Origin: Paramacrobiotus metropolitanus
Lineage: Eukaryota > Tardigrada > Eutardigrada > Parachela > Macrobiotidae
Assembly (NCBI RefSeq): GCF_019649055.1
Contig: NW_026570231.1
Coordinates: forward strand, 992,001 to 1,056,000
DNA length: 64,000 nt
Direction of reading: 5' to 3'
Part shown: positions 1 through 64,000 of the stretch, one piece after another
Position numbering within the stretch: the first letter of the stretch is position 1
Layout of the letters: every line of letters starts with the position of its first letter
The notes under the pieces: model-generated
What the model saw: the letters and a program-made list of their open reading frames with translations, nothing else
Databases searched by the model: none
What the model was told of the DNA's origin: nothing
Made by a program: the position numbers and the translations under genes

Positions 1-363
1 ACTGCATCAGGTGGCGGTTTACTACGAGTAGCATCAAGAAATGTCAAAATTATTAACATAAGTCCGGGTAGGTTAACCGGATCCCAGTTAACCATTTTAG
101 TAAGTACATAGCAGCTTCGTACACTTTCGCAGTCGCTTGGCTGTTTAATACTGGCTGAGCTGCATAATCTTATTTATTTTGCCCGGTTTTCAAGTTGCGA
201 AACTATGAATTTTATGCATGATAAAATGTAATTTCGCTCACTGTTTACATCGCTCTTGAGTGTCTCTCTCATCATTTGTAAATCGTAGATGTAATTCCGG
301 TGTTCGTTTCTCTGTTGACAGACTTGGCACGAGGCTGACTTAATCCATCTTTTCACGCGCGAA
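1..363. other. Upstream region of ecdysoneless with a possible small divergent ORF
   Basis: Bases 1-173 show no coding signal that I can support. On the minus strand, an ATG at 356 opens a 60-codon frame ending at 174. It encodes a Lys/Arg/Gln-rich peptide that begins MKRWIKSASCQVCQQRN. Its start codon lies only about 7 bases from the ecdysoneless ATG at 364, so if real the two genes would share a very compact divergent promoter. I recognise no family and the frame may be chance. The rest of the region probably holds the ecdysoneless promoter and 5' leader. Confidence 0.3.
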
Positions 364-3300
364 ATGGACTATCCAAAGCTGCCAGAAAACACTGTAGAAT
401 ATAACGTTTTCTTTATTGAAAAGACGGGTGTTTTAAAGAAGGATTTCAGCGATGTTTGGCCACAACTTGAACGCTTTTGTGATGATGTTTACTCGTTGTT
501 GGCCAAGCCGCTTCTCGATTACATATGGCATAACGAGCCTTTTCGCCTATCTCCCTTCAAGCGGCCATTTCCGCATGTTGGCGGCCGTACGCATTTTGGA
601 GACAACACTGAAGATGAATGGTTTATTGTCTACATTTTGTTGGAGCTATCAAAACAATATACCAACACCGCGATCTCGTAAGCTCGTCGCTGTTGCGTGT
701 TTTTTGTGCTTTTGCGAAATATGTAGGGTTTAATTTGCTGTTGCAGTGTGTATGATGATGCTGGCAACTTCCTGCTCATCGAAGCGGTAGAACATTTGCC
801 GGCTTGGTTGGGACCCGAGAATAGCCGCAACCGGGTTAGCCTCATTGACTGTAGTTGTTGCTGTAGCAGGAAAAATTGGGTCAGGTATTATTGTTACGAC
901 TTGTGTCCCGCAGGTATGGATACATAGAGGTCGAATTCATATCATTTCGGAAACACTCGCTAAACAGGGCACAGGAAATGCTGGAGATGAAGAGTTTTCC
1001 GTAGAAGCAGCGCTGGCATGCTTGGCTAAAGAGCCGGCGCAGACAGTAGCACCAAAGGCCGTAGAAAACGCCATAAATAAAAGAATTAATGGGTAAGGGT
1101 TTTTCAGGGGTATTTGTATTTTCAGTGACTGATTACAGTACTTGTGTTACGGTCTTTCTCGTTTTTAATATACAAAAAACAACATTGCGGAAATGTGCAT
1201 TAATCTTCCATTGGGTAGAAATCTGTCACGTTTTTTTCTAAGGATTTGCTTTTAAGTGTCCTAACATTTGATTCCATGCAGCTATCCAAAAAAGATTTCG
1301 GATGCGCAGCATCGGATGCACTGCTGTGTGCCGGCATCCGTGGCGGTTTTAATGAAAGTGAAACCCAGTGTGTTATCAGCGGCGATCGAAGCGTTTTATT
1401 TACGAGATCCTATCGATCTGCGGGTAAGACTAGTGTGGACAGTAGTCTCGATGTCCCAGACGCTGACTTTTTTCCGACTTATTACAGGCTTGCAAAGCAA
1501 TGAAGCATTTCCCGCCGGAAACGCGTGTGCTGACTGATGTAAGTTGATTGTTGCTGATGAGCCTCTCACTCTTTGAATGCCTTGCCTACGTGACCCACTT
1601 CCGCGCTGTAACAGGTCGCCACCTCGAAATTGCAGTATGTGCAGCTCTTACAGCAGAAGTACTGTCCAGACAAGAGGACCGGATGGGATTTGCCTGGCAC
1701 TGATGATCCACACTATCGAGCTCTCGATCTTGGTGTGAAAATTGTATGTGTTGGACTTCCCGCAGTGCGTCCGCGGTGCTGATTTTGGGACTGTTTTTCT
1801 AGGCTAGCGGCTTTGAAATCCTGTGCGCATATGGTGAAAAAATCAAAGGAAAAACGCGATTATTAACTCACGAGGAGCTGGACGCTGACAAAGAGTGGAA
1901 AGATTTTCATGAAACACTGTTGAAAAAAGGTTATCTTCGGGTATGTAATCTCTCGGATCCTAATTCACTTTCAGTTGGTTGATAAAAACCATACTGTGGC
2001 ACATATTTATGATAAGTAATACAGTAAGTAATCTCGACAAAGGTTAGGCTGAAGGTGCAGGAGAACTTAAACCAAAAAGAGGCTGCATTTAGAAACCTGG
2101 CTTATGTTTCCTTACACGTTACGCGATTTACCTACGGTAGATGTGATATCGCAACGCGTAATTGTAATTATCAAAAGCTGCTTTATTTGTAATAAATCAG
2201 ATATAAGTTTTTGCCGAGTTCGAATATTGAAAAGCGTTTTTCATTGAGCTCTTTCTCGGTCTCTCATGCATATTAACTTTACTTCCGTAACTAAATTTTA
2301 TGTGATTTGGAGTTTTTTCGTCACTAAAAGTGCAACATATTTGCAATTTAAGCTTCTTACAAAATCTCGTGAAGGAATTTGGAAAAAAGAAATGAAAAAA
2401 GGAATGATTAGTGTTCGATGTTTGTAGCGCAGGTCGATATCTTGTTTTTTCATGAACGAACAGCTGTCAGATCGCACAGGTTTCGGACGTAAAAGGGTGT
2501 GCGTATCGCCACTGAGTAAATACTAAATATGCAACTGTTATTGACTTGAGCCGCAAAAGATTACTTGTCTGGTTGCATAAGTCTAAATATTAGTTCAAAC
2601 ATGCTAGGTCGAAATTGGTTTTATGATCACAGTAAATTCACGCTTCCCATGCATTGTGCGTACCAACTCGATGACATACTTTTGTATGTCAAGGTTTGTC
2701 GTATACGAAGTATAGATCGATGGAGTTGTTTGCGTGCTTTTCCGTATTGTTATTTGATATTGATGTCTGACTGTCGCCACAGGACATAAAAGATTCAGGG
2801 GAACAGACAAATAAACTAAATCGGGCCAGGGATTTTTTTATTGAGTCCCGACGTGTGGACGATACATGTTCCTCCAGAGAACGACATGGAGCATACGTGC
2901 TCCATTTGCTCCGTACCGCTGATGTGGATATCGATGCGCTGAAGAAGCAGAGCTACCAACTAGCACCACCTGATGGTAAGTCCTCCTGAAAAATGCAGGG
3001 TAATAATGGTTTAACGGGTATGTTATTGTTACACAGATGATTCGTGGGTGAATTTAGCGCCCGATGATGTGGAAACTACATTGAAGGCAAGGTCGGGACC
3101 ACAGGGAAATGGTTCGGCTAAGCGCCGTGAAGCGGCTTTTGACCCGACATTAATCACCGAGAGCATGAAGCGTTTTATGGATATCGCGTCCGGATTAGAA
3201 AGCGCAGAATTTCCAGAGTAAGGCGAACGTTAAGCTACTGAATCGTGCAACCATAGTATCACGTTGATATAATTGTACACATTTTAGAACATTACCGCGT

Positions 3301-4782
3301 TAAGGCGCAAAGTGGAACTTAGTACTATATTTCAAATTTTTAATACGGATTGGACAGAGCACGAAAGCGTTAAGCATTCTTACAGAGTTACAGTAAGTCG
3401 ACGAAGCTTATGTGACAGTTTGCACTGTACCGTGTCACCATACAAAACTTTTATTGCTTCTGGATCGTGTAACTTTGGAAGAAGCTTTATACAAGTGTAT
3501 AATAAATTATACAATTAACAATTTCGATGTTTAAAGTTAGGAAATCACTATAGCCACCACCTTTCAACGTCACTGCAATACCGACTTTCTGCTGTTATTA
3601 ACGTGATATTCGTGACCTTTCTGGGCCGGAAGCAATCACATCAACGATAATGTTAGGATCTTTATCGCGAATTGGTTAAGACGTGATTTGACATTTTTTC
3701 GGTTCTCCCTCCACGTTCGATAATTGTCACTTTGTTTCGAATGTTTGCGACGTCGGTAACAGTGATTGCCTTTCCAGTATATTTCTGTGGCCATACAACG
3801 TCAAATGGCATTTTGAGATTTTTAGAGGTGACCGTATCTAACGTGTAAAGTGCTCGTCCTAATGTGAAAATTCATTTACTTTACTTACGAGGTGCCTATA
3901 AAAAACAGGGTGTCTAAAAAGAAATTAATTGATTAAAAAAGGGTGCCTATAATTAATTGAGTGCGGAAAAAGGGTGGCTATAAAAAACGGGAGTGTTTGG
4001 GGTGTCTATATACAGTAGTGTCACCCTTGAAGTTATATTAAGTATTTAAGTACTAGAAACAAATTAATGGAATGCACCATTCAATATAGGCTGGCAGGTT
4101 AATATTTGGTGCTGCATATTGTACCGTACAATGTGTACGTAATCGTTTGAAATGCTTGAAATTAACAGTTACCTGGAAAAACTTAAGGGTTGCTCGCGGT
4201 CAGTATTGTCGTTTATTTTGTGCATCTGTAGCTTATTAATTTTGTAGTGAGAAAGATGATCATAATTCTATGGACACCCGGGCAATGGATAATGCGATTG
4301 GTAAAATTTTGGAATTACACATTTCCGAGACGGATGATGAAGGACGGAACTCGTCCGCTATGACAGATTACAGCGACGAAGAGGAGCATGTTTTTGATAT
4401 GCCGAGAGGCAGTAAAACCGAACTGGAAAGTATCCAGTCATATCTTCAGGAAAAGATGGATCGTGAATTGGCCAAAACGTCCGATAAGAAGACCCTTGCC
4501 CGGGAGAACGGCATCGGGCTGGGAAAATCCTCGACTGACGCACCGAAAGCTCCCCGCCGACCTCCGCCTCCGGTTCCCGATCGTAAGAATTCAGCTATGG
4601 CTGGGGATTCTAACGAATCCATTGACGAGGAAGACGACGATTACCATCCTGTTAATGTGAACGTTAACCTGCTGAAAAACATTCTCGAAAGCTGTAACTC
4701 ACAGCAAGGTTTGGCTGGGCCGGCATCGGTCATGCTTAAACGAATGGGCGTTAATCTGCCCGCTAATACGAACCAGCCATAG
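364..4782 (+). CDS. ecd: Ecdysoneless (ECD/SGT1-type) cell-cycle and splicing cofactor
   Basis: Ten coding exons: 364-677, 747-834, 914-1092, 1282-1423, 1488-1538, 1615-1743, 1803-1940, 2783-2975, 3037-3217 and 4248-4782. Their lengths sum to 650 codons including the stop, so 649 residues, close to the roughly 640 of animal ECD. Diagnostic blocks are VYDDAGNFLLIEA followed by WLGPENSRNRVWIHRGRIHII, then AFYLRDPIDLR, an acidic Ser-rich middle, and the C-terminal block LLKNILESCNSQQGLAGPAS. Every intron is GT-AG and phases agree across all nine junctions. ECD family proteins work in ecdysone production and cell survival in flies, bind Rb, p53 and the R2TP complex, and assist Prp8/U5 snRNP assembly. 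These roles are known from the family, not from this sequence. The start is the first ATG of exon 1 and begins the conserved N-terminal block. The two long introns (1941-2782 and 3218-4247) contain no further coding signal. Confidence 0.93.
3891..4012 (+). repeat. Degenerate short repeats in the last ecd intron
   Basis: A short motif of the form GGTG(C/G/T)CTATA recurs at about 3891, 3942, 3973 and 4001, with a weaker copy (GGGTGTCTAAAAA) near 3908. Copies are separated by A-rich spacers of unequal length. It looks like decayed simple repeat sequence rather than a functional element. No coding frame runs through it. Confidence 0.5.
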
Positions 4783-5636
4783 GGAAGTTCATACCTGATT
4801 TTGGTTGTATGGATGATGGATTGCGGATTCACTGCCCTTTTCTGTCATTTTGTCTGCATTTGTTGTTGTGTTTTCTCTTGTGAAATTAGATTTGATTTGA
4901 GTGTTATAACAAGAGTTCCAGTTTTTCCCTGCATTTAGGGTTTGCAGTCGTGCCGTTTAGCATGATTTTCTCATATGCCGAAGGATTTCACGTAGATAGT
5001 AGATAGGTTTCTGCATAATTTGTTTGTGAGAAATTTGAAGTCTTGAATCTGGTCTAGCTTCCTGTTTTCCTGTGTGTATAATGTGATTTGCTTACACTGC
5101 AGTCAGTTGTTAGAAATTTATGTGTGCAAATGATTAACCGAAAATCTCATTTTGTGATTGTGTTAATTGATCTCACACGCCAACAAATAGCCGGTTTCAA
5201 ACAGTAGACACTGTACACTGCAAAAATACGTTGCTTTAACGGTAACACACTACAGTTTGAGTTTAAGTACGAAACTATTACAACTCCTCCAACAAAAATT
5301 ACAAATAGATAAAAACAATTGTAGACAACAAAATATTACTACGCTGAAAACAGAAGTCCAAAACATTCAAAACTGTAAAGGGAGAAACGAGTAACGCAAC
5401 ACAGCCCGTCCGTAATGTACGAAGAAGACGCTAAATTACTAGTACGCAAAATTACTACCAACAAAAAAATTTTAAGGCTATGAATTGTTAGATATTAAAG
5501 CGGGTAGTGGCTGCAGGGAGAAGTTCAGAATACGAAATAGAGTTCAACAAGCCTGTCTGGACGTTCGAAGGTAATATATCCCTCGAGTTCACTGATTACT
5601 TCACAGAAATATGAATGGACCACGTGACGTTAAATC
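4783..5636. other. 3' flank between convergent ecd and chromodomain genes
   Basis: This stretch should hold the 3' untranslated regions of the + strand ecd gene and of the - strand chromodomain gene. It is AT-rich with stops in all frames. I see no conserved coding block, RNA gene or repeat. Confidence 0.5.
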
Positions 5637-6550
5637 TTAAATCGGCACCACTGGAATCGGTTCATTTCTGCTGCGACGCCGATTGGGTTCCTCTTCTTTC
5701 CATTTCCCTTTGAAAACCATTTGCGCCGGAATCATCAACTCTTCATTCGCATTGTCCGGGTTGACAATTCCCGTGAATTCACGCCCATTATTCAGTACCA
5801 ACGAAGAAACTTCGCCTGCGCCATAAGCATAGAATCTGGAGGCACGGTCGCGAGACTGTGTTTCTATAAAAAAAACAAGGCAATTAGAGCAGAAACTACG
5901 AACACTACAGCTGGTCAAACGCAGAACACTGTAAAATGAATTCGATCTTGCATTGTCTCAAAGTAAGATCTTTGACAGAACTTACCCCGTCGATGACGTT
6001 TTCCATTGCAGACCGCATTCCCACTGACAGGTGAAACCGATCGTTTAGCCGCACAGCCAGACACAGACCGCGAAGCTCTCCGGTGCGAAACAGAGCCACC
6101 ATTTCCGTTGATGTCCTCCGTCGTCGAATCAGCCGCACCGACTCCAGGCGGAGAGATGGCTGAAGTTTTCCTGCCGGACGGTCGACCCTGCTTCCTTTTT
6201 GCAGGACTCTCCACGCCATTCAAGGATTCCGGTGACGGAGTCGGTGATTTCCCGTTGAGAATCTTGGTGGACAAGCCCATCACAGCTCGCTTACGCTGCG
6301 CTTCTTTATTGTGTGGTCCTTTCCAGTATTCTTCCAGCAGCTCATGGCAGCTCAGGTTGCGCTCCGGCTCCCAGGTGCTTTCGGTGACAGCGTAACCCTT
6401 CCACTTGACCAGATAGCGTACTGCCCCGGATGGCTCTTGATGGTGGGCCATGATACGTTCGACTTCGAAATCTAAGGGTGCACTCATGGTTTTTACCACT
6501 TCTGGAGTTGGTTGCGCTTTGTTGCTGCTCGCTAGTCTAGGTTTAGGCAT
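5637..6550 (-). CDS. Chromodomain protein (HP1/CBX-like)
   Basis: Two exons on the minus strand, 6550-5986 and 5863-5637, joined in phase 1 by a GTAAG/TAG intron. They give 263 residues. Residues about 28-78 form a typical chromodomain, [11 protein letters not shown] then [10 protein letters not shown] then STWEPERNL. The methyl-lysine cage positions are occupied by F28, W50 and Y53, so histone H3 tail binding is plausible. The middle (about 90-190) is Ser/Pro/Arg-rich and disordered, with basic runs such as [11 protein letters not shown] that look like a nuclear localisation or DNA-contact segment. The last 75 residues (from [13 protein letters not shown]) are partly hydrophobic and include [14 protein letters not shown]. 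They could be a very divergent chromoshadow domain, but I cannot align them convincingly. Polycomb-type CBX or an HP1 variant are both possible. The start is the first ATG upstream of the domain. Confidence 0.85.
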
Positions 6551-7270
6551 GGTGGATCGCTCAGAACAATGTCAGTGTAGGTCTAAATTAAATGTACACC
6601 AAAACTGGAGGAAGAACCGTTTGCTAGAATTTACCGTTTCCCACTGTAAACCTTCGACGTGCCAATCTACCTAATTAGTGTCAACAAACAGTGCAAACGC
6701 TAACAATCACGCGCTTAAACTGAAGTTTTGAAATTTTACCGAGTCCAGTCAATCGAACAATGAACCACACCTGGATTGCAGCGGGTGTCACCGGTTCGGG
6801 TCACGGGCTTGGTACGGCTTGTGCGCGCGTACCGACCCGAACAAAACCTTATTGGGCTTGTGTAGGCTTTAAAAAGCCGTAGAGGATCTTAATATTAATA
6901 ATACTAAAGTAACTAAACTAAATAAAATTAAATTTACAAATTACAATTAGATAGTTATGGAGTTGGTGGAGTTCGCCTTTAATTCTTTGTAGAGCCCGGC
7001 GGATATGCCCATTCAAATTCTAAAAGAGACATCTTACATCGGACAGAATAAACTTTGCCCTGCTAAATTTTTTACGCTTCAGATGTTAACGTTGTTTTTT
7101 TATATTTCTATCATACCATTTATTCTACAAGCTTTCTTTAGAGGATAAACAATGCTCCACCCGATAAACATTAGCTATTATTAAAGATATTTTACTGTAT
7201 ATATTGGCATAATTACTAATATATGAGTAATAACTATTTATTGTCTTAAAAGGACTTCGGGTTTGTTATT
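6551..7270. other. Promoter side of the chromodomain gene; intergenic
   Basis: The interval lies upstream of the - strand chromodomain gene and downstream of the - strand gene at 7271-9538. I find no coding block. The notable feature is an imperfect GC-rich hairpin at 6794-6842, listed separately. The remainder (about 6880-7260) is AT-rich and unstructured. Confidence 0.5.
6794..6842. promoter_or_regulatory. Imperfect GC-rich inverted repeat upstream of chromodomain gene
   Basis: GTTCGGGTC at 6794-6802 pairs exactly with GACCCGAAC at 6834-6842. GGTACG at 6811-6816 pairs with CGTACC at 6828-6833. The right arm is continuous; the left arm carries an 8-base insertion. In an otherwise AT-rich flank about 250 bases upstream of the chromodomain ATG, this could be a protein binding site or a structured 5' leader. 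Function is inferred only from position. Confidence 0.4.
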
Positions 7271-9538
7271 TTAAATTTCACTCGCCGCCTCACCGTCGCC
7301 TAATCGCGGTAGATGCAACGGCCCGTGATAAAACTGAAGGAAGGCGGAAACCGGGAACGTCAACTCCGAACGGATCAGAATGTCAATCAATTCTGTAGAG
7401 AAGCGAAAACCAGATAAAGCATCAAAACCGCTGGAGACAAAACCAGCACTGAAAGCCGCAGTAATACGCTTCAATTAAATTAGCGTTTTGTGGTTAATTA
7501 AGTATGTATGCACTTCGTATTTTGCAGCACTGCTGAATTTTTTACCTGGATTGAGAATAGCCTTTTCAAGACTCCATGACACATTCTTTACCTGCTCGTC
7601 TTCTTCCAGCTGCAATTTTGAAAACAAGAAAGAGAAACTTTTTATGTTACTGAACCGTTTCTCGAGATATTTCAGTTTATAACAACGGTTTCTTCAATGA
7701 AGTCCAGTTAATATAATTTTGTAGCCGGAGTAGTAACCGTATGCAGCAACGAAGATGTACAAATGTACTCGTAACCTTTCTCATAATCAGCTTGCAGGTA
7801 ACAGCTGAATTAACTTAATATGACCGGGGTCCGGGTTAGCTGAGGTTCGGAAGTACAGACTGAATAATTCACAAGCAAATTGGCAACTTACTGTGTACAG
7901 TGTGGAGAGAAGCAAGCTGAAATGAACCATCTTCTCCACGAAATCCTTTGCTACAGCGGCAACATCACCGGACGAATATACGGTAGCAGTAGGTGCGGTG
8001 TCAACAGGCAACAGAACGAAAGTGTTAACAATTCTGGCTGGGACATCGCTAAGAAACAAGACGATTCGCGTATCCTCCAAAAAACTGCTACTTGGATTAT
8101 CCAGATTTTGAAAAATTTCTTCGATTTTTGTCGAATGTGCCTGCAGGTATATATATACAGGAACACTGCAATTAATTGCAGATCGCAGCATTCTGCGCCA
8201 GGCACTCAATGAAATGTATTGTGAACTCTATTTGCAGGTTATTTATTAGATTTTCACGAATAACACCTACCTCAAACATACAAGCGGCAACATTGGAATA
8301 TATTAAACTGTAGCCGGTTATTTTCTCTCTTAAGCTGGATTTAGCAACGGTAATGCTGTGTATGTAATCTGAAAAATTAATAGTAACCTTATGTAGAACT
8401 GCGCACGAGTGATATCTATAGAAGTATTGACTATTACACAATGAGCACTGCTAGTGCAGATGTAACTAAATCAGAGCCACCGTCATAAAAAAAAACAGGT
8501 CCTACAAAGTTTAAATGTTGATTCATTTTTATCCGTGTCTACTTGTGCAGGTATATATATTATTGTACAACGGAAACTGGCTGTTGTCGAAAAAAGTCTC
8601 GTCTAATGCCTCGGCCGATGGTTATTGATCATAGACCAAGAAAAAACAAGTACAGATATTGGCGGATGCACAATTAACGATAAATATGTAAAGACAACAT
8701 ATCAACACTAAGCGACAGTAAAAAACACTGTTCTGTTTTACAGTAAATCTAAGCATATTAAAGTTTTGCTTTAATTGGTGGGCAGCAAGCTTATTAGCAT
8801 TACAGACCGATGCAATCTAAGGCGTTATTTATAAAAAATTGCTGCATCTTGTACATTACTTACGTGCCTAAAACTTCCGTTGAAGAAGGAGTTGCTTCGC
8901 CAAGACCTTGACCACGTATTCTGGACACTGTGATCATTCTGTGAACAGGAAACTGTTGCTGAAAAATTTTAAACACGTGTCGGAATATCACTAATAATAA
9001 GAATCCCTTGACTACGCCTACGGAATACTGAAATATCTTTCAATAAACCCGCATTTTAATTACAGACTGTTCGCATTGTACTCTGTATTTATGCCGTTCA
9101 TACCATGTTGGGCAGCTTACAACTTGTGTTGCTTGCAGTAAAAAACACAGAAAAGTCTTCTTCAGGCGCGCGTGCGGATGAGCTTTGAGCGTGAGCTGGT
9201 CCGAGGGAGTTTCGTCGTGATCGCTGTCGTATGGTCGTCAGGGAATCCCGAGCAGGATTGATGAAACTATTGCGGGCCCTGGATGACCTTCGGATGCCGG
9301 CACCCATAATGCTTCCTTCGTTTCGCATTATGCTCCCCGCGGGACCACTGTGCCGGTGACTGATAATCGTAACGCTGCTGCTTCGCATGCCGACATTTTT
9401 TTCAGATGGTATTTGATTGACATCTGGCCTTTCGTGGCGAAGTTCTTCGATTCCAGAATTTTCACCAGACGGAAGAGGAGTAACATCCGACAAAACATTT
9501 TGCGCTGTCTCATCTCGATCATTTTTTTGCGACCCCAT
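7271..9538 (-). CDS. Orphan Ser/Arg-rich protein, six-exon model
   Basis: Six minus-strand exons join in frame: 9538-9121, 8927-8864, 8355-8271, 8140-7892, 7609-7546 and 7392-7271. They total 334 codons, so 333 residues. Exons 4 and 5 and their sites are solid. Exon 2 and the exon 3 acceptor were chosen because only that combination keeps the frame open; stronger-looking acceptors at 8369 and about 8960 break it. The N-terminal half is polar with several basophilic-kinase-like sites (IRRSSRARNS, RQRSRRNSL). The C-terminal half is folded-looking and helical (HSTKIEEIFQNL, VAAVAKDFVEKMVHFSLLLS, ELIDILIRSE). RRxS sites before a helical C-terminal half recall the kinetochore subunit DSN1/Mis13, whose length is similar. 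I see no decisive motif, so I leave the gene unnamed. Confidence 0.55.
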
Positions 9539-12500
9539 TCAGATTTCGAATTCAGTTTCAGTTTCAGGAAAAAGTTCTTCTCAAAATCAGATACACATAC
9601 ACACTGGTTGCTAGTTACTGTACTGTAAGAGATTTGTGAAAATTAAAGTGAGTACTATAAGTGCACCTTTATTAGTGCGTGTACGTAGTAATGGTTCTAA
9701 TTAATTTTTAATTCTACGTACTCATAAAATCTTGGCTCTGAAATCCTTGCTTAGTGAATTGTAAAGTAGGCGCAAGACGTACCGTATACAATACAGTTCT
9801 GTTTTTCTGTAGACTACCTATGTGCAAGCATTTTTCAAACAAAAAAGGTTTTCTGCGGTGACGGAGGGAGCACTTCCCGCGTACTTTCTCAGTTTAACAA
9901 AGAAGGTTTTCTGCGGTGACGGAGGGAGCACTTCCCGTGTACTTCTCAGTTTAACAGAAAGAGACAAAAAATTTCAGAAAGTGTCAGAAAGAGACAGAAA
10001 ATTTTAACAGAAAATTTATTTCTGTTAAAATGTAAAGTACACGGGAAGTACTCCCGCCGACACCACGGAAAACCTTTTTTTGTTTAATAGATGCTTGCAT
10101 ACACAGCCTACAGCAGAAGTGTTGCATATGATATGTCTTGAGCCTACTTACAACTAAAAAACATATTTTATTACTAAAATGCTATAGTACTGAAAAGCGC
10201 AATCACTAGCTGCAAGTTAAGGTAATTAGAATACAAGCACAGTACTTAGTTGACAGTGACCTTTTCCCTTCGGTAATTTCTTTAAAAAGAATATGCGCAA
10301 GCCTTTTTAAAATAAAAGCCACAGCAATTATTAGTTAAGTATACCAGCAGTGTAAAACGCGCAGTTGTTGTTGTTGCATAAATATACAGCCTAGTCCTTA
10401 TAAAGTCCACTGCTTCAACAATAATTACAGTAACGGTAACTGCCTTTGTTTACCGTAGCAACAATGTGCTATTAAGCGCAGTAGCGCACTATTGTTAGGA
10501 ATATAGTGCTTGATTTTTGAAGATCGCGAAAGATAATATTGCTGTTACAACATCGAAACTAACGCGCAGTTGCTTTCGATTATTACTAAGAACAACAAGT
10601 TATGTTTCAGACTTTCAGGTTATATTCTGGGCAGGTAGCTAGCTATATAGGGTGTTGCGTTGTACCTAGAACCGTCGAAACTGAAGACATTAATTCAGCG
10701 GATGCGGTTTTACAGACTCATGATTGTAAGTTTTTGAATTTCAGATAGGCATATTTATTTCACTATACGCCCGAGCACAGTGACGGTTGCTTCCCGAATT
10801 CCAGATACTGCTCGAATCAGCGAGCTGAAAAATCCACCCAAAAACTTCATTCTGAACATTCGCGCCAAACTTTCCTGACCATGACGTCTTCATGCAGCAT
10901 GTTGAATGATGTCGATATCTCTACATAACTAGATGTTGCATACTGATTACTGCCATAAACATGTAAAACAGATCCTCAATGCCGTTTTATTCAAACTGGA
11001 ATAACGGTTTCAGGTATACGATTATATTGCATGCGAATTGGAATCCATCCCTAATTACACGCTTCGCTTTAAGCCATGATGAGAGTCGCCATTGTTGTTG
11101 AACGTCAAGCAAGTGCTCCAATGTTGTTGCTGTCTCAGCTAATCCTTTACGCACCTGTATCCCGGTTGTGCGCATAATTACGTAGATCCAAAGGGCGCAA
11201 GTAAAAATGATCTAATTAAGGTGCGCCAGGCTTTAATATCCGTATATGCCGCGGTACGTCCGGATTGGACTGCAGCGGTTGCCGGCGCAGAATAGGTAAG
11301 GCTATGCATCCGTCAAGCTGTGTCACCTTATAAATTTTATCCTCCATACGGGATCCGATTGCATATATATATATAACTAGATATATGATGGTTAAATTGG
11401 CTGTGTTTGCGTCATTGGAAAAAAGGCGTGAGTGTCAAAGGAAAATCGATGGTGTGTTCTTAAATCACGGTGGCCCCTGTCGTCACACATCATGTATACA
11501 CACACGGAGCCACAGAGCGCGGTACACAAAGTAGACTCCCATACAGCACATATCGTGGCGCGATCGGCAAATCTCCCAATGTGCGCACAGGATCACTGCA
11601 CATTTTCGTACTGATCCACATCCAGCAGATCCGCTTTCATAACATGTGATTCGCAGTAAGTAGAGCTAACTGTCTGGTTCTCGCGCGCGCACTCTTATGT
11701 TTCTCTCTCTCTCTTTCCTCTCTTTCTGTAGCGTAGTTCCCTAGCCGAGCGGGAGACGCACGGAGCCTAAGTATTCTGGATCAAGTATGATATGTTGACT
11801 GCGTCAATGGTAGCGTCGGCATAATAGTCTATAACTGCTGCCGATTAACCACAGCCTGTGGATTTTCTTAACAGACTTCATTATTATACGCCGCGTATTG
11901 TCCTCACGTAAATCAAAATACAGAAGGGTTATTTTCTCCTTCAAAACATTTTTATCCGCGCAATGGGAGAAGACACACTGAAAAAGATCATGATGCGCTG
12001 TATCTGTTGGATGCATTATAATGCTTATAATAGGAGTGCGCGTGTGTTGATGGCCTGATTTGACAACACGTCCGCCGGTAAAGAGGTAGGTGGCACAAAA
12101 GATATCGTCCTATGTGGCAACGGATTCTTCCTTAAGCTGTCGGCCACGGTTATCCCCGCACCGTAAATGTATCCTTCTGATCCGTATTGATAAAAATAAC
12201 TGAAAGAAGTAGATGTAGCCTTAATCAGGGTTAAATGTAGCGCTTTTCCATGGTTAATCTTTGCTCCATATGGTAGCAGGAGATTGGTGCCTGTATCGTG
12301 TTAGCCCATATGCACATGCTGTGGTATAGCATTTGAAACTTGCGCCAAGATGATCGTGAGAATGGTCGGCGTAGCTAAAGTGGCTGCGATCGACCTGAAT
12401 TTTTGCGGCGAGCAACAGCTGGCAGTGAGATGGATTTTAAAATTAGTCGCCAACTGTTTCCTGTTTTTCCGCCTCTGCCCGATAGCGTTCGCTGTGTGTA

Positions 12501-13678
12501 TTGCTCTTCTACAGCAAAGGTAGTTTTCAGATTTCGAAGATATCTGTGTCATTTATTTGTGCCGTTAAAATAAGATGTTGCTGGATGTTCACCTTTTGCA
12601 TGTTTATGACAGTTTGGTCATTAGTGATAAAAACAGTTGATAACATTATTTTTCTGATTGGGACATGCTCAGTTTGAAAAATATTACTTTATTAGCAATT
12701 CGTGATCATTTTGTAACAATAATGTTATTTATGCATATGAGCGCAATCAAAATGGTTGAGTCGAACTTTGCGCGAGCACGTCAGTATCTTTAATTCTGTA
12801 TTGTAATTAAGTCGAAGTTAATTAATAATTATCACAACAAAACTACAAATGACTACAAAACTTTGTCCATCTGCATGGCAGTGTGAAGTTGTAAACTACT
12901 GACTGCTGGGTGCTTGGGCGTATAAAGATGCAAGCAACAGTTGAAAAAATTATTTAACGAGGACGTTTATTTTATTATTAATATGTAATAGCGTACAGCT
13001 TACGAGGAATGTGTTTGCCATTGCTGACAGTATTGGTCCGTAATCCAAAGCCAATTGGCTGACCAAAATCGCTGTTAATCTATGATAAACTTATTCGAAA
13101 ACTATATCTGTACTACGAAATTGCATATAGACAACACATATGAAGCTTTAGTAAACTTACTTGTGTGTTGAGTACATCGATCTATGACTTTTCATTTTTG
13201 TTGCGCTTGGATTACCAGCTCGGGTTCAAAATGCGTTATATGGAAAATAAAAATGAAAAGGCATGTTCTGTCTATTTTTTTTATAAATCTTCTAATAAAG
13301 GCAACCAAGTACTACAACTTCGTAAAGTAAAGGGAAAGTTCTCCGGAATTCTTTAATTTGGGTAATTCTAGTTCAGTGCGTTATCGTTAGTGCTATACCA
13401 CGTGCAGCGTTAACTGTAATAGCAGTATTAATTGTTGTGATAATAACGTTTTCTGTGTAAAATCATTATGTTTTCCGTATGTACGACAGTAAGAGCATTG
13501 CAAACTAAATCTGCAGTAGTATTTAGTATTTAGTTTGCCATGGTACTGATATCGTATACGTACGAGTGATGCTATGCTGTGAATGCTACATAGTTTAACA
13601 CTTTGCATTTCTTTTGAGGTCACTTTGTGAGGAAGCGGTAAAATGCAATGAATCCGAATAATTCAGCCATGCTGTGGA
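9539..13678. other. Gene-poor interval upstream of FNDC3
   Basis: About 4.1 kb without a supported gene. It should contain the promoter of the - strand gene ending at 9538 and, at its right end, the promoter and perhaps noncoding 5' exons of FNDC3. A TTCAG just before the presumed FNDC3 start (about 13660-13666) could be an acceptor for such a 5' exon. The interval includes a foldback repeat at 9807-10116, a short TA run near 11360-11376, and a CT-rich run near 11703-11730. I see no tRNA, no transposase frame and no long conserved frame. Confidence 0.5.
9807..10116. mobile_element. MITE-like foldback element with internal tandem duplication
   Basis: The ends are inverted copies of each other. 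Left arm CTGTAG...TGCAAGCAT (9807-9831) followed by A-rich GGTTTTCTGCGGTG (from 9847) matches, inverted, the right arm that runs from AAAGTACACGGGAAGT (10034) to ATGCTTGCAT...CTACAG (10114). The left arm contains a directly repeated unit of about 58 bp, with copies starting at 9847 and 9905. The centre carries a perfect 13-bp stem (10001-10013 with 10019-10031, ATTTTAACAGAAA). No coding capacity is present. I cannot identify a clear target-site duplication, so the superfamily is unknown. Confidence 0.7.
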
Positions 13679-16600
13679 ATGTTCCCTGCACCTAACATGC
13701 ATGGACCTATCCCGCGGATCCTAGAACCGACTGCGGATCCGACGGCTTTTCGCAATCCTGTCACGCAAATTTTTCCAGGTACAGTACTCCGAATGTGCGC
13801 CTGTTAACCATTCTATTCTGGTACTCGTGCATGTTAGCGAATATATAATTGCCGTACATGTGACTTACATTTGTTGTACATTTAAGAAGGTTAATATTGT
13901 AATCCACGTTGTGGGGATTAGATAAGTAATACGTACCTCGCAGGGTATCGTTGCGTTAATCCACATGCTTATATCCACATTCTGTAAAAGTAGCTTCGAA
14001 ACAACAATTCATGCTCAACATCAGTTAATAAATTATTTAGTTTTATATCTCTTCAGAATTGGGGATTACTTATGTTCGTACTACGTATAACTATGCAATC
14101 AGCGTCAGGGTCTACCAAAGTTACGTGCACGATGCATCAGATGTCAATGTCGTACCGCACTAGTTAAATTTCAGGCTGCATGTAAACTATGCCTGTAAAT
14201 AAATGTAGCAACAAGCGCCTGTTTAAACCCGGTCTGATGTTTTATAAATAATATTCGTTTAAATATCAACTTTTTGCACGGGATTGAAATTTGTAAGCAA
14301 TACGTTTTTTGATTAATCGGACAGGGACTTCCAAATTTTTTGTTATCCTTTAAAAACCATGTTTGATTTTTGTTCCAATGTAACGTAACCTTGCCTACGG
14401 TACGTAAGCAAAATCTATATATTTCTAGTGCAATTGCAACAATATCCTCTGCAAAGATACTTCACTATTCGATCCTACTAATGGAGCTAAAACCTATCAT
14501 GGTTGCAAGTTTGTCGATAGAATTTTTGCATTTGGACTCGTTAATTAAAAAACAACTGTATACGGCATAAATTGTCGACTATTATATATCTCATAACAAA
14601 AGATCGAAATAATTGGGAACAAATAAAGTATTGATTTAAGCAACAGTTGGTTAACGTTGGATCATGCACGCTTAAATGTGAGCAATATACTGCTAGTACT
14701 GCATTTGTAACAGATAGGCGGAACATCACTATACACATCGCATCGATTACAGTAAAAAACGTGGAATCGTTCTGTTACGAAATTGACACCCATGCGCGCG
14801 AAAAAGCCGGAAAGGGCTTTGCTTACAAACAATTTCTTGGGTAAACTTTCTTTGTGACTGAAACAGTTTGTCGTACTTGCACAACTACAAATCCACCATC
14901 ACCAAAAGCCAGTCATTAATTCTAAATTGTACTGCAGAACACTGCATGATTACTTGTGTTATATTGTATTTATGCAGAATATTGTGTGGCGCACTTTAAG
15001 AAAGTTGTGTGATATACAGGTGACCTTTACGCCACCTTCCAGTCTCCGAACCAGCAGCCAAATACGTCAATAGTCAATCCTAACCATCTGTCCGTGCCGC
15101 CGCCTTTCGGTGCTCCTTCCTGGCACGTGAGACCAAAAATTCGGTCTAATCTTAACGCGACCACACCGCGTTTTCCCCGTAAATTCATTCCCTCGCTGAC
15201 ATACCGCCAAATTGCGCCTAATAGTACAGTGCGTCAACGGGCAGTGGGAACCACAAGCATTGTCCGCTCCGTCAACGGTCTCACCGGGTATCCGCGCGGC
15301 GTTCCCGTATCGCATGGCACGTATCGATCAGCCAACAGCACGCCCCCCGTACCGGTATCCGTCGCTCCGGACCAGCAGCTACAAATTCAACCATTTCTTT
15401 TGGTGACGCAGACGGGATCTCCAAACGCCAACACACTGAATCATCGTTTTGACCGTCGACACTCCGCCCCCAATAATTCCTTCCGTGTTGCGCCATACTT
15501 TGTGGATCTCCATGTCGCTTCCGGTAGTGTTGTACAGGTGCATAATGGCCCGGAGACTCACGTTATTCAAGGTAAACGTTTTTCTAAGACGTCAGCTGAT
15601 GTCAGAAATACTCTTATGAATTATTAGCGGTATAAAAGCTACATACAAAGTACTATAATCCGGCAACGTCAAAAGGATGTCTCGATTCATTATGCTGTGA
15701 AAATAAGTACGAGTACTTGTACATGAGAAACGATGCAGCTGATAATTAGGCAGGCAGGTAGCCAGTTTCCAATAAGAAATATTATTACAATTCTTGCCAC
15801 AATAATTTATGGGAAATAACAATTAAGGTAAATTTAAAAAGAACCGAAGTATTTTTCGTTTGGTCCTTTTGGATAGGATTGATGTTTTTTAAACCGATAG
15901 CCACTGTATGTATGTCACGCTATATAACTAGCAAGATTAATAAGCAAGCATGTTTTTAAAGTTTTTAAACTTCTCACCTTACTCGAAAAAGGATTCGGTT
16001 TAACTTCTTTGTAATTTATCGTTAATATTTATGTACATTTAAGTTTTAACTGTTGCGCACAAGAACGATCACCCAGCAGTGAATGAATGGTTCGTTCATT
16101 TCTCGAGATTGCTGTGAAACGGGTGCCCGCCTTGGTTAACAGTGACGTATGAACAGATATCCCCAGCCGGTGCTTTCGCGCGCTTTACTGCGAAAATAAG
16201 GTGGTTTTTTTTAGATTTATTATTGGCGCATTCCTGGACTGTCACTCTTCTATGGACACATTAGTGTATAACATGTTTACGTCTTATGTAAACGTAAACT
16301 TTATGTTTGGTTTCGAAAAATGGAAATCTCAGATTCTGTCGAAACTTTCGATAAAATCTTGGCCAGTTGCGCAGTACATTAGTGGAAGCCAACAGAGTTT
16401 ACTGTATCTGTAAGTGCAGTACTCGTACATATGCATTGCATTGGCTCTATTCTTCAAATTACACGGAGCGACGCACTGCGTGTCTGGGGTTGTAGGGTTC
16501 GGCTCACCACAAGGACGTGTTATTTTCCGCAATCGACGCCAGTGGGTTACCTCACAAAAATAGATGTGTCTGCGCTGTTTTTTGCCAGTGGTAGTGAATA

Positions 16601-19600
16601 TGCGCTACTTACAACAACTTTTTTGAATCTTAAAAGTGTGGCGACGTGCTCCAAGGTTCGATTAATTTACAGAAAAGTGGAGAGAAATTTTAACGACTGC
16701 TTCTTTTTGATCTTTGTCAATTTTTATTGCGAAAGGTTTTATTTCGGTCACGCATGTGCTTTCGAACGGCCATTTGTCATGTTGCAAGCAGCAAGCGTTT
16801 GTTATGATCTGACGTTTCTGTGAGTCCGGAATAAGGTACGTGCCTGCTGGCTGCTGCATCTGTGTGCTTCACTCGTACGCATTTCTTTCTCTCTGCATCA
16901 CTTGACGTTGGTTCAAGGTTGCCGTACACAAATAATGCATAGCTAAGCGGCCATTAGAATGTCGTAGACCTTGAGTCTGTTGAGAAGTAGGATAAGTCCG
17001 ATTTCGGTACAAGCTTCGATGGCAGACACTGCCTAAGTCGCGTGGAGTCCTTACGAACATCATTAACATTTTCTTCCCATATATCCAGTGTACGCGATGT
17101 ATGATGGTCCCATATGTGTCGATCGCGAATCCGTGATCATTATTTTGGAATTAGAACTGCGCATTATTTCCTGGTTGCTGATGTAGACGCAGACGGAGGA
17201 TACTGATATTGCTCTTGGATTATAAAGGGAAAATATTATGGTTGTAGGTCCCGCCAGTGTAACCATCATGTCCAACTGTTCCAATCCACCGACTGCCATT
17301 CCCGTCACGGTGCCTCCGGGACAATATGTTCAACAATTGATTGACGATCACGGCGTATTGCGTTCTGTTTATATCTCTAATCAGCCCTATCCGGATGGTG
17401 CGACACTGGAACCATTTCAGCATAGCTATTATGTGAGTGCGCATCTTACCTGTAATCTTCTGGTTTTTATGAGCTTTGGCATCAGACAGCACAATCATAC
17501 CATTGCATTTATGATTAATCACGCATTATGCTGACTTTATGTTGCGATTTTTGCTGGCTGCGGCACACCGTGTCAGAAGATGATTGGTGCATGTCGCACC
17601 CTATCTGCTTGTTGGATAGCTCAGACGTTCTTGCCGCACATTTATCACTATTTTTATCTGGCCTCGTTTCGATAAGACCTTAAAATATTATCTGCTCGGT
17701 ACGGATAGGCTGTCTTGTACATATGTGTTTGTCTGTACAGGTTCCTGCTCAAATGCAACTGCAGATGCCTATACATGCTGCAAGCTTTCCTGCTCAGTAT
17801 CCCGTATCCCACGCTGTTCCCCTAACTAACGGGATGCAACAGAACGGTTATGCCACACAACCGTCGACGGTTTATCCACCAGGTAGTCAGTTTTTATTTT
17901 TGTTCTGATTTTCTCTTGAGGAGATGACTGTAGTTATGTGTTCGGCAATATCCATAGCTTTTTTCTTCTACAATTAAAAGCTTTGTTTGTTTATTGCGGT
18001 TTCTGCGAAGTTGCTGCTGGGCCAGTAGTCAACCACATCGGAGCAGAATAGAACGATGTAAAATTGGGGGCAGAACGATATAAAGTTTCTTCACAGAAGA
18101 TTTTGTAAAAACGTGCAGGCATTAATAAAACGTAAAATTTTGCTCAATTGAATAACTGACTGTGCAACGTTTTTTCTTATTCACGATCGGAAATTCAAAC
18201 TAAGAAATTGATAATTACTATGTTCTCCGATATACCGGTTTCTGTTGCGCCTTATTTAAAATTTGCATGTTTGTTACGTAATTTATTGTGGATGCTAAAT
18301 GACAAACTTCGTGCTTGATAGTTCATTTTTTAAATTGAGCAGCTTAACATGCATTTTCGTTTCTGTCTAGATTATCATCATCACAACTATATTCAGCAAC
18401 CGCAAAATCCTGCTCTATTGGATGACCGTAATTATGCTGCCCGTCAAAAGCTAAAAAAGAAATTCGAACGCAAGCGACCAATGTACAATAGTAATGGTGG
18501 CGCGGGTAACAGGCGTTATAATCAGGAATTCGACAATGACAATCAAAAGAGCAACGATAGTGGTGCCGTCCTATATGACACGGAGCATGAGAACGGTGAT
18601 ACGGAGGGATGTGGATCAGTCAGTCCGCCGCCGACCGTTAATGGGATGGAAAACGAAGATGATGTACTGGCCGCATTCCTTGGCACAATCAAACCTGTTA
18701 TGGTACGTGACACTCGTACTCTGTGCATCGCTTTTGTACTTTGTAGTTGCTGTTAAAGTTGAGCGTTCGTAACAATTCATGTAGGTAAAATAGAAAATAA
18801 TGTGTAAGCGTAGAATTTATCGGAATATTTGCTAAAGAATTAAGCCGTGTGTGTAAGAAACATCGTTTGCAATGACAGAGAGCTTGATTGTGGAAATTAA
18901 GTTGATCGCTCTCATGCAGACGTGCAGCATTTCTGGCCGATCTCGTACTCCATGGCCAAAATGGCCTGGGGACTTTTCTGTAACGACTGTGAAATGGTTG
19001 CGGTGTATTGAGCACATTGACATGGTGACTGTGGCGATTTTAATCAACAAAATGAAAACTTAGGCAGTCGTCCATTGATTGCATCGCTTTACCACGGTTT
19101 GCGCTTGATTTCAAAGTTTAACCTATGGCTTGCTCAGCATTTTGTACGTAATTATACACATATTTGTACAACAAGAATTTAAAATGTTTAAATATTTAGA
19201 ACAGTCTATGACGTCGTGAAAGTAATAAAAATAATGAACAGTACGATTTTTTTCGATAATAAAACACATTTACTTATCCGCTTAAAGGCTGAAATAACGC
19301 TATTGCACCAGCCGAGCAGTTAACGTCGATGCGCGAATTTTGAAATTTTTGGCCCTGGTCAAAACTTCTGAAAACTTCGTAGCAATGATACTAAAATCAG
19401 CACTCTAAGTTGTTTCGAAATGAATTTCCTTAGAGTGCTTGCTTCGATTGTGAAGTCGGTGAAGGCGAAAGTTTGTGGTTTTTGGATATTTTTGCAGTTA
19501 AAACAAAATTCTGAGTTTTTGAATTTTTTTCATTGTGGTAACGGGCCTTCGAATCAAGCTTAAGCGATACGCTACTGCCGACACGTCTTGAAATTTTCGT

Positions 19601-22600
19601 TTTTATTCAAAGAGTAGTCTGTTATGATTGTAGAAAGAACTGGTTGGTTAAAACGATAACGATAATTTTTTTAGGTGGAAAACATTAAAGCCAATTCGGT
19701 TACCATAACTTGTACTCCTCTGGATTTCTCGCTATTGGATTATTCTCAGTTGGAAAAGCATGCTGATATTAAAGATGGTGATCTGGAATATTTTGTATGT
19801 TGTGGTGAAAGCGTGGATAAACAGCGGATATTCAATGCGGGTTCGGCGCCTCAGTTGACGTTACAGCTCGTGGAATTGCGTCCTAATACGGAGTATTTAG
19901 TCTGGTAAGTGTTTTTGACTGTTTGTGTTGCGTACAAGGTCAGGTGTGCACGCAATAACTTTGTTAAGAGTTATCTGCTACAGTGGTTCGATTAGTCACT
20001 TCATATTACACCGTATTTTTATTAAGTGAATTGTTGCTATATGGTGTGAGATAAGCGAAGTGTATTTTTTTACCGTTGCATAACGAAATATCTAAACTTC
20101 TTTCAGTTTTATAAAGTTAATGATGCCTTTTGGGCGATTTTTATTGGTGTTCAGTTAGCGTGGGTGGATTTCGGTAGATTTTTCATTTATTTATAGGCTT
20201 TTGTTGGGCTGGAGCAGATACTGCGTAAACTAACGTCTCGGTGTTGTTGTTTTGTTTGTTTGTGGTTTGATGAAGCGTGTATGGTTACTTCAGATTTTTC
20301 AGAGCATGGCCGTCTTGTTGATGGAACGATAAAACTTAAAGCTGAATACTGCTGTATTTTTAGTACACAAGTCGGATATGGTGATCTTAAAGGCAAGCAA
20401 AGTGAATGTAAGTTACATTTTGTACACGATGATCCATCAGTGAAATCTTGTTATCTACATGACTGCTTAATATTTGGACGATTTTCTTTATAGCTGTCAC
20501 TTTTCGCACCGCTAAATCGCAACCGGAACCACCAGAAGCTCCGCGGCTTGTAGCGCGTACTAAAAACTCTCTCGCCGTCAAATGGCTGGTGAGTGTGTAA
20601 TGTGTGTGAGTGTCTGTATTAAAGTTAATGAAATGGTTCACGAGTAGTACAGAGAGTAATAAAACGAACTGACCGCATTTTTATGGTGGTGACGTGTGGT
20701 TGGCGAGCCGGATGTTCTTATAAACTGCTTGTTTGTTCTCGTAGCCGTCACGATGCGATAATGGTGCGAAGATTCTGCGATATATTGTGGAACATGATCA
20801 AGGCCAGAACGACGATAGTAGCTGGATAGAATGCTATCGCGGCAACGATAAACAGTTAAAGATAACGAGATTGCAGCCCAATACAACGTACAGAATACGT
20901 GTGTACGCGGAGAATGAGCTGGGCCCCAGTGTGGCGTCACCGATCCTGGCCTTATCCACCGCTGGTGTTCCGCCACCCCAGCCAGAACCGCCACGGATTG
21001 TGGAGGTTACGGCACATCATGTCGTTTTCGAGTGGACACGCCGGCCGTGTGATGATACCTTTGTTTTACAACTGGAAGATCCAACTTCGGTGGGCTAACT
21101 GTGCGAAACGTCAAGACTGTCATTGATGTCTTATTTTGACGATTGTCCACAGGGTCATGGCTTTCTTACGACCTACAGCGGACCTGAAACGTTCTGCTCG
21201 TGTAAAGATCTGAACCGTGTTACCGACTATAAAGTGCGATTGAGTACCGAAAATTGTGAAGGAGTTAGCCCTTTTAGTAACATCGTCAGCATAACTACGC
21301 GGCCGGATTTGCCGCGTGCGCCTTCCAAGCCCTACATCAAAGGGAAAGCATCGCCAAATTCCTTTCGCGTACAATGGGGTGCGTAGATATATTTTTATTC
21401 TTGGATACACTGATACAGTGTTGTTTTATATTTTGAAGATGTTATGCATGTTTATAACGGTTGTTCTTCGAATTAAGCAATTCATATGCTTTATGTGTGT
21501 GCACGAACGTCTGAGTTAATTCGGTAATCGCTTCAATAGATCCGCCCTCGGATACCGGTGGTGAAAGTATTAGCCATTATGTGGTGGAATGCACTGGAAC
21601 AGACGGCTTTCGTCTGGATCATAGTGGTCCTGAGTCGCAGCTCCTGGTGTCCAGCGTTGAGCCCGGTGAAACGTACTTCGTACGTGTACATGCCTGCAAC
21701 AGTGCCGGGCAGGGCGCCTATTCTGACGTATGTATGGTCCATACGCCGCCGGTAGCACCAGGTGGCCCAGCTCCTCCTGTCCTCGTGGGAAAACCCAAAG
21801 CCACGGGTGTGACATTGCGTTGGGGTGAGCAATAGTGTACTTATTTCTAAAAATAATGTGAGTAATATTTAATTAACCGCTTGCATTTCAGATCCTCCCA
21901 AGTACACTGGAGGCGAACCCATAGCCAGTTATGAATTAAAGAAAATTATTCACTATGATGGCTATTCGCCCGAAAACGACGGTGTCGTAGTGTATTATGG
22001 TCCAGCCAAGGAGAATCACGTGGAGGGATTGAGTGCCGGGAAGGTGTATTTGTTTTTGGTTCGCGCCTACAACTCCGTGGGGGTACACGAAAATTACATT
22101 AATTACTGCTTGAAAAGGTTGCTGTAACATTTTGATGATTTACAGCCCGGTCCATGGTCGGGAGTGGCTCAAGTGGAAACTGGCGCCGGTCCCCCTGATG
22201 CACCAGAATCGTTAAGGTTACAAGCCAAGAATGCCAGCACCATCATGGCGGCGTGGAAGGAACCATGGTCGAACGGTGCACCAGTGACGGATTACAAATT
22301 AGAAATGGCTGAAGAATCTGATGAACAGTCGTTTTTACCGGTAAATGAGTGCAATGGCAATGCTATAGCTGCCTTTCCGGTATAGGTCTAAATTATAACT
22401 GCTGGAATTTAACCATGCCAAAACATTGACTCCGTTTGAAGCACAACGCAGTATAGTGTGGGAGGTATATGTTATCTGGCAGTAACGCGATGTTGTTTTT
22501 CAAAAAAATATTTAAAATCTTGCTATTCTACAATACTTATTGATAGCGGGCAGTAAAATTTCACAAATATTAACTGATTTTGTGACAGGTCTATAACGGT

Positions 22601-24599
22601 GCCAAAACTAGCCACGAGATCAAGAACCTAAAACCCAACACCCAGTACTTCTTCCGTCTAGCGGCATCGAATGCGGCTGGCCACGGACCATTCAGTCCGC
22701 CGTATTCCTGTTGGACACCACCTGCATGTCCCGGCAGTATCCAGAGCGATAAGGTGACCCATCTAGTCTCAGCCACTGCGATTACTATATTTTGGACGCC
22801 ACCAGAGGATAACGGCAGTCCGATAACTGGCTATAAAGTGGAATTCGAGCACCAATTGCGCATTGTGGACAAGCCTGTACCGCAGTGTCTACTGGATGGC
22901 CTCCAGCCGGATACTTTGTACAAGTACGTTTAACTATCCGGTGACATATTTAGCTCCTATATCGTGTCAGCTTTTTGCTGCGGGCAGTGCTTAGTTACAG
23001 GATTTGTCAATTAGTGTGCATTTCATGTTATGGTGGCACCTTTTCCTACGAAAACGGATTTTAATCTGAAGTCGTATTACGAATGGTGTAGACACCACTT
23101 CCGTCTGCCTGTACCTGTTCAGTGGCAGGATGCCGCTTATGTGAGATAATTACCATGTCGATGTTTATCATTAGAATGTGACTTTGCAGAATAAGAATTC
23201 AGGCTACAAACGGTATTGGCGATGGCCCATTTTCTCAGCACATCCGGATTAAGACGAAGCCGGTCGTTCCCGACATTCCCAAGCTGGAAGTGGTTTCAGT
23301 CAGCCATAATAGTATTAAGGTTAAATGGACGAATGTCGTCAAGAATAACGTCGAGGTGGATTATGTGCTGGAAATGGCATTCAACAAAAAGGATGTGTAA
23401 GTTTTAAATGGTTTGTTTGAGGATTCATTATACGAATTTGCTGAAGAGATTTGAGAACTTGATTTTATTGATATTTCTGCTTATAATACTGAGTTGATTT
23501 GGGTGATCAGCTTCTGATTACACTTTCTCAAATGTAGTTTTTATCTCTTTGTTGATTTCCTGCATTTGATGTAGAGTGATCATATATATCTGCCTTTTGT
23601 AGTTTCCAGACAGTGTACCGGGGTAGCCAGACGTCTCATAAGCTAAATAAAGTACGGGAAGAGACGTTGTATTTCTTTCGAGTACGCGCCGTGAATGAGG
23701 CAGGTGATAGCCCTCAATCGGAAATTGTCGAATGTCGCACACCGAAATCGCCGCCTCCTGCCATAAAAGGTACCTAATTTATTAAATTAATGTATGCACT
23801 GACATGGTAATTACTGGTTTCGCTTTCGCCATTATAGTACCGAAAATCGTTCCGACTGACGATTGCTGTCAAGTGCAGTGGGTTAGACTTCCTCAGTGTG
23901 ACGGTGAAGACATTTCCTATGTCCTTCAAGTGTCGAAATCCGGAGGAAGCTTTCTCGAGGCGAGTTCGTAAACTGAATAACGCTGAATCGGTTTTGCAAT
24001 GTACAAAATACTTGAGGCGATGTAATAGGTATATACAGTTTTATTAGCCTGGAAAATTAATCTTATTGATTCACTGCGGTTGAATTTGGTAATAATTTTG
24101 GACTTTCGAAAAGCGAACTCGTGATGGCCATTTCTCCTAATAACTGTAACACGTAAAACTAATTTCGTTGTTCACAGTTGAGCAGCAGTAAGCTGATGCT
24201 GATGTGGCGTGGGAAATAGGTGATAATGTTCTTAATGGTATGTTATAGGTATACAAAGGCAGTGACAATTCGTACAAGTTCGGTAAACTGGAGCCGGGCG
24301 TGCCATATCAGTTTCGAGTGAAACCCGTCCGTGTACTGAGTGATGCTCGCAGCATTCCGGGCTCGTGGAGCCCAGTAGCCAATTACACGTTGCCCTTAGT
24401 GTCTTCCGGCGCCGGCGCTACCTCGAAGGATTCCTCCTCCGTCCCTGGAGTGAACAACTCACCTTCTTCCGTGTCATTCCCACAGCGATTATGGCGTGCC
24501 ATCGATTTGAAAGACGAACGGGTGGCTATTGCGCTGGCCGGTTTCTGTATCCTTTGCTGCGTTATCATCATCTCAAGCTACATTCTCATGAGTAATTAA
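13679..24599 (+). CDS. FNDC3: FNDC3 (fibronectin type III domain-containing protein 3), tail-anchored
   Basis: Eighteen coding exons: 13679-13778, 15020-15571, 17248-17432, 17741-17882, 18371-18702, 19675-19904, 20364-20407, 20494-20588, 20745-21089, 21153-21378, 21540-21824, 21892-22082, 22146-22340, 22589-22923, 23190-23396, 23603-23769, 23838-23959 and 24249-24599. The sum is 1368 codons (1367 residues) and all phases agree. The N-terminal 430 residues are Pro/Asn/Gln-rich and include the family block GPASVTIMSNCSNPP...VPPGQYVQQLIDDHGV. Nine FN3 repeats follow, with typical W and NTEY/TYRIRV/YFVRV signatures. The last segment (ALAGFCILCCVIIISSYIL) is a membrane anchor just before the stop. 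FNDC3A/B are anchored in the ER or Golgi and support adhesion and spermatogenesis in mammals (family knowledge). The exon 17-18 junction needs a GC donor (GAG|GCGAGT). The 44-nt exon 7 is short but required by phase. The exon 1 ATG is the first after an in-frame stop. Confidence 0.9.
19399..19439. other. Perfect 11-bp hairpin in an FNDC3 intron
   Basis: AGCACTCTAAG at 19399-19409 is followed 19 bases later by its exact reverse complement CTTAGAGTGCT at 19429-19439. It lies about 240 bases before the exon 6 acceptor. The stem is too short for a canonical microRNA precursor. It may be chance or an intronic RNA structure. Confidence 0.35.
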
Positions 24600-25902
24600 G
24601 GCTCTTCCCGCGCGCGCGCTGCTTGATATCAGTATCATTATTCTCTCATGGGAAGGATGGGAGGTGAGCACGTTCAGGGTGACGAATGCTTCAGTTAATC
24701 CGCCGCTTTCCGATCTGTCTGGTACACACACGGGTGCTGCATGAAGAAATAGTATGGTTTTCGACCGTTCGTTGGGAATCCAATCATAGTTTTTTCTCTG
24801 TGGTGATCTATTTTTCTTACAAATTTTTTATGGAAGTTTTTTGTATTTTTTCCCTGCAAAATGCGACGTTATTACGGTTTTTTGTATGATGGAAGTCTGG
24901 GTTGATTGCATTTGCGTTGTGTCGTTGTTGGGGAGATTGAGGAAAGAGGTTAATTATTATTAACGAATTATTTTTTTCTTTGCATAGCTTTAATTGAATT
25001 ATTTTTAGTTTGAAATAAATTATTCCGCCGCACCTCTTCTTGTTCTGCGGTTCGTATTAAAATCCGGTTTCTGAGGGTGCGGAAAGATTGTTTCAGCTCG
25101 ATGTCGAAAGATTGTTTGTATAAAAGTTTTCAGATGGGATCAATTCTGTGCGTTACTCTTAAATGTGGTTCGCTTGTAGGAAATGTACTCGGAAGATTTA
25201 TAAGACAGATAGGTATCTGATCCACCATATCGCTTCTGAAAGTGGTGTGGTACACACGGTGGCTCCATTGTGTTGCGTTGCATATTAAAAAAAATTTTCC
25301 GGTTGACTGCAACTTGACTGGAAGATCAACAAGTGAACGAAATTCTTTCCATTTCAGAAAATGGTTTGCATTGCAGTGCATTGTTTTTTTGCAAGAGCCA
25401 CTGAAAGTCGGTCTTTAAAGTTCTGACTGATTTTTTGTTTGTTTTGCTGTTCATGTTTCTTTGTATCTGTTCTGGAAAGATATATCTTGGTGCATCAAAC
25501 ATGTGAAGACTTTCCTTCAGTTTATTGCATACACGGTTCTAAACAAAAACAAAACATCGAAAACACACGAACTGCATGGTGCTAAATTTACAGTCGAGCA
25601 GTATACAGCTGCGAAAAAGAGAATCAATGGTGCGAGATGCTGAAAAGTGAAAACATTTTCGAGATCGCCGAAGCAGGAAAGAGAAATTATGGACGGCGCG
25701 GAGTTCGGTGCAAAGCGGGATGAATAAATACGTATTTGCTGTATTAGGAAAGATCAAGTGTATCGCTTACAAAATAAAAGCAAATAATGGAATAAAACGC
25801 ATGAACTTTAGAAACTCAGTAGTCATTTTGAGCGCGGCAATTCGCTATACCGGTTATGCGAATTCTGTTAAAGGACTCTACAACACCCTCGAGTACAAAG
25901 TA
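24600..25902. other. 3' flank of FNDC3 and of the convergent LDLa/EGF/SEA gene
   Basis: No coding block is visible. A run of Gs and Cs follows the FNDC3 stop, then AT-rich sequence. AATAAA in the context TTGAAATAAATTATT near 25011-25022 is a likely FNDC3 polyadenylation signal. The right part should include the 3' untranslated region of the - strand gene that stops at 25903. Confidence 0.5.
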
Positions 25903-28900
25903 TTACTTTCTATGGACTCGCCACCACGTCGTATCCTTCCACACATCCAGCTCTTCCCGGTTGGGAGGCATGCGTTTGGGCCGGCTGCTGTAATACACAT
26001 GCCGGCTTTCCGGTGGACCCATTTCGTAATTATGTCGTACGCGTTTCGTTGTCTTTTTCAACTTATTTTTGTATGCTGCACTGTAGCGTTTAATCACTTC
26101 TTCTTCGTCATCCGACTGGGAGAGTCGCTGGTACGAACTACCGGAACCATTGCGACGGGCTTCCTGACCTTCCAGGATCTGCAGGTCGTCCTGCGACGAC
26201 ATAATGTTGGCTTTCCGCCGACTGGCGGAGGAGCCATCCAGCAGACCGGCGTCCACATAAACGCCGGAGTCACTGTCATGAGGAATAAACGGTGGACTGG
26301 AAAATTGTGCATCCTAAAAAATAATCAATAAATAAACTGGCGGAACATTTTGACATTACAGCGCAGTCATAAATATTGAAACCACTTGCAGCTTGTAAAA
26401 AAAGCATTGCAAAAATATTAATAGTATTTAGCGTTACCCTTTGTAAGTTTTGCTCTGATACCGATTTTCCGTCCAATGCAACTTCCTGCTGTAGAAGCGG
26501 TTGGTTAGAGATTCCCGGCGAGCCGGTTTCGTCCCGATCGTCTCGCACAACGGTATCATTGTTCATGGCACTGCCCTCCGCTTTCAAATCGTCTTGCTCG
26601 CTGTCGCGAACACGAGTTTCTTGTTGCAGATTCTCGTAGACAAATTCTTCTCGCGGTGAGTTGTGCTCGCTCTGGATGCTCTCTTTTCGCACAGCTTCCG
26701 CTAAATGCTCGCCAGTGTCGTTACCGCGCGGCAGCGCTTCCGACCGCATTAACACACCGGAACTAGCAGGTTCACTTTCTGCGTTGTCACTACGCACAAT
26801 GGTTTCCGTGAACACTTCACCATCGCCAGGTTTGTTAGCAAAGAAGTCAGCCACGTCATCGTCATCGATTGCCATCGTACGCGGCAGCGAATCCGGGCGT
26901 ACAACGGTTTCGGATGCATCGTTGTCGGCGAACACTTTGTCCGTTTCCTCCGTGTCGTTTCCGTTTTGCGGGGTGGTAGCTTCGGATCGCAAGCCTTCGG
27001 TGCTGCCCATCCCATCTTCGGCTATACTAGTAGTCTCCATAATTTTGTTCATACTGTCCCGCGAATGGAATGCACTGCGCTTCTTCAACAAGGATCGCTT
27101 CTACAGATACAAAATAATAGCAGTGAATTAACCACGACCTTTGTATTAACCGAGTTCTTTAAAACATCATTAATTTTGCTAAGGTATTCCTTACTCGAGG
27201 GCTTTGCTCTAAGGATGCATTGTTATCCACGGCCAAAAGGGATTGACTTGGCTTCTGCAACGAAATCGTATTCGAGTATGAACTATGCAAACACTGGGTG
27301 ACCTTTACTATTTTGCTGGTACACCAGTAATTCGTATGCAAATTCCAATACAGCAATACACAAATGTATTATACATATGCCATCATACATATACATACAT
27401 TCACCATGTACATATACATTCACCATTCCTTTGATCACAACGAAATCGCTATAATAATAATTATTAGTAAACTTACCCGACTGGATGGTGTTGCATCGTC
27501 TGTGCTGTCGTTCTTCTGCAACTGGAAGCTGTCCAATGTACTCGTGCGCGAGAAGAACGGCTGCGTGCGATCCAGCATGTCATCAATGCTATCCCTTTCC
27601 CCCAGCGCACCGAATTCTTTAATAGCTATTTCTCGTTGAACTTCGGAAGGCTTACGGTCCAAACCACCATCGGGCAGATTCTGCAAAAAGCATCGTTCGT
27701 GATAGCCCATTATAATTAAGAATCTTTTCGTCAGTCTCATCTCGATCTGTACGTCTTTGTAAGTCCATAGATTTACCATTTTAATGGATTCCGCCATGAT
27801 CTTCTCCTTTAACTCTTCCTTGGTGTCATACATTTCCTCGTCCGAACTGGCTTGGCGCGAATAAAACGCCGGCTGCACTTTGACAATTTCATTAATGACG
27901 TCATCATGGGCATCCGCTTCCGTTGTCGTTAGCTTCCGGTCCTTCAGCGACATTTGCGATCCCCCCAGGTTTTTTAGTTCTTCTTCTTCATTGGATTTCA
28001 GGCTTTGCCGGTCTTCCGGACTGGCTTGTCCGTTGCGCTCGGTATCTGACAGTTCCTCATCCAACGGCTCAATGGAGCTAACGTTGCCGCGCTGTTCCAG
28101 AACATAGGCCGGCTGGCGTTGGATAGATGTGATCTGGTCGCTTTGATCATCGTCATCGCTGCTTTCGTCGTCTTTGCCCTTGCCCTCCCGCTGATCTACC
28201 GATGCCTGTTGTGCCTCAATGTCTTTTAGTTGCGAAAGGTCAACTTCGCGTTCGAACTCCACGTCCGAGCTGGACTCCTTGTAGAAACGGGATGTCTGCT
28301 CCATAACATCATCGAAGCTATCCCGGAATCCCATACCTGATTAAATGTACAACCTGATTAATTATATGGCTACATGCATTGTTAACTTGTCAATGTGAGG
28401 TTTTCTTATCAACAGAAATTGTAGTTTGGTTTTGGAAGACATCTATGTATTCTTACAGTTAATAGGTTTTCTCAGCAGTAGGTCTCTGTTCTCCTATATA
28501 AGTCAGCACGCAGTAAGCGTTTTCATTACTTTGTATTGCTTTTATAAGAGTAACGTCTCCGTTATAAATTGGTGAGTAGCTGGTGCTGTGATGAGCGGGA
28601 AAAGCAATCAGCTATGATATACACGCTGCCATGTAATCAGGACTATTACCGATTTATTTTAAGACAATCATTACATACCTAGTCGACGCAGTTCATTATC
28701 ATCGAAACGAGTATCCGTGCCGGCGACCGGTGAATTCATGCTATACAGCGGATCCTTGTCGTAGCTCCTATGTGGCAGTGTATCGACATCCATTCCGTCG
28801 TCTTCCATAACCAGACTCTCCGTTCGCGGGATAGCCAGCCATTCGCGTGTTTCACTGGAGGCGCGTCTAATGCTGCTCTGCGCTTCCAGGTGATACTTTC

Positions 28901-31900
28901 GTGCTGATAATTTAGCAGCCGCCAGTTGTTTGACCGAGTTGGAAGGAGACGGCGGCAACTCGTATTCCGTGCGCAGTAATTCCGGCTCGACACTGCCAAT
29001 GCTGTCTTTATTGACCGGTCGGATTTGGTCTTCTTCCAGCATCGGTTCCGTTCGCTGTAATGTTCCTTCCTGAATTTCGGTCTTCTGCATAGGTACATCA
29101 TCATCCAGTACCCTGGCTTCTGGAATATCATCTCGCACCTGGGTTTCGGATATAGTCATAAAACTGTTGGATTCTTCGGTAATCGGTTCTCCTGGTACAC
29201 GTTCGGCTTCCGTTGCTTCTACACAACGTAAAAAATTAGAAAAGCGGCTTTGTAAAAGCTTCAATGAATCTTAACAGATTATCTGATACTAAGTATTAAT
29301 TTATATCATATTGCTCTGCAAATAAATACGGCAAAAAATAATGAAACGGCTCGATTGTAAAAGTTTTGACCAATCGTGACCTTTACCAAGTTTTTGGGTC
29401 CGAGAGAAGGTTGATCCCTGCGAAGGGCTAAGCGCCCTCATGGATGCTTCTTCCGCTAATTCCTTCTCTGTGAAAGTTGGTACCTCCACTTCTTCCCAGG
29501 TGTCCACATCGTTGCCGCTTTTATCGACCGACTGAACTTTGGTTTCAGTGACAACTTCGCGAATAGTCTCCTTGTTCTCGACTTCTCTACTCATGTTGTC
29601 AGTTTGCGGCAGAATGCGAGAGCGGTCATTCAAGCCTTTTTCGAGATCCGGCTCCATGGCTGAGGGGGCGGGACGGGGCGCGTTGGGATCCAGAGAAGAG
29701 CCTTCCGGTTTCAGCTGTTGATAGCCGCCCACGGGTAGAGGGGCAATGGACGAATTGGGCTGCCGTGGACTGCGCTGGGCAGCTCGTATTAAGGCAACCT
29801 CAGGTGCGCTGTACTGCCTGTTATATTAAACACAGATTGCAAAATTTGTCCCATGAAATTGATTTAGGATTGTCGCCACAACAGGACAAATTCCACAATT
29901 AATTATATTAACACCTACAATGCAATACAAGTGCAATCTTTTGGTTAAGTCGGGGTCAAGTGTTTGATATACATTGTATACCTATAACACTAAATTTAGC
30001 AGCCGCTTTGCTTATAACATTCGAAGTTTACAACTACAGTTTTCTGCAAGTTTTGCATACGGCGCTTAAGATGACAATTTCACATTTCGGTAATATATAG
30101 CTTGATAGGTATGAACTGGAAATAAAGGCGAAACGACACTACGAAAACTTCCATAGGTAAGAATTAAGATTAACATTTACTGCAAAATTAAAGGGCAAAC
30201 TTACTCTTCTTTGCCACAATTCCGACAGCAACAGTATATCATGCAGGCAAGGAGAAACAGGACGAGCAGGCAAGCGAGGATAATAGCAATAATCAGTAAT
30301 ATGACTGCAAAAGTGAAAACAGCGTAAAATACACGTTGGTTACTTGTTATATTGTCCTGGAGGATACGATGCGATACGATTTCCTACTATTAAGTAAGAT
30401 CCTCTGCATATCGCTTTAGACTGCGTACAATTAACTAAAGGTCATTTTGACTCTTGGGTAGCCCCAAAACGTTACTTACAATACGTTTTATATAGGCAAA
30501 GATTGGCGAAAACGAAATTTTCCGGCGGGCATCTGCAAATATAGACGATTGTCGTCATCAACCTTAATAAAAGAAAGAATGACATGAAATTTATCTTACG
30601 TAATGATGGTTAAGTTGACAGGGACGCTGGCCGCAATAAGGGATGAATTCACACAATTCCTCCCAGGAAATGCCGGATTCGTATCGGTGTATCCAGGCCG
30701 GCATACGCAAGTAAAAGCGCCGAAAGTGTTCTGGCAATTAGCATTTACGCCGCAGGCCATTTGGTTAATATCGCATTCATTAATATCTGTAAAGACTTGA
30801 GATAATTTTGATTCGGTGCAGGTAAAAACTGCGCTGCCGTTGTGATATCGACAGTCTTTTGTGCCTCTACTCGTATAAGTGGAGCGGAAGAGGTCAGGAT
30901 TTACGTGTTTCCTTTTGGTATTTTCGACCTGACCATTAATGACGCACGCATTAATTTACTTAGACCGGGATTGTATCCCAGGGCATCTATGATTCTGCAC
31001 GACGTTCAACTATTAATTTTATGAATCAAAACAGGTAGTTTCTACATTTACAAAAGCCATGATTTTTGTACGTATATAGTCCGTTTTCATACGCAGCCAA
31101 TCTCGGCATGTATCTTACCCCCAACAGAGGGCGGCTGAAAAAAGGTTTGAGTTCTCCCCGATGCGTCCGGCGGAGCCAGACGCACTTTGAGCCCACCGGC
31201 ATCTCCTCCAACGGCGCCTTGGTTGTTGTTTAGCGCGGTACCCAGCGCCGTGGCCAGTTCCGTTGGCAAAACGTTATCGTCGCGTGCAGGTACGAAAGAC
31301 AGGCCGACGTTCGTCACCACACTTCCGGGGGAAAAGCTGCGGGGGTTACACGAACCGGGACTATACTGGCCAGCTGATAAGCCGGATTTGTTCAGTAACT
31401 GCTCCATCTGTAATGTTACATCATGGTCACACAACGCCTTTCGTTCACGTACGCAAATACATATGCACTACAATATAGTTCTCCTGCAACTGCATTCTGT
31501 TGATAGCAGTAATTTATTTCGGCATTTCTCTACACTGTCGGTTTCAGTTCTTTTATGCCAGTACTTGAGCAAGGTCTGGCTGATTGTTAAAATTTAATAT
31601 CATATATGCATATTACTGTACAAAATAGCGAAATGCAAATATTTATATTTATGCAGACATAATACTCTGTACTTACTTGATAGCACACAACGACCGCTAA
31701 CTGTTGAGTGGTGGGATTTGAGAAATTAAACATGTAGGACTGAAATAGCAACGGTTTCCCGCACAATTCAGCCATAGTTAGTCCAACGCTGTACTGGACG
31801 GATGCTAAAAAGTAAAAACACGCATACATATTTTAACAGTGACTTTGATTATCATAATGGTGTAACAATCGCGTGGTGCCCACCTTGGCATTTTCCTGTA

Positions 31901-34900
31901 ATAGACGTGCGAGTTGAGCCCGCCAGGCAATCACACCGGCCCGCCACACTATTGCACCGCTCCGTTGCATTGACATCGCAGCTCTTATCACAGCTCTTAA
32001 TATTTTGCTGCAGAGTGGCGTAGGCTTTTCTGAATAATTCTGGAAAGCAAGGGTACATGACTTCAAATTGGATGCCGGTATCGTTGACAACCACCGGACT
32101 GTCGGTAACGGTCCGCTGTGGTCCGGTGGGAAAATTCAAGAATACCCCCGTTGGATAGGTTAATGGATTAATTTGCGGAGGCAGCGTGCTAGTCTGTATG
32201 GACGGTGGCGACGAATTTGTCGAGCTTATTTGCGGACGGTTTGAACTTGAGGTGTTTACGGCAAGCGTGGGCGGTTTTGTTGTTGGGGAGAGTGTGGTGA
32301 ACGCGACTGTTGTTCCCATAGAACTGCCGGTCCCGGCATCCATCTCGTCAGATCGGGAGCTCGGAGCGGTTGGTCGTGCTGAGTTGTGAATATCCGTCAT
32401 ACTGCCGCGCGTAATACCATTACCAACAGTATTATTATTATTGCCGCTGGTATTATTGCCCAAAGAAATACTACTGGCATTGCGTCGCAGCGTGGAAAGG
32501 TTTAAAAACACGGGAATGATTGTGTTATTATTACTGCCGCCATGGTCGGCTATCGCTAGCGCTACGGTTGTGGTTTCTGGTAGTATCAGAGGTTCATTCA
32601 TCCGAACACCGCCGGTCGTCATCGGCGACAAGGACGACATCCGCACTGTGTTACTGTTTGACGCAACATTGCTAGCTGAACTTTTTACTGTACTAGATTC
32701 CAGGATGCTGGTGACCTTTGTCGGTGTACCGGCTTCCTGGATTGCATTTGCGGCTGCATTCGGTGAAAGAGGGTGCGATGTACCAGCGATACTTGTAATG
32801 GTGTCATTGTCTATTTCGGTGCCGGTCGTATCCTTTGTGTACGTGGTTGGGAGTGTCAGTGTGGTCAGGGTCGGTCGCGAAGGTCGGTAGATGGTGAAAT
32901 AGTCCGGCTGTGGTGGCACGGGACGGCTTGTAGTGGAGGGCGTTGTTTCTGGCAAGCTGCCATTTCTATAGCGTGATGTCGTAGTAGTCCCGGTGGGTAA
33001 TGTGGTCATTGTGGTGTCGGTGACATCGGTAATATTGGCAGTCAGCCCGATTCCCGTTAACGTCATACCTCGGACAGTCGACCCATTGATCACGCTGTTA
33101 ATGTAGTCTGCAATTGTAGTGTTACTGTTCACCGCAGAGGAATTTGCAGATGAAAATGGCGGTACATTTGAAATGGTTAGACCGGCAATGTTGAATCGGG
33201 ATGCGGTTACTGTTGTAGTGTCTAAATGTTGCTCGTTAGACTGTGGGGTAACAATTTCAATTCCACTCTGTGGCCTTCCCTGTGTGGACATCGTTGACCG
33301 AGATACCGATATCGACGGTGTGGGCAATGTAGAAATTACTAAAGTTTGTTGTCTTCCGCCAGTACTTGAAGTGACTGAGGGGGTAAGGTTGGTGCGATTG
33401 GTCGATGACGAGGATTCAATGCCACCCTGCTTTGCTGGCGCATTGGAAATGTTTGAGAAAATCTGGTTGGTTGCGAGAGAATCCAGTGGGACGTTCCCTA
33501 TGGGATTACTTGTGGTAGAAGATGATTGAGCTTTGAACCGACTTAATGCATCCAAGACAGCCTGCCAGTCACGATCACTGCTTGTTCCCGCTTTTTGTGA
33601 ATTCTGATTGTTGGTTGCAGCCGACGAGTTTGGTGACCTTTCATTATGTGCGCTGTTAATCTGACTGGTGTTGGATTTATCTGATCTGGTATTAATTTGG
33701 CTGCTCGGACTGAACACTCCCGCAATAGTCGCACCTGGACGGAACTGGGAGACCCCTGCATTGGATTCGTTGGTGTTAGGGTTTGCCGTATTACGTTGTT
33801 GAAGGTCAACCCGGTCGTCCACAGATGGCAGGGACAGATTGCTGTGATTACTGCTGTTGTACGTGCGACTGACGGATCGGTTAGGATCGCGGCCTGTTTC
33901 ACACAATGAAGAAAACTTGCTTTACTTTCCAAAATGTAGCTTATAAGTTAATACAAGACACAAACGCCGGCGTGAAACCAAACGAATATGTTCTAGAAGT
34001 ACTTGAATTTTACTGCATGCGTTAGTGCAATTTTGCCAACAGCAAACTTTTTAAATACATAAACAAATTATTTACGCATTTACATAATTAAGAAACTGTC
34101 AATATTAATCATCAAAATGCTGGTCAGTTCTTCGAAAGATTTAGCTTGAACGGGCAATTGCATTCATTGTTTAAACACTTGATATTAATCAGTTAAACTG
34201 TATTTAACAGCAACGTACTACATCGCTAATAATATAAACTCACCGCAACTCATATTTTTTGGATTGTCGTTTTTTGGAGTTTATATATCTCTAAAAATTA
34301 CGGTTCATATGCGCGCATTATTTCTCAGAGGTGTCATATATAAATAATATAACCATTGACGGCCACTTAATGGCGTTACAAAAAAGGTAATTAATTCAGT
34401 AAATTAGATAAATACAATTAAGCGCTACTTATAAGATGTACCTTCCGATTGTTGCGCAGCGTTTTCAGTAGGGCCGAGAGTTACAAACTCAGGACGAATG
34501 CAGTCCTCACAGTTAGGAAGGACAACGTAGGGATTTGATTGATTCAAGTAATTGCTTAATGGGCTTAATCCTGAATTACTGGAGCGTACGCTCCATGTTG
34601 AGCCTCCGGGGTATACGAGGATATCAACGGATGCCGGCAGATTACTGGCGTTCAAACTGGCCTATAACATCATAAACCATCATACATGCACACGTATAAC
34701 TGGATTACTGACAATTGTTTATAGCCAATTTAGCTTCCTTTCAATTATCGTTTCCAGCGGTATGTAAGTACCGTGCAACATTGCAGTGACTTGTACCAAA
34801 TGCGTAAGAAAATTGACTAAACTAGTTTCGTACCGTAGAGATAACGGAGAAGAGCCCGAACTGAAGTATTTCTATTAATAATAGTCGCATGGTACCGTTG

Positions 34901-37900
34901 TGAATACTTCGCCGACTGCTGTACATAATACTGTGAGATATGCACAGGCCAACCGGGTAGTATGAAGTGCCAGTACAATTAATAATGGAAACTTTCTACA
35001 CTACAGATCATGCTGGTCCGGAATAAGGCAAACTGTGCGCAAAAATTATTCAAAATTTGAAAATTGACAGTATGCGTAAGAAAATAGAAGAGCTCGCATG
35101 TGCGCACTGACATTGGCAACGCTGCTATATAGCTATCGCAGCCGATCATCTGATGCACAATGTCTGCATGCGCATGGATGGAAAAATGAACGCGCAACAT
35201 GTCAGGAGGTGAACATACAAGAATCTCCTGCCCTTTACCACCTCTCCCGAATCAATTGAGATAAACAATTGCAGAGATTTGCCTATTTATTTTCCATTCA
35301 TAGTATTGATTGCGAGATGGCCACACGATGCGCTGCGTAATGATCTGGGAGGGCGGTGAATAATTCATGGCTGTTGGCTTATGTAACTGCAGATAGCCGT
35401 AGCAAATGGCTTTTAAAGGGATAATGGGGTATAATCATAAAATTGCATTTAATAACGTATTTCCTCCCCTATTATGTGCGTTTTTACATAAATTCAAGTC
35501 TGAAAGAGAGATCTCATTAATAAACGCGAACACCAACTGACACGAGCGATGGTCCATGCAAAACATTTTAAATATAGCTCGATCTCTAATATTATGACCT
35601 TTTCCCTGTACGTCTAGTTCGTCCACGTCTACCTCTCTCTACTTGTAATCTAATTTCGTTAATTTATGGCTATGTTTCAAGAATTTTAAAAAAAATAGCC
35701 ATATTGTTTCTGTTTTCAAATTCGTATCCTCGTTTCAAGACCGGCAATCTGTACGAACAACAGCCAGTTCGCAAACAGTGTTCGAGTGTGACATTTACGG
35801 GGGTAGCACCTAGTATTTGGCTCGCTCTTCCATTCTCGGTTATATGGGACTGAATCTGCTTACGATCACTATACCGCAGTTGTTATCTGATTATACAGAG
35901 TATAGCCTAGATTGTCGATTTTATTTTTATTGAAATACGTACTCTTAATGCATTGGCAGCATTAACTGGAGTTCCGGTGAACCCATCCATTCGAATAAGA
36001 TCGTCGATGACCTTCTGTGACAGCGCGGAGAGATTTGATGGTACTGAAAAACAAATGCGAAGTTTACTAACCTTATCACCTAGAGTAGCGAAACTGATAA
36101 CTTAAAAAACCAGCTGCAGGCACACCACGTTTTCTTATTAGAACACCCTCATTAATATTGGGAGTAAAATGATTATTTTTTAATACATATCTAAAAAAAA
36201 TCAATTATTTCCGATCTTTGATTACAACGCGGGCAATCGCAATCACTGCGAAAGTTGTTATTCTTATTGTTTTTTACACTCTGAATTCTTACAAAACAGT
36301 CTTAAGCACTTGACTTCCTGCATGTTGCATTCCTAAAACTTCGATGCTTTTACCTGCCCAGTGCGCACTACTTGCGCGTGCAAGCCTTCAACGATCACTT
36401 AAACGTAAAAAGCGTTATAATGTTCCGGGACTTACTTATCACGCAGGTATTCCCATCCCAAAAATATCCACCGTTGCACTTGCAAATATATCCCGGTGCC
36501 GTATCCGTACAATCAGCATGATCACCGCACTGAAAGCGCGGCCAGTCAACCGCGAAGGAGCATTCATCAATAAATTCCGGCACTTCATCCGACCCATCGC
36601 CACAGTCCTCATGTCCATCCAAGAGTTTCTCGGGACGAATACACGCACCGCGATTAGCGCACAGAAACATTCGGACCGGCGCATTCAGGCAGCTTATAGG
36701 GAGCGTCGTGTTGGCAGTGATCTTATACGCCATCAGAGCGCCTCCTGTGGCGTTCCAGATCTTTATCGGCGTGATAATGCTACCCGGTGCCCAGGCCGTC
36801 ACGTGGTCCTCTGGATTGCTCAACGATCCCGGTTTGCGGGATGTTGATTGCGTTGGCATATAACCGAACATCGCGCCGTCTTCCGTTACTCCATTGAAAC
36901 CTTTCAAAAAGAAATCTGAATAAACTTTTTCGATTACGACTTCAATGTTCCGCAAAATTTATGTACCACAAGAAACTGTAAAATTACTCTGTATCAAGTT
37001 ATCAACAGAGCATTTAATTGTACAAATAATAGTTAATTTAACGTGCAACAGCAGCGGTTACACTTTCAGCTGCCCTTTTCGTTGAAAAATAAAACGTTTT
37101 CCATAAGCGCCCGATAAACGTGAAATGTAGAGATAAAACACTGCAGCTGTGTTACAAGGTCGATTATTTATAATTAATCTCAGAGTATACACCTCTGGAA
37201 TTGTTTGCAGCAGGAAACTGCGGAATTGTAAGCACAAGATTGTACCTTGAGATGCTTGTAGATCCGTAAGTTTCGATTTGCTCGCGTCACTTTGCTCGTA
37301 GTTGACAGAGTACGGCGTTGAAGTATTTATCACCAGTTGTTTATCCTTCGATGTTGTCACAACAAATTTGGGCAGTTTTTCGAGGAATTCAGCCACGTGT
37401 CGATACTGGGAAGTCGCCGCATTTTCATCCACACCGGCTTCTGTCGTATTGGCGAGCTCCACTGTCACCCAACCTGTCCCATTAGCAGGCGAATTAGCAT
37501 GCGTAGTAGGTATGAAATTAGCGGGTAAATTGCTTAAGATTTGCAGTTGTGGTGGTGTCGATGGTCGAACAGCGCTGGCACGATCCACGCTGCCATTGGC
37601 GAATAGTCCTAAGCACCATACTTGACCCGACTCATTGATCATTAGCGATCGACTGCGACAAACAATGCGCGCACTCGGTACAATTTGAATCAGGCCGGCG
37701 GTTGTGGTGTGTTTTTTACTACTGGCCGCCGGTGAATCTGACTCCTCAATGTTGCGGTATTCTCTAACGGTGACCTTTGACGGATGCCGGCTGGTAAGAC
37801 GAGCGCCCCACAAAGCACTGGCTGATATCGAGGCATTACCTTCGTTTTCCGGTTGCGCCAGCAGCCGCGGTGTAGTCCTTTCAAGTACGTTTGTGCCCAA

Positions 37901-38322
37901 GTCATGCAGAGAAGTGGCGTTTATGTAATGATCCATGGCAGCGGTGGTGTCGGTGCGCCATGTTTGGATAATTAGTGGTTTGGCTGATGTGACGAACTGC
38001 GGCATGTTGAGCGGCGCGGGCTGACAGGTTTCCCCCGGGCCAAAATACCCACTACGACACCGGCACGCGTAACCGTCCGGCTGCGGGATACAGTCGGCGT
38101 AGGCTGAACAGCGAAAATCCGGGAAATATGGTGCATAATCACAGATATTGACGCCGGATGATTCGTCTGATCCGTCCGGACAATCCTTGATGCCGTCGTG
38201 CACGCGCTCCGGCGGTATACAGCCGTTGTCGGCCACGCAGTGGAATGCGTGGGGATAAATAAGGCAATTGAAGCTTGTTATTCGATTGAATAGACGAGGT
38301 GGATCGCGCAATTGAGCAAGAC
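25903..38322 (-). CDS. Large LDLa/EGF/mucin/SEA transmembrane protein, MUA-3/MUP-4-like in layout (5' end missing)
   Basis: Sixteen minus-strand exons in transcript order: 38322-37246, 36915-36436, 36043-35943, 34661-34442, 33893-31884, 31804-31677, 31407-31119, 30786-30600, 30532-30480, 30304-30205, 29817-29387, 29218-28679, 28336-27777, 27680-27477, 27100-26438 and 26313-25903. They sum in frame to 2484 residues once one base from a missing 5' exon is counted. Order: LDLa plus EGF-like (about 15-95); a long unassigned region; a second LDLa plus EGF (about 440-519); a 670-residue Ser/Thr/Asn-rich stretch; a Cys cluster; a SEA-like domain with the cleavage-type motif GSVV; a calcium-binding EGF (DINEC...); one membrane helix near 1515-1540 (LLIIAIILACLLVLFLLACM) capped by CCCRNC; and an acidic, Ser-rich tail of about 960 residues. 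The layout recalls nematode MUA-3/MUP-4, which tie epidermal hemidesmosomes to cuticle, but EGFs are few and I see no vWA domain. The signal-peptide exon was not found. Confidence 0.75.
27364..27427. repeat. ATACAT-rich simple repeat in an intron
   Basis: The stretch is an irregular run of CATACATA and TTCACCAT units within the intron at 27101-27476. CATTCACCAT occurs twice (27397-27406 and 27417-27426). It is low-complexity and probably neutral. Confidence 0.5.
31884..33893 (-). other. Mucin-like 2.0-kb exon inside the LDLa/EGF/SEA gene
   Basis: This single exon codes for about 670 residues dominated by Ser, Thr and Asn with few charged or aromatic residues. It looks like an O-glycosylated stalk; many N-x-S/T sites are also present (for example NNTT, NSNT and NGST types). 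The block ends with a Cys-rich segment (CDKSCDVNATERC...RCDCLAG) that resembles a compact EGF. The composition makes the antisense strand open over long stretches, which produces false ORFs. Confidence 0.75.
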
Positions 38323-39199
38323 CTATCAACAAACAGGTGAATCATACCACAGGCACAGTATATACTTTTCATGATCCAAACTCCAAAGCCTCAAATATTG
38401 CAGTTACAGTATACTGGATATGGTTACGCATGAGGAAGCCTACTACCGTAATTATAATATTGGTGGTGTGCAAGACGCAAACATATTCGGATTCGTACTA
38501 TCAGAGATTACGTTATTGATTCCAATTTGTGATTTCTATTAAACTTAAAAAATCCACATCTTTCTCGCTCTTTGCGAATGAGTTTGTCATCTTTGCCCTG
38601 ATGTAAAAAAGCGGAGTACTCGCATAGTTTTTAGCGAGAAACGGTGCACTTATTTATCACTTTAACTTCCGGGCTCTCTTAAATAAATTCTAGCAAATAT
38701 ATAAATATCTCTTCTAATTCTTTTTATTACAAAATACTAATGCTTATGCTTTCACGAAGATATAGTACGAATAATGCCGATCAGTGATTTAACTGAAGAA
38801 TGCGAAACAATTTACATCATGAAAATGATTAAATTTATATATGGGCTGGAGCAGCGCGCTACAACGATTTGCATAAGCTGCTTTCGCAGCGTCTTTAATA
38901 ATTTATATTTCAATGGCCACTAATTAGGTAAGTACGAATGTACGGACTTCTATATTTTGAAAAACAGAAGCATGTATGGTTCTTAAATTCTTATTAGAGA
39001 ATTAAATCGCAGGGCGAAGCTAGGGCAATCGATTTGGTTCACGATATCAGGCCAACGAACGGTGATTGCGCAATTTGAAGGGCACTTTTAAAGGATAAGT
39101 TTAGGACAAACAACTGACGCATATTTTCGCTGTTGTTTTTTTATTTCTTAAAATTAATAATGTTTTGAGTTATTCGTCATATTGAAATTTTGCCGCAGG
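38323..39199. other. Interval that should hold the 5' exon of the LDLa/EGF/SEA gene
   Basis: Phase demands an upstream exon ending with one base of a Gly codon. I looked for a minus-strand ATG with a signal peptide and a donor and found none convincing. A TATATAAAT near 38836-38844 (minus-strand promoter orientation) could be a TATA box. The first exon might instead lie beyond the neighbouring gene. Confidence 0.3.
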
Positions 39200-40303
39200 T
39201 CAGGCGTTGAGCAAATCTTTTTTGTTCGCATTGACGCCGGTGCAAGTGATAAAAGCGGATTGCCCGAGCTCTGCCTTCTTCTCGCATCTGTAATTCTGCA
39301 TTAGATGTGTAAATTAATACGTCTGCGGATACACTGTAATAATAGCCTGATTTTGGATATTAGATAATCCGATAAAGTTGTATATAAGCAAAGGATTCTT
39401 CAATAATATTTTCGTTAGCTCTCTTGCTATCGTTCTTTTTTTGCTACCGGGTTGACCAACGCCTTGGAGTACTAGTTTGCAGAAATGCCAGCAATTAAAC
39501 ATAGCAGCCATTTTAAAGTACCACTTCAACTGTCCACTTCACTTTTTCTGATTGAGATGTGTAACCCACATCCACACGATTTTCCCGTAATTTGCTCATT
39601 ACTGCCATTATCGCCCCCAGCTAGTAAGTACTGCATGATATGAATACTGACGTATGCATGACTTCACTTCACCGGAGGCTATATGCGTACGTAATCATTA
39701 CAAAAACAGTTATAATTTAATTTTATTTAGGCTGTTATTTACTCTAATTATATCCAATACGATACATAACGAAATACAAAAACCAACTCTTTATTCTGAC
39801 GTCCTGTCTAACGAAAGTTTCCCTATTAAATAACTGTTTAAGGAAATGCATGCAAATATATTAAAAGGTGGACACATTTGCTGGAGTACAACTACAAATA
39901 AATAAGCAAAACTCAAGCAAAAAATTCCGCAAAAGTTTTCAAGCATCCATCAGCAGAAAGTTTTATAATTTTTTACTGCATATGGTATATGCAGTAAGTA
40001 TTGTAAGTAGGGCAACTTATGACTGCGAGTTTCCGGTAAAGAGTAGCGATACATATTGCCTGCTCGCTTAGCGCTTATTAAAATATTGCTATATTTTGGC
40101 AAATAGATCTCGGAATACATCCTACGCACCTGTCCCGGTGAGCAAGGATTCCAAAATGATTGCGATAATTACACAGCGATCCATAGATAATTGTGCCAGC
40201 ATACGATTGACGACCACCGTCAGCTACATATCCACATACTGCCGTATCTTCCTTGTGGTTTATAATTAGCCAAGAACAAACTTTTCCAGGTAGACAAATT
40301 ATA
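39200..40303 (-). CDS. Kazal-like secreted protein, 3' two exons
   Basis: Two minus-strand exons join in phase 2: about 40303-40130 and 39287-39200, ending in TGA. The peptide contains CLPGKVCSW, then AVCGYVADGGRQSY, then YGSLCNYRNHF, RDRCEKKAELGQSAFITC and a short tail. The order C, VCG-x-DG, Y, C, C, C follows the Kazal protease-inhibitor fold, with longer spacings than the vertebrate consensus. Kazal domains block serine proteases outside the cell. The start and signal peptide are missing: the 5' boundary at 40303 is only one possible acceptor and I could not find the first exon between 40304 and 42345. It might also be an N-terminal exon pair of another transcript, but the in-frame stop argues for an independent small gene. 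Confidence 0.5.
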
Positions 40304-42345
40304 CTTTCCAGCCTTCCCGCGTCTCACTTTTCCCAAGATAAATTTTGCAACAGCGGTAGACCCCGATCGATCAGTACACATTACGAAGGTTTTATTATAT
40401 TATCACTGTGTTAGATAACACGTACTGTAGGTAATTATGTCCCATCACAGCAAGAAACTTATTGTGCTTAAATCACTTATATCATGAGTATGTGGTGAAA
40501 GACGCTGTTTGCTGGGAAGGACCAGGCGGACAGGTAGGTGATATGATCCATAATTTTATTTTCCGTGCGGTGATCTCACCATGTTTGTGGATAAAAACCC
40601 AATCGGTGAACTTGATTGAGCCTGGGTGCAGATGCGGAAACGACGTCCCTTTACACAGACCCCGACCTGCCTAACGTAAGCGCATATCCACCATACCGGC
40701 TAAAAGGGTTAGCGTTTGTATCAACAGTGGGAAAGGTTCACGGACGTGACGATCATAACTACGTTGTTCAGGGGATGAATACCGGCATTGAAAGGTGCGC
40801 GAATATTGATAAAAACGCCAGCCGATCGAAGGACTCTAAGGTGCACATGCAGGGATGAGGGAGAGCGTTACGTGGGCCTTCATCAAATCTTTATACGCCA
40901 GTTATATCAACGCATACTGAGCGCAGCAGCAGGCAGCTGTACCTGCTCACCGGATCATTCAAAGATTCTGTTTGACGATGGCACGCACCCACTGACAAGG
41001 ATGATGGCTCGCTGTTTAGCCTTCGATTTATGCTCTGGCTTTGTTAAGAGAATTGCTATCCCGCTTATCATGAGTACCGCGCTGGCGCTTGTGCTGGACT
41101 ATATATATACTTATGCGGCGTATATATGGCCCCATGATGCGTAATGTGCATGCGTCTGCATATAAGGCCAACGATGCATTACGCAGCCACAGCCTGTCGA
41201 TAAAATGTTATGGTTTGAAATAATTCATGGTGAATAAAAGTGGATGCTGTACGTTGGTAAAACAATGTGCTTCCGGAAAATATTGATTTCGGATAAGGTA
41301 GCTCTGTAAATACACTGAAAGGGTTGTGCGGCACTGCGGTAATCGTAACTGGAGATATCTACATACAACTGATACAAGTATTGTTATGGGCTGTTTGTGG
41401 TTAGGCGCAAGGATCTTCATAACAGTTACTAACTTTGCATTAATATTTGCGTACATCACGGAGAGAGTTTTAACCTGCATAATGTTGAGTTAATACAAAC
41501 TTTTATCACCCTTTCTAGGAAAATTTTGTCAAACGCATGCATAACCAAAGTTGTACTGCAGTTTTGTGCCTGGAAGCTCTTTACTAATTCAAATTCAAAT
41601 GAACAGTTACAATGAGCGCAAACGAAAAACTTTTAATTTCTGGTACTATTAGGTGTACCAAAACAAACGAGCCAGATGAGGAAGAACACATGCGCGAGAT
41701 GCGCCAAAAAATTTTGATAATATTAATGTTGGCAAAGCCTTATATTTATAAAAATGTTACGTAGCTTTGAACTACAGTACATATCTGTAGCTTGCCGATA
41801 TCTTTACAGTTCGACTTTCTTAATGTTAAAAACTGGACATTAAAAATATATTAATCTTGTATCTGCGATATGCGGATAATGATGCTCAAATTTTAATCAG
41901 TCGTTTCTGAAACTATTTTAACGAATCGAAGACAAATCAAACGAATGAAAGATAAATTTTAAGTATCGAACTACAACATGATATGATCAACCCGGTCTAG
42001 CAAAGCCAGCCTAATTATAATTATTAACCTGACTGCTTAATTATTTTGCAGCAGATTAAGCATGAAAATTCCCTTACCAATTTTTGGACTACTGTACAGT
42101 TTAATGTCCGACAACCCCAACGACCAAATTTGAAAATTCAATAAAAAATAATGTTAACAGCTTTCACTCTTAAGAAGGTAAGGGTTGATTTTTTCACCCC
42201 TTCCAGATCAGTCTAATGAGTGCGTAACATCGACTGTAAATCTGATCACTTGTATACGTAAGTTATAATAGCACCCATGTCAATTAACAGCAAAGTAATA
42301 GTGCCATCGTTCTTCATATAAAACAACTCAGTGCGAAGAAAGTTA
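40304..42345. other. Interval upstream of the Kazal-like gene
   Basis: About 2 kb with no supported exon. The missing first exon or exons of the Kazal-like gene are expected here. The run TATATATATA near 41100-41109 lies about 40 bases before a minus-strand ATG, but the peptide it opens (MISGIAILLTKPEH) is not a clear signal sequence. Stops are frequent in every frame. Confidence 0.35.
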
Positions 42346-44373
42346 CTACTGTTCTTCGGATCCGGACTGGATCGGATGTGAATGCCACGCTGGTCGTTCA
42401 CTGTCGTTACCGGAGTCCGCACTGCAGGCTAATCGTTTCTGGCATACTCCCTGAAATATGACAGCAAAATTATGCGCTTAGATTTTACATCTGACAAGGA
42501 GCGCAAGACGGATATGTATGCTACTACTAACATAGTGTACAGATACCTAACGTAATAAACATCTGCATATTTCTAGCCTAAATTTGTTTAACCATCATTT
42601 AAAAAGTAAGTGAATCAGGGTACAAGCCGGTGTTAATTAACATTGCGTATTGCTGTACAAGCTTGTTGGGAAAAGGTCATGTATTGGGTACTGAATAATT
42701 GTACCTCGCAGCATCCAATGAGAGAATGCAAATCCTGACCAATTCGGCACTTGGAACCTTGGCAGCTGTAGCAATCCCTATCTTCTTGGCATTCTACGAC
42801 ATTTAAAGTTTGGAAACAATTGAATTTTAGAGCAATAAACCTTTGTGCACACGAATCAGTTACTGCATATTACATATTAATTACTGCATACTGCATATTA
42901 GATTTAATTAGGTGTCACAGTCACGTCACTGCATAAAATTAACAACACGTACTCAGCCAGCAACGCTTTCCCGGCACGGAAGTTCGCTTTTCTTGGCATT
43001 TGAAAGAGAGGTCACTCACTCCTTGGAGGCAATCAGATTCGGAGTTGCACGGCTGGAATGGAATGCACGTGTAGAGACCGTTCAAAATTCAAACAACTAG
43101 TTTCAGGCTTTAACAATGGCAGTTGTGATACGGCTGCTGATAAAATATATAATGTGTACAAATTAATCTAACAGTAAAACTGGTAAGCCGACACTTCTCG
43201 CAGTCTTTCACCCGAAATTACAAAAAAACTTACTTTTGGACCAGAAAATTGGCAGACATCATTGTGGCATCGATACAAAGAGCGGCAATCGGAATCGCTG
43301 GAGCAAGTGCCATCTGCAATACAGTTTGTCGATGGAACAAACTAATGATTATAAATATCTATATATATTTCTCGACGCCCTACAAAATACAGTTTGTAAA
43401 CCTTCTGTAAAAAGTGAAGGTAATATTGCAATAAAAATTAATCCCAAAGATAAATGTGTTTTTACAATCATAATATCACTAAATTCCATAAATTTTCCCA
43501 CTCAGCTTTTTCGTAACTGTTGCTTTTTCACAAAACATGTACTTACCGAGGATACGCAAGTTTTAGAAACTAGAACGAAACGCACTAAAACAGTTTTTAT
43601 TGAATTTTTGTGACTCGCACAACACCCATTAAGATCCAAAATCTCATAAGAGAGTATTGAAAAACATCGACACCGATCATTTTTGTTTAAAATGCACACC
43701 AGCAACCATAATTATAACAATAACAAACACCAACATCAGAATCATAAAACCTAAATACGCCAAAATTTAATTTCTTCGATGTAAGACATTTTGCACGCAG
43801 GTGCATTTAATTGAACACTGAATACATCAGTACAGCAGTACATACACATAATTTCCAGTTAATAACTACTAACAGGAATACCAGCGTTATCTTGTATTAA
43901 TACACCAAGAATAACTTTGTCAAAAAGTTTTCAGCGAATGCCTGTTTTACAGTAAAAGCTTTAATTTTGAAAGCCGGACAGTTATCAGTAATTACCATGG
44001 CTTTTCTCTATTTTACAGCCTCAAATGGCCAACTTTAAATATGCTAAGTGTTATAGAAAATTTTTCCTATGGACAATAACTAACGCGAAAATATTTACTA
44101 ACATGCGTGCAACTTACAAGTAAGTTCCATGGTTGGCGCTCCACGCGGCTTGCAGAGTCGCAGTTTGGTGTCGCACACCGGTGCTTGCAGGTCGTGTTCG
44201 CAGTCCCGATCCTTGCTGCAGTACTGCATAGCATTTCCATGGCTGGTCAGAAGCTTCACAACGGCATCCTTCGCGCCGGTGGAATAATCCCCATGGTTCT
44301 TGCTCCACTCTTTGTCCAGCTTCGCGCAAAAGGCAATGCCCACCGACACCAACAACGACAGAAGGATCTTCAT
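42346..44373 (-). CDS. Small secreted cysteine-rich protein with repeated CxxDxDC modules
   Basis: Exon 1 (44373-44118) starts with a clear signal peptide, MKILLSLLVSVGIAFCA. It then encodes CSKDRDC...CDTKLRLCKP. Exon 2 (43313-43234) adds CSSDSDCRSLYRCHNDVC in the correct phase. Exon 3 begins at 43052 with PCNSESDC. Two endings are possible. Either exon 3 reads on through a CWLSTCC terminus to a stop at 42939-42941, or it is spliced at GTGA|GTGACC (phase 1) to an exon at about 42801-42712 with CQEDRDCYSCQGSKC...GCCE, then to one at about 42451 that ends at 42346. The second path keeps phase. Each exon carries one C-x(2)-[DE]-x-[DS]-C-like motif, so the protein looks built by exon duplication. 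EB-type or Dickkopf-N-like modules have similar spacing. The function is unknown; it is likely extracellular. Confidence 0.65.
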
Positions 44374-45460
44374 TTTCCACCACTGTTTTGGAATCTACGT
44401 TATATTCGGGTTATTCAACTACGTTCAAATTAGTATGAACCGTTCGTGTCACAAACCGAAATAACAGCAGAAGCCATGCCAAACAGAAGGTTATGTACTT
44501 TATTAACGATTTAGCCGATCGCTTGGCGTGGACTTTGAGCCCAGCAAAAAATTAGCATTGTTTTCGGTCATTTGCTAATTGAGGTGATATACTCACTAAC
44601 AATTCGCTTTACTATTTCGCGGGGGAGAAGGCAAAAACTGTATCGCGACGTTCCAGTTTGCAAATAAAAACACGGACCACATTAAGAACGTCGGCGGCAG
44701 CTGTGCGGAGAAGATGACGAAGTGGGACTGGATAAAACATACAAGACAGACCTTTCAACTTTCGGCTTTGCGTTGCACCTACATAAATAGTTCAAACGAC
44801 TACGCTTGTCCACCGGTTTCAATGCAGATGTTACGGAGAGAAAACTAAAAGAACTTTAGACATTCTGTTCAAATGTAACTGAAAGGTCACTGTCACTGTA
44901 AATTGTAAAGCTGAATCATGGACCAGCATTTCAAAACGCAGGCACACCGTCAAAAAACCACTCAATCGTAATTTTCCAGGAAAAGAAAAAAAATTCCACT
45001 ATCGGACATACCGAGTATAAGAATTTCAGCGACGATTCACCGGACGATTGGGTACTGTACAGTAGTAGTTGAGTTGAGAGTCTGAGACTGATAAATTGGT
45101 CCAAATTATTATTGCTGGTTTGTTCTTGCATATTGTAACATAAGAACAGCTGCAGCTCCACCGATCTGATTTAAACTCACAACCGGACAATTCACGGCGG
45201 ACAACTGTATGAGTATTAAGATATTCCGTGGAGATGTTAGCATTTCCGGAAAAAAATGTTGGTTGTTTAAGGGTAAATTATGTCGCAGAAGTAATTGCGC
45301 AAATTTTATTTACCTGCATATTTATTTTTTATCATCTTGAAAACACTTCAGCAGCACATGAATTATACTTTGCACGAAAACAAGAAAAGCTAACAACAGC
45401 ATAAAATGTCACAAAAATTTAAGGCTATCTTTTCTATCACAAACAGATCGGTTGGGTTTG
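44374..45460. other. Intergenic region between secreted Cys-rich gene and mitoferrin
   Basis: It holds the promoter of the Cys-rich gene at its left end and the 3' untranslated region of mitoferrin at its right end. A TTTATT near 45307-45312 gives AATAAA on the minus strand and could be the mitoferrin polyadenylation signal. No coding block or repeat stands out. Confidence 0.45.
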
Positions 45461-46509
45461 TCACCGTTCAGTTTTTGTCAAATAATTTTTAAAAAATTCA
45501 TACACAGACCAGGAGACGGCTGTTGAGGGCATCTGATAAATTACCCGGGCCTGCAATCCCTGGAAGAAGCCCCACATTCCCCTGTGCGCATAGATGGTGC
45601 TCAGCGCGCCCAACAAGCCTTTGATCACCGTCCCGTTCACTCGCACATTCCCCACCCCACCGGCAGCATCCACGCGCTTCTTCATCAGCTCCTGCGTATT
45701 CAATAGGGTCTTGCACACATCCAGTGGCGTTGTAAGGGCAGCGGCGGCGCCTCCCGCAATGGCACCGGAAACGACATGGGTGGCCGGTGAATACTGCCGC
45801 GAATGATTTAATACATCCTGTGACGATTCATAGATGACGAAATGGGAAGCTTGAAAGGGAATGTTCATGACCAGCTGCGTAGTGTAGCTGCGGTAGAAGG
45901 CTTTCAGTCCTTCGGATCGATACATGGACACCATGCACTGGAAAGTGTTCCGGTACGGAGAATTACGCATTTGCATGCGATTCTTCACGGTGTCCGCGGG
46001 TGTCATGATGGAGTCGTGGAGGAGCGTGGCAACGGCGCCAGCGCATGCCACGGCCGCGGAGCCATGCAGTATGGAAAACGAGTCGAACAGACGCTTCAGG
46101 CGTTCGTAACAGGCAAAATACAGTGCGTGCGCGGGTCCAGCGCCAGCGACCATGGCGGACATCCCGCGTAGAGGCCGAAATAGACCTTCCTCGCGAACAA
46201 TCAGGTGGAGGGTCTAGAATCACCAGGTTTTCAAGTGCATAAATAAACACAGCTGAATAAACTGATTTTCGAACCTGAAACGGTCCGCCATTCCTCGTCA
46301 CACTGGTTATGCTCTGCATCCTGGTCTACGATGGACAAAAACAATTTTATCCGCTATTTTCTTGCTGTTTTGCCATCCTGTCTCTTTACCTTCACAGAAT
46401 CGATGGGGAACATAATGCTGTGCTCCATAATGCCGGCCAGCGAACCAGCTGCCATATATGTAACCATGGGCAAACCTTCCGGCAAGGACTCGTAGTCATC
46501 ATCCTCCAT
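45461..46509 (-). CDS. mfrn: Mitoferrin (mitochondrial iron carrier, SLC25A28/37 family)
   Basis: Three minus-strand exons, 46509-46390, 46325-46275 and 46213-45461, sum to 308 codons (307 residues), normal for a mitochondrial carrier. The three carrier signatures are present: FPIDSVKTRMQS across the exon 1-2 junction, [13 protein letters not shown], and [12 protein letters not shown]. The mitoferrin-typical [14 protein letters not shown] and the block [18 protein letters not shown] support the iron-carrier subgroup over other SLC25 members. The product would import ferrous iron across the inner membrane for haem and Fe-S synthesis (family knowledge). The third signature has C in place of the usual basic-containing pattern after the Asp, which is also seen in mitoferrins. 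The start is the only ATG compatible with the conserved N-terminal [16 protein letters not shown] segment. Confidence 0.93.
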
Positions 46510-47524
46510 CTCCAAAATCCGGCATACTCCGAAATAACGGAAGGTTTAGAACTAGCCACGCACTCACTACTTCGGAGACTTGCGATATCACAGCGATTCA
46601 AAAAGCTCTAATGTTAAAACAATAAAGAAGTACAGGAACATGCAGTGGGAAGCATCTGATGTATACTCCAGGCAGTATAATGTATGGCAGGCATAAAATA
46701 TTCGAGAAATGCAAAGATGCAGGACAATCAAATGGTCTGTAGAATCCTAGCGAAGAGCAATCGCTCGAAAGAATCAGAAATGGAAATTTGTACCCTCTCC
46801 ACAAGGTACAATGACAAAATCTTGTGGAAATAATGAGTAAATGTTGACGCAAGCAAAATCATAATGGCTAATGCGATCGTAATCTGGCAAACAGCAAAAA
46901 GTAAAAAATTTGTAAAAGTAAACAAGAAACAAAATTATTACTCGTAGAGAAGACCGTTTTGCGCTGTGCCGGCTGCATAGTAAACGATCGGTTGTAAAAT
47001 GGAAGCCCGACGGTCTTAGACTGTGAGCGCCGTACGGCACGTCGGCACGACGCGCTGTATGAACTTATTATACTTTCAAGTCGGTCTCATACTGGTCGGT
47101 CGGTATTTCGAAATTTGGCCAGTCTTTTTTCGATCAACATGCAGTTTAATTTCAGTGTTGAACTGTTGATGTACCGCGTAGCGAGTACAAGTACTTACGA
47201 ATTATGATTATTTTTAATAGTTTTTGTGTCAAATAAAATCCTAAACTGTCACAACCGTCTTTTATGTTTTAGGATAGCTTTCGAGCATTGCTGCTGTACT
47301 GTTAGCTGGAGTTAACAACAAATCGGTTATTAAGAAACGTAACCATTAACCAGTTATGTATTGTAGATCGTGACGTTTGTTAATCAGTGCGCAATTGCGG
47401 ATGCTAGTCCGTTCTTAACTGTTCCGTCCTCGTATTATTTGGATTTCCGACAGCCACTTATCTGTACATCCAGTTCCCTCGTTCCGTCGCATACTACGTT
47501 GATTTGTGTACTGTGGAAGTAAAT
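46510..47524. promoter_or_regulatory. Divergent promoter region of mitoferrin and SF3B3
   Basis: About 1 kb separates two head-to-head start codons. It must contain both promoters. I see no TATA box in a convincing position and no coding block, and the sequence is mixed in composition. Coregulation of the two housekeeping genes is possible but untested. Confidence 0.45.
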
Positions 47525-50500
47525 ATGCACCTATACAGCTTCACTCTTCAGCGACCTACGGGTATAAACTGTGCGGTTCATGGTAACTTCACGGGAGGCA
47601 AGCACCAAGAGATCGTTCTCAGTCGCGGACAATGTCTGGATATTATTCGTCCAGACACAGATTCCGGCAAAATGCACATTCTGCACAGTACAGATGTTTT
47701 TGGCGTTATCCGTTCCCTGGCTAGTTTTCGACTCATTGGCGGTAGCAAAGGTAAAGCTGACTTTTACACAGGCAGTCCGCAGTCAGAATTATCCGGAGTT
47801 TAATGCTTAACGCACTTCTGACTTCTGCAGACTACCTCATTTTGGGTACGGACTCAGGAAAGATCGCTATTCTGGAATTCAACACTGCCAAAAATGCTTT
47901 TGATCGGGTTAGTCATTAATAACTAAACAGATTACAGTAAAATAGGAGTAATTTTTGAATTATTTTGTTATAAGCGTAGCCCTAGCGTACTCTAGTATAA
48001 ATTTTGCTTTGACTGTGTATCTGGCTGATAACTCGTAGCTGTCAGAATTACTGTAGTTATGTAAATTCTGAATTTCCTGACTCTGGCAGTGCCATCAGGT
48101 GACCGGAAGAATCGCTTGGCTTCCGGACTTTGTATAGTGCTTGCATACAATTTCAGATATGGTGATTACAGTTTTTCGTATTAAATGTTATATTATTGTC
48201 GGTCGGTTTCCGAAGCGCGCAGTTCTACCGTTAAGTGCAACGTTAATTGTTTTTTTCTAGATACATTTGGAGACGTTTGGTAAAAGCGGCTGCCGCCGCA
48301 TTGTTCCTGGACAGTATCTTGCCACTGATCCAAAGGGTCGCGCTGTCATGATTGGTATGAGAACTGTTTTATTATTTTTACCCCCTTTCTCTGCTTTAAC
48401 CAGTGCCTAATACTAATGAATTAATTTTATGAACAGGTGCTGTGGAAAAACAGAAACTCGTCTATATCATGAATCGAGACTCTCAGGCGCGGTTGACTAT
48501 TTCCTCTCCACTTGAAGCCCACAAAGCCAACACTTTTCTATACAATGTTATTGGTGTTGATGTTGGATTCGAGAACCCTTTGTTCGCTTGTTTAGAAATG
48601 GATTATGAGGTTAGCGTCAGCTTATTATTATTGTTCTCTCCTTATATTGGCTGATCTGTCATTTAGGAAGCGGATAATGATCCGACTGGCGAATCAGCCC
48701 AGAAAGCACAGCAGAGTTTGACATACTACGAATTGGATCTTGGTTTGAACCACGTCGTTCGGAAGTTTACGGAAACCCTTGAAGAACGAGCAAACTTTTT
48801 AATTGCGGTACCGGGTGGGAACGATGGGCCTGGCGGAATTTTGGTCTGCTCAGAGAACTACATTACCTATAAGAATCTCGGCGATCAACCAGAGGTTCGA
48901 GCACCAGTACCAAGGCGAAGGGTATGAAGTTACGAACTTGATCTCTGTGCTACGCATAGCTGCTGTGGAAGTGTATCATTTTTTTGTTTTTGCAGCACGA
49001 TTTGGAAGACCCCGATAGAGGCATGATGTTCGTGACTTACGCTGCCCATAAAACGAAAAATCTGTTTTTCTTCTTGCTCCAAACGGAACAAGGGGATGTG
49101 TTCAAAGTTACTCTGACCGTGGACGACGAAATGGTGAGTCGATAAAATGAGCTTGAATTCGATTTATGATGGATGCGATCACGTATCGTATTTTCTGTTT
49201 AGGTCAGTGAAATACGGATGAAGTATCTTGATACGATTCCCGTTGCCTCGGCTTTGTGTATTTTACGGACTGGATTTCTTTTTGTTGCTTCGGAATTCGG
49301 CAATCAGTAAGTGACATACAATGAGTGGTTACTACTGTCATAGCTACCATTCAGTATAAATATGACGGAATTTGTAGTCGGTTGTGCCAGATTGCCCACC
49401 TGGGCGACTCACAAACAGATGACCAACCCGAATTCAGTAGTTCTACCCCGTTGGAAGAAGGTGATACATTTTATTTTCGTCCCCGAGAGCCCAAAAACCT
49501 GATCATGGTGGATGAATTGCAGAGCTTGTCCCCGATTTTGCATAGCCGGGTGAGATGCATTACTGTTTGTCCGTTAAATTTTGATACTTTGAACACCTTG
49601 CCTTTTGTCGCTCCAGATCTTGGATTTAGCTAACGAAGACACGCCACAGCTCTATACTTTGTGTGGAACAGGCGCGCGATCCACTTTGAGAGTGCTGCGA
49701 CATGGCCTGGAGATAACGGAGATGGCTGTCTCTGAACTTCCTGGTAATCCGAATGCGGTGTGGACAGTGCGAAAACACGCCGACGGTCAGTAGAAATTTT
49801 GGTCATTATTAGTAAACCTAATGAGAAATTCATTAATTTGATAAGCTTTTTTAGGCTAACTAAGATATACATAATGTCCTAATATTCTTTGTGTGTGCAT
49901 GTTGAAATAAAAGCCGAAGTTCTGATGTGCGGATTGAATTAGACATGAAATAGAAATGATATTGTTTCCGGAATTTTTGTAGACAAGTTTGATGCCTACA
50001 TTGTGGTTTCTTTCGTTAATGCCACGCTGGTTCTCTCCATTGGAGACACGGTAGAAGAAGTTGCCGATTCGGGATTCTTGGGAACGACACCGACCATTGC
50101 CTGTTCGCTATTGGGTGATGATGCTCTGATCCAAGTCTATCCCGATGGAATCCGCCATATTAGAGCTGACAAGCGCGTTAATGAATGGAAAAGTCCGGGA
50201 AAACGCCAGATCACTAAGTGTGCTGTGAATGAGCGCCAGTTAGTTATTTCTTTGAGCGGAGGCGAACTGGTATACTTTGAAATGGATGCTGTAAGTCGAT
50301 TTGTCTTTCATTGTTATTTTCTTTTTTTATATGCATTTTTGTAGAGCGGTCAACTTAACGAGTATACGGAGCGGAAGGAAATGCAAAGCGATGTCGTTTG
50401 CATGGCATTGGGAGACATCCCGCCCGGCGAGCAACGCTCTCGTTTTCTGGCGGTAGGATTGGCTGATAATACCGTACGGCTGCTGTCCCTGGATGTCCAG

Positions 50501-52764
50501 GTACTTTAATCCTGTCCTAAGTATAAACAACAGCCCATTGCAATGAAAGACGATTACTGCAGCGTTTATGTATGTGTATGTAGGATTGCTTGTCCCCTTT
50601 AAGCCTACAGGCTCTTCCAGCTCCTGCAGAAAGTCTCAACATCGTTGATCTGGGATCGAGGGATTTTCGACGTGACACGTCTACTCCAGCGGAAGCCAGA
50701 TTAAAACGCGGTGTTTTGTACCTGAATATCGGCCTACAAAATGGCGTACTGCTTCGCTCTGTTCTCGATCCGGTTACCGGGGATTTGTCGGACACAAGAA
50801 CACGCTATTTAGGCTCGCGGCCTGTAAAATTGTTTCGAACATCGGTCCAAGGCAGTCAAGCCGTTTTAGCCTTATCCAGCCGATCATGGCTCAGCTATCA
50901 CTATCAAAATCGGTTTCTCCTGACGCCCTTATCATACGAAACGCTGGAACATGCATCAGCTTTCTCGTCGGACCAGTGCCCAGAGGGCATTGTAGCCATT
51001 GCATCCAATACTTTGAGGATTTTGGCTCTGGACAAACTGGGTACAGTATTTAATGAAACCGTTACCCCACTCCGCTACACACCCAGGAAATTCGCCATTC
51101 ACCCGAGCGTTGGAATTATGGTGACGATTGAGACGGATCATAATGCGTATACACTGGAAGGGAAGATCGCTCGCAAACAGCAGATGGCCACAGAAATTTT
51201 GTCCAGTGCCGAAGCTCATGAGCAGGAGATGGCCAAGCAGTTGGTACAGGAGATCCTGAGGAGTGACCTTGCAGACGCAGATTTCGGTGCGCCAAAGGCT
51301 GGACTTGGGAAATGGGCCTCGTGTGTTCGTATCACTCACCCGGTTGCAGGGAAGACCATCTGGGTAGAGGATCTTCCGCAGAACGAGGCGGCATTTAGCG
51401 TGGCTGTTGTTAAGTTTAGTGGAAAAAGTGGAGAGGAAGAATATTTTGTAATTGTGGGAACTGCAGTTGGATTACAACTGAACCCGCGGCAGCTGGCGGA
51501 TGGGGGACGTTTGAGAACGTATCGATTCGGAGCAGATTACCAGAGACTGGAGCTGCTGCATGTGACACCTGTCGACGAAGTGCCGCATTCCATAGTGGCT
51601 TTCCAAGGCAGGTTGGCCGTAGCGGTCGGACGATCCTTGCGAATTTATGATCTAGGAAGGAAAAAACTTCTTCGAAAGTGTGAAAGCAAGGTGAGAATGT
51701 TCTTCGGTTTCCTTTTGTTGCTCCTTTGTGATGGATGAGCGGCATGAGCTCACCCAATATCTTTCAATTTTTAGCTTATTCCTAACATGATTGTGGATAT
51801 TAAAACGATGGGACCGCGTTTATACGTATCAGATTCCAACGATAGCCTATTTTTCATCAAGTACAAAGCGAAGGAGAATGTTCTGAACATCTTCGCCGAT
51901 GATACCTTTCCGCGCTTCATCACTTGTTCCGTGTTGCTGGATTACAACACTATCGCTGTGGGGGATAAATTCGGAAACGTGTCAGTGATTCGATTGCCGA
52001 GCTCTGTGAATGAAGATCACGAAGACGACCCGGCCTCGTTTTGGGACAGAGGTTATTTGAATGGAGCTTCTCAAAAGGTTAGTCCGAAATAGCAGCGAAA
52101 CGTATGGAAAGTAGAAATAGCATGGAAACGTATGGATAAGCTGACTGCTAAATAATCAGGCATGTTTTTTGAATCGTAGGCGGAGACGGTTTGCATGTAT
52201 TATGTTGGAGAAACATTGTCAAGTCTTCAGAAAGTTACGCTTATTCCTGGGGGCTCCGAATCGTTGGTTTTCACGACACTGTCCGGTCGGATTGGTGCAT
52301 TGGTCCCGTTCACATCACGCGAAGTATGTCTAATTGATACTGGAAGCAATTTATTCTCGTTTGTTAGATGACGCTTTTCAGTATTTTCCCGTTTCTAACG
52401 ATTAATTTTGCAGGATCGTGATTTTTTCCAGCATTTGGAAATGCACTTACGCAACGAAAAGCCTCCATTGTGTGGCCGGGATCACCTGCACTTTCGGTCA
52501 TACTACTTTCCCGTTAAGGTACAGTACGTATAGATATATTGATATACTCGTAGAGATAGAAGTAAATAATAAACCACCTGTTCGCCTATGTTCGGTTTTT
52601 TATTGTCGAATTTTTTACCGCAGGGGGTCGTTGATGGAGACTTGTGCGAGCAGTATAACGCACTCGATTACGCAAAGCAAAAAGAAATTGCAGAGGAACT
52701 TGACAGAACACCGAATGAAGTGGCGAAGAAACTGGAAGACATTCGAAATCGTTATGCATTTTAG
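47525..52764 (+). CDS. SF3B3: Splicing factor 3B subunit 3 (SF3B3/SAP130)
   Basis: Sixteen coding exons: 47525-47750, 47831-47907, 48261-48354, 48437-48609, 48667-48921, 48996-49133, 49203-49306, 49378-49549, 49617-49785, 49983-50290, 50345-50500, 50584-51690, 51775-52077, 52180-52323, 52414-52518 and 52624-52764. They give 1223 residues, against about 1217 for animal SF3B3. Identity to the family is very high, for example [53 protein letters not shown], and the terminus [20 protein letters not shown]. The protein is a three-propeller (DDB1-like) scaffold of the SF3b complex in U2 snRNP and also occurs in SAGA-type complexes (family knowledge). The ATG at 47525 opens the conserved [14 protein letters not shown]. 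Exon 8 uses an acceptor TTTGTAG at 49377 rather than the nearby CATTCAG, because only the former restores QIAHLGD. Confidence 0.97.
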
Positions 52765-52995
52765 CGTCTTATTTGTACAACTGAGTATTATTTATGTTGA
52801 TCATTGTTGTTTTTTGTCAGTTAGGTCGTTGAATAATTTTGGCTTTGAGTTAACATCCGTTTCCGATCGATCTCTGGTTTTATTTTTCGTTGAGACAAGG
52901 AACCGAACAAGGAAAGCACCGTTTTCACAACAGAAACGAGAACTCAAACAAAAAAAGATTCAAAAATAATGTCTGATAGCGACAAACCATAAAAG

Positions 52996-54533
52996 CTACG
53001 TAGATGCCGAGTTGGCTATATGGAAACGCTTGAGCGAAAGAAGAACAGTTTGAGCTGTGGAAGCTGTATTATTGTTCCGCAATGGAATTGACACTTCCAT
53101 CCAGCGCCGGTTTTCGTGAGAACTGCGAATGGCATCGCACACACTACGAGCGTACTGACAATCGACGAATCCACCGGCTGCCTGAAGCTCATCTGGGGAG
53201 AAACAACGTCGTTCAGCTGCTTGCTGGAACGCTGTCTTCAACATACTGCACAAGTCCACAACACCGGATACCACCCATTCCGGATGGCGATAGTCGAATC
53301 CCACAGCCAGTTCCTAATCACAATAACAAAATAACCATCATTCATTAAATGATAAAATTCAGATAAAACAAATGGGCAATTGCAGCAAGTACTGAAATAA
53401 TGGCATAAGAATTCAGATTACAAATTCTCAAATCGGCTGCTTACATGTAAATTCAGCTTAAAATTAAATGTTCCACTTCAGCAATGTGTTTGGGAATTGA
53501 TAGCAGCTAGCAAACACTTGCTTACCGACTTATCGGGCAGCACCGCAGGATCCCTATCATCCAATACTGTGCCTATCCGTTCTCGACAAAACTCCGGAGA
53601 TTTCTGTACGTGTATGACACCGTCATCTACCATGACTAGCCCTTCTCGTCCGGAAATAGTCAACCGGAAGTTGAAGCTGCCTGGCTGATTGCTGTTGACG
53701 AGACAGGTGCAGGGAATATTGCCTTCCAGCAGCATTTGCCAACTGACGAAATCCTCGCGCGTCATATGCTGATCGTACTGGAAGTGCGCTGGGCTACGCT
53801 GGAAACGGCGCACTGTCCCACACACCGAATAGGCCCGCTTCCCGGACAGAAACGTTATTAGATCGACAATGTGACAGACCAGTGTGAACAGCGGACCGCC
53901 CAGGAGACGACCGATGCATGTCCAATCGTACGGCAACTGCCCGACGGGAGCACTCGGCCCACAGTTAACTGTCACTTCAACGGACTGAACTGCACCGATC
54001 TGGCCACTTTCGAGGATGCTTCGCAGTTTGGAAAATCCTACAACCACAAGAAAATTGTGAAGCAGCAAGGCACTGCAAAGTGTCATGATGATTCCTTCAA
54101 TCTAAAAATATTCCCATTAGCTCAACAACAGATCAGTGATATTTTAACCTGGTGTATGTCGCAATCCAAATGTGGAGATTGTTAATAGTGTAGGATAGTA
54201 GAGAGCCTGCTGCATGATAGCAGCGTTGTCTGCGCAGGTGATCCCCAAAGGTGGCTCGCAGATAACATGCTTGCCTGCTGCCAAGGCTTTTGTAGCGATT
54301 TCCTTGTGGAAATAGGCCGGAGCAAAGATAAAAACCAGATCGACTTCTTGGTTTTGCAGTAAGACCTCCACTGAATCGGTCGGAAAGGGAATCTGGAAAT
54401 GCTGACACCATGCGACAGCAGTTTTCATATGCTGATCCCACAATCCAACCAATTCAAACGACAGCCGCTGCAGTTCTCGGATTATGGCGGCGGCCAACGT
54501 GCTGCTTCCAAATATTCCAACTTTTGGCAACAT
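52996..54533 (-). CDS. gfod: GFOD1/2-type Gfo/Idh/MocA oxidoreductase-like protein
   Basis: Three minus-strand exons, 54533-54149, 54037-53526 and 53313-52996, join in phase for 404 residues (animal GFOD about 385-390). The N-terminal dinucleotide-binding fold starts MLPKVGIFGSSTLA and continues through VDLVFIFAPAYFHKEIATKAL. The position of the usual catalytic EKP lysine reads CEPP, so the lysine of true Gfo/Idh/MocA dehydrogenases is absent, as in vertebrate GFODs. The C-terminal substrate-like domain includes YDWTC...GGPLFTLVCHIVDLITFLSGKRA and FVSWQMLLEG. Secretion and matrix roles have been proposed for GFOD2, and a mitochondrial or redox role for others; I cannot choose. The start MLPKVG matches the family start; an in-frame ATG five codons upstream (54548) is possible. 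Confidence 0.9.
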
Positions 54534-54963
54534 AGCATTAATTTTCACGAAGAAAGCCTGTCAACAATCATGTTGCTTTCGAGTCTTGATAGACGAGTTT
54601 CTGCGCTTTCATGAGCGAAAAAATGAAATCAACAACAAACCAATCCTTTCCATTTATTGGAACTTCCGGTCGAATCTCCATTGGGCGTCGGTTTCCTTCG
54701 CTACGTATCCACTATCCACGCGAAATGCTGACAGGCATCGCTGGCAAGTTGGCGGCGAAATTCATTTTGATTTATGATAAATCATCAAAATGATTTATGA
54801 TAAATCATCATCGTTTTGATTTATGATAAATCATCAAAATGAATTTATGTTGTAACTGTTGTTCATTTGGGTTCGGGTTTTTATTAATCCCAGTTTTCTC
54901 TCCAGGCCACCAGATTTTGTGAAGCTTAGCTGTATCTGTCACTTTTTCTAGACAGAGGACCGA
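54534..54963. promoter_or_regulatory. 430-bp divergent promoter of GFOD and DNAJC24 genes
   Basis: The two start codons face away from each other across this short interval. It contains three near-identical palindromic units at 54768-54836, listed separately. It must serve as promoter for both genes unless one has a distant noncoding first exon. Confidence 0.5.
54768..54836. repeat. Three copies of a 20-mer with inverted TGATTTAT half sites
   Basis: TGATTTATGATAAATCATCA occurs exactly at 54768-54787, 54791-54810 and 54817-54836. Each copy contains TGATTTAT and, one base on, ATAAATCA, its reverse complement. That makes six oriented half sites in 69 bases. TGATTTAT is a classic PBX/Extradenticle-HOX composite site (established knowledge). 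Spacing (23 and 26 bases) suggests recent local duplication or a multimerised binding site. Confidence 0.75.
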
Positions 54964-56204
54964 ATGCCTCTTCATAATTATTACGAGTCGCTGGAACTTT
55001 CATCTCAGTGTTCGGCTGAAGACATAAAAGAAAGTTACCGACGATTGGCCAAGCAGGTAGATAGTAACTGTTACCTTCGTGCTTTTATTGGTTTCTGTCT
55101 GGTTTTCCCTTGTTATCCCGGAGTGCATCTTGTGGAGCGAGATTTCAAAAATGAATTTATGCCGTTTACGGTGTCGTGCTATAGTTTGAAAGCAGATTGC
55201 TGCGGAACCGGAATAAGTCTTCTAATTTCATTGACGATGGTTTCTTTTTCCAGCTTCATCCTGATAAGTCAAACTCATCATCGAATAGCCCGGCGGATCC
55301 CTCCAGATTTCTTCTGATCAGCGAAGCGTATCGTGTCTTGAGCAATCCCGAAATTAGGAAAGAGTACGATAAATGCAGACGAGGTGTGCACTGTACACTT
55401 TGGGTATAGTATGTCAACAGTTAAGACTTATAGAAAATATCAGCTCTGTAAAGCATACGGACGCATAACCGGCATAGGTAATTCTTTTAATAATTATAAC
55501 CTTCACATTGTGAGATGACAGTAGTATTTTCATGATATTTTCATTACCATCTGACTTTATTATATTTGCAGACGCAGAGAAGGCTCATCTGATATATGCA
55601 GAAGTGGATTTATCCGATTTAGTTTATTTGGAAGGTAATGTTTGCATTGAATATTGTGTAACTAAACTGCTTTTGTTTTAGCCTTCTAAATATTTTTGTG
55701 GATGTAGATATATGCTTGAAAATTTAATTGTAGCGGTGCACGCATTTTATTTAAAATTTCCATGGCTTCTCTGTATTCGCCTATGGTAGCTGAAAGTTTG
55801 AATGTTTTGAAACCAACGTTTGCAGGCGCGCACTAGGATTTTACTGTATTTTATACTTTTCACTACCTACTACTTACTACTTATTAGTATGCTTGAAATT
55901 CGTCAATTTTTTTCGGCTGTGTTTAATGATACGGTCATTCGTAGGTAGATGACTTTATATTCTGTCGGTTTCGTTAAGTTTTAGTGAGTTTGTTTATGAG
56001 TTAATATTTTGTCCAAAAGGATGCTTACATTAAGTAGTGCGAACAATTAATTTCGTAGATTTTGCCACCTTCTCATATCCATGCCGATGTGGTGATTCCT
56101 ACTGTTTGTCTCAAGACCGACTAAAGACGACCCGAACCCCGCAGTTGGTTATTCCTTGCTCTTCGTGCTCTTTTGTGCTTCTCGTCAATCGGAATGGGGA
56201 ATGA
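54964..56204 (+). CDS. DNAJC24: DNAJC24/DPH4, J-protein with CSL zinc finger (diphthamide pathway)
   Basis: Four exons, 54964-55056, 55254-55383, 55572-55634 and 56059-56204, sum to 144 codons (143 residues; human 149). The J domain covers residues 1-72, with the HPD motif at 33-35 (LHPDKSNS). The CSL-type zinc ribbon follows: YPCRCGDSYCL supplies C104 and C106, and PCSSCSFVLLV supplies C129 and C132. This two-domain order defines DPH4/DNAJC24, which passes electrons or iron to the diphthamide-forming enzymes that modify EF2 (family knowledge). The exon 1-2 junction lies inside the J domain just before HPD. A tempting alternative exon at about 55952 would add DDFIFC but breaks phase, so I left it out. 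The start is the first ATG and matches the usual J-domain onset (NYYESLEL). Confidence 0.9.
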
Positions 56205-57006
56205 ATTTTATTAGACTTTGATTGCTCGTGAACTGGCGCGAAAGAATTGTTGAAGTTTTTCTGGTGTTTTCGTATCATGGTAATGACTGTTGGTCCATAA
56301 TTGGCTATTCTCATAAAATGTGTTTTCAACACAACTACCATAACGTAAATACAAATTTTTGCCGCACTTTTATGTTTTTTTTTGGGTAAATTAAACAGTC
56401 TGGTGAACTAAAAATTGCTCCTAACCCTTTGTTGCACTAACGATAGTTTTTCTAATGACGGATAATAAGTGTTGCATGAATTATCATCACAAAGGGCATC
56501 GAAGAAAGAAAGAAAGCAAGATTGTCACTGCGAATTGCGATTCACTACTGTTGGATAAACCAGATGAAAATTTTTGAAAAAGTTTAAAATGAAGACACAT
56601 GTAGCCTCCTCCCGGCTCGCAATGGCATTTGGCTGTAGGCTAGCTGCTAGCAAGAAACTTTGCAATCGTGTGTCAAACCGACTGAAACGTTTTCCTTTTT
56701 TCTAGTCGTGTGATGACGCTGTACTATTTAGTATTTACGCCCGTTTGTTAAGTATTTATACTTCACAGTTTCCGAGTTTCGTACTAAAAATTCAAAAGCT
56801 TGCAATCACAGCATTTTCTGTAGGTATAGGCATTGGGACTTGAATCGTCTGCACTTGCACTCCCCATTGCCCAATGCTTCGTTTGTAACCGAAGTTACTG
56901 CATGGTGTGCGCAGTTTCGTGGAGTTAGGTAATCCGCGAATTTGATTCCACCGTGGATCTCATCCTTCGCATACTCATTTTACTAACTGTAACCCAATAC
57001 ACCAAA
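56205..57006. other. Intergenic region between DNAJC24 and SAC1
   Basis: It contains the DNAJC24 3' untranslated region and the SAC1 promoter and leader. GAAAGAAAGAAAG near 56503-56516 is a short simple repeat. I see no coding block. Confidence 0.45.
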
Positions 57007-59816
57007 ATGGCAAGCCCTGCAACCCCCTGGTCGGAGAGAGTGTATGAGACGTACCATCTGCATCTAGCCAACGACAGAATCTTTATTGAGCCCCTGGATG
57101 CAGAGGTGAACCAAGTGCTTATGATTGATCGCATCACCCAGGAGACCGTCTTCCGCAGCTCAGCGACCCTGCCTGCCAACGGCACTGCCGATGTTAAATT
57201 GGTATTTGGCATTCTTGGACGGATTCATTTGATCGGAGGATGGTACTTGGTGGTTGTAACGGGACGTGAACGAGTCGGCGAAGTAGAAGGACAGACCATA
57301 TGGCGAATGACGGGAGCCGAATTGGTGCCGTACACCAAAAGTCTGCTCTTTTTGAGTACGAAGCAGCTGGAATTCAACAGCATCTATAAAGGCATGGTGG
57401 AGTCTGTTTTGAAAACGCCAGGATTGTACTTTTCTGCTAGTTATGATTTGACACATTCGTACCAACGTTTGGCTATGATTCACGGGCGCGAACATTTGCG
57501 AGTAAGTTATTCAGTGTGCCTTTGTAGCTTTGTAAATACCAGTACAGGAACAGACTTGTCGTAGCTTTATCTCAGCAGCAGAATTGTATTCTTAAATGCT
57601 TTTATGCTAATAAAAATCTGAAAGTTCGCTATAGATTAAAGTATTTTTACTGCGCTTCAGATGGCTTTATTATGCATTAATATTTAAGTTTAATTTTGAA
57701 GGGCTACGAGTACGAGTCAGTTTTTGACAGTTTTTTGTTTGCCTTTATTGTTACTCCGCATCCGTTTTACATCAAAGTTTTTCAGTCGTAATGGCGGTCA
57801 TGCAGGTTTTACATAAATACTCCCAATAGACTTATTAATTTGTTAATTGATATCGGATCGAATTGATGCTCAGTAACAAATTTTTGTTGTGCGGTTGTAC
57901 TGAAATCCAAAAATGTTCAATGTACTTATTAACTGGCAGGCTGCTGTGCTGCTCTGATTGTCAACAAATTTTTTATTACTTTTGTTTTCGCATCAGTTTG
58001 TTAGGCTTAAAATGCTTTCCTGTTGCAGGAATCCCTTTTCCGGCGTGCTGATCGACGGTTTGTATGGAATCGGCATCTCTTGCTCAATTTCACATCGTCT
58101 TCATCAGAGAACTTAAATCATTATCTGCTTCCTCTGCTTCATGGATTTGTTCAAATCCAGACAATGTACATCCATAACGTCAAAGTGGATTATGTGGTCA
58201 TTAGCCGTCGCAGCACTTGGCGCGCAGGCGTGCGTCTTTACACTCGAGGTATCGATTCCACGGGCGCTGTAGCCAACTATGTCGAATCGGAAGCCATTAG
58301 CATTTGCAACAACCGCCTGGTCAGCTACGTACAGAGCCGTGGTTCTGCTCCGATCTATTGGTCACAAAAGCCGGATTTAAGGTGCGAATGAATTAGCTAC
58401 ATAAATTTAAAGACACCATGAAAACAGGAATTAGGTAACTTTAAATGTTTTTAGTTATCTGCCCAAACCACGTGTCAACGTTGAGCATGATCATCTTCTT
58501 GCACTTCAAGCGCACTTCCAGGAGCAGATTGTCTTGTATGGCCCTCAAACTGTAATCACTCTGGTCAACCATCACGGTCGAGAGGAACTGGTTGGGGCTG
58601 TCGTTCGTGATGCTATTCACTTGTCCCGTCACCCTAATATTACATTTGTGGCATTCGATTTTCACGCGGAAACCAAACATATGAAATGGGAACGATTAAG
58701 TGTGCTGATGGAGCGTATTGAAGCAGAAAGGGTGCGACAGCAGTACTTCGTTAAACCTTTAGATGGACCAGTGAAGCAAGTACAAAATGGTATATTTCGC
58801 ACCAGTTGTATGGATTGCCTGGATCGAACAAATGTCGTGCAGGTACAACAATCTTTTTGAAAACTCTGTTCCAGCCTAAATTACAGCAATTGCAAAGTTG
58901 GGTTTTACTTTAAGATGTGCAAGGTGGGTGTATTGAGAAGCTTGTTTCCGTTGTACGTGGAAACTGGAAAGTTTGCAGTATTTCATTATACAATTAATAT
59001 TGAGTGACATCATGGCACTCGTGCCATTATTGTAGTTGTACTATAAATTACGGACAGGCAAGATATGGATTCAAAAGCATTTTATGCTACAATTAGGTTA
59101 AAGGCAACTTAATGCAACACATAAACTGCTCATCTGAAAAAGCATATAAACCCCGTACAAGCATTTTTGTTTTGTCGAGTAGGGCTTGATTGCTAAACGG
59201 GAATTCGAAGACCAAATGCGCTATTTTGGAATTTTTGGGGAGCACGAAAAGCTGGAAGATGACCCTTCTGCTCACAGTATTTTCCGGAATATCTGGGCTG
59301 ACAATGGGGATGTCATTTCACAGCAGTACGCTGGCACCGGCGCTCTTAAGAGTGACTTTACCCGTTTTGGCCGGCGGAATTTCTATGGTGTTTTGCGCGA
59401 TGGTCTAAACAGTATGCAGCGTTGGGTTAAAAACAATTTCATGGATGGATATCGACAGGATGCAATTGACTTATTTTTGGGAAACTACGTTGTGGAAGAG
59501 GAAGAAGGAGCTACGAAGATTTGCCCTTTAGAAGCCAAGCGGGGATTTTTCTGGACCACGCTGCTGATGTGCGCCTTAGCCGCTACTGCCATGTGTGCTT
59601 TGTGCATTTTGTCGCCAGCTGAGACGGACTGGACAACACGATTCTCCTGGTTTGCTTTGTGGTTCGGTGCACTGGGCATCACTGTGGCAATTATTTACAA
59701 AAATGGCATGGAATACGTAGACAGGTTTGTGCACAAAAATACTTTCATCATTTACTTCACTGCATTACTTTACTTTACTTTGTGGCTTTAATAGACCGCG
59801 GCTTGTCCCGCGATAA
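57007..59816 (+). CDS. SAC1: SAC1 phosphatidylinositol phosphatase (SACM1L)
   Basis: Five exons, 57007-57501, 58029-58381, 58455-58842, 59183-59724 and 59795-59816, sum to 600 codons (599 residues; human 587). The Sac domain includes ATLPANGTADVKLVFGILGRIHLIGGWYL and the catalytic CX5R loop SCMDCLDRTN with C401 and R407. Conserved blocks follow: ADNGDVISQQYAGTGALKSDFTR, and the DGYRQDAIDLFLGNY motif. Two membrane segments near the C-terminus (FWTTLLMCALAATAMCALCIL and FSWFALWFGALGITVAIIY) anchor it in ER or Golgi membrane. It dephosphorylates PI4P and other monophosphoinositides (family knowledge). The last exon is only 22 nt and encodes RPRLVPR, matching the vertebrate APRLV but lacking the KxKxx retrieval signal. 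An AATAAA at 59932-59937 is a likely polyadenylation signal. A later acceptor at 59888 would give a different, unrelated tail. Confidence 0.93.
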
Positions 59817-62564
59817 TCGGGTGAGAAGGAGATGCTGTGGATGTGCCTTGGTATTCCCGTTTATAATTGCGTTGCTCGATATTTCAGCTCGTGCATGATC
59901 CGGTTGGCTGCATTTGGATCCCCTATGGATTAATAAAATAAAATTGTTTTGAAGGCTTCAGATTTCAGTAATAAACTACTGTGGAAGCGCGCTATGATGT
60001 CACAGAAAGGGTTGAAATCTTTTTTGCTAGTTTCAGGTTTTGAGTACGGTTGTTTTGGTGCAAGGTTTTCCATTACAAAGTGTTTGTTTCTATTTGTGAT
60101 AGTTCAGCAAAAAAATGTTTTTGATTGAAAATCTGTACGATCTTTACAAATTAAGAGTTACTGTAGGTTATAAAAAGTGCTCACGGTGCGTGATCGCAGT
60201 GACCGCTGTTGGTGTTTAATACGTTGCGAGTAAGGTGATGGTTAAACTTAAAACCACTTTATACATACTATAAAGTTTATAGTGCGTACTGTATACAGCA
60301 AAACTGAAATATCGTATAAACCGGTCGGTTATTATACCGATAAATAGAAATTTAACCCTTATTGAATACTGTGCCGCTAATATTAATAATAGTTATACTG
60401 TTACAAATACAAGTACTTAAACTCTTCTGGTCGACCTTGCGGCTTGCAGCCGCCTAAAGCATTTCAATTTTCAGTTACCTACTTCTTTTAACTTTTAAGT
60501 ACTTACTTATTTTTAGAGTTTTCTGATCACGCTACCGGGCTACCTGCTCAGCTGCCGGCTACTTCGAAATGCTAGGCTGACGTTAGGCGGGTCGACGGCG
60601 TCACAAAGCAGGTACTTTCGCGCTTCAATGCAGTCTGCTGTCACCAGTGCCAGTGCTTTGTCTGCACACTAGTGAACAGCTGATTGAACCAGCCGTCAAA
60701 ATGATCTTTGTTCATTTGTCCGCGATTTCCAACACCTCCAGATTTTAAAAACGTGCGTTAGCTGCTTAGCAGGTTATTTAAAACGTGCATATTTATTTGT
60801 CCCAATTGTTTATTGCGGCCTTGAACATTCAAGCATTAAGGTAAGTGGGTTTTTAACAAGCTTTGAAGCCTTGCAGTTTTTAGACAGAAGTGCGTAGATT
60901 CTCATAGTTTTCTGTGTACTTTAATTTATCCAAAATTTGACCAAAAACTAACTTCTTGGTTCCGTACGCAGCCGGTACGCTCAACAGATTCAAGAGCTTT
61001 TACTTCTGATGGTGAGATGGGTGCGAATTTGGTACTGTACAGTAATTACTAATATCTGCGCCTCACCCCAGTGCAATACGGTTTTTTTATCTTGGACATA
61101 GAATTTTGAAGAGGTGGTTGTGACGTGATACTTATTACAGGTGCTGTAACTTCCAGTTTCCACCGGTAAAAAAAGAATTTTGAATGCTAACCATAGCCAT
61201 ACACTTAACCATAGCAACTTAACCATGTCGGTAATGATTTACAACTTACCAAGTAAGCTTTAATACAGCTTATTAAACGCTTTCAATTACCGTTACGAGA
61301 CTTACGACGTTTCGACTTTCGAGTAACAGGAGTAAATTATATTCGCTATGTTTGAGTCAGGATTTAGCTTTTTTTATGTTGGTGATCTTGCGTTAAACAT
61401 CGATGCTTATTGGCGGTAACTTTGATGTCGCGAACCCAAAACATGGGAGGAATTCAGGGTATCGACTTTACGCACAGGCGGTGCAGCACTGTGCGCCAGC
61501 ACAGCAGCACTGTGCGCCAGCACAGTACTCATCAGAATTCAGAGACATCTGTAGACTGCAGACTGTAGAGCACCTGAACATTAATAATTACCCTGCTGCT
61601 TAGCTCGTTTTCGAAATTAGTATGACTATACGCTGAAATATTATATCGTTCCTTAGTTTCCTAGATCATTTTAGATAAGCCATTCAGCATAATGCAGTAC
61701 TCCATAAAATTTAATGAAAAATCAGGGCCTGGCAAAGTTGGTCGTTTCATGATGTGTACAATGTGTACGGTACATATACCGTTTAAATAGTACGTGAACA
61801 GACCATGATCGTATGCCGTATGGTGACAGATCGTTTGGTCCGTAATTCGTAGTTGTTCGGACTCTGGTCAGAATGCACCCTACTCGACTTTGCAATCACT
61901 AAATTTCGAAAAGATTTTGCGTAAAAGAAAAACGTCCAGTCCTCCACATATTCTTGAGCTTCGTTTTTTTAAGCGTTATAAGCATAAAAGAAATGAACAC
62001 TTCTTGCGTGGCGGTTTGCCATGTTGAATAAGCCAATAAGGACTGCCTGCTAACGAGACGATCTCTCACATGAGGGGTGAACCGGCAGATGGCGTTAGTG
62101 GTTACGAAGGGCAATTTTGCGCGCCTTGCCGGCACTGCATAAGTTCCGGTACGCCACCACCGTACCGCCACTTTAACCAGATCCGTGTGCAAAATTTCTC
62201 GTATAAATAACAAATCGCTGATTTTTTAGGTTGTTGTAATGTTGTAGCGAAGATTTTTGGCATAGAAGTTAATTTTTTCGACATCTAAAAACTTCAAACG
62301 CAAGGCCCTGCTTGCTTTAGAGTTTGCGGAAAAACTATATTTATTTGGTATATTTATTTAGTAATTTGAAGAAGTTTTCGTGATTTATCGGTCGCGGATT
62401 TTTAAATTGTTTCGACCATCTGATACGGAGAGGGATGGTACGTGAGTTCCTGTATAGAACTGGAAAAGTGATTCTGTTGTTTTGGTTCTCCAAGTCCTGC
62501 GGTTTTTTTTGCGTTTTACCAACCGGAGAGAAGCGTAGTGACAATTTTTATACTGGTTTGCAGG
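59817..62564. other. Intergenic region with probable 5' leader exon of the 53BP1-like gene
   Basis: No coding block is supported. A strong donor (AAG|GTAAGTGGG) at 60841 and an acceptor (TTTGCAG at 62557-62563) directly before the 53BP1-like ATG suggest a noncoding first exon ending at 60840 and a 1.7-kb leader intron. A near-perfect palindrome ACTATAAAGTTTATAGT lies at about 60268-60284. A 21-bp tandem duplication is at 61483-61524. Confidence 0.45.
61483..61524. repeat. Tandem duplication of a 21-bp unit
   Basis: GCAGCACTGTGCGCCAGCAC is repeated head to tail with a period of 21 bases, giving two nearly identical copies. It sits in the putative leader intron of the 53BP1-like gene. The unit is GC-rich against an AT-rich background. 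Confidence 0.6.
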
Positions 62565-64000
62565 ATGGATGTAAGCCCCACTGAGAGTGCAGTGGAGGAC
62601 CGTAACGCTTCTCCTTCAAAACATCCAGCTCTGCACGGTACGGACTATTGACATTATAGCGCTAACATTGATGGTTTTTTCATTTTGTATTATGGTTTCC
62701 AGCTCTGAGGAACCTGAGTAATTGTTTGCCGTATATGCTGACGCTGAACTTGCTTTTGATTTTCAGATACGATTGCAGCGAAGCTCGAGAACCACAAACT
62801 CAACGGTGTTGAAAGTGGCACCACAGGTAAGATTATAGCCAGTTTAAACCTTGAACAGTTGAACTGTAGATTACGCTTTGGTTTGTGGGCTATGAACTAG
62901 AAATGTTAAGCAAAACATTATTTTGAAGAATTAAATTTTAGATTCTGAGCACGAAAATACGAAGCCAGCCAGCCAGTCCGTTGTCGAGGAGAAAAAGCTG
63001 CCGATACAGATCGTGAAACCCGAGCCAAGTCTAACCATGTCAACAGCGAGAACTTCGGATGACTCCAAAATGCAGAATGGAACGGGATCGTATGGAAAGA
63101 GCGAGCAGGTCCCCTCAAAGGGAAAGTATGTCAAGCGCTTGGAAAATACGAAATACATCAAGGAGACCACCGTCACGGAGCAGTATTACGATGATGGAGT
63201 GCTGCGTTTTTCGCATCCGCCCGTAAGTTTGTGTGCGAAATATTCTAGCATTCTGTGAAATTTTTTTAAGTGTAGTTATGGATTGTAGGACATTCAGCGC
63301 GTGGAGACGTCCCCACCCAATTTTTTCGTTAACATCACCGAATGCACGGATGAAGCGTTCCGGGCGGGTGAGATGCGCGCCAAGAAACGTTCTGCTGGGC
63401 GAAGCACCGCAACTCCTTCTGTGGATAAGGAAGCGGAGCCAGAAAAATTTCACGATTCTGGTATGACTGCGGCTTAATTATCCTTTGCAAGATGGAATTG
63501 CCATGTATTCTGGTTTCATTTTCTACCTCGTAGATACCAACGATGGTGAGATCGTGAAGCGCAAGCGTCCCAGCAGGGCGACGACTCTGCTGAGTGAAGA
63601 CGAGGAGGATGAAAAGGTTGAAAAGCTTACCGAGAAAAGACGGAAATCCAGCGAGCCAGTAGAGGAGAAATATACGAAAGGTCCGTAGTTTCATGCAACT
63701 CCTGAGTTGTGCTTCGAAATTTATAGTTCAAGTTTCTTCCAATAATTCAGTTTGTTGCATTGTTATTTATAGGCACTTACGTATTGGCTAAATATAATGA
63801 CAACAATTATTATCCGGCCCAGATTATCGTGAAGGACGCTCAGCCAAGGTGTGAAACCCACTGCAGTTCCATACTATCTGTTGCCAGAAATTTTTTCTAA
63901 TACCGATTTATAATTTCATTCGCAGTCGATGGCGCGTTAAATTTACGGATTCGAAAGAAGAAGATCAAATTCACGAGACCGATTTGTTGAAACCGGGTGT
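62565..64000 (+). CDS. 53BP1-like chromatin/DNA-damage adaptor, 5' part (runs off window)
   Basis: Seven exons are visible: 62565-62637, 62767-62826, 62942-63222, 63289-63460, 63534-63680, 63773-63848, and 63926 to the end. Phases agree throughout. The product begins MDVSPTESAVEDRN, is Lys/Glu/Ser-rich, and contains KETTVTEQYYDDGVL then ITECTDEAFR. This resembles, in order, the region of vertebrate 53BP1 that precedes its tandem Tudor domain (VYYVDGTEVER...ECQEC in memory). Then follows a Tudor-like strand set: GTYVLAKYNDNNYYPAQIIV and RWRVKFTDSKEEDQIHETDL. In 53BP1 this fold binds H4K20me2, and BRCT repeats should follow beyond the window. The N-terminus is much shorter than in vertebrates. 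The alternative is another Tudor protein with a disordered head. The start is the ATG right after the leader acceptor. Confidence 0.65.

Follow-up and report, generated by a model that had tools for sequence, protein, structure and literature searches.

Read on its minus strand, the 64,000-nucleotide window analysed here carries, from 40184 down to 25903, a gene that can be read as 18 exons encoding 2517 residues. Every one of its introns, which range from 67 to 1807 nt, is bounded by GT and AG, all phases are continuous, and the single stop codon is the terminal one. The sequence-only reading had recognized this gene in a shorter form, as 16 exons and 2484 residues beginning at 38322, and the rebuilt model moves its start to 40184. 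The frame of the model is the best of six by codon use in 16 of the 18 exons, with scores trained on 2023 codons from neighbouring genes; the exceptions are exon 11, which encodes the membrane helix and comes third, and exon 16, which has 60 nt and comes second, while exon 10 scores -0.005 and is still first of its six frames. Judged by its sequence the receptor gene is real, and its predicted product is a very large single-pass type I membrane protein that is a new combination of known parts. All ten neighbourhood ORFs compared with Pfam matched something: two are of the SGT1/ecdysoneless type (the second under the cut-off), two are of the RSE1/DDB1/CPSF1 type, one of which matches human SF3B3 with E 1.9e-138, and the others correspond to a chromodomain, fibronectin type III, a mitochondrial carrier, a GFO/IDH oxidoreductase, DnaJ (just under the cut-off) and a Sac domain. 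Such a gene set marks the DNA as eukaryotic and probably animal. Rfam at gathering scores gave no match and there were no tRNAs.

Exon 1 (40130..40184; this and all features of the gene that follow are on the minus strand) is a prediction. It is likely to supply the start codon and a signal peptide, MDRCVIIAIILESLLTGTG, in phase with exon 2. Within 4.7 kb upstream, 78 combinations of start and donor were scored and the best 25 by hydrophobicity were compared; among these 25 the donor of the chosen exon, at 5.9, is the top one, and its hydropathy of 2.73 is exceeded by a single combination, at 3.02, that has a poor donor (2.8). An alternative in-frame ATG further upstream, at 40202, is possible.

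The head of the protein consists of two LDLa-EGF units, encoded at 38021..38272 and 36440..36697. Both LDLa modules are above the Pfam cut-off of 24.1 bits (30.4 for the first and 28.6 for the second) and each is followed by an EGF. The EGF_3 score is 27.2 bits for the first, just short of the cut-off of 28.5, and 30.8 for the second; in longer ORFs the corresponding scores are 24.8 and 28.4 bits, both just under. The two pairs had been called from the letters, as had the calcium-binding EGF and the single membrane helix with a Cys-rich inner edge that are described below, and all of these stand. Aligned over their full length the two units score 186 and are 43% identical, the mean of 1000 shuffles being 31.6 with a standard deviation of 6.2 and a maximum of 61, and because of this alignment the units are taken to have arisen by duplication. 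Each has ten Cys, and comparison with LRP1 for the first and VLDLR for the second reveals that both LDLa modules are without the fourth Cys and yet have the acidic calcium loop DxxxDCxDGSDE. With the canonical LDLa and EGF pairing, ten Cys per unit would be compatible with two disulfides in the LDLa and a complete EGF, the first Cys of the EGF standing at the place of the sixth LDLa Cys. The AlphaFold model of the two units is poor (pLDDT 45.5). The calcium loop is a likeness to the LDL receptor family, such as LRP2 and VLDLR, and LRP2 is the best PDB match for unit 2 (E 3.4e-6). In contrast to that family, of which a YWTD beta-propeller is a feature, the fourth LDLa Cys is missing, there is no Pfam match to the beta-propeller, and the tail is long and acidic. 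For unit 1 the best PDB match is the LDLa pair of glucosidase II beta (E 2.8e-5), a soluble ER enzyme subunit, and this likeness is confined to the LDLa part.

Spacer 1 occupies the rest of exon 2 (37246..38020) and continues into exon 3 (residues 120-445, thus 326 residues, with 2 Cys), and spacer 2, of 109 residues, is encoded by exons 4 and 5 (36043-35943 and 34661-34442, together spanning 34442..36043), which were placed by open frame and phases. Neither spacer has a Pfam match, for spacer 1 up to E 10, and neither comparison of the spacers with one another nor of each of them with the SEA-like region discussed below came out better than 5% of shuffles. An alignment of spacer 2 to residues 1201-1310, with a score of 43 reached by 0.8% of 500 shuffles, covers 19 residues and was set aside as low-complexity. 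The Pfam scans of spacers and tail, and the repeat searches of tail and stalk, were made on an earlier model in which exon 10 starts at 30562, with ten additional residues after residue 1511.

Beyond the spacers is a mucin-like stalk, residues 641-1245, recognized by its composition and lying within one 2010-nt exon (32077..33891). It had been described as rich in Ser, Thr and Asn, which it is (S+T 32.1%, N 9.9%), and as 670 residues long, where 605 are counted here; with 25 N-glycosylation sequons and no Cys, it is probably sugar-coated. Internal or tandem repeats are not above chance, the observed score being reached by 49 to 75 of 100 shuffles in four settings. After the stalk comes a Cys-rich piece (31888..32076), for which a pattern scan gives an EGF-type arrangement of Cys at residues 1274-1308 and Pfam gives sub-threshold matches only. 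The EGF count for the protein is accordingly three to four, three by Pfam (one just under the cut-off) and one by pattern.

Between this EGF-like piece and the last EGF is the motif FSPGSVV, and it is here that a SEA-like domain with a GSVV cleavage-type motif had been claimed. The SEA-like region, residues 1310-1446, has the first base of its first residue at 31884 in exon 6 and is otherwise encoded by exons 7 and 8 (31126..31804, with an intron at 31408-31676); it contains FSPGSVVTNVGLSF, and the Gly1380-Ser1381 bond of GSVV (31321..31326) is a candidate for self-cleavage. In published passages SEA domains are cleaved at GSVVV (PMC6954182, PMC9564314), compared with GSVVT here. Three overlapping queries of Pfam, with filters that suppress most hits above E 0.1, gave no SEA match, and neither did a search of PDB. 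With the MUC1 SEA domain the region has a local score of 40 (shuffle mean 26.0, reached by 1.0% of 2000), in an alignment that covers only FxPGSVV plus the following strand, and a global score reached by 1.8% of 1000 shuffles; when the whole ectodomain is searched with MUC1 SEA, the best local match is in the stalk and, at 45, is above the 40 of the SEA-like region. AlphaFold applied to exon 8 alone gave a pLDDT of 43.0, which is hardly a fair trial, given that exon 7 encodes the first strand. The claim thus keeps its motif and its position, but Pfam, PDB and the exon 8 model do not establish it; the SEA assignment is based on motif and place, and the fold is a candidate, not confirmed.

On the membrane side of this region, a calcium-binding EGF (30653..30786) matches Pfam EGF_CA with 38.5 bits, the cut-off being 27, and E 1.4e-9. 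Next is exon 10 (30480..30532), a juxtamembrane loop, CPPENFVFANLC, the acceptor of which was chosen among three AG sites between the two donors used; it is frame-keeping and leaves an intron of 67 nt. A start at 30562 would also be in frame, and 30532-30480 is preferred because the acceptor at 30562 needs an intron of 37 nt. Should an intron that short be possible, the two in-frame acceptors, 30532 and 30562, could give isoforms differing by LMTTIVYICR, ten mostly hydrophobic residues just outside the membrane. Exon 11 (30205..30304) encodes the one strong membrane helix, residues 1529-1551, with a hydropathy of 3.62, the runner-up being the N terminus at 1.83, and directly inside the helix is CCC..C.

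The cytoplasmic tail starts within exon 11, at 30233, and exons 12-18 (25903..29817), in six of seven of which codon use puts the model frame first, encode most of it together with the stop codon. The sequence-only reading had it as a repetitive tail of 960 residues: large and acidic it is, with 965 residues (1553-2517), 20.4% of them acidic, and a net charge of -74, but its repetitiveness comes down to one weak motif in three to four copies. The best repeat pair scores 57 (shuffle mean 44.7, maximum 64 in 60 shuffles) and the sum of the top ten is 405, the shuffle maximum being 428. The motif, RDS-x-(D/N)-x-x-(M/L), is found by motif search as RDSFDDVMEQTSRF at residue 1890 (28284..28325), RDSIDDMLDRTQPF at residue 2101 (27555..27596) and RDSMNKIMETTSIA at residue 2174 (27020..27061), with a weaker fourth copy, AHDDVINEIVKVQPAFYSRQAS, at residue 2028 (27846..27911). 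Its best score was reached by 0, 1, 2 and 4 of 100 shuffles in four settings, chosen after looking, and for this reason the motif counts only as a lead. The last 60 residues (25906..26085) are basic by composition, with a net charge of +10 and no Pfam match, and a comparison of them with viral contigs, the one scan for relatives, found nothing. In the tail as a whole Pfam has sub-threshold matches only, with no domain above the cut-off, and a PDZ-type end is absent.

Published passages on other proteins describe cleaved SEA domains that stay together until force separates the halves (PMC6954182, with force separation also in PMC9564314 and PMC9578598), and SEA-type membrane mucins that are cut at SEA with the parts remaining associated (PMC9564314, PMC9578598). 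Our reading, held at a probability of about 0.45, is that the present protein is a single-pass anchor to matrix or glycocalyx with a breakable link. The head of two fused LDLa-EGF units, which has kept its calcium loop and may bind calcium, would bind a ligand belonging to the matrix or to an adjacent surface, and the probably sugar-coated stalk of 600 residues would keep it away from the cell. The membrane-adjacent SEA-like domain would probably be cut at Gly1380-Ser1381 with its halves held non-covalently, such that a strong pull would separate the outer part there and spare the membrane. The calcium-binding EGF and the Cys loop would connect it to the membrane helix, the CCC..C inner edge of which is possibly palmitoylated, and the 965-residue tail, acidic, probably disordered and basic at its end, would recruit cytoskeletal linkers via short motifs. 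Of this picture, the sequence itself gives the exon structure, the LDLa and EGF modules, the makeup of the stalk, the helix and the charge of the tail; the SEA fold and its cutting, glycosylation, calcium binding, ligands, tail partners and tissue are inferred. The anchor reading draws on the unbroken phases and frames from signal peptide to stop, the LDLa and EGF_CA matches, the duplicated head, the composition of stalk, helix and tail, and the position of FSPGSVV. Speaking against it are the lack of a SEA profile match, GSVVT in place of GSVVV, the better match of MUC1 SEA in the stalk, and a tail with neither a recognizable Pfam domain nor a PDZ end.

The order of stalk, EGF-like piece, SEA-like region with GSVV, EGF and one helix in a type I protein also resembles that of SEA-type mucins (MUC3, MUC12, MUC17 and MUC13, with MUC1 for the SEA domain), and the stalk is Ser/Thr-rich as theirs is. 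SEA-type membrane mucins have such a layout of EGFs, including one adjoining the helix, and their cytoplasmic tails are short. The protein could then be a barrier mucin with no anchoring duty, its stalk being the glycocalyx and its SEA-like domain serving to shed it, and this is an unlikely alternative. Unlike those mucins, it has two LDLa-EGF units in front, a stalk without tandem repeats, a SEA domain that is a candidate only, and an acidic tail of 965 residues that is far longer than theirs. It also lacks the PDZ-type end that mucins of the MUC3 cluster are described as having in PMC9578598.

The position of the SEA-like region next to the membrane and the great length of the tail would suit a force-triggered signalling receptor as well, in which, after separation at SEA, the tail would be set free inside the cell. 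Notch works by such force-triggered release of its tail. Here the cleavage is putative and, within the tail, Pfam recognizes no domain known from signalling, and we regard a signalling receptor of this kind as improbable.

Nematode MUA-3 and MUP-4 carry a large number of MUA-3-type EGF repeats, and MUA-3 contains LDLa. With them the protein shares its overall build, that of a large type I protein with EGFs, possibly SEA, a single helix and an extensive tail, and two possibilities had been offered, a relative of theirs or a separate protein built along the same lines. The likeness in build is borne out. The kinship is not: with Pfam EGF_Mua-3 the score is 13.4 bits where the cut-off is 27, the EGFs are only three or four, and Pfam finds no von Willebrand A domain in the exons. 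Nor is one found, in three frames each and at E up to 0.1, in 38323-43000 or 33900-36042, which cover 3.6 kb within the three largest introns and, upstream of exon 1, 2.8 kb; the other introns are of less than 400 nt each. The mucin-like stalk is a further difference from MUA-3 and MUP-4. A filarial MUP-4 orthologue has a von Willebrand A domain alongside EGF and SEA (PMC10187950), and a review terms MUP-4 and MUA-3 matrilin-like and gives their proposed function (PMC11304992). Because the search for a von Willebrand A domain came up empty, the gene is not filed under MUA-3/MUP-4, and a diverged orthologue tying cuticle to cytoskeleton at hemidesmosome-like sites is more improbable still than a signalling receptor. 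The receptor may nevertheless work as MUA-3 and MUP-4 do, with matrix outside, cytoskeleton inside and a yielding link between; a role at the cuticle is conjecture. In the open-licence literature MUA-3, MUP-4 and 'SEA domain' were not found together and, by title and start of abstract, none of the matches listed describes a protein of this kind. That the model fuses two neighbouring genes, with outer part and tail separate, is very improbable: exons 10 and 11, which form the junction, are short and weak in codon use, but the chosen donors give chained phases and GT-AG throughout, and exon 11, with the helix, is flanked by splice signals.

A wider proposal, speculative and unlikely, is that an invertebrate put together the LDLa-EGF head, the mucin stalk and a self-cutting juxtamembrane SEA domain as a matrix anchor of separate origin from both vertebrate SEA mucins and nematode MUA-3/MUP-4, with a reduced LDLa-EGF of ten Cys, in which the fourth LDLa Cys is gone and one Cys is shared at the joint, and with a long acidic tail, the RDSx(D/N) motif of which docks the cytoskeleton. 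According to PMC9578598, SEA-type membrane mucins emerged in vertebrates. Should the SEA domain prove real and the host an invertebrate, there would be a membrane-mucin-like build outside vertebrates, and a candidate for a tie from surface to matrix that does without a MUA-3/MUP-4 receptor.

Elsewhere in the window, the minus strand at 42300-44370 likely encodes a small secreted Cys-rich protein, with a signal peptide, MKILLSLLVSVGIAFC, in the ORF and, read by eye, more pieces with C..DxDC spacing downstream. Short tandem repeats occur at 9838-9960 (58 bp), 54768-54849 (23 bp) and 61483-61525 (21 bp), the last of which is a perfect two-copy array.
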